Shown here: positions 1-64,000 of the stretch, piece by piece | Layout: every line of letters begins with the position of its first letter | Position numbering within the stretch: position 1 is the first letter of the stretch | From: Methylobacterium sp. 17Sr1-1 | GTDB taxonomy: Bacteria > Pseudomonadota > Alphaproteobacteria > Rhizobiales > Beijerinckiaceae | DNA length: 64,000 nucleotides | Direction of reading: 5' to 3' | Assembly (NCBI RefSeq): GCF_003173775.1 | Contig: NZ_CP029552.1 | Span: 3,706,001-3,770,000 of the forward strand | Program-made: the position numbers and the translations under genes | Notes under the pieces: model-generated | What the model was told of the DNA's origin: nothing | Database searches by the model: none | The model's input: only the letters and a program-made list of their open reading frames with translations

Positions 1-260
1 TCCTGCGCCAGGGGGACGCTGGCCCGGCGCAGACCGTTATTGACGTTGGACTGGAGCGCCCCGATGCCGACGGTGCTCACCCGGTCGGCCTCGGTGTAGG
101 CGTAGCCGGCGTTGATGCCGAAATAGGCCCCGGTCCAGGTGAAGACCGGCACCGGCGTGAAGACCGGCGGCGGCGCGGCGCGCCGGGGAAGGTCGGCGGC
201 GGACGCGGCGCCGACGGACAGGGCGACGGCGGTGCCGGCGGTGAGCAAAGACTTGAGCAT
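1..260 (-). CDS. Outer membrane beta-barrel protein, N-terminal part (Omp25/31-like)
   Basis: Only the first 86 codons lie in the window; the gene continues past the left edge. The protein begins MLKSLLTAGTAVALS and has a clear Sec signal peptide with a likely cleavage after AASA, followed by ADLPRR. This pattern is very common in the Omp25/Omp31 surface proteins of Hyphomicrobiales. A proline-rich linker leads to the phrase WTGAYFGINAGYAY, which resembles the first strand of that eight-stranded barrel family. A GAGAGGGG ribosome binding site lies about ten bases before the ATG. The family is structural in the outer membrane; no specific role can be read from this fragment. Confidence 0.75.
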   Translation of the reverse strand, partial: MLKSLLTAGTAVALSVGAASAADLPRRAAPPPVFTPVPVFTWTGAYFGINAGYAYTEADRVSTVGIGALQSNVNNGLRRASVPLAQ

Positions 261-886
261 GAAACCCGGTTTCCCCTCTCGTGCGATCAAAACGCGGACG
301 ATCTGTGCGGCCACGTCTTTGCGCTGCCAAGGACCGCCGGGACACGGTGCCGTGTTTCCGCCGTGCTTATGACTCGTATCGCTTCCGTTTCTCGTGCCGA
401 GTGTCCTGATCGACACGGATTTTCGTACGGGAAAGACTGTCGATAAAATTTCCGTGAATGCGGATTAAAACGCAGATCTTGTTGGAAGTGACTGTTCTCG
501 GTTCGGAGACGCCGGCGCTGATCTGCGCGACTGATCCCGCGACGACCATCGGCCGAACCGGCACGGCATGTCCCGGATCGGGCCAGGGAGGCGTCCGGCC
601 GGGCGTGAATTTTCATCGGGGGCGTCTTCAATATTTTTGAGTTTCCATCCGGGCATTTCAAATTCACTCTGGGCGCGGATCGGCCCCGAGGGACCGGTCA
701 CCGGCATCGATCGGCCCGATGCGAGGTCCGGGGCCTGGATGCGGACGCGACGGAAGGTCCGGGTCCCGGCCCGGGACTCCTGCTTGGACTCTCGCGCCGC
801 CCGCGTGTAGAAGCCGGCCGATCCCGATCATTGACTTCCGCTCCGGCGCTCCGGCCGGGCGGCTCCCGACGAACCCCGAGGCCATC
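261..886. other. Intergenic region between the porin-like gene and glyA
   Basis: This stretch separates two divergent genes. It is less GC-rich than its surroundings between about 360 and 480, where promoters for one or both genes would be expected. I found no coding frame with a convincing start, no RNA gene and no glycine-riboswitch-like core ahead of glyA. Confidence 0.5.
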
Positions 887-2188
887 ATGAGCGTGGGCAC
901 CGCCGCCACTTCCCGGTCCAACTCGTTCTTCTCCGCGTCGCTGGAAGATGCCGATCCGGAACTCGCCGTCGCCGTCGCCAAGGAACTCGGTCGCCAGCAG
1001 CACGAGATCGAGCTGATCGCCTCGGAGAACATCGTCTCGCGCGCGGTGCTCGAGGCGCAGGGCTCGGTGCTGACCAACAAGTACGCCGAGGGCTATCCGG
1101 GCCGGCGCTACTACGGCGGCTGCGAGTTCGTCGACATCGCCGAGAACCTCGCCATCGAGCGCGCCAAGCGCCTCTTCGGCTGCGACTTCGCCAACGTGCA
1201 GCCGAATTCCGGCTCGCAGGCGAACCAGGCCGTGTTCATGGCCACCATGCAGCCGGGCGACACCTTCCTCGGCCTCGACCTCGCGGCGGGCGGCCATCTC
1301 ACCCACGGCGCGCCCCCGAACGTCTCGGGCAAGTGGTTCAAGCCGGTCTCCTACACCGTGCGCCGCGAGGACCAGCGCATCGACATGGAGCAGGTCGAGC
1401 GCCTGGCCCAGGAGCACAGGCCGAAGGTCATCATCGCGGGCGGCTCCGGCTATCCGCGCCACTGGGACTTCGCCAAGTTCCGCGAGATCGCCGACAGCGT
1501 CGGCGCGGTGTTCTTCGTCGACATGGCGCACTTCGCCGGCCTGGTGGCGGGCGGCGCGCACCCGTCTCCGTTCCCGCACGCCCACGTCGTCACCACCACG
1601 ACCCACAAGACCCTGCGCGGCCCGCGCGGCGGCATGATCCTGACCAACGACGAGGCGCTGGCGAAGAAGCTCAACTCGGCGATCTTCCCCGGCCTCCAGG
1701 GCGGGCCGCTGATGCACGTCATCGCCGGCAAGGCGGTGGCCTTCGGCGAGGCCCTGCGGCCGGAGTTCAAGGTCTATGCCCGCCAGGTGGTCGAGAACGC
1801 CCGCGCGCTCGCCGACACCATCATCTCGGGCGGCTACGACATCACGTCCGGCGGCACCGACAACCACCTGATGCTGGTGGACCTGCGCGCCAAGGAGCTG
1901 ACCGGCAAGGCGGCGGAAGCCGCGCTCTCCCGTGCCGGCATCACCTGCAACAAGAACGGCGTGCCGTTCGATCCCCAGAAGCCGACCATCACCTCGGGCA
2001 TCCGGCTCGGCACCCCGGCCGCGACCTCCCGCGGCTTCGGCGTCGCCGAGTTCAAGAAGGTCGGCGAGCTGATCGTGCAAGTGCTCGACGGCCTGCACCG
2101 CGCTGGCGAGGCGGGGGATGCGGGCGCCGAGGAGGCTGCCAAGCGCGAGGTGCATGCCCTCACCGATCGCTTCCCGATCTACGGCTGA
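887..2188 (+). CDS. glyA: Serine hydroxymethyltransferase
   Basis: This PLP enzyme interconverts serine and glycine while loading or unloading a one-carbon unit on tetrahydrofolate, in the cytoplasm. The 433-residue length is normal. The segment [20 protein letters not shown] is the family signature near the N-terminus. The PLP lysine lies in [14 protein letters not shown], and YPGRRYYGG is present. The start at 887 was chosen because the family begins shortly before the [12 protein letters not shown] segment; the frame stays open upstream but has no family similarity there. In methylotrophs the enzyme also feeds the serine cycle, which would suit this organism. A strong terminator follows, so it appears to be transcribed apart from nrdR. 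Confidence 0.97.
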
Positions 2189-2246
2189 TCCGGCGCTCTC
2201 CCGGCTTTCCTATCCGCCGGGAGCACTCTAGAACACGCCCCTTCCG

Positions 2247-2277
2247 GGGCCGGTCCCGCACGGGACCGGCCCTTTTT
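2247..2277 (+). terminator. Rho-independent terminator after glyA
   Basis: Perfect GC-rich arms GGGCCGGTCCCG (2247-2258) and CGGGACCGGCCC (2261-2272) are followed directly by five T. It sits between the glyA stop and the nrdR start, so glyA and nrdR are likely separate units. Confidence 0.88.
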
Positions 2278-2301
2278 CGTATACAGAGGAACGGGCGGCC
2301 G

Positions 2302-2832
2302 ATGCGGTGCCCCTATTGCGGCGGCCTCGATACGCAGGTGAAGGATTCCCGGCCGAGCGACGACAGCTCGGCGATCCGTCGCCGGCGCACGTGCTCGGAT
2401 TGCGGCGGCCGCTTCACCACCTTCGAGCGGGTGCAGCTGCGCGAGCTCGTCGTCGTCAAGCGCTCGGGCCGCAAGGTGCCGTTCGACCGCGACAAGCTCC
2501 AGCGCTCGGTCGAGACCGCTTTGCGCAAGCGCCCGGTCGAGGCGGAGCGGATCGAGCGGCTGGTCAGCGGCATCACCCGCCGGCTCGAGAGCACCGGCGA
2601 GGCCGAGGTGACGAGCGAGGCGATCGGCGAGGCGGTGATGGAGGGGCTGAAAGGCCTGGACGACGTCGCCTACGTGCGCTTCGCCTCGGTCTACAAGAAT
2701 TTCCGCGAGGCCCGCGACTTCGAGGAGCTTCTCGGCCACCTCGCCGCCGGCGCGGCCCAGGCGGCGGCCGACGAGGCCGCCCCGCCGGAGGAGACGTCGC
2801 CGGCCCGGCGGCCGCGGAGCCGCGCGTCGTGA
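2302..2832 (+). CDS. nrdR: Transcriptional repressor NrdR
   Basis: NrdR senses ATP/dATP and represses ribonucleotide reductase genes. The N-terminus MRCPYCGG plus [15 protein letters not shown] gives the two Cys pairs of the zinc ribbon. An ATP-cone follows, with [17 protein letters not shown] and the conserved end [23 protein letters not shown]. At 176 residues it is slightly longer than usual because of an Ala/Glu/Pro-rich C-terminal tail. Its stop overlaps the GTG start of ribD by the four bases GTGA, so the two are translationally coupled. The nrdR-rib order is widespread in proteobacteria. Confidence 0.97.
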
Positions 2833-3959
2833 GCGCCCGGGATTTCACCCAGGACGAGGTCGACCGGCGCTACATGCGCCTCGCCCTGGCGCTCGGCCGG
2901 CGCCATCTCGGCCAGGCCTGGCCCAACCCGTCCGTCGGCGCGGTGCTGGTCGGCGGTCCGCCGGGCGCCGAGCGCATCCTGGCCCAGGGCGTGACCCAAC
3001 CCGGCGGCCGGCCGCATGCCGAGCGGGTGGCCCTGGCGGCGGCCGGCGAGGCCGCCCGCGGCGCCACCCTCTACGTGACCCTCGAACCCTGCTCGCATCA
3101 CGGCCGCACCAGCCCTTGCGCCGACGCCACCATCGCGTCCGGCGTCGCCCGGGTGGTGAGCGCGATGGACGATCCCGATCCGCGGGTCGCCGGGCGCGGC
3201 CATGCGCGGCTGACTGATGCCGGCATCGCCGTCTCGGTCGGGCTCCTCGGCGCGGAGGCCGCGCGCGACCAGCGCGGGCACGTGAGCCGGATCACCCGCG
3301 GGCGGCCGGCCGTCTTCCTCAAGCTCGCCCGCACCGCCGACGGCTTCGCCGCGGGCGGGGAGGGGCGGCTGATGATCAGCGGGCCCCGGGCCAATGCCGA
3401 GATCCACCTGCAGCGGGCGCATTGCGACGCGATCATGGTCGGCGTCGGCACGGTGCTGGCCGACGATCCCCAGCTCACCGTGCGCCTGCCCGGGATGGCG
3501 GCGCGCTCGCCGCTGCGGATCGTCCTCGATCCCTGCCTGCGTACGCCGCCGAATGCCGGCCTGGTGCGCACCAGCGCCACCGTCCCGACGCTGATCCTCG
3601 CCGGCCCGCACGGCTCCGACAAGGCAGCGGACGCCTTGAGCGCTGCCGGCGCCGAGGTGCAGCGGGTGCCGGTCACGGCGGACGGGCGCATCGACCTGGC
3701 CGCCGCCCTGCGCTTCCTCGGCGCCCGCGGCCTGACCCGGGTCTGCTCGGAGGGCGGACCGACGCTCGCCGACGCGCTCGCCCGCGACGACCTCGTCGAC
3801 GAGTGCCTGCTCGTCACCGGCGACGGCGTCCTCGGCCAGCCCGGCCTGCCGGCGGTCGGCCCGCACCTCGCCGCCCGCCTCGCCTCCGCAGAGTTCAGGA
3901 TTGCGGAGGAGGTCCGGATCGGCACCGATCTCTTCACCTGCCACGTACGGAGCCCGTAG
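2829..3959 (+). CDS. ribD: Bifunctional riboflavin biosynthesis deaminase/reductase RibD
   Basis: RibD carries out the second and third steps of riboflavin synthesis: deamination of the pyrimidine and NADPH reduction of the ribosyl side chain. The N-terminal deaminase domain shows the zinc motif [10 protein letters not shown] and [12 protein letters not shown]. The C-terminal reductase domain has ADGFAAG, a [16 protein letters not shown] segment and [11 protein letters not shown]. The length is 376 residues from the GTG at 2829, which overlaps the nrdR stop. An ATG at 2874 (MRLALALG) is the only close alternative and would leave a deaminase domain of ordinary length, so the exact start is uncertain. 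The stop abuts the ribE start codon with no gap. Confidence 0.95.
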
Positions 3960-4604
3960 ATGTTCACCGGCCTCGTCTCGGATGTCGGCCGCGTCGCCGC
4001 GGTCTCCGGCGATTCCAAGCTCAAGCGCATCGCCATCGACTGTGCCTACGATCCCGCTGGCATCCTGATCGGCGCCTCGATCGCCTGCGCGGGCCCCTGC
4101 CTCACCGCCGTGACGGTGACGCCGCGCGCGGGCGGCTGCACCTTCGAGGTCGATGCCGCCGCCGAGACCCTGGCCCGCACCACGGTCGGGACGTGGGCCC
4201 CCGGCACCCGGGTGAACCTGGAGCGCTCGCTGAAGATCGGCGACGAGCTCGGCGGCCACCTCGTCACCGGCCACGTCGACGGGCTGGCCGAGATCGTCGC
4301 CCGCGAGCCGGTGACGGGCCAAGCCGGCGATGTCTGGGCGCCGAGCGAGCGCTTCGTGCTGCGGGCGCCGCCCGCCCTGTCGCGGTTCATCGCCGAGAAG
4401 GGCTCGGTCTGCCTCGACGGCACCTCGCTCACCGTCAACGGCGTCGAGGGCGACACCTTCACGGTGCTGCTGATCCCCCACACCCTCGCCGTCACCACCT
4501 GGGGCGAGCGCCGCGTCGGGGACAGGCTCAACCTCGAGGTCGACCTGATCGCCCGCTACGCGGCCCGGCTGACGGAGGCACGGGCCGCGGTCGGACTGGG
4601 CTGA
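3960..4604 (+). CDS. ribE: Riboflavin synthase alpha chain
   Basis: This enzyme dismutates two lumazine molecules to riboflavin. It starts with the family hallmark MFTGLVSDVGRV, and contains the two tandem lumazine-binding barrels. The first has ACAGPCLTAV and the second has CLDGTSLTVNGV. HLVTGHVDG is also present. The length of 214 residues is typical. The ATG begins on the base right after the ribD stop, so nrdR, ribD and ribE form one unit. The partner lumazine synthase gene is not in the window. Confidence 0.97.
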   Translation: MFTGLVSDVGRVAAVSGDSKLKRIAIDCAYDPAGILIGASIACAGPCLTAVTVTPRAGGCTFEVDAAAETLARTTVGTWAPGTRVNLERSLKIGDELGGHLVTGHVDGLAEIVAREPVTGQAGDVWAPSERFVLRAPPALSRFIAEKGSVCLDGTSLTVNGVEGDTFTVLLIPHTLAVTTWGERRVGDRLNLEVDLIARYAARLTEARAAVGLG

Positions 4605-4616
4605 CCGCCGCCTGCC

Positions 4617-5528
4617 TCATGCGCCTGAGCCCGTGCCGGAGAGCCGCGCGGCGAAGAACTCTGCCAGGGCCTCGACCTTCGCTGGCCGCGCCTGCGCGCT
4701 CGGCGTGACGAAGGAGAGCGCGCCGCCCGGCAGGTGCCAGCCCGGAAGCAACGTCTCCAGGCGCCCGTCGGCGAGGTATTCGGCGGCGATGAAGTCCGGG
4801 AGTTCGGCCACGCCGAGCCCGTCGAGCAGCACCGGCAGCAGGGCGTCGGCATTCGTCACCCGCAGGGGGCCGGCGGGAACGACGCTCGCCTGCGCGCCCT
4901 CCGGCCCGGTGAAGTGCCAGATGCCCTGCCGGGCGCGATAGGCGTAGCCGAGGCAGTGATCCGGCCTCAGGTCCTTCGGATGCTCCGGCCGGCCGTGGCG
5001 CGCCAGATAGGCGGGCGCCGCCACGACGAGGGCCGAGACGGGCCGGAGCCGCCGCGCCACGAGGCTCGAATCCGGCAGGGCCGCGATCCGCAAGCCTGCA
5101 TCGAACCCCTCGCCGATGAGGTCGACCGTCGCGTCCGAGAGGTGCAGGTCGACGACGAGCTCCGGGTAGCGGCGCAGCAGGTCCGGCAGCAGCGGCGCGA
5201 CCCAGCGCAGGCCGAACGACATCGGCACCGCGAGCCGCACCGTGCCGCGCGGCCGGCGCGACAGGTCGCGCGCCGCATCCTCCGCGTCTTGCGCCTCGCG
5301 GAAGGACCGGGCGGCGCCCGCGACCACCTGCTCGCCCAGCGCGGTCAGCGCCAGCCGGCGCGAGCTGCGGTTGACGAGCCGCCCGCCCAGGCGCGCCTCC
5401 AGCCGGCCGATGGCCCGGGACACGGTGGCGACCGACACGCCCGCTTCCCGGGCGGCGCCCGCGAAGGAGCGCTCCTCCGCGACCTTGGCGAAGAGGGCGA
5501 GCCCCTCGAAATCCGGCAGCTTCGACAT
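4617..5528 (-). CDS. LysR-family transcriptional regulator
   Basis: The protein has 303 residues. The N-terminal winged helix-turn-helix has the usual LysR pattern: [20 protein letters not shown], then [22 protein letters not shown] and ALGEQVV. The C-terminal effector-binding domain contains [22 protein letters not shown], typical of the CrgA/AaeR-like branch. The start at 5528 ([10 protein letters not shown]) was preferred over an in-frame start 78 bases upstream because the family begins right before the DNA-binding helix. It is divergent from an SDR gene with fewer than 100 bases between the two, and that gap holds a LysR-box-like dyad. It probably controls the SDR gene and itself. The inducer is unknown. 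Confidence 0.9.
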
Positions 5529-5549
5529 CGACAGATCTGCAACGATGGT

Positions 5550-5572
5550 TTGCGCGTGTTGCCGTATCGCAA
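5550..5572. promoter_or_regulatory. Candidate LysR-type operator
   Basis: A perfect five-base dyad TTGCG (5550-5554) and CGCAA (5568-5572) with a 13-base centre lies between the divergent LysR and SDR starts. This matches the T-N11-A shape of LysR boxes. It is a sequence-based candidate only. Confidence 0.5.
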
Positions 5573-5626
5573 GAGCTAACGTCGGTCCATGGTCCTGCCC
5601 ACGCACCCGAACGGGAGTACAGGGTC

Positions 5627-6382
5627 ATGACAGGCAAGCTCACCGACAAGGTCGCCGTGGTGACCGGCGGCACCAGCGGCATCGGTCTGGCGACCGCCCG
5701 GCTGTTCGCGCAGGAGGGCGCACGGGTCTTCGTCGCCGGCCGGCGCCGGGCGGAGCTCGACGCGGCCGTCGCGGCGATCGGCCCCGCGGCCACCGGCGTG
5801 CAGGCCGACGCCTCGAAGCTCGCCGACCTCGACCGGCTCTACGCGCAGGTGCGGGCGGAGGCCGGCCGCATCGACGTGCTGTTCGCCAATGCCGGCGGCG
5901 GCTCGATGCTGCCGCTCGGGGAGATCACGGAGGCGCAGTTCGACGACACGTTCGGCCGCAACGTGAAGGGCGTGCTGTTCACGGTGCAGAAGGCGCTGCC
6001 GCTGCTCGCGCCCGGCGCCTCGGTGATCCTCACCGGCTCGACGGCGGGCACGGAAGGCACGCAGGCCTTCAGCGTCTACGCCGCCTCGAAGGCGGCGGTG
6101 CGGGCGCTCGCCCGCAACTGGATCCTCGACCTCAAGGGGCGCGCCATCCGGGTGAACACGCTCAGCCCCGGCGCGACCCGCACGCCCGGCCTCGTCGACC
6201 TCGCCGGGCCGGATGCGGCCCAGCAGCAGGGCCTGCTGGATCACCTCGCCGCGCAGATCCCCATGGGCCGGGTCGGCGAGCCGGACGAGATCGCCAAGGC
6301 AGCCCTGTTCCTGGCCTCGGACGATGCGAGCTTCGTCAACGGGATCGAGCTGTTCGTGGATGGCGGGCAGGCGCAGGTGTGA
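5627..6382 (+). CDS. SDR-family oxidoreductase
   Basis: This is a classical short-chain dehydrogenase/reductase of 251 residues. The cofactor motif is TGGTSGIG near residue 14. The NNAG-type motif reads FANAGGG. The catalytic residues are a Ser in TGSTAG and YAASK, with the Tyr and Lys correctly spaced. [14 protein letters not shown] and the C-terminal [14 protein letters not shown] complete the pattern. VAGRRRAEL after beta-2 suggests NADP(H). Substrate cannot be deduced. It is divergently transcribed from the LysR regulator at 4617-5528, which probably controls it. Confidence 0.92.
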
Positions 6383-6443
6383 TCGCCCGCGGCGCGGACA
6401 GGGGCGGGGCCGTTCGGTTCGCCGGGCGGCCTTGAGACGTCAC

Positions 6444-6773
6444 TTACGCCGTTGCCGCATCGAGTGCGCGCGCCACCCAGGTCTCCAAGCTGATCCCGGC
6501 ACGCTGCGCCGCATCGGCCGCCGCCTTGTGGGTTTTGGGATCGACGCGCACCACGAGATGCCCGGAGAACGGCTCCTCCGGTTCTTCTCCCCGGGCGCGG
6601 CAGAATTCGATGTAATCGTCGATGCTCTCGGAGAGCGCTTGTTTCAATTCGTCGACGGATCTTCCCTGGAAGGTGATCACGTCGCGCAGATTGACGACTT
6701 CGCCATGAAAGAGCCCAGCCCCGTCGTCGTACTCGACGATCGCTTGGTAGGGGCCATGGTGCATGACGGTCAT
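6444..6773 (-). CDS. hicB: HicB-family antitoxin
   Basis: The protein has 109 residues. The N-terminal part (GPYQAIVEYDDGAGLFHGEVVNLRDVITFQG) has the degenerate RNase-H-like fold of HicB. The C-terminal SGHLVVRVDPKTHKAAADAAQRAGISLETWVARAL is a ribbon-helix-helix DNA-binding domain. It lies directly after hicA and overlaps it by four bases (ATGA), the normal toxin-first order. HicB neutralises HicA and represses the operon. An ATG at 6764 could be the true start; both have similar support. Confidence 0.9.
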   Translation of the reverse strand: MTVMHHGPYQAIVEYDDGAGLFHGEVVNLRDVITFQGRSVDELKQALSESIDDYIEFCRARGEEPEEPFSGHLVVRVDPKTHKAAADAAQRAGISLETWVARALDAATA

Positions 6774-7000
6774 GGTGCGATACCCGCTTCGATCAGGAAA
6801 CGGCGAACGGATTTCACGGCACCGCGATCCGTTTCCTTCTGCGGATGCGGACGATGAAACACGGCGTGGACTCCCGACAATGCAACCCGAACTCGCGAGC
6901 CGCGGCCTTCCTGCACCTCAGCGCCGCGGGCGAGACTCATCGCCTCGATATCCTGCCATACGATGTCGGCACGCACCGGATCGGCGAAGACGGCCTGCAA
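6770..7000 (-). CDS. hicA: HicA-family mRNA interferase toxin
   Basis: This small basic protein of 76 residues matches the HicA family, which binds and cleaves mRNA through a double-stranded-RNA-binding-like fold. GSRVRVALSGVHAVFHRPHP carries the catalytic His, and KETDRGAVKSVRRFLIEAGI is the conserved end. The only reasonable start is a TTG at 7000. The frame continues upstream without ATG or GTG to a stop, so the TTG choice is inferred. Longer homologs carry about ten more basic residues at the N-terminus, so this copy may be slightly short. hicB follows with a four-base overlap. Confidence 0.82.
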   Translation of the reverse strand: MQAVFADPVRADIVWQDIEAMSLARGAEVQEGRGSRVRVALSGVHAVFHRPHPQKETDRGAVKSVRRFLIEAGIAP

Positions 7001-7067
7001 CGTGGTCGGGTGTGTCCCGCTGAGCGCCCTATCGTATCGGGTTGCTCATGAACCAACAAAGACGGGT

Positions 7068-7093
7068 GCGACCGGGGGCATTCCCCCGGCCGC
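7068..7093 (-). terminator. Hairpin downstream of hppA
   Basis: Near-perfect arms GCGACCGGGGG and CCCCCGGCCGC flank a short loop just after the hppA stop. On the minus strand the hairpin is followed by a short T-rich run. It probably ends the hppA transcript. Confidence 0.6.
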
Positions 7094-7099
7094 CTCCCG

Positions 7100-9247
<2,148 letters not shown>

Positions 9248-9666
9248 TCTACCGTCCTTGATTGTCGGGCATTCCCGCGACGTCGGACGGCCGAGATGGC
9301 GAGCGGCCGTATCCGCGCGAAGCGGGCCTCCCTCCCTGTTGAGCGGGCCCGCGCACCGGCGCGGATCCGCACCCCTAGTCGTGCCAAACTTCCCACCCGA
9401 GCGCAAACGCTCCCAAGCTTCATCCGCCTGAGACTTTCGGCGCCGGCCTTTGCGTCTTCGGACCATGCCCGGAGCACTGCGCGATCACGGGTGGTCCGGG
9501 ACATGACGGCAGGCCGGGGTCGAAACCTTATCGGCTTGACCTTGGGGGGCTGCGTGCGACCCCTTTCGGAGCCTCCTGCCGGCGCGTCGCCATGACCGAA
9601 GCGGCCGGAAGGCGGGCGACTTGGCCTGGATGTCAGTCAACCCTCTTGTGCAGTCACACCCTGCGC
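9248..9666. other. Intergenic region upstream of hppA
   Basis: The hppA promoter should lie here, and the 3' end of the HxlR gene faces it. I see no convincing gene, RNA or named repeat. Confidence 0.45.
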
Positions 9667-10047
9667 TCAGTGCGCATCGACCTGGGCATCGTAACGAGCC
9701 TGTGCGGCATCGATCTGCGCCAAGTGTCGGAAAGCCCAGCTGCCGAGCGCTTGGACCGGCTCAGCGAGGGAGTGGCCCATCTGGGTGAGTTCGTAATCCA
9801 CCCGGGGAGGGATGGAGGGCGTGACCGTTCGGCGCACAATCCCATCTCTCTCAAGATTTCTTAATGTCAAAGTCAGCATTCTCTGCGAGATTCCGCTGAT
9901 GCCTCGCTTCAATTCGCTAAATCGGCACGATTTCTGGCGCAGAAGCATAATTACTAGTACGCTCCATTTGTCGCCGATACGCGAAAGAACGTGAGAAGCT
10001 TTTATGCATTCGGTCGATGAATGCGGGTAAGGAGCGGTTACATCCAT
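9667..10047 (-). CDS. HxlR-family transcriptional regulator
   Basis: The 126-residue protein is a MarR-like winged-helix regulator of the HxlR type. The phrase SRIGDKWSVLVIMLL, followed by RFSELKRGISGISQRMLTLTLRNLERDGIVRRTV and PPRVDYELTQMGHSL, is the family core. A Cys near residue 14 (STECIK) is at the place where redox-sensing family members (YodB, HypR) have their reactive Cys. It is divergent from an FMN azoreductase gene, the same pairing seen for YodB/AzoR1 in Bacillus, so control by quinones or other electrophiles is a fair inference. The local base composition is lower in GC than the rest of the window. Confidence 0.92.
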   Translation of the reverse strand: MDVTAPYPHSSTECIKASHVLSRIGDKWSVLVIMLLRQKSCRFSELKRGISGISQRMLTLTLRNLERDGIVRRTVTPSIPPRVDYELTQMGHSLAEPVQALGSWAFRHLAQIDAAQARYDAQVDAH

Positions 10048-10053
10048 GTTACC
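10036..10053. promoter_or_regulatory. Imperfect palindrome over the HxlR start codon
   Basis: GGTTACAT (10036-10043) and ATGTTACC (10046-10053) form a dyad with one mismatch, spanning the HxlR start codon and lying 83 bases ahead of azoR. It is a candidate operator for autoregulation; this rests on symmetry and location only. Confidence 0.4.
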
Positions 10054-10135
10054 TCGGTATCATTCATGTGCCGTCTTGCGGGCTTCAACCGGGACCATAT
10101 CATGACCCGGTCACATAACGGAACTTGGTTCTCCA

Positions 10136-10753
10136 ATGAAACTCTTGCACATCGACGCCAGCATCCTCGCCGGCGGATCGGTCTCGCGCGATCTGTCCGC
10201 CCTCATCGTCGAACGGCTTGCCAAGGTTGCTCAGGTCGAGGTCACCTACCGCGATCTCGTCGCCGAGAACCTGCCGCATCTCACGCCAGCGACCCTGCCG
10301 AGCGCGCACCCGGTCTCCGCCATCGCAGGGCCGCTCGATGCGGTCGCGCAGGCTGCCCGCGACGCCAGCGACAGGATGCTGGAAGAGTTCCTCGCCGCCG
10401 ATGTGGTCGTCATTGGCGCGCCTATGTACAACTTCACCATCCCGTCTCAGCTCAAGGCGTGGATTGATCGCCTCGCCGTGCCGGGCAAGACCTTCCACTA
10501 CGGCGCGAACGGGCCGGAGGGCTTGGCCGGTGGCAAGCGCGTGATCGTTGCCGTGGCTCGGGGTGGCTTCTATGGTCCTGAAAGCGCGGCGGCGTCGGCC
10601 GAGCATGCCGAGAGCTATCTGCGGTCTGTCTTCGGCTTCATGGGCATCACGCAGCCGGAATTCATCTTAGCCGAGGGGCTTGCAGGAGGCGACCACAACA
10701 AGGCGAAGGCGCTCGCCTCAGCCCGGGACGCAGTCCAGCAACTCGCGGCCTGA
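10136..10753 (+). CDS. azoR: FMN-dependent NADH-azoreductase
   Basis: AzoR is a flavodoxin-like FMN enzyme that reduces quinones and azo compounds with NADH. The 205 residues show the family features: [10 protein letters not shown] at the start, then SVSRDLSA for the FMN phosphate, [27 protein letters not shown] in the middle, and [12 protein letters not shown]. It is divergent from the HxlR regulator, with 88 bases between the starts. The likely role is detoxification of quinones under HxlR control. The intergenic DNA and HxlR gene have lower GC than neighbours, which hints at acquisition of the pair. Confidence 0.93.
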
Positions 10754-11033
10754 CGCGCGGACTGCAAGTCCGACCCGCCGGAGGGACCTCGCCAGGATGG
10801 CCGGATCGTCCGCTTGGGTCCGCCCGTCAGACGCAAGGCTCTCACGCTGCGAACGGCCGCTACCCACCCCCGCCGGCCTTTCTCGCGGTCACGCTGATGA
10901 GTTTCGACCCGAGAGGCCGGGCTTGCGAGCCGAGAGCCGTCGGGAGGCTCCCCCGTCGGGGCCGGCCCGTCGCAGGCGTCGGGGCAGGGGGCGGGAGCCG
11001 GCGAGAGACGCGCCGACACCTCTCCCAGGCCGT

Positions 11034-11330
11034 TCAGGCCACCCGCCGCGAGGCCGGAATGCCGGTGCGGCCGTGCGCGGCCTGAAACAGCGCGTCGAGC
11101 TCGCCGCCGGCGGCGCGGGCGATGCGGGTCGAGGCGGCCCCTTCGCTCTTCTCCGCGACGAACGTCCGGAGCGCGTCCGCGCTGCGCTTCTCGATGGCGT
11201 AGAACAGGCTCTCGGCCGCCTTGGCATTGGCGCTCAGGAGCACCGCGGCGAGATCGCCATAGGCTTCCCGGAGGAGATGATGCGCCAGGCGCTCGGCCGC
11301 CTGCTCCTCCGTCCGCGCGTCTCCGCCCAT
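11034..11330 (-). CDS. Hypothetical protein, 98 residues
   Basis: No family is recognised. The sequence is Ala-rich and appears helical throughout ([20 protein letters not shown], then [19 protein letters not shown]). There is no signal peptide or membrane segment. The start at 11330 follows a good AGGAGG ribosome binding site, which is the best support that it is real. It sits alone on the minus strand between azoR and the pirin gene. The amphipathic helices loosely recall phasin-like proteins, but I would not assign that. Confidence 0.55.
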
Positions 11331-11548
11331 GGCTCGGGTACCTCCTGTCGGGAGCGCCGGAGGGTGCATCCGCGGGGTTGCGCGGGGCTTGCATGCCGCG
11401 GCGTCAGAACGGCCGCGCCCCGTCATCGCGCAAGGCGAAACGATGCGTTTCGATCGTTTCCGTTTTCAAGCGGCCGGCCGGGCCGCAAGATGCAGCCGTT
11501 CGGACGCGCCCGCATCGATACGGCGCCCCCGGTTCGAGGAGGATGACG

Positions 11549-12487
11549 ATGAGCTGGCACAGTGCCGACGACCCGGTCCCGGGCGACCGCTTCAGCTGCG
11601 ACGCGATCCAGACCCTGATCGTGCCGCGCTCGCGCGATCTCGGCTCGTTCGCGGTGCGGCGGGCTTTGCCCTCGACCCAGTGCCGGATGGTCGGGCCCTT
11701 CATCTTCTTCGACCAGATGGGCCCGTCGGAGTTCCTGCTCGGCCAGGGCATGGACGTGCGGCCCCACCCGCATATCGGGCTGTCCACCGTCACCTACCTG
11801 TTCGACGGCGAGATCATGCACCGCGACAGCCTCGGCACCGAGCTGCCGATCCGGCCGGGCGAGCTGAACTGGATGACGGCGGGGCGCGGCATCACCCATT
11901 CGGAGCGCACCGGCAGCGCCCTGCGGCAGACCGGCTCGCGGCTGTTCGGCCTCCAGAGCTGGGTCGCCCTGTCGGCGCGGGACGAGGAGACCGCCCCGGC
12001 CTTCGAGCATTACGACGCCGCCGCGCTGCCGATCGTCTCAGCTGAGGGCAAGACCGTCCGGCTGATCGCCGGCGAGGCCTACGGCGCGCGCTCACCCGTG
12101 CGGACCTCGACACCGATGGTCTATGCCGACGTGGCGCTCCAGGCCGGCGCCGTCCTGCCCCTCGATCCCGATTACGACGAGCGGGCGATCTACACGGTGT
12201 CGGGGGCGATCGAGATCGCCGGTGACGGCTTCGGTCCCGGCCAGCTCCTGGTCTTCCGCCCCGGCGACCGGATCAGCGTGCGGGCGACCGAGGATTCGCG
12301 CTTCATGGTGCTGGGCGGCGAGCCGATGGACGGACCGCGGCACCTGTGGTGGAACTTCGTCTCCTCGCGGCCCGAGCGGATCGCCCAGGCCAAGGAGGAT
12401 TGGCGCCAGGGCCGGTTCGACACGGTGCCGAACGACGCCGAGTTCATCCCCCTGCCCGAGGATCCGCCGCCGGTGCGCTATCCATGA
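11549..12487 (+). CDS. Pirin family protein
   Basis: Pirins are bicupin metalloproteins; several act as quercetinases and others as redox-linked regulators. The 312-residue protein has the N-cupin metal ligands in [29 protein letters not shown] and the conserved [16 protein letters not shown]. The C-terminal part [18 protein letters not shown] is the conserved pirin end. Two in-frame ATGs lie two codons apart (11543 and 11549). The second has the GAGGAGG at 11536-11542 at ideal distance and was chosen. No partner gene is adjacent. Confidence 0.93.
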
Positions 12488-12940
12488 GCGGGCGTCGGGG
12501 CCCGGCGATCCCGGGCCCCGGCGTCCGGATCCAGGCGGACACCGCCTCGCCTGGCGGGCCCGATCGGTCCCGCGCCGTCCGCCTCGACATGACGAGGCAG
12601 CGCCGTCAGCGTCGAGCCTGAGACGAGGAGCGACCAGGGCAGGGCGGTCGCCGCGCGGCGGCGAAGATCAACGCCCCGGCGTCGCCAGCACATCGTCCGC
12701 GATGATACCAGATCCTTGCGCTCCAACTCTCGACGATCTGGTGCGGCACCTCAGGAGCCGAGGCCGGCGCAGCCCGCAAGCCATAACAATTTTACTCACC
12801 TCGATGCGCGACCGCACGCACATCGAGAGCCGATGAAAGTTCAGGTGGAGGCGGTCAGTTAGCGAAATCATAACATGTCGCGGCGATACTGGAACAATGA
12901 ACGATGCCGCGGGGCAGGAGCCCAGCTTGGAGCCCAGCTC
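12488..12940. other. Intergenic region with GC hairpin
   Basis: A hairpin with arms GGGGCCCGG (12497-12505) and CCGGGCCCC (12511-12519) follows the pirin stop and may end its transcript, although no T run follows. The part from about 12780 to 12880 is markedly richer in A and T and probably holds the promoter of the TRAP-type binding protein gene. I see no gene here. Confidence 0.5.
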
Positions 12941-14086
12941 ATGGCCGAGCCACCCATCACGAGGCGCGCGGGATCGACGCGCCCGACCGGCCACCGGTCC
13001 CGGCGGCGGGGACGGGTGGCGGCGTGCCTGACGGCCCTGGCCGCGGCGCCGGTCATGGGCCTGATCCTGGGACTGATCCTGGGCCTGCCCGCGTCCGGGG
13101 CCCTGGCCGGCGAGCCGGTGCGGCTGACGGTGGTCGGGGGCCTTGCCGGCGTCAGCCAGTACCGGCAGCTCGAGCAGCCGTTCTGGCAGACCGAGATCGG
13201 CGAGCGCACGGGCGGCCGCCTGACGGTGAGCATCCGCCCGTTCAACGAGAGCGGCCTGCGCGGCGAGGACATGCTCCAGCTGATGCGGCTCGGCGTCGTG
13301 CCGTTCGGCACGGCGCTCCTCGCCGTGGCGGCCGGCGACGAGCCCGAGCTCAACGCCGTCGACCTGCCGGCGCTCAACCCCGACATGACGGCCCTGCGGC
13401 AGAATGTCGGGCATTACCGCGAGCACCTGCGCGCGGTGCTGCGCGAGCGCTACGGCATCGAGCTCCTCGGCATCTACGCCTATCCGGCGCAGGTCCTGTT
13501 CTGCACCCGCAAGTTCGAGGGTCTCGCCGACCTGGCGGGCCGGCGCATCCGGACCTCGTCGGTGGGCCAGTCCGAGCTGATGGCCGCCCTCGGCGCGATG
13601 CCGGTCATCATCCCGTTCGCCGAGACGGTGGCGGCGCTCCGCGACGGCGTCGCCGATTGCGCGATCACCGGGACGCTGAGCGGCTACGAGATCGGCCTCT
13701 CGGGCGTCGCGACCCACGTCCACGCCATGGCGATCAGCTGGGGCATGTCGTTCTTCGGCGCCAACATCGCGGCGTGGCGGGCGCTCCCGGCGGACCTGCG
13801 CGACGAGGTGCGCCGGGGCGTGGCCGACCTGGAGCAGCGCATCTGGAAGCAGGCGGAGGACGACACCGCGCGCGGCCTGGCCTGCGCCACCCAGACGGCC
13901 TGCCCGGGGGCGCCGCGCAAGGCGATGACGCTCGTGCCGCTCTCCCCGCGCGACGCCGAGCGCCGCCAGCGCCTCCTCACCGAGACGGTGCTGCCGCGCT
14001 GGATCGAGCGCTGCGGCGAGGCCTGCGTCGGCATCTGGAACGAGACGCTGAAGCCCGCGCTCGGGGTCACGGCGAAGGCGGAGTAG
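12941..14086 (+). CDS. TRAP-type solute-binding protein (DctP family), orphan
   Basis: The protein is 381 residues. A basic N-terminus (RRAGSTRPTGHRSRRRGR) precedes a hydrophobic stretch (residues about 28-55) ending in ASGALAGE, a long Sec-type signal or anchor. The mature part follows the DctP/TAXI pattern: RLTVSIRPFNESGLRGEDMLQLMRLGVV near the start, then EGLADLAGRRIRTSS and ALRDGVADCAITGTLSGYEIGLSGVATH. DctP proteins deliver organic acids to a TRAP permease, but no permease subunit lies nearby. Instead a membrane GGDEF-EAL gene follows after 30 bases. I infer that it hands a ligand signal to that sensor. The start at 12941 was preferred to 12875 because a TTGGAG lies eight bases ahead. 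Confidence 0.8.
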   Translation: MAEPPITRRAGSTRPTGHRSRRRGRVAACLTALAAAPVMGLILGLILGLPASGALAGEPVRLTVVGGLAGVSQYRQLEQPFWQTEIGERTGGRLTVSIRPFNESGLRGEDMLQLMRLGVVPFGTALLAVAAGDEPELNAVDLPALNPDMTALRQNVGHYREHLRAVLRERYGIELLGIYAYPAQVLFCTRKFEGLADLAGRRIRTSSVGQSELMAALGAMPVIIPFAETVAALRDGVADCAITGTLSGYEIGLSGVATHVHAMAISWGMSFFGANIAAWRALPADLRDEVRRGVADLEQRIWKQAEDDTARGLACATQTACPGAPRKAMTLVPLSPRDAERRQRLLTETVLPRWIERCGEACVGIWNETLKPALGVTAKAE

Positions 14087-14116
14087 GGCGGTGGTTCGGA
14101 CGGCGGTTGGCGACTG

Positions 14117-16852
14117 ATGATGTGGCGCAGAATCAAGCTGGCGATCGCCGCCGGAACGAGCCTCATCCTGCTGCTGCTGGCGGCCGGCACCGCACTGCTG
14201 CTGCACAATGCCGACCGGACCGCCCGGCAGGCGGCGCGGGCCGGCCTCGAGCGCGCGGCCCAGGCGGTCGAGGCGGCGTTCAACCGCCAGGTGCTGCAGG
14301 TCGACGGGGCGCTTGCCAGCCTGCCCGCCCTCTTCGCCGGCCTGGGCCCCGGCGCCGCGATCACGCCGGCTGCCGCGGCCCAGCTCCTGCGCGGCCTGAA
14401 CTTCCAGACCCTCGCGTTCCGCGACCTCTACCTCGTCCGGGCCGACGGGACGGTCTGGGCGGCGACCCGGCAGCGGGGGGCCGGCCGGCCGCTCCCGTTC
14501 GGCATGGCCGAGTTCAACCAGACCCGGACGACCGGATCGAGCGCGATCTTCGGCCCGGTGCGCAACCCGGTCACGGGCGACTGGTCGCTCTATGTCGGGC
14601 GCCTGACCGAGCTGCCGCAGGCCGGCGAGATCCTCGCCGTCGCGGAGGTGCCGCTGCCGGTCCTCACCCGGGGCCTCGCCGAGACCGGTCTCCAGCCGGG
14701 CTTCCGCGTGGCGCTGCAGCGCCGGGGCGGCCAGCTGATCGCCAGCCTGCCCCACGACGAGGTGAATATGGGCCGGGTGCAGGCCCTGAGCCTCGACGGC
14801 CTGCGGGCCGACGGGCGCACCTTCGACCTGCCCGGAACCGGCGGATCCGACCCGTCCTTCGCGGTCGTCCGGCCGACCTTGTACGGCACCATCTTCGTCG
14901 GGCTCACCGTCCCGCAGGACGTCGCCCTGGCGGACGGGCGCCGCGACAGCGTGCGGCTGCTGGCCACGACGGGCGCCGGGGCGGTCCTGATCACCGCCTT
15001 CGCGGTGGCGCTCCTCGTCGCCTTGCGCGGGCGCGAGCGCCTCGACGCCGAGCGCACCCGCGCCAGCATGGTCCTGACGAACGCGATCGAGGCGATGTCG
15101 GACGGCTTCGTCATGTGGGACGAGAACGACCGCCTCGTGACGTGGAACCAGCGCTACTGCGACCTCTACGCCCCGAGCGCGCCCTTCATCGTCAAGGGCG
15201 CGCGCTTCGAGGACGTCATCCGCCGGGGTGCCGAGGTCGGGCAGTACCCGCAGGCGGAGGGGCGCATCGACGAGTTCGTGCGCGAGACGGTGGCCTGGCA
15301 CCGCGCCTGCAGCGGCACGGTCGAGCGCCAGCTCCCCGGCGGGCAGTGGCTGCTGATCACCGAGCGCCGCACCGCCGACGGCTGCACCGTCGGCATCCGC
15401 ACCGACATCACGGCGATGCGGCACGCCCTCGCCGACCTCGCCGCCGCCAACCAGCGCGCCAACGAGGCCGCCGAGGAGGCGATGCGGCAGAACGCGATCC
15501 TGAGCGAGCGCGAGAGCCGGATCCGCTTCCTGGCCCACCACGATCCCCTGACCCGGCTGCCGAACCGCGTGCTGTTCCGCAGCGAGCTCGAGGCGGCCCT
15601 GCGGCCGGCCTCGGGGGCGGACGGCGTCGCGGTCCTGTACCTCGACCTCGACCGCTTCAAGGACGTCAACGACACGCTGGGACACCCGGCCGGCGACGAG
15701 CTCCTGCGCCTGGTGGCGGAGCGCCTGCGGGCCTGCACCGGCCACCGCAGGATCGTGGCCCGGCTCGGCGGCGACGAGTTCGCGCTGATCTGCGCCTCGC
15801 CCGACCTGCCGGCCGAGGCGGAGGCGCTGAGCCGGCACCTCATCGCCGAGATGCGCCGGCCCTTCGACGTGTTCGGCCACGCGGTCGTCACCGGCGCGAG
15901 CGTCGGCATCGCGGTCGCGGCCGCGGGCGACCTCGATGGCGACACGCTGCTCAAGCACGCCGATCTCGCGCTCTACCAGGCGAAGGCCGCCGGCCGCGGC
16001 ACCGCCTGCCTCTTCGCGGAGGATATGGGCGCGCGGCTGCGCGAGCGGCTCGAGATCGAGGCCGACCTGCGGGTTGCGCTCGCGAGCCACCAGCTCGAAC
16101 TGGCCTACCAGCCGATCTACGACATCGCGGCGGATGCCCTGTGCGGCTACGAGGCGCTGCTGCGCTGGCACCATCCGGAGCGCGGGGCGGTGAGCCCGGC
16201 CTTGTTCGTGCCGATCGCCGAGGAGACCGGGCTGATCGTCGAGATCGGCGCCTGGGTCCTGCGCCGGGCCTGCGCCGATTTCGCCGTGCTGCCCCGGGGT
16301 CTGAGAATCGCCGTCAACCTCTCGCCGCTGCAGCTCGCCAGCGCCACCATCGTCGCCGACGTCACCGGCATCCTCGCCGAGACCGGCCTCGACCCGCAGC
16401 GGCTGGAGCTCGAGATCACCGAGACGGCCCTGTTCACCAAGGGATACGAGAACAAGAAATCGCTCGAGGGGCTGCGCGCGCTCGGGGTGCGGATCGTGCT
16501 CGACGATTTCGGCACCGGCTACTCGTCGCTGAGCCACCTGCACCATTTCCCGCTCGACAAGATCAAGATCGACCGCTCCTTCGTCCAGGACATGCCCGAG
16601 CGGGCCGACAGCGCGGCGATCGTCAAGGCGCTGGCCGGCCTCGCGACCGAGCTCGGTATGTGCACCACGGCGGAGGGCGTCGAGACCGCCCGACAGCTCG
16701 CCCTGGTGCGCGAGGCCGGCTGCACGCAGGTCCAGGGCTACCTGCTAGGACGGCCCCAGCCGATCCTGCGGGTGCTGGAGGCCGTGGCGGCGTCCGGGAT
16801 CTCGGGGAACTCGGCCTCCGGCCCAGTGGCGGGTATCCGGGCCGCGAGCTGA
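14117..16852 (+). CDS. Membrane sensor GGDEF-EAL protein (c-di-GMP turnover)
   Basis: The 911-residue protein has an N-terminal membrane helix (IKLAIAAGTSLILLLLAAGTALLL), a periplasmic Cache-like region to about 285, and a second helix (ATTGAGAVLITAFAVALLVAL). A PAS-like domain follows (AIEAMSDGFVMWDENDRLVTWNQRYCDLY). Next is a GGDEF cyclase domain with intact LGGDEFALI but no RxxD inhibitory site in the usual place. The C-terminal EAL phosphodiesterase domain keeps GYEALLRWHHPE, ITETALFT and LDDFGTGYSSL. Both catalytic domains therefore look competent. It follows the orphan binding-protein gene by 30 bases and is probably cotranscribed. The periplasmic domain is the likely docking site for that protein. 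Confidence 0.92.
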   Translation: MMWRRIKLAIAAGTSLILLLLAAGTALLLHNADRTARQAARAGLERAAQAVEAAFNRQVLQVDGALASLPALFAGLGPGAAITPAAAAQLLRGLNFQTLAFRDLYLVRADGTVWAATRQRGAGRPLPFGMAEFNQTRTTGSSAIFGPVRNPVTGDWSLYVGRLTELPQAGEILAVAEVPLPVLTRGLAETGLQPGFRVALQRRGGQLIASLPHDEVNMGRVQALSLDGLRADGRTFDLPGTGGSDPSFAVVRPTLYGTIFVGLTVPQDVALADGRRDSVRLLATTGAGAVLITAFAVALLVALRGRERLDAERTRASMVLTNAIEAMSDGFVMWDENDRLVTWNQRYCDLYAPSAPFIVKGARFEDVIRRGAEVGQYPQAEGRIDEFVRETVAWHRACSGTVERQLPGGQWLLITERRTADGCTVGIRTDITAMRHALADLAAANQRANEAAEEAMRQNAILSERESRIRFLAHHDPLTRLPNRVLFRSELEAALRPASGADGVAVLYLDLDRFKDVNDTLGHPAGDELLRLVAERLRACTGHRRIVARLGGDEFALICASPDLPAEAEALSRHLIAEMRRPFDVFGHAVVTGASVGIAVAAAGDLDGDTLLKHADLALYQAKAAGRGTACLFAEDMGARLRERLEIEADLRVALASHQLELAYQPIYDIAADALCGYEALLRWHHPERGAVSPALFVPIAEETGLIVEIGAWVLRRACADFAVLPRGLRIAVNLSPLQLASATIVADVTGILAETGLDPQRLELEITETALFTKGYENKKSLEGLRALGVRIVLDDFGTGYSSLSHLHHFPLDKIKIDRSFVQDMPERADSAAIVKALAGLATELGMCTTAEGVETARQLALVREAGCTQVQGYLLGRPQPILRVLEAVAASGISGNSASGPVAGIRAAS

Positions 16853-16909
16853 AACCCCGCTGTCCCGGGGCACGGTTGATGGCAGACCGCGGAGTTGCCA
16901 CCCTGCATG

Positions 16910-17043
16910 TCATTCCGGGGCCGCGCAGCGGAGCCCGGAATCCAGACGCTCAGGTGGGATCGGATAGAGCGGCACGCATCCCGCCTTTTTCTCATCCATC
17001 GGCGGTTCTGGATTCCGGGCTCCGCTACGCGGCCCCGGAATGA
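16910..17043. repeat. 37-nt inverted repeat pair between convergent genes
   Basis: The arms at 16910-16946 and 17007-17043 are reverse complements with one mismatch; each begins or ends with TCATTCCGGGGCCGCG. The 60 bases between them hold no gene. The pair sits between two convergent genes, so it may fold as a two-way terminator or be a REP-type mobile repeat. Confidence 0.85.
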
Positions 17044-17085
17044 CGCGGAGGATGATATGTCTTTAGAGACCAATCAAACATGATC

Positions 17086-18282
17086 TCAGGCACCGCTCGC
17101 CTGGGGCAGGGCGCCCGGGCCGGCGGCCCGGCGCGGCTCGGCCGCGAGGGCGAGGAGGCCTGCGAGCGCGAGCGCTCCGGCGGCGAGGAAGCTCGGCAGC
17201 ACGAAGCTGCCCGTGAGATCGGCCAGCGCTCCGGCGATCGTCGGCGCGATGATCGAGCCGAGGCCGAACGAGGCGGTCATGACCGCGACGACCTGGCGCC
17301 GGCGGGCCCCGGCGAGGGACCGGGCGGCCATGATCCCGAGCGCCGTGATCGGCACGAAGGTCCCGCCGAGGAGCGCCGCCGCCACGACCGCGCCGCCGAC
17401 GCCGGTCGCCACGACGCTGCCGACGACGCCGACGGCCTCGGCGGCGAGCGCGAGGCTCAGCGTCGGCACCACGCCGATCCGGCGGCTCAGCCAGGTCCAC
17501 GACGCCACCGAGGGAACCGCCGACACGCCGACGACGAGCCAGATCACCGATTCGAAGGGGCGGAGGTCGGGCATGCCCCGGACGATCGTGACCAGGAAGG
17601 TCGCGGTGGTGACGTAGCCGAGGCCGAAGAGGAAGTAGGAGGCGAGGAGCGCGGCGAGCGGCCGGTCGAGGGCGAGCCCGCCCCGCTCCGCGGCCGGGGC
17701 GGCGGCGCGGGCATCCGGCGGCACGAGCGCGCCGACCACCGGGGTGGCGAGGAGGGCGGTCAGCCCGACCGCCAGCCAGGCGCCGCGCCAGTCGGCGCCG
17801 AGCGCCCCGGCCGCGTTCACCAGGAGCGCCGAGAGGACGATGCCGGCCCCGATCCCGGCGAAATGCAGCGAGGACAGCCCGGACCGCCCCATCGCGGCGA
17901 GCCGGTCGAGGATCACCGTCGAGGCGAAGACGAGCACGAAGGCGCTCGCCACGCCGCCGGCGAACCGGAGCGCCAGGAAGGTCGGAACGTCGCCTGCGGC
18001 CGCCATCAGGATCGTGCTCACGGCGCTCGCCGCCAGGGACGCGACGAACCAGCGCCGCGGCGAGCCGCGTAAGGCCGGCAGCGCCGCCCCGAGCGCGCCG
18101 ACGAGGTAGCCGAGCAGGTTCGCCGAGGCCAGGAGGCCCCCTTGCGCCTTGGTCAGCGCGAGGTCGGCGGCCATCGCCGGCAGGATCGGCGTGTAGGAGA
18201 AGCGGCCGATCCCCATCGCGACCGCGAGGGCGATGAGCCCTCCCACGGCGAGGCGAAGGGGGTGGATCGTCTGAGCCGGCAT
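17086..18282 (-). CDS. MFS transporter, YbfB/YjiJ type
   Basis: This 398-residue protein has twelve hydrophobic segments and fits the major facilitator superfamily. The opening AVGGLIALAVAMGIGRFSYTPILPAM, with GRFxYTPILP, is typical of the YbfB/YjiJ group. LLASANLLGYLVGALGA follows it. Substrates of this group are not well known, and sugar or drug efflux has been suggested for relatives. It is transcribed alone, convergent with the GGDEF-EAL gene. About 120 bases separate it from the 3' end of dapD upstream. Confidence 0.85.
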   Translation of the reverse strand: MPAQTIHPLRLAVGGLIALAVAMGIGRFSYTPILPAMAADLALTKAQGGLLASANLLGYLVGALGAALPALRGSPRRWFVASLAASAVSTILMAAAGDVPTFLALRFAGGVASAFVLVFASTVILDRLAAMGRSGLSSLHFAGIGAGIVLSALLVNAAGALGADWRGAWLAVGLTALLATPVVGALVPPDARAAAPAAERGGLALDRPLAALLASYFLFGLGYVTTATFLVTIVRGMPDLRPFESVIWLVVGVSAVPSVASWTWLSRRIGVVPTLSLALAAEAVGVVGSVVATGVGGAVVAAALLGGTFVPITALGIMAARSLAGARRRQVVAVMTASFGLGSIIAPTIAGALADLTGSFVLPSFLAAGALALAGLLALAAEPRRAAGPGALPQASGA

Positions 18283-18334
18283 GCGAGAGCCCCGTCCTCG
18301 AAGAGGACCCGCAGGGCTGCGGATCCGATCATCG

Positions 18335-18400
18335 CGGCCGGGCCCCGGCGACGGGGCCCGGCATCGCGACCGGACCCCGGTGCCGGGGCCCGGTCGCCGC
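18335..18400 (-). terminator. Tandem GC hairpins after dapD
   Basis: Two strong palindromes follow the dapD stop: one with arms GCGACCGGGCCCCGG/CCGGGGTCCGGTCGC and one with arms GCCGGGCCCCG/CGGGGCCCGGC. Neither ends in a clear T run. They probably slow or stop transcription from dapD into the MFS gene. Confidence 0.5.
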
Positions 18401-18402
18401 GA

Positions 18403-19269
18403 TCACGCCCGGAACAGGTCGTTCACGCAGGCCTTGGCGCGGGTCTTGGCGTCGACGCGCTTGACGATCACGGCGCAGTGCAGGAGCGGGCCCGGCGAGC
18501 CGTCGGCCAGCGGCTGGCCCGGCAGCGAGCCCGGCACCACCACGGAATAGGGCGGCACCGCGCCGCGAAACACCTCGCCGGTCGCCCGGTCGATGATCTT
18601 GGTCGAGGCGGACAGGATGGTGCCGGCGCCGATCACCGAGCCCTCGCCGACGATCATCCCCTCGACGACGCTGCACTGCGCGCCGACGAAGCAATCGTCC
18701 TCGATGACGACCGGGCGCACCTGGCGCGGCTCGATCACCCCGCCGAGGACGACGCCGGCCGAGATGTGGACGTTGCGGCCGACCTGGGCGCAGGAGCCGA
18801 CGGTGGCCCAGGAGTCGATCATCGTGCCCTCGTCGACGCGCGCCCCCCAGCTGACGAAGCTCGGCAGCAGCACGACCTTGCGGGCGACGTGCGCGCTGTA
18901 GCGCACGAAGCAGCCCGGCAGGGCCCGGAAGGCGGCGGCCCGGAACTGCGCCTCGCCCCAGCCGGCGAACTTCGAGTGCTCCTTGTCCCACCAGCAGGCC
19001 GCCCCGGGGCCGCCCTCGACGAGCGAGTAGTCGCCGATATGGGATGCGACCATCAGGGCGTTGATCAGCCACTCGTTGACGCGCCAGGTGCCGTCGACCT
19101 TCTCGGCGACGCGCAGGGTGCCGTCGTCGAGCCGGGCCATCGCCTCGGTCACCGCCGCGCGGACCGGCCCTTCCATGCCGATATACAGCTGCTCGGGATG
19201 CGCCCATGCATCGTTGATGATCTGGGCGAGATCGACGGCGTCCTGGTTGTTGACGAGATGCATGGTCAT
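18403..19269 (-). CDS. dapD: 2,3,4,5-tetrahydropyridine-2,6-dicarboxylate N-succinyltransferase
   Basis: DapD transfers succinyl from succinyl-CoA to tetrahydrodipicolinate in lysine and diaminopimelate synthesis. The 288-residue protein contains WRVNEWLINALMVA in the N-terminal domain. The left-handed beta-helix of hexapeptide repeats follows (VDEGTMIDSWATVGSCAQVGRNVHISAGVVLGGVIEP, IEDDCFVGAQCSVVEGMIVGEGSVIGAG). A C-terminal lid (PPYSVVVPGSLP) completes it. An ATG two codons downstream (19263) is an equal choice for the start. It stands alone here. Confidence 0.96.
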   Translation of the reverse strand: MTMHLVNNQDAVDLAQIINDAWAHPEQLYIGMEGPVRAAVTEAMARLDDGTLRVAEKVDGTWRVNEWLINALMVASHIGDYSLVEGGPGAACWWDKEHSKFAGWGEAQFRAAAFRALPGCFVRYSAHVARKVVLLPSFVSWGARVDEGTMIDSWATVGSCAQVGRNVHISAGVVLGGVIEPRQVRPVVIEDDCFVGAQCSVVEGMIVGEGSVIGAGTILSASTKIIDRATGEVFRGAVPPYSVVVPGSLPGQPLADGSPGPLLHCAVIVKRVDAKTRAKACVNDLFRA

Positions 19270-19876
19270 GGCGGCGGCCCCTGGATCGTTACTAAATTCC
19301 TAACATCGGTGTACGCATTCGTCATGACAGCGACGGGGCCGGGGGCGGCAAATTCTGCCGATTTGGATCCGTTCTTTAAAGGTTGGTTAACGATGCGGGT
19401 GGGGAGGGGCGTTGGACGCTCGCAATGCGGCTGGCTCGAAGCACGCCAGTCCGCGTGACGCGGCCGCGGAGCCGTACCTCCCGGGTCTGCACACGGTGCG
19501 GCGACGGGTGCGGAGCGCGAGGCGGAAGCTCAGGTCTGGTCCCGGCTCGATCGCTGCCATCGTGGGCATGAGACGGGAATCGCAAGCCGGAGGCCCGGCC
19601 GCCAAGGGGCTGGCGGCAGGGTGGTCGGGGGACAGGAACAGGCGCGGGACGTCTCCTCTCCCCGCGGATGCAGGGCTGTCCGGGGAACGGAGAAGGCGCG
19701 GGCTTTCCCCTCTCCCCGCGGGCGGGGAGAGGGCTGTGTCTCCGTTCAGGAGACGCAGCAAGCGGCGGCAAAGCCGGAGCGAGGGTGAGGGGGTGTGTCC
19801 GGAGGAGCTTTACCCGTCGAGACCCCCTCACCCTCGCCCTGCGGGCTCCCTTCACCCACGACAAGGCGGGTGAAGG
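19270..19876. other. Repeat-rich intergenic region upstream of dapD
   Basis: The first 110 bases, next to dapD, are relatively AT-rich and should hold its promoter. From about 19640 the DNA is built of short GC palindromes and degenerate repeat pieces, including a complete 24-nt palindrome. The open frames that cross it have repeat-like composition and no family similarity, so I call no gene. Confidence 0.6.
19709..19732. repeat. 24-nt palindromic repeat, copy 1
   Basis: Arms CCTCTCCCCG and CGGGGAGAGG flank the four bases CGGG. The same 24-nt unit is found at 46165-46188, and in reverse orientation as the site split by the insertion sequence at 19896. Confidence 0.85.
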
Positions 19877-19886
19877 CCTCTCCCCG

Positions 19887-19895
19887 CCCGCGGGG
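19887..19895. repeat. Target-site duplication, left copy
   Basis: CCCGCGGGG directly borders the left end of the IS4-family element. The same nine bases border the right end at 21312-21320. Confidence 0.85.
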
Positions 19896-21242
19896 CTACG
19901 GCCTTGACGGAAGTGAGTCTCTCGCGAGGAGGGCACCGGCGAGCATGGCCGAGAAGCGCTCCCATCCGCGCGCGACGACCTTGGGACCGGGTGGCGAGTT
20001 GGGAGCGTTCCAGCCGCCGTGGCGGGCCACGATCCACTCTAACCAGCTCAGGTTGCCGACGGGGTGAGGGTTGCGCAGGCGGTCCGTGCTGCCCTCGCAG
20101 GCCCGCCCCAGTTCCGCGACCACTGGCAGAGCCGCCTTATCCAGAACGTCCTGCATCGGTCGTCGGCTGCCGTCGCGGGCATCGACCAACTGCAGGATCC
20201 GCACGGCGGCTCCCAGCGCCAAGGCACTCAGCCGGAACAGCTTGTCTGGCACCCGCACCTGTGTCTCGTCCAGGCCGAGCCCGTCGCGCTTGAGAGCGCG
20301 GAACACCTCCTCGATCCGCCACCTCAACCGGTACAGCCGCACCATGTCCTGCGCGGCGGCGGCATCCGGCACCGCCCGCGTCGTCAGAAGCCGCCAGCAC
20401 AAGGGCGTCACGCCCACAGGCGGCTCGAGTTCCTGCACGCAGACGCCATGCAGCCTCAGGCTGGCCGGCTCGCGGGCGCCTGGGCCGGAGGGACGGACCA
20501 CCTCGACCGGTCCGGCCTGCAGCCTCACCTTGGCGATGCGGGCCGGCACCCCAGGGCGAGCCGGCACCTCCACGGTGCCGGTTGTCGCGACGGGCCATGA
20601 CGCCTTGTCCTGAAGGCTGCCCCCTTCAACCAGTGGCCGGTCATGGCGTGCCCGCACCAGAAGATCGCTGCCCGCGGGCCGACGGGCGAAGTGGCTGTAG
20701 ATGTCGCCCTCCTGGTCGGCGACCACGATCAAGCTCCGGGCCGTGTCGGCCAAAGCCGTCGCGGCAGCGGCCGCTCCGGTGATCCAGCGCTGGCTCTCCT
20801 TGTCCTCGACTGGCCGCCGGTGACGTGGCGCCGTCTGGCGGGCGGCGCGGGTCCAGAGCTGGGCGTCGACCAAGCCCAGCACCGCCTCGTCCTCGGCATC
20901 GACGGCGATGACCGGGTGCAGGAAGAAGCCGGGATTGCGGCCGTTGCCGGCCGGCCCCAGGCCATGGCGGCCAGCAGCAGCTGGGGTGAAGTTGATCTCG
21001 CTCGTGTCCTGGACGGCCACGATCGGACGCCCGGCGCAGGCCTGGGCCGTGCGGGCTGCAAAAGCCTGCAGGATGCCCTGCCAGTCAGCGCAGGGCGAGG
21101 AAAGGTAGCGATGGGCGGCCGCCGTACCGGCTTCGCTGCCGCCCACCGTGCTCAGCACCACGCTGCCGGTGGTGACGATCCGCTCAAACAGCCACGCCCC
21201 CCGGGCCTCGGTGCGTACGTCGCCCGATCCAAAGCCTCGCAT
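19896..21242 (-). CDS. IS4-family transposase
   Basis: The 448-residue protein is a DDE transposase of the IS4 (Tn5-like) type. GGSEAGTAAAHRYLSSP lies in the N-terminal DNA-binding region. The first catalytic Asp is in PIVAVQDTSEINF, the second in SLIVVADQEGDIYSHF, and the Glu in the family Y-R-E motif LYRLRWRIEEVFRALKRDGLGLDETQ. The frame is uninterrupted, so the element may still be active. The start at 21242 (MRGFGSGD) was chosen. An earlier in-frame ATG at 21275 would add eleven residues and lies closer to the right inverted repeat. Confidence 0.93.
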   Translation of the reverse strand: MRGFGSGDVRTEARGAWLFERIVTTGSVVLSTVGGSEAGTAAAHRYLSSPCADWQGILQAFAARTAQACAGRPIVAVQDTSEINFTPAAAGRHGLGPAGNGRNPGFFLHPVIAVDAEDEAVLGLVDAQLWTRAARQTAPRHRRPVEDKESQRWITGAAAAATALADTARSLIVVADQEGDIYSHFARRPAGSDLLVRARHDRPLVEGGSLQDKASWPVATTGTVEVPARPGVPARIAKVRLQAGPVEVVRPSGPGAREPASLRLHGVCVQELEPPVGVTPLCWRLLTTRAVPDAAAAQDMVRLYRLRWRIEEVFRALKRDGLGLDETQVRVPDKLFRLSALALGAAVRILQLVDARDGSRRPMQDVLDKAALPVVAELGRACEGSTDRLRNPHPVGNLSWLEWIVARHGGWNAPNSPPGPKVVARGWERFSAMLAGALLARDSLPSRP

Positions 21243-21311
21243 CGGTTGTCCTCGCTGAACCGCAAAGACGCCCAACTCACAGACGCCGAACCATTTCCGT
21301 CAAGGCCGTAG
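19896..21311. mobile_element. IS4-family insertion sequence, intact
   Basis: The element is 1416 bases long. Its ends are perfect 17-base inverted repeats: CTACGGCCTTGACGGAA at 19896-19912 and its reverse complement at 21295-21311. The nine-base direct repeat CCCGCGGGG flanks it at 19887-19895 and 21312-21320, the size reported for IS50-like IS4 members. It holds one transposase gene on the minus strand. The transposase stop codon TAG lies in the first three bases of the left inverted repeat. Removing the element and one repeat restores a 24-nt palindrome seen elsewhere in the window. Confidence 0.92.
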
Positions 21312-21320
21312 CCCGCGGGG
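21312..21320. repeat. Target-site duplication, right copy
   Basis: CCCGCGGGG follows the right inverted repeat directly and matches the nine bases at the left border. The next bases AGAGG complete the interrupted palindrome. Confidence 0.85.
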
Positions 21321-21485
21321 AGAGGAGGGTTCCCACACCATTCTTTTCCCCGGATAGCCCTGCCTTCGCAGGAAGCGGGGAGGGGCGCGCCTCTCCATCC
21401 CCCAGGCCAGCCCTGCGGCTGCCCGACCGGTATCATTGCCCGGTGGACGTCAGGGCTTCGGCTCCCCGCTTCGTGCCAAGCGCCC

Positions 21486-22058
21486 TTACGCCGCCGGCCG
21501 GCGCAGGCTCGTGAGCGCCTCGGCCCAGCGATTCAATTCGTTCAGCATGGCCGTCGCGGAGGTCTGGTGGACCTCGAGCGGCGAGAACTGCCCGTCCTTC
21601 ACGTGCTGGGCGACCATCTGGACCGCGACCGCCTCGACGATCGGAACCATCTTGAGCGTCGTCAGGGTCTGCTTGGCGAGCTGGACGGCGCGCAAGCCGC
21701 CCGAGACGCCGCCATAGCTGACGAAGGCGGCGGGCTTGTAGTTCCACTCCTTGTAGACGTAGTTCAAGGCATTCAGCAGCGACGGCGGCGGGCCGTAATT
21801 GTATTCCGGCATGACGAAGACGAACGCGTCCGCCGCATCGACGCTCGCGCTCCAGCGCCTGGTGTGATCGTGCGCGTATTGCTGGAGCACGGGGTGCTTC
21901 GGTTCGTCGTAGATCGGCAGGGCGAACTCGGCCAGATCGACGAGGCGGGCGTCGAACCGGCCGTTCTGCCGCGCGACCTCGTCGAACCACCGGGCGACGG
22001 GCAGGCCGACCCGGCCCGGGCGCGTGCTGCAGACGACGGTATGGAGAACCAGGGACAT
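21486..22058 (-). CDS. NAD(P)H-dependent FMN/quinone reductase
   Basis: The 190-residue protein has a flavodoxin-like fold of the NADPH-dependent FMN reductase group (ChrR/YieF relatives). CSTRPGRVGLPVARWF is the phosphate-binding loop, PEYNYGPPPSLLNALNYVYKEW is the central motif, and SYGGVSGGLRAVQ follows. The start at 22058 (MSLVLHTVV) fits the family; an open frame 51 bases upstream does not. It is the last gene of a run of seven on the minus strand that includes hydroxyquinol-route genes. It could reduce hydroxybenzoquinone, the oxidised form of hydroxyquinol, or supply reduced flavin. Both roles are inferred from position. Confidence 0.85.
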   Translation of the reverse strand: MSLVLHTVVCSTRPGRVGLPVARWFDEVARQNGRFDARLVDLAEFALPIYDEPKHPVLQQYAHDHTRRWSASVDAADAFVFVMPEYNYGPPPSLLNALNYVYKEWNYKPAAFVSYGGVSGGLRAVQLAKQTLTTLKMVPIVEAVAVQMVAQHVKDGQFSPLEVHQTSATAMLNELNRWAEALTSLRRPAA

Positions 22059-22110
22059 CTTTGCGGTTCCTCGGGAGCGTGTTCGATCGGCGCCGCCGGC
22101 GCCAAGCATC

Positions 22111-22410
22111 CTAGTCCTGCGCCAGTGCGACCTGGCGCATCCGGAACGCCGTGATCTCGACCCGGGCCCAGATCCCCGCCGCCTTGAACGGGTCGGCGGC
22201 GTGGAAGGCGTCGACCGCGGCCCGGTCGGGCGCCTCGACGATGAACAGGCTGCCGATCATCGTCTCGCCGTCCCCGGCGAGGAGCGGACCCGACACCACG
22301 ATCCGCACCGGGAGCGGCCCGCCGAGATAGGCCTTGTGCGCCTCGTAATGGGCGAGCCGCCGGTCGAGCGCGCCGTCATGGTCGAGGGCGTGGAGGGCGT
22401 AGTGGGGCAT
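22111..22410 (-). CDS. YciI-like protein
   Basis: This 99-residue protein has the ferredoxin-like alpha+beta fold of YciI. It begins MPHYALHALDHDGALDRRLAHYEAHKAYL and has the conserved His and Asp pair of the family (HALDHD, then AADPFKAAGIWARVEI). MIGSLFIVEAPDRAAVDAFHAADPF is the usual central segment. Relatives include chloromuconolactone-dehalogenase-like enzymes; most lack a known reaction. It lies 14 bases after the dehydrogenase gene and probably belongs to the same transcript, perhaps as a lactone- or isomer-handling accessory of the aromatic pathway. Confidence 0.85.
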   Translation of the reverse strand: MPHYALHALDHDGALDRRLAHYEAHKAYLGGPLPVRIVVSGPLLAGDGETMIGSLFIVEAPDRAAVDAFHAADPFKAAGIWARVEITAFRMRQVALAQD

Positions 22411-22424
22411 CCTGTGTCTCCCGG

Positions 22425-23309
22425 TCACGCGGGCTCGCCGAGGCCGGCGCGGCGCTCGGCGGCGAGGAGGGCGGCGAAGAAGTCGAGGTCGCGCAGGTCG
22501 GTGCCGGTCTGCTCGGCGTAGAGGTCGCGCACCAGGGCCGCCACCGGCATCGCGACGCCGGACGCCTCGCCGGCCGCCACCGCGAGGCTCATGTCCTTGA
22601 GCATCTGGGCGATCGAAAAGGCGGGGGCGAAGTCGCGCCGCCGCAGGGGATCGAGCTTGTAGGCGACGAGCGGCGAGGCGGCGACGGAGGATCCCAGCAC
22701 CGCCAGGATCGTCTCCCAGGCGACCCCGCCCTTGCGGGCGAGGGTCAGCGCCTCGGCGGCGATCTGCGCCGTCGAGCCGACGAAGTGGTTGATCGCGAGC
22801 TTGAGGTAGCGCGCCTCCTCGCCCGCGCCGACCACGTGGATGGTGCGGGCGAAGGTCGAGAGCAGCGGGCGGACCCGCTCCAGGGCCGCCTCCGGCCCGG
22901 AGCAGAACAGGGTCAGGGCGGCGGCCTCCGCGGTCGCGGTCGAGCCCGAGACGGGGGCCGCGAGGGTGAGGACGCCCCGCGCCTCGGCCGCCCGCCGCAG
23001 CACCGCGCTCGTCTCCGGCGAGACGGTGCTGGTCTCGACGAGCACGGCGTCCCGCCTCATCCGGGCGAGCAACCCCTCCGCCCCGAGGGCGACGGCGCGC
23101 AGGCTCGCGTCGTCGGGCAGGCTCGTGATCACGAGGCTGCAATCTGCAATCCGGTCGAGGGTGGCGGCCTCGGCCCCCGGCACGGCGGCGAGCCGGCCGG
23201 GATCGCGGTCGAGGGCGAGGAGGGGCTGCCCCGCCGCCACGAGGTGGCGCGCCAAGTGGCCTGCCATGGGCGCGCCGAGTTTGCCGAGGCCGATCCAGCC
23301 GGTCTGCAT
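22425..23309 (-). CDS. 3-Hydroxyisobutyrate-dehydrogenase-family oxidoreductase
   Basis: The 294-residue protein has the Rossmann motif GLGKLGAPMAGHLARHL at the N-terminus. The substrate loop is APVSGSTATAEAAALTLFCSG, and the catalytic Lys region is EARYLKLAINHFVGSTAQIAAEAL. FAPAFSIAQMLKDMSLAVAAG is the expected C-terminal signature. The family reduces or oxidises 2- or 3-hydroxyacids, including tartronate semialdehyde. ALDRDPGRL after beta-2 suggests NAD. It starts 14 bases after the MFS transporter gene and ends 14 bases before the YciI gene. Its substrate in the aromatic cluster is unknown. Confidence 0.87.
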   Translation of the reverse strand: MQTGWIGLGKLGAPMAGHLARHLVAAGQPLLALDRDPGRLAAVPGAEAATLDRIADCSLVITSLPDDASLRAVALGAEGLLARMRRDAVLVETSTVSPETSAVLRRAAEARGVLTLAAPVSGSTATAEAAALTLFCSGPEAALERVRPLLSTFARTIHVVGAGEEARYLKLAINHFVGSTAQIAAEALTLARKGGVAWETILAVLGSSVAASPLVAYKLDPLRRRDFAPAFSIAQMLKDMSLAVAAGEASGVAMPVAALVRDLYAEQTGTDLRDLDFFAALLAAERRAGLGEPA

Positions 23310-23323
23310 GTGGTCTCTCCTCG

Positions 23324-24607
23324 TCACGCCGTCAGGGCCTTGCCCTTGGTCTCGGGCAGGAGGAACGCCGCGACCGCCATGGTGGCGTAGGCGGCGGCCG
23401 CGAACAGCCCGATCGCCTGGCCGAGCGGCATCGAGGCCGACATCACCCCGACCAGCGTCGGGAACACCGCCCCGATCGCGCGGCCGAAATTGTAGGCGAA
23501 GCCCTGGCCGACGCCGCGCACCCGGGTCGGGAACTGCTCGGTGAAGAAGGCCCCCATGGCGCTGAACACGCCGGACGCGAAGAAGCCGAGGGGGAAGCCG
23601 AGCACCAGCATCGCGGCGTCGCCGAAGGGCACCATCGTGTAGGTCGTCACCACCACGCCCGCCCCGATCGCGAAGACCAGGAAGGTGGCGCGCCGGCCGA
23701 TCCGGTCGGCGAGGTAGGCGCCCGCGAGGTAGCCGAAGAACGAGCCGACGATCAGCACCGCGAGGTAGCCGCCGGAATTCATCACCGACAGGCCGCGCTC
23801 GGTGCGCAGGAAGGTCGGCAGCCAGGTCGTCACCGCGAAGTAGCCGCCCTGCGCGCCCGTGCTCATCAGCGCGCCGAGGAAGGTGATGCGCAGGAGCGGC
23901 GGCCGGAAGATCTCGAAGAAGGAGGGCTTGTCGCCGGTCTCGGCGATCCGCGCCTGCGACTCCCGGTAGACCTCCGGCTCCTCGATGTAGCGGCGCAGGA
24001 AGAACACCAGGATCGCCGGCGCGATGCCGACGAAGAACAGGGCGCGCCACGCCGTCTCGGGCGGCAGGAGCGAGAAGAACAGGGTGTAGAGCAGGGCCGC
24101 CGCGCCCCAGCCGAGCGCCCAGCCCGACTGCATGGTGCCGAGCGCCTTGCCGCGGTGCTCGGGCCGGATGGTCTCGCCGAGCAGAACCGCGCCCGCCGCC
24201 CACTCGCCGCCGAAGCCGAGGCCCATCAGCGCGCGGGCGACGAAGAGCTGCTCGAAGCTCTGGGCGAGGCCCGACAGGAAGGTGAAGCCGGCAAACCACA
24301 GGATCGCGATCTGCAGCGTGCGCACCCGCCCCCAGCGGTCGGCGAGGAAGCCCGCGAGCCAGCCGCCGATCGCGGAGGTGAGGAGCGCCGCGGTGCCGAG
24401 CGCCCCGGCCTCGGCCCGGGTCACCCCCCAGGTGGCGATCAGCGTCGGGATCACGAAGCTGTAGAGCTGGACGTCCATCGCGTCGAGCGCCCAGCCGCCG
24501 ACGCAGGCGCCGAGCGTCCGCTTCTCCTTCGGCCCGAGTTCCGAGATCCAGCTTCCCCGGCCCTCGGCCGGGACGGCGCCGACGGCGCCGGTCGTTGCCT
24601 CGCTCAT
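23324..24607 (-). CDS. MFS transporter, aromatic acid:H+ symporter-like
   Basis: The 427-residue protein has twelve predicted membrane segments. The motifs AGFLADRWGRVRTLQ between helices 2 and 3 and LGFGGEWAAGAVLLGE in helix 4 fit the AAHS/SHS families, whose members import benzoates and related acids. GWALDAMDVQLYSFVIPTL in the first helix has the Asp pair seen in PcaK-type proteins. A GGAGGA lies ahead of the ATG. It sits just downstream of the intradiol dioxygenase gene, so import of the aromatic growth substrate is likely. The exact substrate is unknown. Confidence 0.88.
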   Translation of the reverse strand: MSEATTGAVGAVPAEGRGSWISELGPKEKRTLGACVGGWALDAMDVQLYSFVIPTLIATWGVTRAEAGALGTAALLTSAIGGWLAGFLADRWGRVRTLQIAILWFAGFTFLSGLAQSFEQLFVARALMGLGFGGEWAAGAVLLGETIRPEHRGKALGTMQSGWALGWGAAALLYTLFFSLLPPETAWRALFFVGIAPAILVFFLRRYIEEPEVYRESQARIAETGDKPSFFEIFRPPLLRITFLGALMSTGAQGGYFAVTTWLPTFLRTERGLSVMNSGGYLAVLIVGSFFGYLAGAYLADRIGRRATFLVFAIGAGVVVTTYTMVPFGDAAMLVLGFPLGFFASGVFSAMGAFFTEQFPTRVRGVGQGFAYNFGRAIGAVFPTLVGVMSASMPLGQAIGLFAAAAYATMAVAAFLLPETKGKALTA

Positions 24608-24692
24608 GGTGGTGTCCTCCCTGGTGGATGGTGGCGACGGCCCCGTTCGCCGGGGTCTTCGTCCGGGTCTCGGCCCCGTAAGGTCGAAGCGG

Positions 24693-25556
24693 TCAGGCGG
24701 CCTTCAGGCCGAAATCGTAGGACAGGTGCCGGAAGGGCCGCTCCATCGCCCGCCCGTCCGGCGCCGGCCCCGCCGGATGCTCGGCGAAGTCCGCGATCAG
24801 CGAGGTCTTGACCCCGAACACCGCGTCCGATTCGAGCCACGGGCTGTCGGAGGCGAAGACGTGGGTGATCAGCGTCTCGTAGCCGGGTGCCGCGATCATG
24901 AAGTGCACGTGCGCCGGGCGGTTCGGGTGGCGGCTGGTGGCGTTCAGCATCTCGCCGACCGGCCCGTCGGCGGGGATCGGGTACCAGGCCGGCATGACGG
25001 ACCAGAAGTGGAAGCGGCCTTGCGCGTCGGTGCGGAACTGCGCGCGGCCGGCGAGCCCGCCGAGCGCATCGAGCTGCTGCACGTCGTAAGATCCGTCGTC
25101 GTCGGCGTGCCAGACATCGACGGTGGCGCCGGCGAGCGGCCGTCCGTCCGCGGACGCGACCGAGCCGGTGACGAGGAGCGGCGTGCCTTCGAGCGGGCCG
25201 GCGATGTCCGCGCCGTTCGGGCGCTCGGGCGCCTCCTCGACGTAGAAGGGGCCGAGCACCGTGGTCTCGGTCGCGCCCTCGGGCATGCGGTGGTTGATCG
25301 CGTCGACCAGCATCGAGACGCCGAGCGTGTCGGACAGGAGGATAAATTCCTGCCGATGCTGGTCGCAGAGCTGCCCGGTACGGGTCAGGAAGGCGATGCC
25401 GGCCTGCCACTCCTCGAAGGTCAGGTCGACGTCGCGGACGAAGTCGTGCAGGTGGCGCACGAGGCTCGTCAGGACCGCCTTCAGGCGCGGATCCGGCGTC
25501 TCGGCGAAGCGGTCGACCACGGCCTGAGTGATGGTGTGCTCGTTGAAGTCGCGCAT
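24693..25556 (-). CDS. Intradiol ring-cleavage dioxygenase, probably hydroxyquinol 1,2-dioxygenase
   Basis: This Fe(III) enzyme opens catechol-type rings between the two hydroxyl groups. The 287 residues hold an N-terminal helical linker domain (FEEWQAGIAFLTRTGQLCDQHRQEFILLSDTLGVSMLVDAINH) and the beta-sandwich core. The four iron ligands are visible: Tyr in DDGSYDVQ, Tyr in PAWYPIPADGP, and two His in RPAHVHFM. The GPFYVEEAP segment and the maleylacetate reductase gene next door point to hydroxyquinol rather than catechol, since hydroxyquinol cleavage yields maleylacetate. No muconate cycloisomerase is present, which agrees. The 165-base gap upstream holds an inverted repeat. Confidence 0.88.
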   Translation of the reverse strand: MRDFNEHTITQAVVDRFAETPDPRLKAVLTSLVRHLHDFVRDVDLTFEEWQAGIAFLTRTGQLCDQHRQEFILLSDTLGVSMLVDAINHRMPEGATETTVLGPFYVEEAPERPNGADIAGPLEGTPLLVTGSVASADGRPLAGATVDVWHADDDGSYDVQQLDALGGLAGRAQFRTDAQGRFHFWSVMPAWYPIPADGPVGEMLNATSRHPNRPAHVHFMIAAPGYETLITHVFASDSPWLESDAVFGVKTSLIADFAEHPAGPAPDGRAMERPFRHLSYDFGLKAA

Positions 25557-25612
25557 CGGCGCCTCTCCCGTCCTGGGCGTTTCCCGCTCGGGCGCTCGTG
25601 CGGCGCCCGCCC

Positions 25613-25655
25613 CTGGAGCACCGTCGGATCGCGCTGCAATCGGACAGTGCTCCAG
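25613..25655. repeat. Inverted repeat between dioxygenase and maleylacetate reductase genes
   Basis: Arms CTGGAGCAC (25613-25621) and GTGCTCCAG (25647-25655) are perfect, and pairing continues inward with a few mismatches. It may be a REP-type element, an RNA-stabilising hairpin within the transcript, or part of a second promoter. Confidence 0.6.
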
Positions 25656-25721
25656 GTCATTGATTTTGCCGCATTTTCTGCGACGAACCGGTATCCACTC
25701 CGTCGGAGAATGCCCCAGATC

Positions 25722-26807
25722 TTACACGCCGCAATCCGGACTCCGCCCGTGGAAGGCGTCGTCGAGCAGCCGGCGGATCGCCTCGCGGTCCAGCGCCCGC
25801 GGGTTCCAGTACGGGTTCGCCACAGCCGCCTCGGCCGCCCGGTCGAGCCCCGCCTCCGGCATGCCGATCGCCGCAAGCGAGGTCGGCGTGCCGAGCGAGG
25901 CGGCGAGGTCGTAGAGGCCGCGGGGACCGTCCGCCGCGCCGAGCGCGCGGGCGACCTGGGCCATGGCCTCGGGCGCGGCCGGGGCGTTGTAGGCCGCGGC
26001 GTGGGGCAGCACGACCGTGTGGGTTTCGGCGTGGGGCAGATCGAAGGCGCCGCCGAGCACGTGGCAGAGCTTGTGGTGCAGCGCCATGCCGACCGTGCCG
26101 AGGCAGGCCCCGGCGAGCCACGCCCCGTAGAGCGCGTCGGCCCGCGCCGCCCGGTCCTGCGGTGCCGCCGCGATGATCGGGAGCGCCCGGGCGAGCGCCC
26201 GGATCGCCTCCTCGGCCATCAGCGAGACGATCGGGTTGCGGTCCTGCGCGTAGAGCGCCTCGACCGCGTGCGCGATGGCGTTGAGGCCCGAGGTCGCCGA
26301 GAGGCCCGCGGGCAGGCCGAGGGTGAGGTCGACGTCGTAGACCACCACCTCCGGCAGGATCTTCTGGGATTTCTGCGTCGTCTTGGCCCGCTGGCCCGGC
26401 TCCGCCCCGTCGCGGGTCTCGCCGAGGATCGGCGTCATCTCCGAGCCGGCATAGGTCGTCGGTACCACGATCTGGTCGAGGTCGGTGCGCAGCGCGATCG
26501 CCTTGCCGAGCCCCGTCGTCGAGCCGCCCCCGACGGCGATCACGCAATCGGCGTCCAGCGCCCGCACCCGCGCCACCGCCGCCTCGGTCACGGCGACCGG
26601 CGTGTGCATCACCGCCTCGGCGATCACCCCGACGGCGCGGTCCCCCAGAAGGCCGGCGAGCGCCTCGGCCTGGCCCCGCTGCCCGGGCGTCGCGAGCACC
26701 ACCGCGCGGGAGCGGCCGAGGGCCTCCATCTCGCGCGGCACCTCCGCGAGGGTGCCGTGGCCGAACACCACGCGGGTCGGCAGGCCGGGGAAGCGGAACG
26801 CCTCCAT
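25722..26807 (-). CDS. Maleylacetate reductase
   Basis: The 361-residue protein belongs to the iron-type alcohol dehydrogenase superfamily, in the maleylacetate reductase branch. It reduces maleylacetate to 3-oxoadipate with NAD(P)H. The N-terminal FRFPGLPTRVVFGHGTLAEVPREME is the branch signature. GGGSTTGLGKAIALRT binds the nucleotide, PTTYAGSEMTPI follows, and the C-terminal domain has GMALHHKLCHVLGGAFDLPHAETHTVVLPH. The ATG at 26807 starts two bases after the stop of the Dabb gene upstream. With the dioxygenase it gives the lower hydroxyquinol (or chlorocatechol) pathway. Confidence 0.92.
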   Translation of the reverse strand: MEAFRFPGLPTRVVFGHGTLAEVPREMEALGRSRAVVLATPGQRGQAEALAGLLGDRAVGVIAEAVMHTPVAVTEAAVARVRALDADCVIAVGGGSTTGLGKAIALRTDLDQIVVPTTYAGSEMTPILGETRDGAEPGQRAKTTQKSQKILPEVVVYDVDLTLGLPAGLSATSGLNAIAHAVEALYAQDRNPIVSLMAEEAIRALARALPIIAAAPQDRAARADALYGAWLAGACLGTVGMALHHKLCHVLGGAFDLPHAETHTVVLPHAAAYNAPAAPEAMAQVARALGAADGPRGLYDLAASLGTPTSLAAIGMPEAGLDRAAEAAVANPYWNPRALDREAIRRLLDDAFHGRSPDCGV

Positions 26808-26809
26808 CG

Positions 26810-27115
26810 TCAGGCCCCCACTGCGTAGTCGACCTGGTGCCGGCCGATCCGCAGGCCCTCCAGCTCCGCCCGCACCCGGCCGTGCTCGGGATGGTCGCGG
26901 TAGGCGTCGAGGGCCGCCTGGCTGTCGAACTCGGTGTAGAGGACGACGTCGCAGGCGTAGTCGATCCGGCTCTCGTCGAGGCCGACCTCCAGATGGAGGA
27001 GCCCGGGGATCCGGCCGCGCAGGCCCTCGAAGGCGGCGCGCACCCGCTCGGCATTGCCCGCCTTCTCGGCCGGCGAGGACCCGGCCATCCGCCACATCAC
27101 GATGTGCTTGATCAT
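26810..27115 (-). CDS. Dabb (stress-responsive A/B barrel) domain protein
   Basis: This 101-residue protein starts MIKHIVMWRM, the Dabb hallmark, and contains IPGLLHLEVGLDESRIDYACDVVLYTEFDSQAALDAYRDHPEH. It is a dimeric ferredoxin-like fold. Members range from stress proteins to polyketide cyclases and lyases. As the first gene of the catabolic run, with its stop two bases before the maleylacetate reductase start, it is probably an accessory of the aromatic route. No reaction can be assigned. Confidence 0.88.
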   Translation of the reverse strand: MIKHIVMWRMAGSSPAEKAGNAERVRAAFEGLRGRIPGLLHLEVGLDESRIDYACDVVLYTEFDSQAALDAYRDHPEHGRVRAELEGLRIGRHQVDYAVGA

Positions 27116-27221
27116 CCGGCTCGTCCCGATCCGCCGCAGCCCCGTTTCCCGATTGTTAGGTTTTCCGCTGTCGGGGCATAAGATGGTCTGCGCGTGAATC
27201 AGTTTTGCAGGATCCGGAAAG

Positions 27222-28172
27222 ATGGACCGCCTCGGCCAGCTCGACCTGTTCGTGGCCGTCGCCGAGACCGGCAGCATCAGCGGGGCGGCGCAGGCCCGCG
27301 GCCTGTCGATCGCCGCGGCGAGCCGCACGCTCGCCGCCCTGGAGGAGCGCCTGGGCGTGCTGCTGGTGCGGCGCAGCACCCGCACCCTCTCGCTCACCGA
27401 CGAGGGCGGCAAGCTCCTGGTGCGCGCCCGCAGCATCCTGGCGGAGGTGGCCGACAGCGAGGCCGAGCTGACCGGGGCGGCGCTCGATCCGAGCGGCCTG
27501 CTCCGGGTCAGCGCCTCGCTCTCCTTCGCGCTCCTGCACATCGCGCCGCGGCTGCCGGCCTACCACGCGCTCTACCCGAACGTGCGCGTCCACGTCGAAG
27601 TCTCGAACCGCTACGTCGACCTGATCGATGCCGGGATCGACGTCGCGATCCGCACCCGCGAGTTCGAGCCCGACCGCGCCATCACCATCCGGCGCCTCGC
27701 CGAGACCCGCCGCATCCTCACGGCCGCCCCGTCCTATCTGGCGCGGACCGGCGCGCCGCTCCATCCGCAAGACCTCGCGCGCCACGCCCTGCTGCTCTAC
27801 GTCTACGCCAACAACCCGAACGAGCTCGGCTTCACCCGCGGGGCCGAGACGGTGCGGGTACCGGCCCACGGCCTGCTCGAATCGAACGACGGCCAGATCC
27901 TGCGCGCGGCCGCCCTGAACGGCCACGGCATCCTGGTGCAGCCGACCTACATCGTGCACGACGACGTCATGGCCGGACGCCTCGTACCGGTGCTCGACGA
28001 CTGGGACCTGCCGCGGCTGCGGATCAACTTCGCCTATCCGACGCGCAAGCATCTCTCGGCCAAGGTCCGGTCGTTCATCGCCTTCGTGGCCGCCGATTTC
28101 GAGGCCAACGACTTCGCCGGCCGCTGGACCGGGCCGACGCGGCGGCCCGTGGAGGGAAGTCCTGCGGCGTGA
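27222..28172 (+). CDS. LysR-family transcriptional regulator of the aromatic cluster
   Basis: The protein is 316 residues. The helix-turn-helix is clear: LGQLDLFVAVAETGSISGAAQARGLSIAAASRTLAALEERLGVLLVRRSTRTLSLTDEG. The effector domain follows the CrgA-like pattern (HVEVSNRYVDLIDAGIDVAIRTREFEPDRAITIRRL). It is divergent from the Dabb-maleylacetate reductase-dioxygenase run, with 106 bases between the starts. This is the classical layout of a LysR activator and the catabolic operon it controls. A pathway intermediate is the likely inducer; this is inference. Confidence 0.9.
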   Translation: MDRLGQLDLFVAVAETGSISGAAQARGLSIAAASRTLAALEERLGVLLVRRSTRTLSLTDEGGKLLVRARSILAEVADSEAELTGAALDPSGLLRVSASLSFALLHIAPRLPAYHALYPNVRVHVEVSNRYVDLIDAGIDVAIRTREFEPDRAITIRRLAETRRILTAAPSYLARTGAPLHPQDLARHALLLYVYANNPNELGFTRGAETVRVPAHGLLESNDGQILRAAALNGHGILVQPTYIVHDDVMAGRLVPVLDDWDLPRLRINFAYPTRKHLSAKVRSFIAFVAADFEANDFAGRWTGPTRRPVEGSPAA

Positions 28173-28243
28173 TGCGGGCGCGGCCGGCGACCGCTCGGCG
28201 CGAGCGAGGACGCGGATATCGGTCCCTCGCAAGCCATCCCTTT

Positions 28244-28287
28244 CCCGGATCTCCTTCCGCTATCGCTTCAGTCGTCCGGGAAAGGGG
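28244..28287. repeat. 44-nt dispersed repeat, copy 1
   Basis: The unit begins CCCGGATCTCC and ends TCCGGGAAAGGGG, with CCCGGA/TCCGGG as inner inverted ends. A second copy with four differences lies at 42359-42402. The two are 14 kb apart, both between genes. Confidence 0.8.
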
Positions 28288-28339
28288 ATCTCTACGAGAA
28301 ATCTCTCGCAAATGATCTTTTGCGTGCTTCCGGGCCGGC

Positions 28340-30064
28340 TCAGCCGAAGGTGAAGGCGTAGACCCTGACGCCGGGACGGTGGAAGCGGATCGCGAAGCTG
28401 CGCTCGCGCACCGGGCCGGACTGGCGGACGAGCTGGTACAGCCGCGTCGCCGACACGGTGCCGGCGCCGTCCGATCCGGCATCGACGCCGTGATCCGCCC
28501 CGGGCGGCTCACCGTCGAGGGTCACGTCGAAGCCGACGGGCCGCCCGTCCGGTCCGGGCCCGGCGACGAGGTGGAGGTCGCGGGCCCGGAAGCGGTAGGT
28601 CACGCTTCCGTCCGGTGCGGCGAGGCGGGCGTATTCGGGTTCGACGGCCCAGGTGCCGGACAGCGACCACGCGTTCAGCCCCGGCCGGCCGGCGGTGTAG
28701 GGGCGCGGACCGGGCGAGACTCCTTCCGGCGAGGCGAAGTTCTCGGTCTTGTCCGAGCCGAGATAGGTCTCGGCGGATCCGAGATGGGCGAGATCGGGCG
28801 CGGCCTCGATGCCGGCGGCGCGCGGCCGCGTCATGGGTTCGTCGGCGGCCCGCCGGCCCGCGGCCTCGGCCAGGAGGTCGCGGATCGCGGCCTCGGACCG
28901 GTCGTAGCCACCCTCGCCGTACTGGTGGTGGCGGATGCGGCCTTCCGCGTCGACCACGTACAGGGCCGGCCAGTAGGCGTTGCGCAGGCCGCGCCAGATC
29001 CGGAACCCGTTGTCGACCGCCACCGGATAGGGCAGCGCGAAACGCCGGATCGCCGCGGCGACGGTGTCGACGTCGTGCTCGAAGGCGAATTCCGGCGCGT
29101 GGACGCCGATCACCGCGAGACCCTGCGCCCGGTACCGTTCGGCCCAGTCGCGCAGATAGGGGAGGGTGCGGATGCAGTTGATGCAGGATGAGGTCCAGAC
29201 ATGGACCAGCACCACCCGGCCCCGCAGGCCCTCGACCGATTGCGGCTCCCCGTTGAGCCAGTGCGTGGCGCCCGACAGGCTCGGCAGGCGGCCCTCGACC
29301 GGCCATCCGCTGCGCGCGGGGTCCGCGGCCGGATCGGCCCGCGCGGGCTCGACCCGCAGCGTCGCCAGGAGCGCATCCTCCGCGGCGATCGTGCCCGCTC
29401 CGGGATAGCGCGCCAGCCACTCCGCGTCGGCCCCGAGGGCGGCCGCGGCGAGCCCCGCCAGCATGGCGGCCCCGGCGATCCGGCGCAGCCCCTCGCCGAG
29501 CCCGAGATGCGGGCGGAGCCGGGCGGCGAGCGCAGTGCCGAGCCGGGCCGCGGCGGCGAGCGTCGTGGCGGCGCCCGACGCGTAGGCGGCGAGCAGCGCC
29601 GTCGTCTGCCAGCCCGGCCCGTTCAGGGCCGCGCCGGTGAGGACGAGGCCGAGGATCGGCCCGGCGCAGGGCGTCCACAGGAGGCCGGTGGCGGCGCCGA
29701 GGCCGATGGAGCCCAAAGCCCCGCCCGGGATGGCCGCGCGCCGCGACAGGACCTCGCCGAGGCGCACCAGCGGCCGGTGCAGCCACGCCGCGGCGCGCCG
29801 CGACAGGAGCGAGATTGCGAAGAGCGCGAGCAGGCCGAAGGCCAGGACACGGCCGGCGGTACCGAACCGCGCCACGGCGGTGCCCCCGATGGCGGCGAGC
29901 CCCGCCGCCGCGACGAAGGCCGCGCCGAGGCCGACGAGGAACGGCAGCGTGCCGGCGTGGAAAGGTCGGTCGGCCCGTGCGAGGACGAAGGGCAGCACCG
30001 GGACGATGCAGGGGCTGAGGATGGTCAGCACGCCCGCGAGATAGGCGGCGAGGGCGAGGGTCAC
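28340..30064 (-). CDS. dipZ: DipZ-like cytochrome c biogenesis/thioredoxin fusion protein
   Basis: The 574-residue protein fuses three parts. Residues 1 to about 240 form a CcdA-type membrane domain that moves electrons across the membrane; its first Cys is in LTILSPCIVPVLPFVLA and its second in LLWTPCAGPILGLVLTG. Residues about 270-420 are a TlpA/thioredoxin-like domain with a Cys294-Ile-Asn-Cys297 motif (HVWTSSCINCIRTLPYL). The rest is a carbohydrate-binding-module-like beta domain, as in mycobacterial DipZ. The start is a GTG at 30064, directly before the first helix. It is divergent from a two-component system that probably controls it. Confidence 0.88.
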   Translation of the reverse strand: MTLALAAYLAGVLTILSPCIVPVLPFVLARADRPFHAGTLPFLVGLGAAFVAAAGLAAIGGTAVARFGTAGRVLAFGLLALFAISLLSRRAAAWLHRPLVRLGEVLSRRAAIPGGALGSIGLGAATGLLWTPCAGPILGLVLTGAALNGPGWQTTALLAAYASGAATTLAAAARLGTALAARLRPHLGLGEGLRRIAGAAMLAGLAAAALGADAEWLARYPGAGTIAAEDALLATLRVEPARADPAADPARSGWPVEGRLPSLSGATHWLNGEPQSVEGLRGRVVLVHVWTSSCINCIRTLPYLRDWAERYRAQGLAVIGVHAPEFAFEHDVDTVAAAIRRFALPYPVAVDNGFRIWRGLRNAYWPALYVVDAEGRIRHHQYGEGGYDRSEAAIRDLLAEAAGRRAADEPMTRPRAAGIEAAPDLAHLGSAETYLGSDKTENFASPEGVSPGPRPYTAGRPGLNAWSLSGTWAVEPEYARLAAPDGSVTYRFRARDLHLVAGPGPDGRPVGFDVTLDGEPPGADHGVDAGSDGAGTVSATRLYQLVRQSGPVRERSFAIRFHRPGVRVYAFTFG

Positions 30065-30140
30065 GGGTAAGCTCCGGCTTGGTCTGGATGCCCTCTCACC
30101 AGTCCCGCATGTCCCGCCCGTGTGCGGCGCGCCGCATCCT

Positions 30141-30199
30141 TGTATCGGTCTGTAGCGGGCGCGGAGCCGCCGCCTCGGGACGAGGCCCGGTCCGCTACA
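30141..30199. promoter_or_regulatory. Candidate response-regulator operator between dipZ and the two-component system
   Basis: TGTATCGG (30141-30148) and TGTAGCGG (30151-30158) form a direct repeat with ten-base spacing, the usual shape for OmpR-family dimers. The reverse complement CCGCTACA occurs at 30192-30199. Located in the divergent promoter region. Confidence 0.5.
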
Positions 30200-30271
30200 G
30201 GGTGTTACCGGAACCGGCTCGCCGGAGGGGCGCGACCCGGCTATCCCGGGGGAAGGGCGTGGGAGGGGGCG

Positions 30272-31015
30272 TTGGAGCACATCGATCACGTGCTGGTCGT
30301 CGACGACGACCGCGACATCCGCGAGATGGTCTCGGGCTATCTCCGGAAGAACGGCCTGCGGGTGAGCCTCGCCGCCGACGGTCGGCAGATGCGCGCCTTC
30401 CTCGACGCGGACCGGGTCGATCTCATCGTGCTCGACATCATGATGCCGGGCGACGACGGCCTCGTCCTGTGCCGGGAGCTGCGGGTGGGCCGGCACAGGA
30501 CGACGCCGGTCCTGATGCTGACGGCGCGCAGCGACGAGACCGACCGGATCGTCGGCCTGGAGATGGGTGCGGACGACTACCTGGTGAAGCCGTTCTCGGC
30601 CCGCGAGCTGCTCGCCCGGATCAAGGCCGTCCTGCGCCGCACCCGGATGCTGCCGCCCAACCTCCAGGTGACGGAGGCCGGCCGGCTCGTCGCCTTCGGG
30701 GATTGGCGGCTCGACACCACCGCCCGCCACCTGATCGACGCGGCCGGGACGGTGGTGCCCTTGAGCGGCGCCGAGTACCGGCTGCTGCGCGTGCTGCTCG
30801 ACCACCCCCAGCGGGTGCTCTCGCGCGACCAGCTCCTCAACCTGACGCAGGGCCGCGAGGCCGAGCTGTTCGACCGCTCGATCGACCTCCTCGTCAGCCG
30901 CCTGCGCCAACGCCTACGGGACGACGCCCGCGAGCCGGCCTACATCAAGACCGTGCGCAGCGAGGGCTACGTCCTGGCGATGCCGGTCGTCATCGCGCAG
31001 GCGCGCGAAGGATGA
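30272..31015 (+). CDS. OmpR-family response regulator
   Basis: The 247-residue protein has a receiver domain with acidic pair VDDDRD, phosphorylation site Asp55 in LIVLDIMMPG, Thr in MLTARS and Lys in YLVKPFSA. The winged-helix output domain ends with SIDLLVSRLRQRLRDDAREPAYIKTVRSEGYVL. The start is a TTG at 30272, preceded by a GGGAGGGGG stretch. A GTG at 30290 is possible but would cut into beta-1. Its stop overlaps the ATG of the kinase gene by four bases. The pair is divergent from dipZ. Confidence 0.92.
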   Translation: MEHIDHVLVVDDDRDIREMVSGYLRKNGLRVSLAADGRQMRAFLDADRVDLIVLDIMMPGDDGLVLCRELRVGRHRTTPVLMLTARSDETDRIVGLEMGADDYLVKPFSARELLARIKAVLRRTRMLPPNLQVTEAGRLVAFGDWRLDTTARHLIDAAGTVVPLSGAEYRLLRVLLDHPQRVLSRDQLLNLTQGREAELFDRSIDLLVSRLRQRLRDDAREPAYIKTVRSEGYVLAMPVVIAQAREG

Positions 31016-32304
31016 AGGCGCGATGGCCCGGCAGCCTGCGCAGCCGGCTCTTCCTGATCCTGCTCGCCGGGCTGCTATGCGGGCAGGGGCTCGCCTTCGC
31101 GATCATGCTCTTGGAGCGGGACCAGTCGGCGCGGGCGGTGATGCTGACGACGCTCCAGCGCGACGTCGCCGTCGCGGTCGCCCTGCTCGACCGGCTTCCC
31201 GACCCCGAGCGGGCCGGGTGGCTGCCGCTCCTCGACCGGCCGACCTATCGCTACGCGCTCGGCCCCGGCGCGCCGGGCGACGCCGCCCTCCCGGCGCGGG
31301 CGCTGATGATCGCGGACGAGATCCGCGCCGCCCTGGAGCCGCGCTTCTCCGTGCGGTTCGACGCTGTGCCGGGGCCGGTCGAGCGGCTGCAGGGGCACGT
31401 CGTGCTCGCCGACGGCGCGGTGCTGACCCTCGACGTGCGGCCGGCACGGCGCACGGTCGCGTCGTGGCTGCCGGTCGCGCTGGCGGTGCAGCTCCTCGTT
31501 CTGGCGGCCTGCGTCTGGCTCGCCGTCCGGCTGGCGGTGCGCCCGCTGACCCGGTTCGCCGAGGCCGCCGACCGGCTCGAGCCCGGACGGCCGGCGACCC
31601 GCTTCGCGGAAGACGGGCCCGACGAGGTCGCGCGCGCGGGAAAAGCCTTCAACGCGCTCCAGGCTCGCATCGCTCGCCACCTCGACGAGCGCGTGCGCAT
31701 CCTGGCGGCGATCTCCCACGACCTCCAGACGCCGATCACCCGGATGCGGCTGCGGGTCGAGACCGGCGCCGAGGGACCCGACCAGGACCGGCTGCTCCAC
31801 GACCTCACCGTGATCGAGGCGCTGGTGCGCGAGGGCATCGCCTATGCCCGCAGCGTGCACGGCGACGTCGAGCCCTCGGCCCGCCTGGACCTGCGCGCCT
31901 TCGTCGAGAGCCTCGTCTTCGACTACCAGGATGGCGGGCGGGATGTCAGCATCACCGCCCTGACGGACGCCACGGTGACCACGCGTCCGCAGGCCCTGCG
32001 GCGCATCCTCGTCAACCTGATCGACAACGCGTTGCGCTACGCCGGCGCGGCGGAGATCGCGGTTGCGGCGCGCGAGGGTGGAATCGCCATCGCGGTTCTC
32101 GACCGCGGTCCCGGCATCCCGGCGGACCAGCTCGCGGCGGTGCTCCTGCCCTTCTGGCGGCTGGAGGAATCGCGCAGCCGCGACACCGGCGGCACCGGCC
32201 TCGGCCTCGCCATCGCCGAGCAGCTCGCCGCCGCGATCGGCGGCCGGCTCACCCTGCGCAACCGCGACGGCGGCGGGCTCGATGCCACGGTCACCCTCGG
32301 TTGA
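31012..32304 (+). CDS. Sensor histidine kinase
   Basis: The 430-residue membrane kinase has a first helix at residues about 9-30 (LFLILLAGLLCGQGLAFAIML) and a periplasmic loop of about 120 residues. A second helix (LPVALAVQLLVLAACVWLAVRLAV) leads into a HAMP domain. The H-box is ISHDLQTPITRMRLR with His236 as the phosphoacceptor. The N-box (NLIDNALRYA) and G boxes (DRGPGIP, GGTGLGLAI) are intact. It overlaps the response-regulator gene by four bases. The signal is unknown; the neighbouring dipZ suggests periplasmic redox or envelope stress. Confidence 0.93.
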   Translation: MKARWPGSLRSRLFLILLAGLLCGQGLAFAIMLLERDQSARAVMLTTLQRDVAVAVALLDRLPDPERAGWLPLLDRPTYRYALGPGAPGDAALPARALMIADEIRAALEPRFSVRFDAVPGPVERLQGHVVLADGAVLTLDVRPARRTVASWLPVALAVQLLVLAACVWLAVRLAVRPLTRFAEAADRLEPGRPATRFAEDGPDEVARAGKAFNALQARIARHLDERVRILAAISHDLQTPITRMRLRVETGAEGPDQDRLLHDLTVIEALVREGIAYARSVHGDVEPSARLDLRAFVESLVFDYQDGGRDVSITALTDATVTTRPQALRRILVNLIDNALRYAGAAEIAVAAREGGIAIAVLDRGPGIPADQLAAVLLPFWRLEESRSRDTGGTGLGLAIAEQLAAAIGGRLTLRNRDGGGLDATVTLG

Positions 32305-32496
32305 GGCGGGACCGGATGGCCCGCCACACCCAAGGGCCACCCACGCACCATACATGCGCTTACAAAATCGACCTTCGCGCACACATGCGGCACAACATCC
32401 GGCGACTTAGTGCCGGCGTCGACGCGGCAACGACCGTCGCCCGGGATTCGTCGGGAAGACGACCGGATCGTTCGCGTCCTGAACCGGGGTCGTCAC

Positions 32497-33522
32497 ATGG
32501 ATCACGCAGTCGAACCGGCACGCCGCCGGCTCCTCGGACAACTCGGTGCGGCGCTCGCCGCCGGCACGGTCGCCGGGATCTTGCCGGCCGCGGCGCAGGG
32601 CGTCGCCTCCCCGGACCCCGCCGCGGCGTTCGGCCCACTGAAGCGGATCCGGGCCGGCGACCTCGACGTCGCCTACGCCGAGGCGGGCCCGGTGGAGGGC
32701 AGGCCGGTCCTGCTCCTGCACGGCTGGCCCTACGACATCCACTCCTATGCCGAGGTCGCGCCGGTGCTGGCGCGGGCGGGCTACAGGGTGCTGATCCCCT
32801 ACCTGAGGGGCTACGGCGCGACCCGCTTCCTCTCCGAGGCGACGCCGCGCAACGGCCAACAGGCGGCCCTCGCCCACGACGCGGTCGCCTTCCTCGATGC
32901 GCTCGGGGTCGAGCGGACGCTCGTGGCGGGCTACGATTGGGGGGCGCGCACCGCCTGCATCCTTGCGGCCCTGTGGCCGGCGCGGTGCCGGGCCCTCGTT
33001 TCGGTGAGCGGCTACCTCATCGGCAGCCAGCAGGCGAACGCGATGCCGCTGCCGCCGAAGGCCGAGCTGCAATGGTGGTACCAGTTCTACTTCGCGACCG
33101 AACGGGGACGCGAGGGCTACGCCCGCTACACCCGCGACTTCGCCCGGCTGATCTGGGAGCTCGCCTCGCCGCGATGGCGGTTCGACGACGCCACCTTCGC
33201 CCGCTCGGCCCCGGCCTTCGACAATCCCGACCACGTCGCGGTCTCGATCCACAATTACCGCTGGCGCCTCGGCCTGGCGCAGGGCGAGGCGCGGTTCGAC
33301 GAGACCGAGCGCAAGCTCGCCGCCTTCCCGACCATCGCGATCCCGACGATCACCCTGGAGGGCGACGCGAACGGCGCGCCCCATCCCGACCCCGCCGCCT
33401 ACGCCAAGAAGTTCTCCGGGCGCTACGCGCACCGCACGCTCACGGGCGGCATCGGGCACAACCTGCCGCAGGAGGCGCCGCAGGCCTTCGCGCAGGCCGT
33501 GGTGGACGTCGATGGCGTCTGA
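32497..33522 (+). CDS. Secreted alpha/beta-hydrolase, epoxide-hydrolase-like
   Basis: The 341-residue protein has a Tat-like N-terminus (RRRLLGQLGAALAAGTVAGILPAAAQ), so it is probably exported folded. The hydrolase core shows LLLHGWPYD, the HGxP oxyanion motif. The nucleophile motif is AGYDWGAR, where Asp147 replaces the usual Ser; this is the epoxide hydrolase/haloalkane dehalogenase type. A closing His lies in GIGHNLPQEAP. The start at 32497 precedes the twin-Arg stretch. Its last eleven bases overlap the cytochrome P460 gene, so the two are cotranscribed. The substrate is unknown. Confidence 0.85.
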   Translation: MDHAVEPARRRLLGQLGAALAAGTVAGILPAAAQGVASPDPAAAFGPLKRIRAGDLDVAYAEAGPVEGRPVLLLHGWPYDIHSYAEVAPVLARAGYRVLIPYLRGYGATRFLSEATPRNGQQAALAHDAVAFLDALGVERTLVAGYDWGARTACILAALWPARCRALVSVSGYLIGSQQANAMPLPPKAELQWWYQFYFATERGREGYARYTRDFARLIWELASPRWRFDDATFARSAPAFDNPDHVAVSIHNYRWRLGLAQGEARFDETERKLAAFPTIAIPTITLEGDANGAPHPDPAAYAKKFSGRYAHRTLTGGIGHNLPQEAPQAFAQAVVDVDGV

Positions 33523-34036
33523 CCGGCCCTCCCACCTCCTGGCGATGCCGCTCCTGGCCGTTCCGCTCCTGGCCGCCGCCGGCCTCGGCCTGGGCGCGGC
33601 GGCCGACGACGCGGCGAAGCCGGCCTCGCCGATCTACGGCGTCACCGTCCCGGACGGCTATCGCGACTGGCGCCTGATCGCGCCCGCGCTCGAGGACGCG
33701 CCGCTCGACGAGCTGCGGGCCGTCGTCGGCAACGACCTCGCGGTGAAGGCTTTTCGCGATGGCACGCTGCCGTTCCCGGACGGCGCCGTCCTGGTGAAGC
33801 TCGCCTGGCATCGCACGCGCTCGCCCGACTTCGACACGGCGACGGTGCCGGGCCCCGCCACGACCGTGCAGGTCATGGTCAAGGACGCGGCGCGCTACCC
33901 CGCCACGGGCGGCTGGGGCTTCGGCCGCTTCATCGACGGCAGGCCGGTCGACGAGGGGCAGCACGAGACCTGCTTTGCCTGCCACGAGGCGCGGGTGAAG
34001 GCGCGCGACTTCGTCTTCACCCGCTACGCCCGATGA
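33512..34036 (+). CDS. Cytochrome P460-family protein
   Basis: The 174-residue protein has a signal peptide (LLAMPLLAVPLLAAAGLGLGAAA) and one c-type heme motif, Cys154-Phe-Ala-Cys157-His158, near the C-terminus. PDGYRDWRLIAPA near the N-terminus and FPDGAVLVKLAW in the middle are the P460 pattern. In the namesake protein the heme is crosslinked to a Lys and oxidises hydroxylamine; a Lys in VQVMVKDAARY is close to that region. Many family members are of unknown role. It overlaps the hydrolase gene upstream by eleven bases and overlaps the convergent FAD/Fe-S gene tail by twenty. Confidence 0.87.
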   Translation: MASDRPSHLLAMPLLAVPLLAAAGLGLGAAADDAAKPASPIYGVTVPDGYRDWRLIAPALEDAPLDELRAVVGNDLAVKAFRDGTLPFPDGAVLVKLAWHRTRSPDFDTATVPGPATTVQVMVKDAARYPATGGWGFGRFIDGRPVDEGQHETCFACHEARVKARDFVFTRYAR

Positions 34037-36983
34037 GGTGTGACGGCCGGTCCTGGCGCCGCGGACCGTCGCGGTCCTGGCCCCGATCGGACCGCATCGC
34101 TCCCGCGAGCACCCGGGCGACGTGGACCGCCTCGCGGCCGAGCCCGTCGCGGATCTGGTGGCGGCAGCTCGTTCCGTCGGCGACGACGAGGTCGTCGGGG
34201 CCGGCGGCACGCAGGGCCGGGAACAGCGCGAGCTCGGCCATGGCGCGGGACACGTCCTGCGTGTCGGCCCGGTAGCCGAAGGCGCCGGCCATGCCGCAGC
34301 AGCCCGAGTCGATCACCCGCACATCGAGCCCCTGCACGGCGCGCAAAACGGCTTCGACCGCGCCCATCGCCCCGAACGCCTTCTGGTGGCAATGGCCATG
34401 CAGGTGCGCGACCCGCCCGCCCTGATCCGTGAGGGGCAGGGCGACGCGGCCTCCCGCGAGGTCGGCGGCCAGGACCTCCTCGAACAGCAGGGCCGCCCCG
34501 GCGAGCGCCCGGGTCTCCCCGTCCGGCAGGAGCGCCGCGAACTCGTCGCGGAAGGTCAGGAGGCAGGCCGGTTCGAGCCCGACGATCCGGGCACCTTCCC
34601 GCACGAAGGGCAGGAGCGCGTCGCGGGTGCGGCGGGCCTCGGCCCGGGCGCGGTCGGTGTCGCCGGTCGCCAGGTAGGTGCGCCCGCAGCAGAGCGGCCG
34701 CGCTCCGCCGGTTCCGACCCGGTGGAGCCGGTAGCCGGCCGCGCGCAGCACGACTTCCGCCGCCTCCAGCGTCTCGCGCTCGAAGGCGCGGTTGAAGGTG
34801 TCGCCGAACAGGACGAGGTCGAGGCCGTCGCCGGCGACGTCGGCGGTGCGCGCGATCCGGCCCGTCTCGCGCCAGGGCCGGCGCCAGCGCGGCAAGGTGC
34901 GCGCGGCGGAGAGCCCCAGCACCCGCTCCGACAGGCGCGCGAGCGCCGGCACCCGGTCGCGCAGGTTGAGGAGGGGGGCGATGGCGGCCGCCGCGCCCGC
35001 ATAGGCCGGCAGATGGGCGAGCGCCTGCTCAGCCAGCGGGCGCCCGTGCCGGGCGTGGTAGTGGTGCAGCACCTCGATCTTCATCCGCGCCATGTCGACG
35101 CCGGTCGGGCATTCGCGGCGGCAGGCCTTGCAGGAGACGCAGAGATCGAGCGCGCGCTTGGTCTCCGGCGCGGTGAGGGCGTCGGGCCCGAGCTGGCCCG
35201 AGAGGGCGAGGCGCAGGGTGTTGGCGCGGCCCCGCGTCAGGTGCTCCTCGTCCCGGGTGACCCGGTAGGACGGGCACATCGCCCCGCCGGCGAGCTTCCG
35301 GCAGGTGCCGTTGTTGTTGCACATCTCGACCGCGCCGCCGAGCCCGCCCCAGTCCGACCAGTCGAGGGCGGGAGCCGGCGCCGTGACGCGATAAGTCTCG
35401 GAGAAGCGCATCAGGCTGCGGTCGTCCATCCGCAGCGGCCGGACGATCTTGCCGGGATTGAGCCGGTTGTGGGGATCGAAGGCGTCCTTCACCGCCTCGA
35501 AGGCGCGGGCGAGGCGGGGGCCGAACAGCGGCTCGACGAATTCCGAGCGCGAGATGCCGTCGCCGTGCTCGCCCGAGTACGAGCCCTTGAAGCGGCGCAC
35601 CAGCTCCGCCGTCTCCTCGGCGATCGCCCGCATTTTGGCGACGTCGCCGGCGCGCTTCAGGTCGAGGATCGGGCGCACGTGCAGGCAGCCGACCGAGGCA
35701 TGGGCGTACCAGGTGCCGGTGGTGCCGTGGCGGGCAAAGCACGCCGTGACCGCATCGGTGTAGTCGGCGAGGTGTTCGAGCGGGACGGCGCAATCCTCGA
35801 TGAACGACACCGGCTTCGCGTCGCCGCGCATCGACATCATGATGTTGAGGCAGGCCTCGCGCATCTCCCAGACCGTCCGCTGGCGGGCGGCCTCGCGCAC
35901 CTCCACCACGGAATCGGGAAAGCCGTGATCGGCCATGCAGGCATCGAGGCGGCGCAAGCACGCCGCCAGCGCCGCGGATTCCTCGCCCGCGAACTCGACG
36001 AGTAGCAGGCAGTCGGGATGGCCGCGGGTGATGTCGGCCAGCGTCGCGCGGAAGAGCGGGATGTCGGCGCCGAGCACCAGCACGTTGTTGTCGACGAGCT
36101 CGACCGCCGCGGGCCCGAGCGCCACGAGGGCCGGCACCGTCTCCATCGCCGCGCGGAAGGAGGGGAAGTGGCACACCCCCATCGCCCGGTGGGCGGGCAG
36201 GCGCGCGAGCCTCAAGGTCACGGCGGTGGTCGCCGCGAGCGTCCCCTCCGAGCCGACGAGGAGGTGGGCGAGGTTCGGGCGATCCCCGAGCAGCGCGTCG
36301 AGGTTGTAGCCGCCGACCCGGCGCTGCACCTGCGGGAACATCCGGACGATCTCGTCGCGCTCGGACTCCGCCAGCGCCAGCATGCGGCGGGACAGCTCCT
36401 CGATCCCCGACACCGCCTGCGCGGAGAGCCGGAACGGGGTGCCGTCGGCCAGCAGCCCGTCGAGGCCGAGCACGTTGTCGACCATCTTGCCGTAGAGCAG
36501 CGAGCGGGCGCCGCAGGCATTGTTGCCGGCCATGCCGCCGATCGTGCAGCGGCTCGCCGTCGAGGGCTCGACCGGGAAGAAGCAGCCGTCGGCCCTGAGC
36601 CGCGCGTTCAGGCGCTCCAGCACCATGCCGGGCTCGACCGTCACCGTGCCGGCCTCCGCATCGTAGGCGAGCACGCGGTCGAGGTGGCGCGCACAATCGA
36701 CCACGATGCCGTCGCCGATCGGCTGCCCGTTCTGCGAGGTGCCGCCGCCGCGCAGGATCACCGGCACGCCCTGGCTCGCGGCAACCGCGAGCACGGCCGC
36801 GACGTCCTCAGGATTCCGCGGCAGGACCACGGCGCGGGGAAAGATCTGGTAGATCGAGGCATCCGCGGCGTAGCGGCCGCGGTCGAACCGGCCGGTCAGC
36901 ACCTCGCCCGAGACGGCGCCGCGCAGGGTCCTTTCCAGGTTGCTCCCGCCGGTGGCGCCGACAGGGTCCAGGGTCCCGTGCAT
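34017..36983 (-). CDS. FAD-linked oxidase/Fe-S protein (D-2-hydroxyacid dehydrogenase type)
   Basis: The 988-residue protein fuses an FAD-binding PCMH domain with a GlpC-like iron-sulfur half. The FAD part has VILRGGGTSQNGQPIGDGIVVD and CTIGGMAGNNACGARSLLYGK, then the cap domain with SGEHGDGISRSEFVEPLFG and NPGKIV. The C-terminal half has one recognisable 4Fe-4S motif (LCVSCKACRRECPTGVD) and a preceding CNNNGTCRKL, then two CCG-type cysteine motifs (LHGHCHQK, DSGCCGMAG). Fusions of this size oxidise D-lactate, D-2-hydroxyglutarate or related acids and pass electrons to the quinone pool. The exact substrate is unknown. Its 3' end overlaps the convergent P460 gene by twenty bases. Confidence 0.9.
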   Translation of the reverse strand: MHGTLDPVGATGGSNLERTLRGAVSGEVLTGRFDRGRYAADASIYQIFPRAVVLPRNPEDVAAVLAVAASQGVPVILRGGGTSQNGQPIGDGIVVDCARHLDRVLAYDAEAGTVTVEPGMVLERLNARLRADGCFFPVEPSTASRCTIGGMAGNNACGARSLLYGKMVDNVLGLDGLLADGTPFRLSAQAVSGIEELSRRMLALAESERDEIVRMFPQVQRRVGGYNLDALLGDRPNLAHLLVGSEGTLAATTAVTLRLARLPAHRAMGVCHFPSFRAAMETVPALVALGPAAVELVDNNVLVLGADIPLFRATLADITRGHPDCLLLVEFAGEESAALAACLRRLDACMADHGFPDSVVEVREAARQRTVWEMREACLNIMMSMRGDAKPVSFIEDCAVPLEHLADYTDAVTACFARHGTTGTWYAHASVGCLHVRPILDLKRAGDVAKMRAIAEETAELVRRFKGSYSGEHGDGISRSEFVEPLFGPRLARAFEAVKDAFDPHNRLNPGKIVRPLRMDDRSLMRFSETYRVTAPAPALDWSDWGGLGGAVEMCNNNGTCRKLAGGAMCPSYRVTRDEEHLTRGRANTLRLALSGQLGPDALTAPETKRALDLCVSCKACRRECPTGVDMARMKIEVLHHYHARHGRPLAEQALAHLPAYAGAAAAIAPLLNLRDRVPALARLSERVLGLSAARTLPRWRRPWRETGRIARTADVAGDGLDLVLFGDTFNRAFERETLEAAEVVLRAAGYRLHRVGTGGARPLCCGRTYLATGDTDRARAEARRTRDALLPFVREGARIVGLEPACLLTFRDEFAALLPDGETRALAGAALLFEEVLAADLAGGRVALPLTDQGGRVAHLHGHCHQKAFGAMGAVEAVLRAVQGLDVRVIDSGCCGMAGAFGYRADTQDVSRAMAELALFPALRAAGPDDLVVADGTSCRHQIRDGLGREAVHVARVLAGAMRSDRGQDRDGPRRQDRPSHLIGRSG

Positions 36984-37054
36984 CGCGGCCTCCCGTCTCG
37001 CTCCGGCGGCGCCCGCTCGGGCCGCCGCCGCCTCCGTGCCGGTTCGCGGACGGC

Positions 37055-38128
37055 CTACATCGCCCGCTTCGGCGCGGCTTGCAGGAAGTCCTGGAGCTGC
37101 TGCTTGTAGAATTTGGCGAAGCCCGTGGTGCCGTGGCCGCTGGTCTCGGTGCTGGCCGGGATCAGGTACAGGCGCCCGTTCTTCAGGCGCTTCACCTCGC
37201 GCTCCATGATTCCCGTCTCGGGCGGGTTGCGCTCGTCGTCCGCCGAGTTGATGGCGAGCACCGGCGCCTCGATCGCCCCGAGGCCCGGGGAGGGATTGTA
37301 GCCGCGCGACGAATCCCACTGGTAGATGTAGTCGTTGGCGTCGGCGTTGAACGGCGCCGCCAGGCGGGCATCGACGAGCTTGTCGGCGAGGTCCCCGGTC
37401 GGCCCCTGCTTCTGCAGCGCCAGCGTGCCGCCGCTGGTGGCGAGCGCGAAGAACACGTTGGCGACCCGCAGGGCGGGCGGCTGGGCCGTGTACTCGCCGT
37501 TCGCGTAGGTCGGGTCGCGCCGGATCGTCTCGGTCAGGAGCCGGCGCAGCATCCAGTTGCGGCTGCCCATCTCGCTCGGCTGCGAGGCCATCGGCACGAG
37601 GGCGTCCATGAACCCGGGATGCTTCACGCCGAGGATCCAGGCATGCATGCCGCCCATCGAGTTGCCGATGATCAGCCGGACGTGCTTGAGGCCGAGATGC
37701 TCCGTGATCAGCCGGTACTGCGCCTCGGCCATGTCGTCGTAATTGTAGCGCGGGAACTTCGCCTTCATCCCGTCGGAGGGCTTGGAGGATCGGCCGTGGC
37801 CGATCGCGTCCGGGAGGATGATGTAGTGCTTGGCCGCGTCGAGCGGCTGGCCGGGACCGAACAGCTCGCCGGCGAATCCGGGCGTCAGCATGCTCGCCGC
37901 CGAACCGGTGGTGCCGTGCAGGACGACCACCGGCTCGCCCTTCGGATCGCCGACCGTGGTGTAGTGCAGGCGCAGCTCAGGCAGCACGTCGCCGGTGTGG
38001 AACTTGAAGTCCTTGATCGTCCAGTCGCCCTCCCGGGGCGCGGGGTAATCGGCGGCGAGCGCCGTGAGTGCGAAGAACGACAGGGCCGCGGCCGCGCTCG
38101 CGGTCCGCAGCACATTCAAGACTCGCAT
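37055..38128 (-). CDS. Secreted MetX-like alpha/beta-hydrolase
   Basis: The 357-residue protein has a signal peptide (LRTASAAAALSFFALTALAADYP). The fold follows homoserine O-acetyltransferase relatives: PELRLHYTTVGDPKGEPVVVLHGTTGSA, PDAIGHGRSSKPSDG, and the nucleophile Ser in IIGNSMGGMHAWILG. The Asp is in NSADDERNPPE and the His in SGHGTTGF. A periplasmic location makes methionine synthesis unlikely, so it is probably an esterase or acyltransferase of unknown substrate. It starts about 70 bases downstream of nothing obvious and may have its own promoter. Confidence 0.82.
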   Translation of the reverse strand: MRVLNVLRTASAAAALSFFALTALAADYPAPREGDWTIKDFKFHTGDVLPELRLHYTTVGDPKGEPVVVLHGTTGSAASMLTPGFAGELFGPGQPLDAAKHYIILPDAIGHGRSSKPSDGMKAKFPRYNYDDMAEAQYRLITEHLGLKHVRLIIGNSMGGMHAWILGVKHPGFMDALVPMASQPSEMGSRNWMLRRLLTETIRRDPTYANGEYTAQPPALRVANVFFALATSGGTLALQKQGPTGDLADKLVDARLAAPFNADANDYIYQWDSSRGYNPSPGLGAIEAPVLAINSADDERNPPETGIMEREVKRLKNGRLYLIPASTETSGHGTTGFAKFYKQQLQDFLQAAPKRAM

Positions 38129-38241
38129 TCGGCGTCCTCCGCAGCATCGGTTTCTTGTTGGTATCCCCGGCGAGTATTGCGCCCTATGCGTCGGGGGGCA
38201 ACAGGCGCGGCGACCGATCCCACGGGACCTCGTCGGCGCCG

Positions 38242-38310
38242 TCACACCGGATGCACCACCGCCCGCCCGGCGCGCGTGGCGGCGTAGAGCGCCATGTCGG
38301 CCTCGTATGC
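38242..38310 (-). pseudogene. Remnant of a GGDEF-domain C-terminus
   Basis: Translated on the minus strand, about 22 codons before a TGA read AYEADMALYAATRAGRAVV plus a few more residues. This matches the usual last helix of GGDEF domains (ADxALYxAKxxGRN). Upstream the frame loses all similarity: no GGDEF core or other domain can be found. It is probably the tail of a diguanylate cyclase gene lost by deletion. Confidence 0.45.
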
Positions 38311-38458
38311 GCCAGACCTCGACGCTCGTTCTCGGCGGGTTCTGTGCCGCCTCGTCGTCACGCGCCGATGTCCGGGATGTCGCGACCCGTGGACGCCCGA
38401 GCCGGTGCCGGCCCGGATCCGGCATTTGACCGTCCCGGGGACTTCACCCTCAAGGATC

Positions 38459-38683
38459 TCACCCCCTCATGGGCTCGCGCACCGTCCCCCAATCCTGGTT
38501 CATGGGGCGAGCCTTACGCAGGACTTGCCGACGCAGGACTTGCCGACGCAGGACTTGCAAACGCAGGACTTGCCGACCCCGGTCGATCTGCGCGGCGCCG
38601 CGCTCGATCGCGCGGGATCCGAGCCGGGCCGCGAACACGGCGACCGGGGGCGGGGCGAAGAGCAGGGACCAGGTGCCGTCCAT
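38459..38683 (-). CDS. Doubtful small protein with RQVLR repeats
   Basis: A frame of 74 codons starts at an ATG with AAGGA about eleven bases ahead. It begins MDGTWSLLFAPPPVAVFAARL, which could be a membrane or export segment. Residues from about 36 are four five-residue units of the type RQVLR, encoded by the 15-base tandem repeat. No family is recognised. The region also contains a gene remnant, so chance coding is quite possible. Confidence 0.25.
   Translation of the reverse strand: MDGTWSLLFAPPPVAVFAARLGSRAIERGAAQIDRGRQVLRLQVLRRQVLRRQVLRKARPMNQDWGTVREPMRG
38518..38577. repeat. Four-copy 15-base tandem repeat
   Basis: The unit GCAGGACTTGCCGAC occurs four times head to tail; the third copy ends GCAAAC. 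As the unit length is a multiple of three, all frames stay open across it. Copy number may vary between strains by slippage. Confidence 0.92.
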
Positions 38684-38833
38684 GACCGGAGTCCTTCCAG
38701 CAGTGATCGCGCCCACCATTGTACGCCGCCGGGGACCAAAGCCCAGCGAACATGATCCTGAGATCGGCTATGCCTGTCCCGCCGGGTGGTCCGCCGCGAT
38801 CCCCGGAGCGTCCCGTCCCGAGAGTGGCGAACC

Positions 38834-40117
38834 ATGAACGACGATCCGCGCAGCCATGGCCTCTGGGAGCGCTCGGCGCCCCCGGCCCCGCCGACGACGC
38901 CCCTCGACGGGCGGAGCGCAGTCGACGTGGCGATCGTTGGCGCCGGCTTCACCGGCCTGTCCGCCGCGCTCCACCTCGCGCAGGGCGGCGCCCGCGTCGC
39001 CGTCCTCGAAGGGGTCGAGATCGGGTTCGGCGGCTCGGGCCGGAATGTCGGCCTCGTCAATGCCGGGATGTGGGTCATGCCCGACGACTTGCCGGGCGCG
39101 CTCGGGCCGCTCTACGGCGCGCGCCTCCTCGACCTCCTCGGGGGCGCGCCGGCGGACGTCTTCGCGCTCGTCGAGCGGCACGGGATCGCCTGCGAGCCCG
39201 AGCGGCAGGGCACGCTGCACTGCGCCGTCGGCCCGGCGGGCCTCGCCGAGGTCAAGGAACGCGCCCGCCAGTGGCAGGCGCAAGGCGCGCCCGTCCGGCT
39301 CCTCGACGCGGAGGAGACCGCCCGGATGGTCGGGACCCGGGCCTATGCGGGCGCGCTCCTCGACGCCCGGGCCGGCACGATCCAGCCGCTCGCCTATGCC
39401 CGGGGGCTCGCGGGCGCCGCGATCGCAGCCGGGGCCCGGATCCACACGGCAAGCCCCGTCGTCGCCGCAGCCGACGACGGCATGGGCTGGCGCCTCGACA
39501 CGCCGCAAGGCAGCGTCGAGGCGGCCCACGTCATCGTGGCGACCAACGCCTATACCAGCGCGGTCTGGCCGGAGATCCGGGCCGAGCTCGTCCACCTGCC
39601 GTACTTCAACATGGCGACCGCCCCCTTGAGCGACAACCTGCGCCGCTCGATCCTGCCCGAGCGCCAGGGCGCCTGGGACACCAGGAGCGTGCTCAGCTCG
39701 TTCCGGTTCGACCGCCGGGGCCGGCTCGTCTTCGGCAGCGTCGGGGCCCTGCGCGGTCCGGGCCTGGCGATCCACCGCGGCTGGGGCCGGCGGGCGCTCG
39801 CGCGGCTGTTTCCGCAACTCGCGGGCGTGCCGTTCGAGACCGAGTGGTACGGCCAGATCGGCATGACCGCCAACAACCTGCCGCGCTTCCACCGCCTGGG
39901 GCGCAACGTGATCGCGTTCAGCGGTTATAACGGCCGCGGCATCGCGCCCGGCACGGTCTTCGGCCGCTGCCTCGCCCGTCTCGTCCAGGGAGAGATCGGC
40001 GAGGGCGACCTGCCGCTTCCGGTCACCGATCCGGTGGCGGCGCCGCGACGGCGGCTGAAGGAGGCCGCCTACGAGGTGGGCGCCCAGCTCGCGCACCTGA
40101 CGGAGGCGCGCTTCTGA
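38834..40117 (+). CDS. FAD-dependent amine-oxidase-like oxidoreductase (DAO family)
   Basis: The 427-residue protein is a D-amino-acid-oxidase-fold flavoprotein. The dinucleotide motif is VDVAIVGAGFTGLSAALHLAQGGARVAVLE, near residue 38. GGSGRNVGLVNAGMW lies where PuuB-type enzymes carry their flavin contacts. The C-terminal half has FSGYNGRGIAPGTVFGRCLA, the second family signature. Its closest functional relatives by pattern are gamma-glutamylputrescine oxidase and other secondary amine oxidases. No polyamine genes are adjacent, so the substrate stays open. The start at 38834 was chosen over one 48 bases upstream by family length. Confidence 0.88.
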   Translation: MNDDPRSHGLWERSAPPAPPTTPLDGRSAVDVAIVGAGFTGLSAALHLAQGGARVAVLEGVEIGFGGSGRNVGLVNAGMWVMPDDLPGALGPLYGARLLDLLGGAPADVFALVERHGIACEPERQGTLHCAVGPAGLAEVKERARQWQAQGAPVRLLDAEETARMVGTRAYAGALLDARAGTIQPLAYARGLAGAAIAAGARIHTASPVVAAADDGMGWRLDTPQGSVEAAHVIVATNAYTSAVWPEIRAELVHLPYFNMATAPLSDNLRRSILPERQGAWDTRSVLSSFRFDRRGRLVFGSVGALRGPGLAIHRGWGRRALARLFPQLAGVPFETEWYGQIGMTANNLPRFHRLGRNVIAFSGYNGRGIAPGTVFGRCLARLVQGEIGEGDLPLPVTDPVAAPRRRLKEAAYEVGAQLAHLTEARF

Positions 40118-40226
40118 GACGGTCTCCGCTCAATCCTTATCTGACCGGATCAAGCGGAGATCGTACGAGACGCCGCTCCACGTGCGGGATCGGCTCCCGC
40201 GGGGCGCACCGCGCGGGAGCCGCCGG

Positions 40227-42044
40227 TCAGGCCGTGTGGTGCGTCTTGGCGAGCGCGTAGACCGGCGTGTCCAGCCCCTCCATCCGGGCCTTCAGCTGCA
40301 GGGCGAGGTAGAGCGAGTAGTGGCGCGACTGGTGCAGGTTGCCGCCGTGGAACCACAAAGCCTCCTGCCGGGTCGGCTTCCACATGTTGCGCAACTCGCC
40401 CTCCCAGGGTCCCGGATCCTTGGTGGTGTCCGAACCGAGGCCCCAGCACTTGCCGACCTTGTCGGCGACCTCCTGGCTGATGAGCCTGGCCGCCCAGCCG
40501 TTCATCGAGCCGTAGCCGGTGGCGTAGACGATCACGTCGGCGGGCAGCCGCGTCCCGTTCTCCAGCAGAACCGCGTCCTCGGTGATCTCGCGCACCTTGC
40601 CCTGCGCGAGCTTGATTTGGCCGTCGGCGATCAGGTCGGACGCGCCGACGTCGATGTAGTAGCCGGAGCCGCGCCGCAGGTACTTCATGAACAGGCCGGA
40701 CTCGTCGTCGCCGAAATCGAGCTTGAACCCGGCCTTCGCGAGCCGTCCGTAGAAGTCGGCGTCGCGCTTCTTGGCTTCCTCGTACACCGGTACGTGGAAC
40801 TCGTGCATGATGCGGTAGGGCACCGAGGCGAAGAGCATGTCCGCCTTGTCGGTGGTGATGCCCTTGGCGAGCGCCTCCTCCGAGTAGAGGCCGCCGAGCG
40901 CCAGCTCCATCAGCGTGTCCGACTTGACGATGTGGGTCGAGGAGCGCTGCACCATGGTGACGTCGGCGCCGTTCTCGTAGAAATCGGCGCAGATGTCGTG
41001 GGCCGAGTTGTTCGAGCCGATCACGACCGCGCGCTTGCCGCGATAGGCCTCGCCGCCCGGGTGGCGGCTCGAATGGTGGCTCTCGCCCCGGAAGCGCTCC
41101 ATGCCCGGATAGGTCGGCAGGTTCGGCACGCCCGACATGCCGGTGGCGAGCACGAGCTGCTTGGGCCGCAGCGTCAGCCGCTCGCCGTCGCGGGTCAGCG
41201 CGACCTCCCATTCCCCCGCGGCCTCGTCGTAGCGGGCGGAATGGACTTCCGTCTTCGACCAGTAATTCAGCTCCATGACCTTCGTGTACATCTCCAGCCA
41301 GTCGCCGACCTTGTCCTTGGCGGCGAAGACCGGCCAGTGATCGGGGAAGGGCAGGTAGGGCAGGTGGTCGTACCAGACCGGGTCGTGCAGGTGCAGCGAC
41401 TTGTACCGGCTGCGCCACTGGTCGCCCGGCCTGTCGTGCTTGTCGACGATCAGGGCCGGCACGCCGAGGCGCTTCAGCCGCGCCCCGAGGGCGATGCCGC
41501 CCTGGCCGCCGCCGACCACGAGCGCGTAGGGCTGGCGGGTGCGGCCGAGCTCGGCCTCCTCGTCGCGCCGCCGCTCCGACCACGAGCGCCGCCCGGGCTC
41601 GACCCCGTGATGCACCCCGCGCTCGCGCCGCGTCCCGCCCGGCTCCTCGTGTCCCTTGAGTTCCCGCGCCGCGGTGAGCAGCGTCCAGGCCTCGTCGCCC
41701 TTCAGGCGCAGGTAGCCGCGCCCGCGCAAGGTCGCGGTCTCGAAGGCGATCCAGGCCTCGGTGACGCCGTCCGCCTCGCTCGCCGCCTCCTCCAGGGTGA
41801 AACCCCCGGGCGAGACGGCGCCGAGCTGCGCCTCCAGCATGTCGCGGATCGCCCCGCGGCCCTCCATCGTGGTGATGTTCCAGGTGAAGGCGACGAGGTC
41901 GCGCCAGAAGCAGGTCTCGGCGAACAGCTCCGCGGCTCCCCCGGCGTCGCCCGCCTTGAGGGCGGCCTCGAACCGGTCGAGCCAGGCGATCACCCGCGCG
42001 TCCGTGGGCGACAGGCGCTCGACGTCCCGAACCATGGCGTCCAT
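40227..42044 (-). CDS. SnoaL-flavin monooxygenase fusion
   Basis: The 605-residue protein joins an N-terminal SnoaL/NTF2-like domain (about 20-130, with WLDRFEAALKAGDAGGAAELFAETCFWRDLVAFTWNITTMEG split over it) to an FMO/Baeyer-Villiger-type module. FAD motif: ALVVGGGQGGIALGARL, Gly178 onward. FMO fingerprint: FRGESHHSSRH. NADPH motif: AVVIGSNNSAHDI. The closing ATGYGS motif is also present. Such enzymes oxygenate ketones, sulfides or amines. The ATG at 42044 has a GGAGGA at good distance. A sigma-54 promoter lies just upstream at 42080-42094, and a sigma-54 activator gene is upstream on the same strand. The substrate is unknown. Confidence 0.9.
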   Translation of the reverse strand: MDAMVRDVERLSPTDARVIAWLDRFEAALKAGDAGGAAELFAETCFWRDLVAFTWNITTMEGRGAIRDMLEAQLGAVSPGGFTLEEAASEADGVTEAWIAFETATLRGRGYLRLKGDEAWTLLTAARELKGHEEPGGTRRERGVHHGVEPGRRSWSERRRDEEAELGRTRQPYALVVGGGQGGIALGARLKRLGVPALIVDKHDRPGDQWRSRYKSLHLHDPVWYDHLPYLPFPDHWPVFAAKDKVGDWLEMYTKVMELNYWSKTEVHSARYDEAAGEWEVALTRDGERLTLRPKQLVLATGMSGVPNLPTYPGMERFRGESHHSSRHPGGEAYRGKRAVVIGSNNSAHDICADFYENGADVTMVQRSSTHIVKSDTLMELALGGLYSEEALAKGITTDKADMLFASVPYRIMHEFHVPVYEEAKKRDADFYGRLAKAGFKLDFGDDESGLFMKYLRRGSGYYIDVGASDLIADGQIKLAQGKVREITEDAVLLENGTRLPADVIVYATGYGSMNGWAARLISQEVADKVGKCWGLGSDTTKDPGPWEGELRNMWKPTRQEALWFHGGNLHQSRHYSLYLALQLKARMEGLDTPVYALAKTHHTA

Positions 42045-42079
42045 GGGGTTTCCTCCTTGTGTTATGCGGGGAGGGTTGC

Positions 42080-42094
42080 GCAAGCGGTGTGCCA
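42080..42094 (-). promoter_or_regulatory. Sigma-54 promoter of the flavin monooxygenase gene
   Basis: On the minus strand the sequence is TGGCACACCGCTTGC. This has GG and GC at the exact ten-base spacing of the -24/-12 consensus and matches at nearly every conserved base. It ends 35 bases before the ATG at 42044, leaving a leader of about 24 bases. Confidence 0.85.
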
Positions 42095-42358
42095 GGGAGC
42101 GGGGGGACGGAATTGTCGTTCCAGGCAGCGGGCGGAGTTCGTTCGCGCGGAGCCCGGCAGACGGCAGCGATGCATTGCCGATCCAGATCAACGGACGTTC
42201 TGTTTCAATCCCGGTCCCCTTTCCGGGCCCGGAACGGGCCTGCACGACGGCAACGACGTGAAAGCAGCTTCGGGATCCAGCACAAGAAGTCGCGAAGCGT
42301 CCTTCTGTCTGCACCAGTGCCAATATGGAGCCGCTTCGCGGCACGTCCTGAGCTGGAT

Positions 42359-42402
42359 CCCGGATCTCCTTTCGCTGACGCTTCAGTCGTCCGGGAAAGG
42401 GG
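42359..42402. repeat. 44-nt dispersed repeat, copy 2
   Basis: This copy begins CCCGGATCTCC and ends TCCGGGAAAGGGG, like the one at 28244-28287, with four differences in the middle. It lies between the activator site and the sigma-54 promoter. Confidence 0.8.
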
Positions 42403-42504
42403 AGGGTATGATTGCGAGCGTGGGTGCAGGGATCGTCAAAAAAAGGCGCGGGAGTCGATGCAGCCGGCGGCTCGAACAGGTCCGACGGCCATGATCCGCC
42501 GCCC

Positions 42505-42552
42505 CACCTGTGGCGCCCCACCTGTTGCATGGGACCAGCCCCGCCACAGGTG
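42505..42552. promoter_or_regulatory. Candidate upstream activator sites
   Basis: CCACCTGTGGCG (about 42504-42515), CACCTGTTGC (42519-42528) and GCCACAGGTG (42543-42552) form overlapping dyads. They lie just after the activator gene stop and about 410-470 bases upstream of the sigma-54 promoter, a usual distance for enhancer sites. This is inferred from symmetry. Confidence 0.5.
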
Positions 42553-42563
42553 ACGCATCCCCC

Positions 42564-44471
<1,908 letters not shown>

Positions 44472-44550
44472 CGCGTCCTCCCCGATCTTTTGTCCCATTC
44501 TGCGCGCGATCGGCGGGCGGGAAAAGACCGGGGACGGCAGGCCTTTGGGC

Positions 44551-44979
44551 TCAGGCCGGGCCGGCGCCCGTCGCGTCCGCCGGCACCGGCCGCGGGCGGC
44601 GGTTCTCGTCGATCGCCACGAAGGTGAACAGCGCCTGGGTGACCTTGATGGTCTCCTCGCTCTCCCGGGCGCGGCGCCAGGCCTCGATCTGGATGCGGAT
44701 CGAGGAGCGGCCGACCGAGACGATGTGGGCGTAGAGGCTGACCTCGTCGCCGACCACCACCGGCTGCAGGAAGGTCATGCCCTCGACCGCGATGGTGGCG
44801 CAGCGGCCCCGGGCGCGCCGCGCCGCCACGTTGCCGGCGGCGAGGTCCATCTGCGCCATCAGCCAGCCGCCGAAGATGTCGCCGGCCGGGTTGGTGTCGG
44901 CCGGCATGGCGATGGTGCGGATCACCGGCGGTCCCCAGCCGGCATCGGGGGCGCAAGGGGCGGACGAGGGGTCGGTCAT
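44551..44979 (-). CDS. Acyl-CoA thioesterase (YciA/hotdog family)
   Basis: The 142-residue protein has a hotdog fold of the YciA/BACH group that hydrolyses acyl-CoA to free acid and Co[34 protein letters not shown] contains the conserved Asn-Pro-x-Gly-x-x-Phe-Gly-Gly active-site helix. [24 protein letters not shown] and [19 protein letters not shown] segments follow. The start at 44979 fits the family. It is 49 bases after the stop of the malate/lactate-type dehydrogenase gene and may be the last gene of that run. In a citrate-cleavage context it could release CoA from acetyl-CoA or other products, but broad housekeeping is also possible. Confidence 0.88.
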
Positions 44980-45028
44980 CGGCGGCTCGGTCGCGGGGAG
45001 GGCATGGAAGGGTGAGTCTGACTGTGCG

Positions 45029-46090
45029 TCAGGGCATGGGCGCGAGCGACGCAGGATCGAGGCCATGGGCCTCCGCCAGCCGGTGCAGGTCGGCGCGGGT
45101 GTCCTCGGGCAGGAGCAGGCCGTCGCGCCGGTTCGCGGCATCGGCCCGGGCCTCGATCTCGCCGGGGTAGAACACCGCCTCGGCCCCTGCCGCGAGCGGC
45201 ACCGCCTTCATCTCGGCGATGAAGCGTTCCATGCGGGATTCGAACTCGGCCAGCGGCTGGAGCCGCGCGATGTCGATGGCGAGCGCCAGGTGCCCGGCGC
45301 CGCTGCGGCGCTCGGCCTGGTAGGGGCCGGCGACGCCCGCCCCGAAGGCACTGCCGGTCAGGACGCCCGAGAGTACGTCCATCACAGCCGAGATCGCGTA
45401 GCCCTTGTGCCCGGCCATCGGGGCGATCAGCCCGTCGATCGCCGCCTGCGGGTCGGTGGTCGGCCGGCCCTCCGCGTCCATGGCCCAGCCGAGCGGGATC
45501 GCCTCGCCGCGCTGGCGGGCGAGGTAGACCTTGCCGCGGGCCACCGCCGTGTTGGCGATATCGAGGACGAGCGGCGCGTGCCGGCCCGCCGGGGCGGCCC
45601 AGGACCACGGGTTGTTGCCGAGCGCCTTCACCCGCCCGCCCCAGGGGGCCATGGCGGGGCTGGCATTGGTGGAGAGGAAGCCGATGAACCCGGCCCGCGC
45701 CGCCCGCAGGGTGAAGTACATGGCGGTGCCGAAATGGTTGGAGTGGCGCACCGCCACGGCGCCGATCCCGTGGGCGCGCGCTCTAGCGATCGCCTCGTCC
45801 ATGGCGCGTGCGGCCACGACCTGGCCCATCGCCTCGCGCCCGTCGATCACCGCGAGCCCGCCGGCATCGACCACGACCTCCGGGATCGCGCGCGGATCGC
45901 AGGCGCCCGACGCCAGGCGGGCGGCGTACCAGGGCAGGCGCATCACGCCGTGCGACTGGTGGCCCAAGAGATCGGCCTGGACGAGGCTGTCGGCGCAGAT
46001 TTGCGCGTCGTCGGGGCTCAGGCCGGAGGCGGTATAGATCGCGGTGACGAAGGAGAGCAGGGCGTCGGCGGAGATTCGCGGGTCGGTCAT
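45029..46090 (-). CDS. Malate/L-lactate dehydrogenase family protein (Ldh_2)
   Basis: The 353-residue protein belongs to the NAD(P)-dependent family of YlbC/ComC-type malate, L-sulfolactate and ureidoglycolate dehydrogenases, which do not have a classical Rossmann fold. The motif LGHQSHGVMRLPWY carries the catalytic His. IGAVAVRHSNHFGTAMYF and STNASPAMAPWGGRVKALGNNPW are the cofactor and substrate segments. GHKGYAISAVMDVLSGVLTG is the final signature. It lies downstream of the 2-hydroxycarboxylate transporter gene. Oxidation of malate or another 2-hydroxyacid would fit that partner; the exact substrate is unknown. Confidence 0.9.
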   Translation of the reverse strand: MTDPRISADALLSFVTAIYTASGLSPDDAQICADSLVQADLLGHQSHGVMRLPWYAARLASGACDPRAIPEVVVDAGGLAVIDGREAMGQVVAARAMDEAIARARAHGIGAVAVRHSNHFGTAMYFTLRAARAGFIGFLSTNASPAMAPWGGRVKALGNNPWSWAAPAGRHAPLVLDIANTAVARGKVYLARQRGEAIPLGWAMDAEGRPTTDPQAAIDGLIAPMAGHKGYAISAVMDVLSGVLTGSAFGAGVAGPYQAERRSGAGHLALAIDIARLQPLAEFESRMERFIAEMKAVPLAAGAEAVFYPGEIEARADAANRRDGLLLPEDTRADLHRLAEAHGLDPASLAPMP

Positions 46091-46164
46091 GCGGCGTCTC
46101 CCGGTAGGCTTCTCTGGGCGGGCGGCGGAGCTGTCCAGACATAGACTTTGGCGCTGGAATCTCT

Positions 46165-46188
46165 CCTCTCCCCGCGGGCGGGGAGAGG
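46165..46188. repeat. 24-nt palindromic repeat, copy 2
   Basis: Arms CCTCTCCCCG and CGGGGAGAGG enclose CGGG, identical to 19709-19732; here the pairing extends four bases outward on both sides (46161-46192). Confidence 0.85.
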
Positions 46189-46232
46189 AGAGATCCGCGC
46201 CTCTTCTCGTGACGAGAGAGTTCGGCAACGGA

Positions 46233-46262
46233 ACGCGCCGCACCGTGAACGATGCGGCGCGT
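46233..46262 (-). terminator. Hairpin after the 2-hydroxycarboxylate transporter gene
   Basis: Perfect arms ACGCGCCGCA (46233-46242) and TGCGGCGCGT (46253-46262) with a ten-base loop lie thirty bases past the stop. No clear T run follows, so termination may be partial. Confidence 0.5.
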
Positions 46263-46292
46263 CCTCATGGAATTACCTTTCAGCCCCGCCTG

Positions 46293-47684
46293 TCAGGCGA
46301 TCCACCGCATCACCACCAGCACCACCGTGACGGTGACGGCGCCGCCGATGCGGGTCGCGATCTGGGCGAAGGGCATCAGCTGCATGCGGTTGGCGGCGGT
46401 GAGGATGGCAACGTCGCCGGTGCCGCCCTGGCCCGAGTGGCAAGCATTCACGATCGCGGCCTCGATCGGGTACATGCCGAGGCGGCGGCCGACGAAGGCG
46501 CCGGTGACCATCAGGGTGAACACCGTCGCGATGATGGTGATCAGGTTCGGCACCGTGAAGGCCGACATCAGCTTGTCCCAGGGGGTGAGCGAGACGCCGA
46601 TGGCGAAGAGCAGCGGGTAGGTCATGCCGGTCTGCACGAACTTGTAGACCACGAAGCCGCCGGCCTGGAGGTGGGGCGAGACCGCGCTGGTGAGCTTGGC
46701 GAGCACCGCCAGGAACAGCATCGCGACCGGCGCCGGCAGGCCGATGACGTGGTGCAGCATCACGCCGAGGAGGTAGAGCGTCACGGCGGTGAGGCCCGCC
46801 GCCGCGATGGTCGAGACGTCCATGGCGCCGCCGCCCTTCTCGGCCGTCACGGCCTCGTCCTTGGGATCCATGTCGTCGTGCTCGCCCGGCTGCAGCCGGC
46901 CCTCGCCGGTCAGGTGCGGATACGTCTTGCCGACGAAGTTCAGGATGCCCGAGAACACGATGGCGGTGAGGCTGCCGAGCATGACCGGCGGCAGCACCTG
47001 GGCGAACAGGTCGCCTTGCGAGGCGCCGAGGATCGCCGCGTAGCCGATCGAGAGCGGGATCGCGCCCTCGCCGACGCCGCCGGCCATGATCGGCACGACG
47101 ATGAAGAAGAAGGTGTGGTAGGCGCCCAAGCCCAACGCCGTCCCGACCAGGGTGCCGACGATACCCGCCGCGATCGACCCTATGCCGAGCGGCACGAAGA
47201 TCTTCAGGAAGCCCTTGATCAGCACGCCGCGGTCCATGCCGAGGATGCTGCCGACGATGATCGCCGCGATGTAGAGGTAGAGGAAGTTCGTGAACTTGGT
47301 GAAGTCGATGATCGACTTCTCGATCTGCGGCGGGATCAGCTTGTAGTAGGCGAGGGCCGACGGAATGAAGGTGGCGAAGATGGCGCCGGCGCCGATGTTG
47401 CGCAGGATCGGCAGCCGCTTGCCGATCTCGGCGCAGGTGAAGCCGCCGAGCACCAGGACGGCGATCATCGTCGGCGAATCCGGCTTGATCTCGCGCTCGA
47501 GCGTCAGGATCGTCAGCAGCACGACCAGGATCAGGTAGACCGGGACCGGGATGATGCCGATCTTGATGTCCATCAGCCGCCACCAGCCCTGCGGCCAGAA
47601 TTTTTGGGAGCGCGCCGCGCCCATCTCGGCCGCCGGGGCGGGGGTCTCGCCGGGCTTGGCGAGGTTCACGGTTCCAGATGCCAT
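46293..47684 (-). CDS. 2-Hydroxycarboxylate transporter family protein (CitS/MaeN-like)
   Basis: The 463-residue membrane protein fits the 2HCT family, whose members import citrate or malate with Na+ or H+. The family GGxG hairpins are visible: PIMAGGVGEGAIPLSIGYA in the first half and NACHSGQGGTGDVAILTAANRMQLMPFAQIATRIGGA in the second. The second also carries the conserved Arg that binds the substrate carboxylate. A cytoplasmic loop rich in Asp and Glu (GEHDDMDPKDEAVTAEKGGG) divides the halves. It lies 221 bases after the ATP-citrate-lyase-like gene on the same strand. Import of citrate or malate for that enzyme is the likely job. Confidence 0.9.
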   Translation of the reverse strand: MASGTVNLAKPGETPAPAAEMGAARSQKFWPQGWWRLMDIKIGIIPVPVYLILVVLLTILTLEREIKPDSPTMIAVLVLGGFTCAEIGKRLPILRNIGAGAIFATFIPSALAYYKLIPPQIEKSIIDFTKFTNFLYLYIAAIIVGSILGMDRGVLIKGFLKIFVPLGIGSIAAGIVGTLVGTALGLGAYHTFFFIVVPIMAGGVGEGAIPLSIGYAAILGASQGDLFAQVLPPVMLGSLTAIVFSGILNFVGKTYPHLTGEGRLQPGEHDDMDPKDEAVTAEKGGGAMDVSTIAAAGLTAVTLYLLGVMLHHVIGLPAPVAMLFLAVLAKLTSAVSPHLQAGGFVVYKFVQTGMTYPLLFAIGVSLTPWDKLMSAFTVPNLITIIATVFTLMVTGAFVGRRLGMYPIEAAIVNACHSGQGGTGDVAILTAANRMQLMPFAQIATRIGGAVTVTVVLVVMRWIA

Positions 47685-47905
47685 CGATGTCCTCCCGAAC
47701 GCTGTTCTTCCGAGCGATCCGCTTCGAGTGATATTCTTGAGGCCTGTCCGGCCGTTTTTCAGGTGATCCCGTTCCTGCCGTAGGGAATTATTCAGGTTCT
47801 GGAAGATGATGGACTGTTCACACTACGGCAGCCCCGAGTCAAGCCAACTCTCACAGGATGATGTGTGCTGGCCCGACCCGGGGGCGATGCGGGAAGGACG
47901 CGCCG

Positions 47906-50611
47906 TCAGGCCACGAACTGGCAGCGCGAGGCGGCCGTCCGCGTGTCCATGTTGCGGCCGCGGTTCATGTGGTCGTCCACCTCCGCCGCGCAGCCGAGCA
48001 TGCGGGCGAACAGGAAGATCGTGAACGCCGCGGTCTCGAGCGCCGAGCCGGAGAGGGTGCCGTCGCGGTAGGGCTGCCACAGCATCTTCAGCAGCAGGGC
48101 CGCGATCACCGCGTCGATGTTGACGCAGTAGATAGTGCGCGACACGCCGGCGTCGAACAGGGCCTGCACCAGGGTCCGGTAATAGGCGTGGAAGGCGTTG
48201 TAGTCGCCGCGCTCAGTCAGCAGATCGTGGATCCAGACCTCGCGGGGATCGTGGTTCACTGCCTTGTCCTTGAAGACCGGGTGGTGGACGCCCGGGATCT
48301 TCTGGATGTCGAGGCTGCCGGCGTTCTTCCGGTCGGACTTGTAGCGGGCATACTCCGCCACCGTCCGCTCGGCGACCGCCTTCAGGTCGACGCCGTGATC
48401 CGGATCGGCGGGATCCGAGAGGTTTGCGTCGCGGAACTGCTCGATCAGGAAGGCGATGCCCTCGTAGCCGTTGCCGCCATGGGTGTAGCCGGCATGGGTG
48501 AGGAACCCGATCATCGCCTTGTTGAGCTGCACCCGCTCCGGGCTCTCCGGCCCGTCGGCCGAGACCGCGCCCTTGCACCCTTGCGCCGAGATCGTGCCCG
48601 GGCCGTTCGACAGGAGGAGCCCGATCAGCGTCTCGAACACGAAGACGTCGTCCGCCGTGCCGGCGCGGCCGAGGAGCGCGAGGCAGCCGATCTCGCCGAG
48701 GCTCAGGCGCCCGAGGAGGTCGGCCTGCGCCACGCCGCAGAACCCGTCCGCTTTGTGCAGCTCCGCCGGCACCGCGGCGCCCAGCAGCGTGCCGAAGAGC
48801 TGCAGCCACCAGGGCAGGCTTTCGGCGGTGAGGCGCGAGATGCGCTTGCGCATCAGCGGGCCCCAGGTCAGCGTCGTGGCGACCGCCGCCAGCACCGCCT
48901 CGCGGGTCGGGTGACCGTCGAGGCCGCGCAGGTAGCGCACGAAGACCGAGCGCGCGCCGCGGGCGTCCAGACCGGCGAGGAGCGCCTCTGCCTGCGGGTC
49001 CGGCTCGCGCCCGACGAGGAGCCCGGCGAGTTCCGCATCCGCCGCGACCTTGGCGAGGTCGAAGCCCTCGTCGAGGGCGTTGGGCAGCCCGGCTTCCGCG
49101 AAGCGATCGGTCAGCAGGCGGCAGAGCCGCCGGGCGGCCTCGGCGCGGCGCGGGCCGACGAGGCTGGCCGCCGCCGCCAGCACCACGTTCGGGGCGTTGC
49201 CGGCCTCGCGGGAGGCTTCGGCCGCCGCGAGCTCGGGGCGTCCATGCATGTTGACGCCGGCGGCTATGCCTGCGTTGACCAGGGCGCGGTCGTTCTCGCT
49301 CGCCTGCTCGCGCAGCAGGGCGAGGACGACGTTCGACTCCATCGGCAGGCGTGCCGCCTCCAGCATCGAGACGCCGTTGAGGCTCGTGACCTGCGTCTTC
49401 GGGTCCATCTGCGAGGCGCCCGAGGCGTCCTTCATCGCTTGCCGCGGCAGCACGACGCCGACCTGGCGGTTGAGCCGGGCGATCTGCTCGCCGTAGGGCG
49501 CCATCGCCTCGACGGGGGCCAAGTCGAGCTCCGGCGGCAGGGTCAGGCCGGCATTCGAGCCGAACCACGGCTTGAGGGCGAGGTTGCTCTCGGGCGCGAA
49601 GTCGGGCCGCGCGCCGTTCTCGCGCATCACCGCGGTGAGCGCCGCCGGGATATGGGCGATGTTGGTGACCACCGCGCCCTTGGCCGAGACGACCGGGTTC
49701 TCGGGCGTGAACACGCCGTCGACCCCGAACTTGTCCATGAACCACCGCTCCTTGGCGGCGGCGTCGTCGTCGCCCCCCGCCATGGCGCCGGCATGGCCCA
49801 CCGCCCGGGTGAGCCGGCTCTTCCAGCGCCCGACGACGCAGGCGACGACGGGCTTGGTGAAGTGCGCGTCCTGCTCGTAGTAGCCGCCGGGCTCGACGTA
49901 GAGCACCGCCGCCTTGCTGCGCGCGTCGTTGGCGAGCGCGAAGGCGAATTCCGGCGCCGCGTACTGGATGTAGACGTCCTTGCCGCAGGAGATCAGCGTG
50001 GTGGTGCCCCAGCCGCTCATCCGCAGGTAGGTGGCGATGGTGGTGGTGAAGTTGCCCGAGTTCGAGAAGATCGCGATCGAGCCGGCCTTCAGCGCCTCGC
50101 CCGGGCCGTCGCCGCCGAGCGCCCCGCCGATGCGAACCTGATGGTGGGCATCGGCCACGCCGAGGCTGTTGCCGCCGAAGATGTCGATGCCGTTCTGCTG
50201 GCCGAGCGCCCGGATCTCGCGGCTGTCGTGGACCGACAGCTTCTCGGTGACGATGAAGATCTTGCGCAGGTCCGGATTGACCCGGATCAGCTCGGCGACG
50301 CCGTCGCGGGCACCCGACGGCGGCAGGTAGACGACGCCGCAATTGAAGCGGTGCCCGGCCTCCAGGCCTTCGCGGACGTTGTTGTAGACCGGGATGGTGC
50401 CGAGCGGGGTCTCCAGCACCTGGCCGCGGCGGCCGGGCGAGGTGCCGAACACCACGTTGCCGCCCGAATAGGCGTGGCCGACCGGCGTGACGTCGCTCGA
50501 TTCGCCGCCCAGGATGTTGAGCACGCAGACCCGGTCCTCGCGCGTGGCGACCTGGTCGAGCGAGCTGATGCCGACGTAGTACTTGAAGCTGCCGATGCCT
50601 GGCTTGTGCAT
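47906..50611 (-). CDS. ATP-citrate-lyase-like large subunit (CoA ligase + citrate-synthase-like domain)
   Basis: The 901-residue protein has a CoA-binding/ligase half (about 1-330) and a citrate-synthase-like half (about 640-900) joined by a long Ala/Leu-rich helical region of some 300 residues. Phosphohistidine His273 is in TRAVGHAGAMAGG. In the C-terminal half the lyase residues His776/777 (GVHHPV) and Asp833 (NIDAVIA) are present. The His that precedes Gly-Pro in animal ATP-citrate lyase appears as Asn669 (LLSNGPGTISAQG). The enzyme should make citryl-CoA from citrate, ATP and CoA and split it to acetyl-CoA and oxaloacetate, but the His-to-Asn change makes the lyase step uncertain. Its small-subunit gene lies 15 bases upstream. 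Confidence 0.82.
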   Translation of the reverse strand: MHKPGIGSFKYYVGISSLDQVATREDRVCVLNILGGESSDVTPVGHAYSGGNVVFGTSPGRRGQVLETPLGTIPVYNNVREGLEAGHRFNCGVVYLPPSGARDGVAELIRVNPDLRKIFIVTEKLSVHDSREIRALGQQNGIDIFGGNSLGVADAHHQVRIGGALGGDGPGEALKAGSIAIFSNSGNFTTTIATYLRMSGWGTTTLISCGKDVYIQYAAPEFAFALANDARSKAAVLYVEPGGYYEQDAHFTKPVVACVVGRWKSRLTRAVGHAGAMAGGDDDAAAKERWFMDKFGVDGVFTPENPVVSAKGAVVTNIAHIPAALTAVMRENGARPDFAPESNLALKPWFGSNAGLTLPPELDLAPVEAMAPYGEQIARLNRQVGVVLPRQAMKDASGASQMDPKTQVTSLNGVSMLEAARLPMESNVVLALLREQASENDRALVNAGIAAGVNMHGRPELAAAEASREAGNAPNVVLAAAASLVGPRRAEAARRLCRLLTDRFAEAGLPNALDEGFDLAKVAADAELAGLLVGREPDPQAEALLAGLDARGARSVFVRYLRGLDGHPTREAVLAAVATTLTWGPLMRKRISRLTAESLPWWLQLFGTLLGAAVPAELHKADGFCGVAQADLLGRLSLGEIGCLALLGRAGTADDVFVFETLIGLLLSNGPGTISAQGCKGAVSADGPESPERVQLNKAMIGFLTHAGYTHGGNGYEGIAFLIEQFRDANLSDPADPDHGVDLKAVAERTVAEYARYKSDRKNAGSLDIQKIPGVHHPVFKDKAVNHDPREVWIHDLLTERGDYNAFHAYYRTLVQALFDAGVSRTIYCVNIDAVIAALLLKMLWQPYRDGTLSGSALETAAFTIFLFARMLGCAAEVDDHMNRGRNMDTRTAASRCQFVA

Positions 50612-50626
50612 GGTGTCCTCCCCTTC

Positions 50627-51937
50627 CTATTCGGCCGCCTGGAGCGACGCTTTTTCGAGCACCGGCTTCGCCAGCCCGATGGCGCGGGCCACCTGCTCGC
50701 GGCCGCCCTGGCGCATCCACTGATCGGCCTGGCGGGCGTAGGCGACGACCTCGCTCATGTCCGAATCGAAGCCGAACAGCCGGTAGGGCAGGCCGAGCGC
50801 CTCGGCGGTGTCGCGCAGCGCCCCCATGCCGCGGATGAGGTTCGGGCCGCCGCGCCCGGCGACGATGTAGAGCGGGGTCGGCCCGTGCCGGCCGACATGC
50901 TCGCGCAGGGCGTCGGCCATCGCCCGGAAGGTCTCGAAGATGTCGGTGTTGTTCGACTTGCCGCCGATGATGAACAGGACGTTCGACTGCTTCAGCCAGT
51001 GCTTGAAGCAGATGCGCGCCACCTCCTTCATCTTCTCGTAGGGCGGGTTGCCGCCGAAATCCGAGGAGATGATCGCGTCGTCGCCGAGCATCTCGGTGAC
51101 CAGCGAGTTGGCGCCGCCGCCGAAGGTCGGGGCCAGGATGGTGCCGGATGAATTGATGATGCAGACGTCGCTCTGGCCCTGGTAGGTCCGGAGCTGGTTG
51201 ATCTCGGCCTCGAAGTCCGAGTAATCGACCGAGAACAGGTGGCCGGGCAGGCCGAGCCGCTGCCAGCGCGGGTCGTCGCGGTCGAAGCCGCACTTGAAGT
51301 CGCAGGCCACCGGGGTGAGCCGGCCGTTGCGGTCGGGCCGCATCCGGATCGGGTTCAGCTCGACCGTGGTCATGCCGAAGCCGTGATAGAGTTCCCAGAG
51401 CTTGGGCAATTGCTGCACCAGGGGCGAGATCAGCGCCTTCGGGGCGTTCAGCTCCGAGAGGGCGTTCGCCACCACGAAGGCCTTGAGACCGGTCAGCGGA
51501 TCGAACGGGACCTGGACGACCTCGCCCTTGTCGAGCTCCTCGATGTCGACGCCGCCCTTGTGGGTGAGGGTCATCGTCGGCGCGCGGTAGCGCGTGCTGT
51601 CGGAGATCGAGAAATAGACCTCGTGCTCGGCCGGCACGGCGCCCTCGAAGGTGACGCCGTTGGCCTTGGCGACGACGTTGCCGTGGCGATGCTCGACGAA
51701 GTAGAGCCGCTCCTTCTCGCGCAGAGCCGTCTTCAGGTCGTGGGCGCGGCCGAGGAGGCCCGCCTTGCCCTTCTTGCCGACGCCGCCCTTGAACACCGGC
51801 TTGATGAAGACCGAGCCGTGGCGATCGATCAGGCCCTTGATCTCTTCTTCGCTCGCGTCCGGCCCCAGCACCTCGGCCGTGGGAAATCCTGCGAATTGCA
51901 GGAGATTCGCGCCGTGCAGCATGCCCGTGACTTGCAT
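50627..51937 (-). CDS. ATP-citrate-lyase-like small subunit (ATP-grasp)
   Basis: The 436-residue protein resembles the beta part of ATP-citrate lyase and succinyl-CoA ligase. The ATP-grasp region runs over about 1-240: FIKPVFKGGVGKKGKAGLLG for the nucleotide and MTTVELNPIRMR for the metal-binding end. The C-terminal half has a ligase/citrate-binding fold with TFGGGANSLVTEMLGDDAIISSDFGGNPPYEKM and IIGGKSNNTDIFETFRAMADAL. A GGAGG sits eight bases before the ATG. It is the first gene of the run (small subunit, large subunit, 2HCT transporter, dehydrogenase, thioesterase). The two-subunit form is seen in some Magnetococcus-type and alphaproteobacterial ATP-citrate lyases. Confidence 0.85.
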   Translation of the reverse strand: MQVTGMLHGANLLQFAGFPTAEVLGPDASEEEIKGLIDRHGSVFIKPVFKGGVGKKGKAGLLGRAHDLKTALREKERLYFVEHRHGNVVAKANGVTFEGAVPAEHEVYFSISDSTRYRAPTMTLTHKGGVDIEELDKGEVVQVPFDPLTGLKAFVVANALSELNAPKALISPLVQQLPKLWELYHGFGMTTVELNPIRMRPDRNGRLTPVACDFKCGFDRDDPRWQRLGLPGHLFSVDYSDFEAEINQLRTYQGQSDVCIINSSGTILAPTFGGGANSLVTEMLGDDAIISSDFGGNPPYEKMKEVARICFKHWLKQSNVLFIIGGKSNNTDIFETFRAMADALREHVGRHGPTPLYIVAGRGGPNLIRGMGALRDTAEALGLPYRLFGFDSDMSEVVAYARQADQWMRQGGREQVARAIGLAKPVLEKASLQAAE

Positions 51938-52298
51938 CGTTTCCTCCGTGCTCGTTGAGTTGCACGGTAGGGAGCGAAACTGTCAGTAACCTGTCGCGGG
52001 GCGGGCGGGGCGCTCGGGTGGAAGAAATCGGCGCGGGGACTTCCCCCTATCCCCGCGGTCAGCAGGGCTCCTCAGGGGAAAACCCTTTCGAGAATCAAGA
52101 GCGGGATCCCCTCTCCCGAGTGGGAGAGGGGTAGGGGTGAGGGTGGCTCGGGTTCAGAATTCAGCACTGAGCATCGAGCTGCGCAGCTCGATGGTTCAGG
52201 ATCATTGCGGAAGCCGAGCCACCCTCACCCCCGGCCCCTCTCCCGCACGGGAGAGGGGAGACCCGCGCTTAATCTTCAAAGCGAAGTTATGCTGCCCC
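51938..52298. other. Intergenic region with large palindrome
   Basis: Apart from the palindrome at 52101-52266 the stretch contains only the upstream region of the ATP-citrate-lyase operon, which starts at 51937. No sigma-54 promoter or clear operator was found there. No gene is seen. Confidence 0.5.
52101..52266. repeat. Large palindromic repeat, copy 1
   Basis: The outer arms read CCCCTCTCCCG...CGGGAGAGGGG, next inside are GAGGGTGGCTCGG and CCGAGCCACCCTC, and at the centre is CGAGCTGCGCAGCTCG. The whole can fold into one long hairpin. A related element lies at 55681-55855. Confidence 0.85.
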
Positions 52299-53384
52299 TC
52301 ACCGCCCCTCGATCGCCCTTCTCCACTGCCGCAGCGTCCGGCTGCGCTTGATCTGGTCGAGGGAGGTCAGGAGCTCCGGCCCGACCGGGATCGGCCGCAG
52401 GGCGGCCGCGCGGGTCATCGGATCGTCGGGCGCGCGGGCGTCCGCGCGGGCGGGCGTGACCGAGCGGGCGGCGAGCAGCGCCTGGCCTTCCCGGGAGAGC
52501 AGGTAATCGAGGAACAGCCGGGCCGCCGCCTTGTGCCGGGCCTGCTTCGGGATGAGCGCGATGCGCGAGGTGACGAGCGTGTAGTCGCTCGGCAGCACCA
52601 CCCCGACGGCCGGATCCTGCTTCGCCCGCTCGCGCGCATAGGAGCCGAGCACGTCGTAGGCCAGCAGCGCCTCGCCGGCGGAGACCCGGTCGAGCATCGT
52701 GGCGGTGGCGGTGTAGAGCTTCACCCCGACCTGGCCCAGAGCCCGGACCGCGTCCCAGGTCCGCGGCGTCACCTCCAGGTTCTGGGTCAGGAACAGGAAG
52801 CCGACGCCGCTGCGCTCGGGGTCGTAGGTCGCGACCTTGCCCTGCCACTCCTCGGGATGCCGGATCAGGCTCTGGACGAATTCGGCGTGGCTGCGCGGCA
52901 CCCGCGCCTCGGGCAGCAAGTTCCGGTTATACGCGATGGCGACCGGCTCGGCGGTGATGCCGTAGGCCTCGTTGCGCCACACCGCCCAGGCCGGCCACCC
53001 GTCGGTCTCGCCCGAGACGTGGCGCTCGGCGTAGCCGTCGTTGACGAGCTTGATCTGGAGATCCATCGCCGAGCTCCAGAGGACGTCCGCCGTGCCCCCG
53101 CCCGATCCGGCCTCGGCCAGGAACTCGTCGTAGAGCCGCGACGAGTTCATCTTGGAATACGACACCGCGACGGCCGGAAAGCGTTGCCGGAAGCCGGCGA
53201 GAAGAGCCGAGGCCTCCGCCTCGTCGGTCGTCGCGCGCACCACGACCGTGCCCTCCCGCACGGCCTCGGCGCGGCCTGCGGCCTGCGCGTCGACGGGCGG
53301 GTCGACCTGGGCGCGAGCAATCGGGATCCAGGCGGAGCCGAGGAGGAGGGCGAGGCTCACCCATGCGGCCGTCAGGGTCCTCAC
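52299..53384 (-). CDS. Periplasmic substrate-binding protein (Fe3+/carboxylate ABC type)
   Basis: This 361-residue protein has a signal peptide (LTAAWVSLALLLGSAWIPIARAQ) and the two-lobed fold of the AfuA/FbpA cluster. ADVLWSSAMDLQIKLVNDGYAE and AYGITAEPVAIAYNRNLLPEA are in lobe 1, and KQARHKAAARLFLDYLLSREGQALL near the C-terminus is the usual hinge motif. No ABC permease follows. It is divergent from a TctD/TctE-like two-component system, as in several proteobacteria where such a protein assists the sensor. The start is a GTG at 53384 with AGGAAGAGG nine bases ahead; a TTG at 53390 is possible but too close. Confidence 0.85.
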   Translation of the reverse strand: MRTLTAAWVSLALLLGSAWIPIARAQVDPPVDAQAAGRAEAVREGTVVVRATTDEAEASALLAGFRQRFPAVAVSYSKMNSSRLYDEFLAEAGSGGGTADVLWSSAMDLQIKLVNDGYAERHVSGETDGWPAWAVWRNEAYGITAEPVAIAYNRNLLPEARVPRSHAEFVQSLIRHPEEWQGKVATYDPERSGVGFLFLTQNLEVTPRTWDAVRALGQVGVKLYTATATMLDRVSAGEALLAYDVLGSYARERAKQDPAVGVVLPSDYTLVTSRIALIPKQARHKAAARLFLDYLLSREGQALLAARSVTPARADARAPDDPMTRAAALRPIPVGPELLTSLDQIKRSRTLRQWRRAIEGR

Positions 53385-53547
53385 TCTCAAAAACCTCTTC
53401 CTGCCCCAAGGTTTCCGGTTGCCCGCGGCGGTCGCCGCGGCGAGGATCGCACGCTACAGGCTCGCGCGGCGATCTCCTAACCCGGGCGGCGATTCCTCGT
53501 CGCCGGGGCGAGGGCGCGCGACGATCCGAAGGGGAGGGGACGGCGGG

Positions 53548-54210
53548 ATGCGGGTGCTCGTCGTGGAGGATGACGCGGCCCTGGCGCGCGGCCTCGTGGC
53601 GGCGCTCCGGGCGGCCGGGCACGCGGCCGATCACGAGCCGGACGGCACGGCGGCGGCGGGAATCGCCCTGTCGGAGCCCTACAGCCTGATCGTGCTCGAT
53701 ATCGGCCTGCCGGGCCTGTCCGGGTTCGAGGTGCTGCGGCGCATCCGGGCGGCGAGCGCCGTCCCGGTGCTGATCCTCACCGCCCGCGACGGCATGACCG
53801 ACCGGGTGCACGGGCTCGATCTCGGGGCCGACGACTACCTGGCGAAGCCCTTCGCGCTGCCCGAGTTCGAGGCGCGGGTGCGCGCCCTGATCCGGCGCGG
53901 CCAGGGCCAGCGCAGCCCGGTCCTGCAATGCGGGGGCCTCGTCCTCGACCGCTCGTCGGGAGCCGTCACCCTCGCCGGCGAGGTCCTGTCCTTGCGGCGC
54001 CGGGAGCTCGCGGTGCTGGAGGTGCTGATGGCGAGGGCCGGGCAGGTCGTGCCGAAGGAGCGGCTCGCCGGCGAGGTGTTCGGCTTCGACGACGAGGTGG
54101 CGCCCAACGCCCTTGAGCTTTACGTCGCGCGCCTGCGCAAGAAGCTGCAGCCGGACGGGCCGGAGATCCGCACGATCCGCGGCCTCGGCTACCTCCTCGA
54201 CGCCCGATGA
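53548..54210 (+). CDS. tctD: OmpR-family response regulator, TctD-like
   Basis: The 220-residue protein has an acidic pair (VVEDDAALARG), phosphorylated Asp51 (LIVLDIGLPG), Thr in ILTARDG and Lys in YLAKPFALPEF. The winged-helix part ends with PNALELYVARLRKKLQPDGPEIRTIRGLGYLL. The pattern fits the TctD/QseB group. Its stop overlaps the start of the kinase gene by four bases (ATGA). TctD regulates tricarboxylate uptake in Salmonella. The adjacent ATP-citrate-lyase and 2HCT transporter genes make them its probable target. The symbol is given on similarity and context. Confidence 0.82.
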   Translation: MRVLVVEDDAALARGLVAALRAAGHAADHEPDGTAAAGIALSEPYSLIVLDIGLPGLSGFEVLRRIRAASAVPVLILTARDGMTDRVHGLDLGADDYLAKPFALPEFEARVRALIRRGQGQRSPVLQCGGLVLDRSSGAVTLAGEVLSLRRRELAVLEVLMARAGQVVPKERLAGEVFGFDDEVAPNALELYVARLRKKLQPDGPEIRTIRGLGYLLDAR

Positions 54211-55634
54211 GCCGGCGCCCGCCTTCCCTCCGGCGCGGGCTGATGCTCAGGATGCTCCTGCCGGCCGCGGTGCTGGCGGGGGTGCTCGGCCTCGGCGGCG
54301 CCCTCGTCATCCGGGACGTGGTCGAGACGACGCATGACCGGCTGCTCGACGGCTCGGTGCTGGCCATCGCCGAGCGCCTGGCGCTCGACGAGGACAACGA
54401 GGTGACGGTGGACCTGCCGCGGGTGGCGCTCGGCATGCTGGAGAGCCAGTCGCAGGACCGGGTCTATTACAGCGTCAGCTACCGCGGTCAGCTCGTCACC
54501 GGCTACCGCGACCTGCCCCGCCCCGACGAGGAGGTCGAGCCCGGCCCCACCCGGCACCGGGACGCGGTGATGCGCGGCGCGGCCGTCCGGATCGCCGCCC
54601 GGGCGCGGAGGGTCTACGGCAAGCCCGGCGCGGTGCTGGTGCAGGTGGCCGAGACGCGGGACGCGCGCAGCAGCCTCGAACTCCGGCTCCTCGGCGGCCT
54701 CGTCCTGCTCGAAGGCGTCCTCCTGGCGCTCGTCGGAATCCTGACCTGGTACGGGATCGGCCGCGGCCTCGCGCCCCTCGACCGCCTGAGCGCCGAGATT
54801 GCCGGGCGCGCCGCCCCCGGCGCGGTGAGCCTCCAGCCCCTCGACGTCTCGGCGGTACCGGTGGAGGCCAGGGCGCCGGTCCTCGCCTTCAACACGCTGC
54901 TGGGGCGGCTCGACGAGGTGATGGGGGCGGTGCGCCGCTTCACCGGCGACGCCTCGCACCAGATGCGCACGCCGCTCGCCGTCCTGCGCATGCACGTCGA
55001 TCTCGCCCGCCGGCACGAGGCGGGCACGGCGCCGGAGGGCCGCGCCGCCCTCGACGACATCGAGGGCGCGGCGCGTCGCCTGGAGCACCTGCTCGCGCAG
55101 CTCCTGGCGCTCGCCCGGGCCGACGAGGATCCGGGCGCGATCGCCCTGACGGAGCTGGATCTCGCAACAATCGCCGCGACGGTGCTCGCCGACCACGTGC
55201 CGCGGGCGCTTCGCGCCGGCATCGAGGTCGAGTACGAGGGGCCCGACGGGCCCGTGATGGTGACGGGCCACCCGACCCTGGTGGGCGAGATCCTCAGCAA
55301 CGTCATCGACAACGCGATCCGCTACGCCGGGACCGGCGCCCGGGTGGTGGTGCGGGTGGCGGACTCGGGCGTGGGCGCCTTCGCCGAGGTCGAGGATGAC
55401 GGGCCGGGCATTCCGCCGGAGCACCGCGAGGCGGTGTTTTCGCGGTTCTACCGCATCGCGCGAAGCGACGGACCGGAGGGCAGCGGCCTCGGCCTCGCCG
55501 TCGTTCGGGCGCTCGCCGACCGGATCGGTGCGGCGGTGACGCTGCACGACGGGGCGGGCGGTGAGCCGGGCTTGCGGGTGAGGATCGTGTTTCCACCGGT
55601 TCCGGCGCGAGCGGCTGGTCCTGGCGGAGGTTGA
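54207..55634 (+). CDS. tctE: Sensor histidine kinase, TctE-like
   Basis: The 475-residue membrane kinase has a first helix (MLRMLLPAAVLAGVLGLGGALVI) and a periplasmic 2CSK_N-type domain. A second helix (LLLEGVLLALVGILTWYGI) and a HAMP region follow. The H-box DASHQMRTPLAVLR with His251 is the TctE/QseC variant. N-box NVIDNAIRYA, G1 EDDGPGIP and G2 EGSGLGLAV are complete. It overlaps tctD by four bases. In its family the periplasmic domain binds citrate or similar acids, and the neighbouring citrate-type genes support this here. Confidence 0.85.
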   Translation: MSRRPPSLRRGLMLRMLLPAAVLAGVLGLGGALVIRDVVETTHDRLLDGSVLAIAERLALDEDNEVTVDLPRVALGMLESQSQDRVYYSVSYRGQLVTGYRDLPRPDEEVEPGPTRHRDAVMRGAAVRIAARARRVYGKPGAVLVQVAETRDARSSLELRLLGGLVLLEGVLLALVGILTWYGIGRGLAPLDRLSAEIAGRAAPGAVSLQPLDVSAVPVEARAPVLAFNTLLGRLDEVMGAVRRFTGDASHQMRTPLAVLRMHVDLARRHEAGTAPEGRAALDDIEGAARRLEHLLAQLLALARADEDPGAIALTELDLATIAATVLADHVPRALRAGIEVEYEGPDGPVMVTGHPTLVGEILSNVIDNAIRYAGTGARVVVRVADSGVGAFAEVEDDGPGIPPEHREAVFSRFYRIARSDGPEGSGLGLAVVRALADRIGAAVTLHDGAGGEPGLRVRIVFPPVPARAAGPGGG

Positions 55635-55680
55635 TGGATCGCGGTCTACTTGATCTTTCCGAATAAAAATCAAGCGCTTC

Positions 55681-55855
55681 TCCCCTCTCCCGTGTGGGAG
55701 AGGGGTCGGGGGTGAGGGTGGCTCGGTTTCAGGATTGAGCACTGACCGCAGAGCTGCGCAGCTCGACGCTCAGCGCTTTATACTGAAGCCGAGCCACCCT
55801 GCGCGATCTTCGATCGCCCCTACCCCTCTCCCAAACGGGAGAGGGGATCCCGCGC
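55681..55855. repeat. Large palindromic repeat, copy 2
   Basis: The order of parts is the same as at 52101-52266: CCCCTCTCCCG outer arm, GAGGGTGGCTCGG, central GAGCTGCGCAGCTC, then CCGAGCCACCCT and a final GGGAGAGGGG. The right half has an insertion of about twenty bases before the outer arm. The two copies bracket the binding-protein and TctDE genes. Confidence 0.82.
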
Positions 55856-55891
55856 TCTATTTTCGACGACAGAGACCACGTTCGAAGCCGA

Positions 55892-56926
55892 TCACTCCTT
55901 CGCCAGCGCATCCGCGAAGGCCGCGATGCGGTTGCGGGCGTAGGTCGGCAGGCCGGCGCTGATCGAGGTGCCGGTGTTGAACGAGGAATTGCCCATCAGC
56001 ACCTGGGCCGGCAGCAGGTTGCGCAAAACCGGCACCCGCTCGTACTCCTTCTTGCGGTCGAGCACGTCGGCCTTGATGCCGAGCGTCATGTAGGCGGTCA
56101 CCACCGTCTTGTTCGGGTCGGCCGCCACCGGCTGCATCACCGCCAGGAACTTGCCGAAGCGCAGGATCTGGTTGACCCAGAAGATGTTCTGCTCCATCGC
56201 GCCGGCCACCGGCGCCTCGATCTTGGTCAGCTGCACGAGCTTGGCCGCCTCGTCGGGCGGCAGCACCCGCAATTCGCTCTGGAACGAGACGAACTCGGCG
56301 ATCTTCTTGCCCCCGTCCTCGAGCTTGTTCGCCAGCTTGACCCCGAGCGGCAGCTTGCCCTCGAGGTCGTAGCGCGACTCGATGCAGGTGGTGTCGGGCG
56401 CCTCGCACCACGGCCGGTCGGGCCGGCGGGCGAAGGCGGCGGCCGGGTCCTTGGTCGGGGTGGCGTCCGCGGGGCTCAAGGCCTTGTGCTTGATCGCCGG
56501 GTCCATCCGCGACAGGAACGGGATCGTGGCGAAGCGCTTCAGGTCGATGCGGTCGGCGCTGCGGGCTACGATGAACCGCGCCTCGGCGACGTAGACCTTC
56601 AGCGCCTCGTGCCGGGGCTTGGCGACGCCGTTCACCGTCTGAACGTAGTCCGGCTCGGCGTAGGCCGGGTGGGGGGCGAGCAGCGCCTTCTGCGCCGGGC
56701 TGCGCTTGCCCCACTCGGTGAAGGGCACGAGGCCGCTCTCCGGGCTCGCCGGATTGTCGCGGTGATCGGTGAACGCGATCGTGTTGGGGGCGATGCCGGC
56801 CGGATCGAGGCCGGTCACCGCCGGCACGTCCTTGGTGCGGTAATCGGCGAGCGCGGGGGAGGCCGCGAGAAGAGCGGCGAGCACGAGCGGAAAGAGGCGC
56901 GGGTGCGCCGTCAGGCTGTCACGCAC
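55892..56926 (-). CDS. Secreted protein of unknown function
   Basis: The 344-residue protein begins with a signal peptide ([20 protein letters not shown]) after a GTG start at 56926. No family is recognised. WCEAPDTTCIESRYDLEGKLPLGVKLANKLEDGGKKIAEF has two Cys that may pair, and the C-terminus has VLRNLLPAQVLMGNSSFNTGTSISAGLP. It begins 22 bases after the stop of the penicillin-binding-protein gene, with no terminator between them, so the two are probably cotranscribed. An envelope role is inferred from this. The frame is open further upstream, but that part overlaps the penicillin-binding-protein gene and has no signal peptide. Confidence 0.75.
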   Translation of the reverse strand: MRDSLTAHPRLFPLVLAALLAASPALADYRTKDVPAVTGLDPAGIAPNTIAFTDHRDNPASPESGLVPFTEWGKRSPAQKALLAPHPAYAEPDYVQTVNGVAKPRHEALKVYVAEARFIVARSADRIDLKRFATIPFLSRMDPAIKHKALSPADATPTKDPAAAFARRPDRPWCEAPDTTCIESRYDLEGKLPLGVKLANKLEDGGKKIAEFVSFQSELRVLPPDEAAKLVQLTKIEAPVAGAMEQNIFWVNQILRFGKFLAVMQPVAADPNKTVVTAYMTLGIKADVLDRKKEYERVPVLRNLLPAQVLMGNSSFNTGTSISAGLPTYARNRIAAFADALAKE

Positions 56927-56948
56927 GGAAAATCGTCCTGTCTGGAGG

Positions 56949-59945
56949 TCAGTAATTCGGGTCGTCGCCGAACGGGTAGTCGGGGTCGCGCCGGCGCGGT
57001 CGGCGGATGCCCTCGTCCTCGTCGCCGAAGGGCGAGCGGCTGCGCGCTCCCGGCCAGTACGGCTCGGGCGCGGGGACCGGCTGGGCCCGGCGGGCATAGG
57101 GGCGCGGCTCGGGCCGGCCGAACAGGGCGCCGAACGGGTCGTAGCGGTCGGCATCCGGCGCCTCGTCGGGCATCCGCCCCGGGTTCTCGCCCGGCAGACC
57201 GCCCTCCAGCGCGTCGCCGTCCTGCTCGCTGTCCGGCCGCATCGCGTAGATCTGCTCCTGCGGCACCAGCTTGAAGCGGGTCTCGGCGAGGCGCCCGTCC
57301 ACCGTGAGGCGGAAATGCTCCATGAAGCCGCCGCCGGCGACCCGGCTGCCGGAGCGCAGGTCGATCGGCTCGTCGGCGATCAGCCGCTTGGCCTCGGGGC
57401 TCGGGCCGGCAAGCGGGGACTTCGCCACCCCGTTGGCCCAGGCGGCCTGGAGCACCTGGGAAAAAATCGGCACCGAGAGATGGCCGCCGGTCTGGCCGCG
57501 GCCGAGGGTGCGGCGCTTGCCGTCGGCATTGTCGTAGCCGACCCAGGCCACGATGGTGATCTCGTTGGTGAAGCCGGAAAACCAGGCGTCGTTCTCGTCC
57601 TCCGAGGTGCCGGTCTTGCCGGCGACGTATGGCGAGAACCGGCCGAGCGCGGCGGCGGTGCCGCGCTGGGTCACGCCCTGAAGCAGGCTCTTCAACTGGT
57701 AGAACGCCACCCGGTCGGCCGAGCCGATGCGGGCGAGGGGCCGGTCGGCGTGCTGGAAGAGAACCTTGTCGCCCTGCGACACGCTCTCCAGGCCGTAGGG
57801 CGAGGGGCGCTCGCCCTCGTTGGCGACGGCGGCGTAGAAGGTCGCGAGATCGATCATCCGCACCGGCTGGGCGCCGAGCACGAAGGGGTAGTAGCGCTCG
57901 CATTCCGCGTAGAGCTGGGCTTCCAGCGCGATGTCGCAGACCTTCTGGAGGCTCGCCGGCGCCTTCTCGGCGATGCCGCCGCGCAGGAGCTGGGCGGTGA
58001 CGAGGTTCTTCGAGTGCTCCAGGCCGCGGCGCAGGGTGATGGGGCCGGAGCCGCCGCCGCCCTCGTAGTTCTTCGGCGACCACGAATCGCCCACCCCGCC
58101 GATCGGCGGCAGGGTCACGCGGGCATCCATCACCAGGGTGTTGGGCTGCAGGCCGGCATTGAGCGCGGCGAGGTAGGTGAGGGGCTTCAGGGTCGAGCCG
58201 GGTTGGCGCACGCTCTGCGTCACCCGGTTGAGCTGGCTCAACGGATAGGAGAAGCCGCCCGCCATGGCGAGGATGCGCCCGGTGCGGTTCTCCAGCACCA
58301 GGACCGCGCCCTGGACCTGCGGGCGGATGCGCAGATCCGCCCGCGGGGCGCCCTTGCCCTCCCACACCTTCACCCGCACCACGTCGTAGGGCGAGAGCCG
58401 CCCGCGGGCCGCGCCCGGGTTCAGGCTCGCGACCCGCCCGTCGGCGAGGCCCACCCGCACGCCGCCCTGGCCGCCGGTCGAGAGCACCACGGCTGCCGGC
58501 CAGTGCACGTCGTAGAGCGGCAGGCGCGCGGTCTCGAGCGCCCGCTGCCAGGCGGGCTTCGGCCCGGCGGGTTTCACGACCTTGGCCTGCTTCGATCCCT
58601 TCTTCCCCTTCGGCTCAGGGGTCGGAACGGGAGCGGGCTCGGGTGCCGGCGGGGTTCCGGCGGACTCGATGCGGCGCACGGCATCCGCGAGGTTCGCCTC
58701 CGGTCCCTCGTAACGCGCGCGGCCGGTCGCGGCCTCGTAGCGTGACAGGCTCTCCTGGAGGATGCCCTCGGTCGCCTCCTGGAGGCCGGCATTGAGGGTC
58801 GAGCGCACCGTGTAGGCGCCCGCCGTCAGCGAATCGAGGCCGGCGAGCGTACGCGCCTCGCGGGCGAGGTGGTCGACGAAGTGGAACCCGGCATCCTGGC
58901 GCAGCCGCTCCAGCGGCGCGAGGCCGAGGGGTGCGGCGAGCGCCGTGTTCATCTCGGCTTCCGTGATCGCGCCCTCCTCCTTCATGCGGGTGAGCACGTA
59001 GGCGCGGCGCTCCCGCGCCCGGTCGGGGTAGCGGTCGGGATTGTAGAAGTTCGGGCCCTTCGGCATGCCGCCGAGCAAAGCCGCCTCGGCGACGTTGAGA
59101 TCCTTGACCGACTTCCCGAAATAGCTGCGCGCCGCCATCTCGACGCCGTAGGCGCCGCGGCCGAGATAGATCCCGTTGAGGTAGAGGCCGAGGATCTCGG
59201 GCTTCGTCATCACCCGCTCGGCCCGGGCCGCGACGATCATCTCGCGGATCTTGCGCTCGTAGGTGACGTCGTCGCCCACCGAGAGGTTCTTCACGACCTG
59301 CTGGGTGATGGTCGAGCCGCCCTGCGGCCGGCCCGGCGAGGCGAGGTTGCCGATGAAGGCGCGGATCACCCCGCGCTCGTCGATGCCGCGATGGGTGAGA
59401 AAGCGCTTGTCCTCCGCCGCGATGAACGCCTTCTGGACGAGCGGCGGGATCTCGCCGATCGGCACCGCGACCCGCCGGCCGTTGGGCTCGAAGGTCTCGG
59501 AGAAGCGCTGGCCCCGCCCGTCGAGGATCGTGGTCGCGCCCGGCAGCCGCAGGGTCTTGAGAGAATTGGCGTCCGGCAGGTCGGTGACCGCCTTGTTGTA
59601 GAACTCGATCACGGCCCGCGCCTCGAAGGGCGAGTTCGCCGGGTTCTCGCCCTTGCAGAATTGCTTGTAGCTTGTGTTCAGCTCGCCGATGTCGAGGCCG
59701 TGCAGCAGCTTCGACTCGCCCGCGACCGCCTTCGGATCCTCCATCGCGGTCGAGATCAGGTCGTCGAGGTTGATGTCCTCGATGTCGAAGGCCTTGCGCA
59801 TGTGGGCGCAGCCGTCGCGCAGGAGCTGTACCACCGCCGGGCCGTCCTTGCCCGGATCGAACTGGGTCCGGATCGCGTCGGGACGGGTGGTGACCTGGCT
59901 CAGCGTCAGGGCCGTGGCAAACAGCTTGATGAGGATCGCGTTCAT
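56949..59945 (-). CDS. Class A penicillin-binding protein (PBP1A-like)
   Basis: The 998-residue protein builds peptidoglycan with two domains. The N-terminal 140 residues are an unusual extension with a weak membrane segment at the very start (AILIKLFATALTLSQ). The glycosyltransferase (GT51) domain follows with catalytic Glu178 in AAEDKRFLTHRG, then GGSTITQQVVKN and LNGIYLGRGAYGVEMAA. A Pro/Lys-rich linker leads to the transpeptidase. Active-site Ser584 is in RQPGSTLKP, SKN is in GLEHSKNLV, and KTG is in VAGKTGTSED. The C-terminal 100 residues are Pro/Arg/Asp-rich and probably disordered. A secreted protein gene follows after 22 bases. Confidence 0.93.
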   Translation of the reverse strand: MNAILIKLFATALTLSQVTTRPDAIRTQFDPGKDGPAVVQLLRDGCAHMRKAFDIEDINLDDLISTAMEDPKAVAGESKLLHGLDIGELNTSYKQFCKGENPANSPFEARAVIEFYNKAVTDLPDANSLKTLRLPGATTILDGRGQRFSETFEPNGRRVAVPIGEIPPLVQKAFIAAEDKRFLTHRGIDERGVIRAFIGNLASPGRPQGGSTITQQVVKNLSVGDDVTYERKIREMIVAARAERVMTKPEILGLYLNGIYLGRGAYGVEMAARSYFGKSVKDLNVAEAALLGGMPKGPNFYNPDRYPDRARERRAYVLTRMKEEGAITEAEMNTALAAPLGLAPLERLRQDAGFHFVDHLAREARTLAGLDSLTAGAYTVRSTLNAGLQEATEGILQESLSRYEAATGRARYEGPEANLADAVRRIESAGTPPAPEPAPVPTPEPKGKKGSKQAKVVKPAGPKPAWQRALETARLPLYDVHWPAAVVLSTGGQGGVRVGLADGRVASLNPGAARGRLSPYDVVRVKVWEGKGAPRADLRIRPQVQGAVLVLENRTGRILAMAGGFSYPLSQLNRVTQSVRQPGSTLKPLTYLAALNAGLQPNTLVMDARVTLPPIGGVGDSWSPKNYEGGGGSGPITLRRGLEHSKNLVTAQLLRGGIAEKAPASLQKVCDIALEAQLYAECERYYPFVLGAQPVRMIDLATFYAAVANEGERPSPYGLESVSQGDKVLFQHADRPLARIGSADRVAFYQLKSLLQGVTQRGTAAALGRFSPYVAGKTGTSEDENDAWFSGFTNEITIVAWVGYDNADGKRRTLGRGQTGGHLSVPIFSQVLQAAWANGVAKSPLAGPSPEAKRLIADEPIDLRSGSRVAGGGFMEHFRLTVDGRLAETRFKLVPQEQIYAMRPDSEQDGDALEGGLPGENPGRMPDEAPDADRYDPFGALFGRPEPRPYARRAQPVPAPEPYWPGARSRSPFGDEDEGIRRPRRRDPDYPFGDDPNY

Positions 59946-60038
59946 CGATGACCAGGGGCCGGGACGAGGCCTGCGGCAGGAGGCGCCCGGCGGCCTGAAC
60001 CGGACATGGACGGACCCGACATCGACAACGCGGCTGTT

Positions 60039-60842
60039 TTAAGGACGCGGCGGGGAGGCCGGTGACGGAGCGGCAGGGTCCACGGCCTCGTCCCGCAGGC
60101 GCCGCAGGGCGAAGGCCGTGAACACCCCGACAAGGCAGAGCGCGAGGCCGAACCACGTGAAGGCGTATTGCAGGTGGTTGTTCGGCAGGTCGACCCGCAG
60201 CTGCCCGCCCTTCGGCCAGCCGCCGGGAACGGGCGTGGCGTCGGCCTCGATCAGGTAGGGAGCGACGCCCGACAAGCCCTTGGCCGCCGCGATGCCGGGT
60301 ACGTCGCGGTTGAACCACTCGCCGGTCTGCGGGTTCGGCGCCGGCACGAACATCGCCCGCGCCTCGCTCTGGCGCAGCATGCCGGTGACGGTGGTCTCCC
60401 CCTCGACCCGTCCGGCAGCGCGGCGGGCCGGATCCTTGAGTTCGGTCGGCACGAAGCCGCGGTTGACCAGCACGGTCCGGCCGTCGTCGAGCGCCAAGGG
60501 GGTCACGACGTAGTAGCCCTGGAGCGCCCGGCCCGGCGTGTCGCCCGGCGCCAGCCCGTGGACCAGCGTCTCCTTGTCCTGCAGGAAGCGGCCGGTGGCG
60601 CGCACCCGCTCGAACTCGTCACGGGCGGGATCGAAGCCCTCGAAGGCCGGCAGCGGCGCTGGCGGCTCGATGCGCGAGCGGGCGACGATCCGGTCGATCA
60701 GCGCCTCCTTCCAGGCCTTGCGCTCGAGTTGCCAGACCCCGAGGCCGATCAGGATCGCCAGACAGACCAGGCTCGCGAGGGCGGGGACGACGAGATCGCG
60801 CAGGGCCGCGCGCCGCTCCGCGGAGCCGGCCGGCGCCGTCAC
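60039..60842 (-). CDS. surf1: Surf1-family cytochrome oxidase assembly protein
   Basis: SURF1 assists heme a insertion into subunit I of aa3-type oxidase. The 267-residue protein has an N-terminal helix (LVVPALASLVCLAILIGLGVWQLERKAWK), then the family motif GYYVVTPLAL and VLVNRGFVP. The closing NNHLQYAFTWFGLALCLVGVFTAFAL is the second helix with the signature. The start is a GTG at 60842 that overlaps the DUF983 stop by four bases. It is the last gene of the oxidase-assembly operon. Confidence 0.93.
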   Translation of the reverse strand: MTAPAGSAERRAALRDLVVPALASLVCLAILIGLGVWQLERKAWKEALIDRIVARSRIEPPAPLPAFEGFDPARDEFERVRATGRFLQDKETLVHGLAPGDTPGRALQGYYVVTPLALDDGRTVLVNRGFVPTELKDPARRAAGRVEGETTVTGMLRQSEARAMFVPAPNPQTGEWFNRDVPGIAAAKGLSGVAPYLIEADATPVPGGWPKGGQLRVDLPNNHLQYAFTWFGLALCLVGVFTAFALRRLRDEAVDPAAPSPASPPRP

Positions 60843-61207
60843 CGGAAGCGCCCCTGCGCCGCCTTGTTCGAATATTGCAGCGCCGCCATCATGCCCTTGA
60901 GCGGCCGGACCAGGAGCAGGCTCAAGACGATCGAGAGCGGCGCCCAGAGCGCGGCATGCACCCACATCGGCGGCTCGTAGGCGAACTCGACCCACATCGC
61001 CAGCGCCACCACCACGATGCCGACGATCGACATCACGAAGAAGGCCGGACCGTCGGCGGAATCGATGAAGCGGAAATCGAGCCCGCAGACCTCGCACGAG
61101 GGACGGAAGCTGAGGAAGCCCTTGAACAGGTGCCCCTCGCCGCAGCGCGGGCAGCGGCCGCGCAGGCCCACGGTCGCCGGGGAATCGACGGTGCGGTTCT
61201 CGTCCAT
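60839..61207 (-). CDS. DUF983 family protein
   Basis: The 122-residue protein has two Cys pairs (GRCPRCGEGHLFKGF, then CEVCGLDFRF) that form a zinc-ribbon-like site. Two membrane helices follow (FFVMSIVGIVVVALAMWVEFA and AALWAPLSIVLSLLLVRPLKG). The family is linked to cytochrome oxidase assembly because it lies between coxC and surf1 in many alphaproteobacteria, as here. The start at 61207 fits the family, and its stop overlaps the surf1 start. Confidence 0.92.
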   Translation of the reverse strand: MDENRTVDSPATVGLRGRCPRCGEGHLFKGFLSFRPSCEVCGLDFRFIDSADGPAFFVMSIVGIVVVALAMWVEFAYEPPMWVHAALWAPLSIVLSLLLVRPLKGMMAALQYSNKAAQGRFR

Positions 61208-61261
61208 GGGCTCAACTCCTGAACGCGGGGGTGCCAACGCGATCTGGGGGTTTCTCGTCAT

Positions 61262-61288
61262 AAGAAAAGGGCGGCTCTCGCCGCCCTC
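61262..61288 (-). terminator. Intrinsic terminator after coxC
   Basis: Arms AGGGCGGC and GCCGCCCT with a four-base loop (61268-61287) are followed on the minus strand by TTTTCTTA. It lies 29 bases past the coxC stop, so expression of DUF983-surf1 may depend on read-through or a second promoter. Confidence 0.8.
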
Positions 61289-61316
61289 TCATGATCCTGG
61301 CGCGTGAGGTGCTGGC

Positions 61317-62177
61317 TCAATGCGCGGCGGCGTGGCCGACACCCGAGCCCCAGACGTAGATGGCGGCGAACAGGAACAGCCACACCACGTCGACGAAGTG
61401 CCAGTACCAGGCAGCGAACTCGAAGCCGAGGTGCTGCTTGGGGGTGAACTGGCCGAGGTAGATCCGGTACAGGCAGACCGCCAGGAAGATCGTGCCGATC
61501 AGCACGTGGGCGCCGTGGAAGCCGGTCGCCATGAAGAAGGTGGCGGAGTAGATGCTGCCCGAGAAGCCGAAATGGGCGTGGCCGTACTCGTAGGCCTGGA
61601 CGCAGGAGAACAGCGCGCCCAGCGCGATGGTCAGCCACAGGCCGTACTTCACGCCCTTGCGGTCGCCGTGCAGCAGGGCGTGGTGGGCCCAGGTGATCGT
61701 CGTGCCCGAGGTGAGCAGGATCAGGGTGTTGAGCAGCGGCAGGTGCCAGGGGTCGAACGCCTCGACGCCCTTCGGCGGCCACATGCCCCCGGTGAAGTCC
61801 ACCCGCGAGGCCTGGATCGGGTCGCCGGCATAGAGCGCGGCCTCGAAATAGGCCCAGAACCAGGCGACGAAGAACATCACCTCGGAGGCGATGAACATGA
61901 TCATGCCATAGCGGTGCGACAGTTGCACCACGCGGGTGTGATCGCCGGTATTGGCCTCGTGCGTGACATCCCGCCACCAGCTCAGCATGGTGTAGAGCAC
62001 GCCGATCAGGCCGGCGAAGAACACGTAGGGACCGACCGCGAGATTCGCGATGGTCAGGCTCTTCATCCACAGGACGGCGCCCGTCGTCATCGTGAAGCCG
62101 CTCATCGAGCCGACGAGCGGCCACGGGCTCGGATTGACGAGGTGGTAGTCGTGATGCTTCCCGTGCGCCTCGGCCAT
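61317..62177 (-). CDS. coxC: Cytochrome c oxidase subunit III
   Basis: The 286-residue membrane protein has seven hydrophobic segments and the family motifs: [17 protein letters not shown] at the N-terminus, [17 protein letters not shown] with the conserved Glu pair, and [43 protein letters not shown] closes it. The protein belongs to the aa3-type terminal oxidase. Subunits I and II are not in the window but probably lie beyond its right edge, ahead of ctaB. Confidence 0.96.
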
Positions 62178-62352
62178 CGTGTCGGGTCTCCTGCCTGCTC
62201 TTGCGACCGGTCGCGCCCCGCGCCGGCCGTGAATCTCGTTTGACGCGGGGCGGCTCGCTCCCGGCGCCCCGGCTTTCTTCGCCGTCGGCGCTCGCGGCTA
62301 CGCTTTAATGCCGCCCCGGCGGGGTTGTCACCTCGTCAATTGGCCCATCCCG

Positions 62353-62958
62353 TCAATTGGCCTTCGTCCCCGCCGGCGTCGCGAGGGCGGCCTGCGGCTG
62401 GCCGTTCTTCGACGCGAAGTAGGTGTAGGACAGGGTCATCTCGGTGAGGTCGCGGGTGTTCGCATCGGCCTTGATGCCGGGCTCGAGGTAGAACACCACC
62501 GGGAAGTCCATGGTCTCGCCGGGCTGCAGCGTCTGCTCGTTGAAGCAGAAGCACTGCACCTTGACGAAGTAGCCGCCGGTCAGCCCGGGCTGGACGTTGA
62601 ACGTCGCGATGCCGGTGCTCGGCACGCTGCCGGTGTTGGTGACGCGGAAGAACACCGTCTTGGTGGCCCCCAGCTGCGCCTCGATCTGCGGAGTCTCCGC
62701 CGCGAAGCGCCAGGGGAGACCCGGCGCGACGTTGGTGTCGAAATGCACCAGCATGCTGTCCTGCGAGTCGCTCTGCCTTGCCGGACCGGCGGCGGCCGCG
62801 CCCCGCAAGGGCGTGCCGTCGTAGCCGGTCGCCTTGCAGAACAGGTCGTAGAGCGGGACGAAGGCGAAGGCGAGCGCCGTCATCCCGACCACGATGCCGA
62901 GGCAGGCGAGCGCCGTGTTGCGGGCCCGCTTCTGCTGGTGGTTGCGCGCATCGGTCAT
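62353..62958 (-). CDS. ctaG: Cytochrome c oxidase assembly protein CtaG/Cox11
   Basis: Cox11/CtaG delivers copper to the CuB site of oxidase subunit I. The 201-residue protein has an N-terminal helix (TALACLGIVVGMTALAFAFVPLYDLFCKATGYDG) with a conserved Cys, and the copper motif VQCFCFNEQTLQPGE with two Cys. MDFPVVFYLEPGIKAD and TLSYTYFASKN finish it. It lies between the CoxF-like gene and coxC in the standard order. Confidence 0.95.
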   Translation of the reverse strand: MTDARNHQQKRARNTALACLGIVVGMTALAFAFVPLYDLFCKATGYDGTPLRGAAAAGPARQSDSQDSMLVHFDTNVAPGLPWRFAAETPQIEAQLGATKTVFFRVTNTGSVPSTGIATFNVQPGLTGGYFVKVQCFCFNEQTLQPGETMDFPVVFYLEPGIKADANTRDLTEMTLSYTYFASKNGQPQAALATPAGTKAN

Positions 62959-62978
62959 GGCGGCATCGCCTCTTCGCG

Positions 62979-63134
62979 TCACAGCGGCCGGTTGAGGACC
63001 TGGGGCCCGAGCTTGGCGATCGTCAGCACGTAGAAGATCAGGACCAGGGCGGCGAGCACCATCGCGATCGCGATGGAGCGCTTGCGCCGGCGCTGGATCT
63101 CGTCGGGGGTCAGTTGCTGGGGCACCGCACTCAT
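62979..63134 (-). CDS. coxF: CoxF-like small membrane protein, 51 residues
   Basis: This very short gene reads MSAVPQQLTPDEIQRRRKRS, then a membrane helix (IAIAMVLAALVLIFYVLTIAKLG in two pieces) and ends VLNRPL. The N-terminal LTPDEIQRRRKRSIAIA is the usual pattern of the CoxF protein found between ctaB and ctaG in alphaproteobacterial oxidase operons. Its position here matches exactly: 27 bases upstream of its start is ctaB and 20 bases after its stop is ctaG. Its biochemical role is unclear. Confidence 0.82.
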   Translation of the reverse strand: MSAVPQQLTPDEIQRRRKRSIAIAMVLAALVLIFYVLTIAKLGPQVLNRPL

Positions 63135-63161
63135 CGCTGCGTCGACCGAAGGGGAGGGCGC

Positions 63162-64000
63162 TCAGCCGAAGACCGGCCGGAACAGCCCGAGGCCCTGTTC
63201 CGCCAGCAGGGCGGAGAAGAGCAGGAACAGGTAGAGGATCGAGAAGCCGAACAGGCTCATCGCCGCCTTGTTGGCCGCCTCGCCCTCGCGCCGGCGCAGC
63301 ACCTGGACGCTGAGCGCCACCATGGCGAGGCCGCCGATCAGGCCGACGACGCCGTAGATCATTCCGCCGAAGCCGAGGAAGACCGGCGCGAGGCCGAGCG
63401 GGGCCAGCAGCACCGAGTAGGCGAGGATCTGGCGGCGGGTCGAGTCGGGCCCGGCGGTGTTCGGCATCATCGGGATGCCGGCCCGGGCGTACTCGCCGGC
63501 CTTGACCAGCGCCAGCGCCCAGAAATGCGGCGGGGTCCAGATGAAGATGATCAGGAACAGGACCGTACCCTCGATCCCGATCGAGCCGGTGACCACCGCC
63601 TGGCCGATCATCGGCGGCAGGGCGCCCGCGGCACCCCCGATCACGATGTTCTGCGCCGTCGAGCGCTTCAGCCACATCGAGTAGATCACAGCGTAGAACA
63701 CGATGGTGAAGGCGAGCAGCCCCGCCGACAGCCAGTTCGCCGCGAGCCCGAGCACCAGCACCGAGCCGACCGAGAGGGTGAGACCGAAGGACAGCGCCTC
63801 GCCCGGCTGGATCCGCCCAGCCGGGATCGGCCGGGTGCGGGTGCGGGTCATCACCGCGTCGACGTCGGCGTCCCACCACATGTTGAGGCAGCCCGAGGCG
63901 CCGGCCCCGACCGCGATCATCAGGAGCGAGATCGCCCCGATCACCGGGTTCACGTGCGACGGCGTCACCGTCATCCCGACGAGGGCGGTGAAGATCACCA
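63162..64000 (-). CDS. ctaB: Protoheme IX farnesyltransferase (heme O synthase), C-terminal part
   Basis: The gene continues past the right edge, so about 279 codons are visible. CtaB adds a farnesyl group to heme b, the first step to heme a. The first prenyl-diphosphate motif is in [21 protein letters not shown], with the Asp pair. [23 protein letters not shown] segment and [27 protein letters not shown], the second motif, follow. About seven membrane segments are visible. It heads the run ctaB-coxF-ctaG-coxC. Confidence 0.95.

What the first reader, a model, noticed from the sequence alone, without database searches (positions are those of the whole stretch)
47906..51937. ATP-citrate-lyase-like pair with transporter, but an Asn where the canonical lyase has His
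The large subunit keeps the phosphohistidine (His273), GVHHPV (His776/777) and the Asp in NIDAVIA (Asp833). The His before Gly-Pro in animal ATP-citrate lyase reads as Asn669 here, and a helical insert of about 300 residues separates the ligase and lyase halves. The neighbouring 2-hydroxycarboxylate transporter and malate/lactate-type dehydrogenase support a 2-hydroxyacid substrate. The enzyme may cleave citrate, or it may have moved to a related acid.
Basis: partly seen in the sequence, partly recalled or inferred. Interest (0 to 1): 0.72.

Follow-up and report, generated by a model that had tools for sequence, protein, structure and literature searches.

The report
Citrate-splitting enzyme with spare lyase copy
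Two neighbouring genes in a Methylobacterium-like bacterium encode a probable ATP-driven citrate-splitting enzyme of a little-studied type, whose puzzling 'insert' looks like a second, worn-out copy of the enzyme's own lyase domain and whose odd asparagine is shared by every relative examined.

Summary
The pair (small 50627-51937, large 47906-50611, minus strand) is a two-subunit ATP-citrate lyase (ACL) of the 'type II' kind postulated for Magnetococcus and tubeworm symbionts. Asn669 is not an oddity of this gene: it is Asn in all 242 aligned sequences (window and 241 relatives), Magnetococcus marinus MC-1 included. The matching His is also missing in 21 of 120 stand-alone citryl-CoA lyases. 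His776 is not conserved; His777, Asp833 and His273 are. The 'helical insert' (about 336-584) looks like a degenerate first copy of the lyase domain: its profile matches the second copy at score 50.5, against at most 23.6 in 100 permutations, and its separate model matches citryl-CoA lyase best. Citrate is the best-supported substrate: one of four unrelated citrate/tricarboxylate carrier types lies nearby in 48 of 81 loci, never two together. The genome has no POR_N match, so the role is probably citrate breakdown, not reductive-TCA CO2 fixation. My paper searches showed no report of the tandem lyase or this carrier-linked branch. Activity is untested.

The parts
50627..51937 (-). Small subunit (436 aa): ATP-grasp plus citrate-binding domain
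   Evidence: PF16114 Citrate_bind E 9e-16 and PF08442 ATP-grasp_2 E 1e-11, both over cut-off; best solved relatives 6hxq_B citryl-CoA synthetase and 6hxi_A; NNTD and RGGPN motifs in 114 of 114 small-subunit rows, 108 distinct loci because six loci were held twice
49607..50611 (-). Large subunit residues 1-335: citryl-CoA synthetase / succinyl-CoA synthetase alpha-like ligase half
   Evidence: PF13607 E 1.5e-9; best solved relative 6hxq_A citryl-CoA synthetase small subunit, E 1.9e-33 over 26-294
49793..49795 (-). His273 codon, phosphohistidine position
   Evidence: His in 242 of 242; aligned with the GHAGA motif of the ligases
48860..49606 (-).
47909..48859 (-). Large subunit residues 585-901: second, apparently active lyase copy
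   Evidence: hhalign to citryl-CoA lyases probability 98% over 226-231 columns; His711, His777, Asp833 and Arg870 in 242 of 242
48605..48607 (-). Asn669 codon (where most citryl-CoA lyases and citrate synthases have His)
   Evidence: Asn in 242 of 242 aligned sequences and in the window plus 110 locus proteins; aligned column in 120 citryl-CoA lyases is His 99, Ala 20, Asn 1
48494..48496 (-). His706 codon, invariant His not seen in citryl-CoA lyases
   Evidence: His in 242 of 242; aligned column in 120 citryl-CoA lyases is Thr 105, Ala 10, Ser 3, Val 2
48281..48283 (-). His777 codon, catalytic-type His of the lyase copy
   Evidence: His in 242 of 242; aligned column His in 120 of 120 citryl-CoA lyases
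48113..48115 (-). Asp833 codon, catalytic-type Asp of the lyase copy
   Evidence: Asp in 242 of 242; aligned column Asp in 119 of 120 citryl-CoA lyases
46293..47684 (-). 2-hydroxycarboxylate transporter (CitS/ccs-like), the only match of its family in the genome
   Evidence: PF03390 E 4e-140; TIGR00783 450 bits, below its cut-off of 549; single match in 6.54 Mb
45029..46243 (-). Malate/L-lactate-type dehydrogenase (Ldh_2); start codon uncertain
   Evidence: PF02615 E 4e-122; the BLAST probe found it near the pair in the window only, of 81 loci
44551..45141 (-). YciA-like acyl-CoA thioesterase (start uncertain)
   Evidence: NF007970 E 3e-39, below cut-off; a relative lies near the pair in 7 of 81 loci including the window
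53548..55634 (+). Two-component system, response regulator (53548-54210) and sensor kinase (54207-55634); regulator resembles TctD
   Evidence: best NCBIfam match of the regulator is TctD, 223 bits, below cut-off 337; relatives of the regulator in 21 and of the kinase in 16 of 81 loci including the window
52299..53390 (-). Periplasmic solute-binding protein
   Evidence: PF13416/PF13343; relatives in 19 of 81 loci including the window

Best explanation
This is a type II ATP-citrate lyase from a carrier-linked, probably heterotrophic branch, used to break down imported citrate. Citrate (and possibly related tri- or hydroxyacids) enters by the 2-hydroxycarboxylate transporter. The small subunit binds ATP and citrate; the ligase half of the large subunit passes phosphate through His273 and makes citryl-CoA. 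[quoted passage not shown] The middle copy of the lyase domain keeps no conserved His and probably acts as a scaffold, so that one chain supplies what two lyase subunits supply in ordinary ACL. SHOWN by sequence or model: the domain order, the family membership, the fixed Asn, the resemblance of the two copies, the recurring carriers. INFERRED: activity, substrate, the catalytic role of the C-terminal copy, the scaffold role and any alpha2beta2 assembly.
For: Both subunits match citryl-CoA synthetase and ACL, with the citrate-binding domain over its cut-off; small-subunit motifs NNTD and RGGPN fixed in 114 rows from 108 loci. Large subunit 56% and small 69% identical to the MC-1 pair (L178); [quoted passage not shown] Lyase copy: His777 and Asp833 invariant at columns that are His 120/120 and Asp 119/120 in citryl-CoA lyases. 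Tandem copy. Substrate: a CitMHS-family citrate carrier starts 16-23 bases past the matched end of the large subunit in 3 loci (L086: TIGR00784 citrate:proton symporter, 586 bits, cut-off 260; L094 and L109: 88% identical to it and PF03600), a TcuC-type symporter is near in 28, TctA in 12, 2HCT in 5, never two of these in one locus, 48 of 81 in all; TcuA/TcuB in 5. Role: no POR_N match in the genome; its only 2HCT gene adjoins the pair. PMC6783814 (passages read): citrate cleavage is detected in MC-1, which has only the postulated type II genes for it.
Against: No purified type II ACL is described in the passages I read; they call it 'postulated' or 'putative'. Two CoA-contact positions of human ACLY (H900, R976; PMC10115795) appear as Asn and Pro here. 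33 of 81 loci show none of the four carriers; 16 of these 33 are on stretches under 22 kb, one of 3.2 kb. The carriers used as probes came from these same loci and no random-locus background was run. The 80 loci are the best of a capped list (67-89% identical), so distant branches are under-sampled. TcuC, 2HCT and TctA carriers also move other acids. The TctD and CitS matches are below their curated cut-offs.
Confidence: 0.78

Rival explanations
1. The enzyme cleaves a relative of citrate (2-methylcitrate, homocitrate, citramalate, malate) by the same ligase-then-lyase chemistry, and Asn669 reflects the change of substrate.
For: Asn669 and Pro778 depart from the usual His and Arg/Lys. The 2HCT carrier family and the adjoining Ldh_2 dehydrogenase suit several 2-hydroxyacids.
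Against: The Asn does not separate this branch from the rest: it is the same in the Magnetococcus and tubeworm-symbiont proteins linked in print to the reductive TCA cycle. CitMHS and TcuABC partners point to citrate and tricarballylate. Ldh_2 was found beside the pair only in the window, of 81 loci. The motifs in the citrate-binding region of the small subunit are fixed.
Confidence: 0.12
2. The lyase half is not the site of cleavage; as proposed for human ACLY ('model 2'), the citrate-synthase-like part loads and unloads CoA allosterically and cleavage happens in the ligase half, so the loss of the His matters little.
For: PMC10115795 (abstract and passages read) argues this for human ACLY, where H900 and R1065 help hold non-productive CoA. 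Type II has lost the H900 and R976 equivalents and one whole copy is degenerate, as relaxed catalytic demand would allow.
Against: His711, His777, Asp833 and Arg870 remain invariant in the second copy, which relaxed demand would not predict. Stand-alone citryl-CoA lyases, where the lyase must do the chemistry, also lack the His in 21 of 120.
Confidence: 0.25
3. An enzyme of the reductive TCA cycle fixing CO2, as proposed for Magnetococcus.
For: Same gene family.
Against: No POR_N match in the single-contig genome, while the family is found in 10 of 14 control genomes. The window lies in a separate 33-row clade (100/98) of mostly Burkholderiales, Zoogloeaceae and Methylobacteriaceae. Six loci of the Magnetococcus side had none of the four carriers.
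Confidence: 0.03
4. The middle region is only a helical linker that AF2 and profile methods happen to place near citryl-CoA lyase.
For: Foldseek E-values for the separate model do not reach 0.001 (best 2.7e-3). Helical folds give middling Z by chance (the tool quotes up to about 14). The first copy does not match a citrate-synthase-only profile (probability 0.1), and its PDB sequence search gives only chance-level rows.
Against: Sequence-only profile match to the second copy far above 100 permutations and a reversed control, in colinear order; separate match to citryl-CoA lyase; the 23 best rows are all citryl-CoA lyase or ACL chains aligned at their lyase module.
Confidence: 0.07

Closest known systems
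Type II ATP-citrate lyase postulated in Magnetococcus marinus MC-1 (Mmc1_3638/3639) and tubeworm endosymbionts
   Same: Homologous over the full length of both subunits (56% and 69% identity to L178); same Asn, same two-copy lyase region, small gene beside large
   Different: Window belongs to a separate clade, in a genome without a POR_N match, beside a citrate-type carrier; six Magnetococcus-side loci have no such carrier
Type I two-subunit ACL (Chlorobium limicola) and human ACLY
   Same: Ligase plus citrate-synthase-like lyase; phosphohistidine; lyase His and Asp (D1026 type)
   Different: One lyase copy per chain there, two here; the H900 equivalent is Asn; the R976 equivalent is Pro (mapping to human numbers partly from recall)
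Citryl-CoA synthetase plus separate citryl-CoA lyase (Hydrogenobacter; also L180)
   Same: Nearest solved relatives of the ligase parts by sequence (6hxq) and of the first lyase copy by fold (6hxp)
   Different: Three separate genes there; here the ligase and two lyase copies are fused
Citrate synthase
   Different: Profile of the active copy is nearer to citryl-CoA lyase (score 94, 226 columns) than to the citrate synthase set (score 40, 43 columns); the first copy here is longer

Membership tests
ATP-citrate lyase in the broad sense | ATP-grasp plus citrate-binding domain in one subunit | tested here: met
   PF08442 and PF16114 over cut-off
ATP-citrate lyase in the broad sense | Ligase domain with phosphohistidine | tested here: met
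   PF13607 over cut-off; His273 242/242
ATP-citrate lyase in the broad sense | Fused lyase domain of citrate-synthase fold with catalytic His and Asp | tested here: met
   hhalign 98%; model; His777 and Asp833 invariant. Note: no lyase family model is over its cut-off in the window protein
ATP-citrate lyase in the broad sense | ATP- and CoA-dependent cleavage of citrate | not testable with these tools
   Needs an assay
Type I ACL / ACLY | His at the position of human H900 | tested here: not met
   Asn669 in 242/242. The match of the column to H900 itself rests on the citryl-CoA lyase alignment and on my recall of the human sequence
Type I ACL / ACLY | One lyase copy per large chain | tested here: not met
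   Two similar copies
Type II ACL (Magnetococcus type) | Full-length homology of both subunits to the MC-1 pair | tested here: met
   56% and 69% identity to L178; MC-1 protein P0121 and named P0123 in the family
Type II ACL (Magnetococcus type) | Small and large genes side by side | tested here: met
   15 bases apart in the window; small subunit found in 80 of 81 loci, within 75 bases in 78; the one without is a 3.2-kb contig
Reductive TCA cycle enzyme (a role, not a sequence family) | 2-oxoglutarate/pyruvate:ferredoxin oxidoreductase (POR_N) in the genome | tested here: not met
   PF01855 no match in the 6.54-Mb single-contig genome
[quoted passage not shown]
   One 901-aa ORF; the split form is seen in L180
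Citrate synthase | Sequence closer to citrate synthase than to citryl-CoA lyase | tested here: not met
   Score 94 against 120 citryl-CoA lyases, 40 against 15 citrate-synthase-family proteins; unequal sets, so a guide only

The most novel reading that the evidence does not exclude
Type II ATP-citrate lyase is a living parallel, or relic, of the step that turned citryl-CoA lyase into citrate synthase. Its lyase half is a fused tandem of two citryl-CoA lyases with a dead first copy, so that two chains would do the work of the four in ordinary ACL (alpha2beta2 in place of alpha4beta4). It cleaves citryl-CoA without the classical enol-stabilising His, with Asn669 and the type-II-specific His706 taking its place. 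It serves citrate breakdown in heterotrophs, not only CO2 fixation.
Probability: 0.35. Interest if true: 0.75.

Novelty: new variant of a known kind. Interest (0 to 1): 0.57.

Why it matters
It turns a vague 'helical insert' into a testable piece of enzyme evolution: a second, degenerate lyase domain inside a citrate-cleaving enzyme. Solved citrate synthases also show a second, weak N-terminal match to citryl-CoA lyase, so the type II enzyme may show how such a tandem behaves half-way. It supplies a natural, family-wide change at the positions of human H900 and R976 for the open argument over whether the citrate-synthase-like module of ACL is catalytic or allosteric (PMC10115795). It also suggests that genes labelled only 'CoA-binding protein' or 'succinyl-CoA synthetase alpha subunit' in Methylobacterium, Paraburkholderia and other records are a citrate-utilisation enzyme, and that type II ACL alone should not be read as a mark of the reductive TCA cycle.

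Tried and rejected
Considered and dropped: (1) Asn669 as an anomaly of this gene: rejected by 242/242 and by the window plus 110 locus proteins. (2) An alternative His at the aligned position: none; residues 640-705 of the window protein hold no His; His706 aligns with Thr/Ala/Ser/Val of citryl-CoA lyases. (3) A direct family hit for the lyase half of the window protein: none over a Pfam cut-off. 28 of 47 members of A2 match PF00285 at E up to 1 (best 1.2e-10), but the window is not one of them; NCBIfam citryl-CoA lyase matches the window at 37 bits, cut-off 212. (4) Profile search of 331-901 against PDB gave one weak row (8qwb citrate synthase, E 0.47); of 336-604 seven weak rows, 8qwb second (E 0.32), the others unrelated. 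(5) Family scan of the first copy alone: citryl-CoA lyase models in at most 4 of 47 members, best E 0.01, amid chance rows; suggestive only. (6) First clustering of neighbour ORFs was spoiled by antisense ORFs, so the counts rest on named probes. (7) First copy against a citrate-synthase-only profile: no match (probability 0.1); against a mixed set led by the window genome's citrate synthase, 35%. (8) Root of the large-subunit tree: not usable, outgroup branch 10. (9) Isocitrate lyase: one match, 44 bits, over Pfam's cut-off of 26 but covering only positions 149-247 of 526; read as a superfamily member, not proven. (10) Geometry of Asn669 and His706: coordinates are not given to the script box.

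Not in print: the tandem lyase and the carrier-linked branch were not seen in the listings, nor in the passages read from PMC6315080, PMC5441870, PMC3522073, PMC10115795, PMC6783814, PMC5459899, PMC11237513, PMC9871338, PMC9560492. The library holds open-licence papers only. Verschueren 2019, Huegler & Sievert 2011 and Williams 2006 were not read.


Full report
THE OBSERVATION. Both ORFs are exact: small 50627-51937 and large 47906-50611, minus strand, 15 bases apart. The small subunit carries ATP-grasp and citrate-binding domains and the large one a succinyl-CoA-ligase-like domain, all over curated cut-offs. By sequence the nearest solved structures are the two subunits of citryl-CoA synthetase 6hxq (small subunit also archaeal and human ACL; large subunit then succinyl-CoA synthetases). 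The genome is one 6.54-Mb contig, window at 3706001-3770000, with one full-length copy of the gene. The nearest named protein, 97% identical, is from Methylobacterium sp. 174MFSha1.1.

FAMILY. Two searches of the protein collection gave 2916 and 3003 relatives, of which the best 120 each were listed. [quoted passage not shown] Thiel et al. 2012 (PMC3522073, passages read) and the Magnetaquicoccus paper (PMC6783814, passages read) use the name type II ACL and call it putative or postulated; [quoted passage not shown] The window pair is 56% (large) and 69% (small) identical to the MC-1 pair in L178.

ASN669. In an alignment of 242 different proteins (window, the 240 listed relatives, and one from L004) the position is Asn in 242; His273, His777 and Asp833 are also invariant; His776 is His only in the window and L004 (otherwise Asn 220, Gly 17, Ser 3). 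It is also Asn in the window plus 110 proteins read from loci. Profile alignment of residues 585-901 with citryl-CoA lyases (probability 98%, 226-231 columns) puts Asn669 on the column of the conserved His. Among 120 stand-alone citryl-CoA lyases, the best listed of 3849 relatives of one of them, that column is His 99, Ala 20, Asn 1, while the His777 column is His 120/120 and the Asp833 column Asp 119/120. So the His is not universal elsewhere either; whether those 21 proteins are active is not known to me. In human ACLY, H900 and R1065 help hold non-productive CoA, R976 binds CoA and D1026 is essential (PMC10115795, abstract and passages read). The residue after His777 is Pro in 242/242, where 118 of 120 citryl-CoA lyases have Arg or Lys. 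One new His, His706, is present in 242/242; citryl-CoA lyases have Thr, Ala, Ser or Val there. It is a candidate for the missing role; I could not measure distances.

SUBSTRATE AND ROLE. A scan of named genomes gave 80 loci (the best 80 of 514 from a capped scan, 67-89% identical to the window). The probe found the small subunit in 80 of 81 loci including the window, within 75 bases in 78; the one without, L088, is a 3243-base contig. Neighbour probes found a TcuC-type symporter in 28 (probe: NF011656 tricarballylate/proton symporter TcuC, 754 bits, cut-off 445), TctA of the tripartite tricarboxylate transporter in 12, the 2HCT carrier in 5 and CitMHS in 3 (probe L086: TIGR00784 citrate:proton symporter, 586 bits, cut-off 260; L094 and L109 PF03600): 48 of 81, never two in one locus, 43 within 4 kb and 31 within 500 bases. 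TcuA and TcuB, known for tricarballylate oxidation, are present in 5. 33 loci showed none of the four, 16 of them on stretches under 22 kb; one of the 33 (L090) has a TRAP binding protein 89 bases off and one (L093) has TcuA and TcuB. Six Magnetococcus-side loci (L178, L181-L185) had none; the basal alphaproteobacterial locus L179 has TctA and TctC. No random-locus background was run. The genome has one 2HCT match, the gene beside the pair, no POR_N match, a full citrate synthase and only a partial isocitrate-lyase-family match (44 bits, over cut-off, 99 of 526 positions). In a ligase-half tree of 54 rows the window falls in a 33-row clade (100/98) of mostly Burkholderiales, Zoogloeaceae and Methylobacteriaceae, apart from Magnetococcus and tubeworm symbionts; the root is unusable. 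In the phylum sample of 398 genomes, by my reading of the listing, 34 other genomes have a near full-length copy and 4 a partial one; in the class sample of 289, one besides the own genome.

MECHANISM. Best reading: citrate import, ATP-driven formation of citryl-CoA through phospho-His273, cleavage in the second lyase copy, with the first copy as scaffold. The chain of activity is inferred. The chief doubts are the missing assay and the unsettled argument over where ACL cleaves citryl-CoA.

VERDICT. The finding is real; its central anomaly is ordinary for the family. Two things look new in what I could search: the duplicated lyase domain and the carrier-linked branch outside the Magnetococcus and tubeworm-symbiont group.

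Noticed in passing
   Followed up: partly
P0241-P0360 (stand-alone citryl-CoA lyases): 20 of 120 have Ala and 1 has Asn at the His position, some of them named from Nitrospinota or Candidatus Acidulodesulfobacterium; these enzymes may not need that His.
   Followed up: partly
window 48494-48496: His706, invariant in 242 type II sequences and never His in 120 citryl-CoA lyases.
   Followed up: partly
window 52299-55634: A solute-binding protein and a divergent two-component system with a TctD-like regulator; relatives of these sit near the pair in 16-21 of 81 loci, possibly the citrate sensor.
   Followed up: partly
window 42564-44498: A sigma-54-dependent activator downstream of the thioesterase; the probe found no relative near the pair in the other 80 loci.
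   Followed up: partly
window 47858-51151 (+) and 48213-51965 (-): Very long overlapping ORFs (1097 and 1250 aa) in other frames over the pair, taken as shadows of high G+C coding.
   Followed up: no
L178:5207-7105: In the MC-1 locus the ACL pair lies next to an ORF that looks like a transposase (by eye), a hint of mobility.
   Followed up: no
window 46293-47684: The 2HCT carrier is the only match of its family in the genome, and the family is found in only 2 of 14 control genomes.
   Followed up: yes
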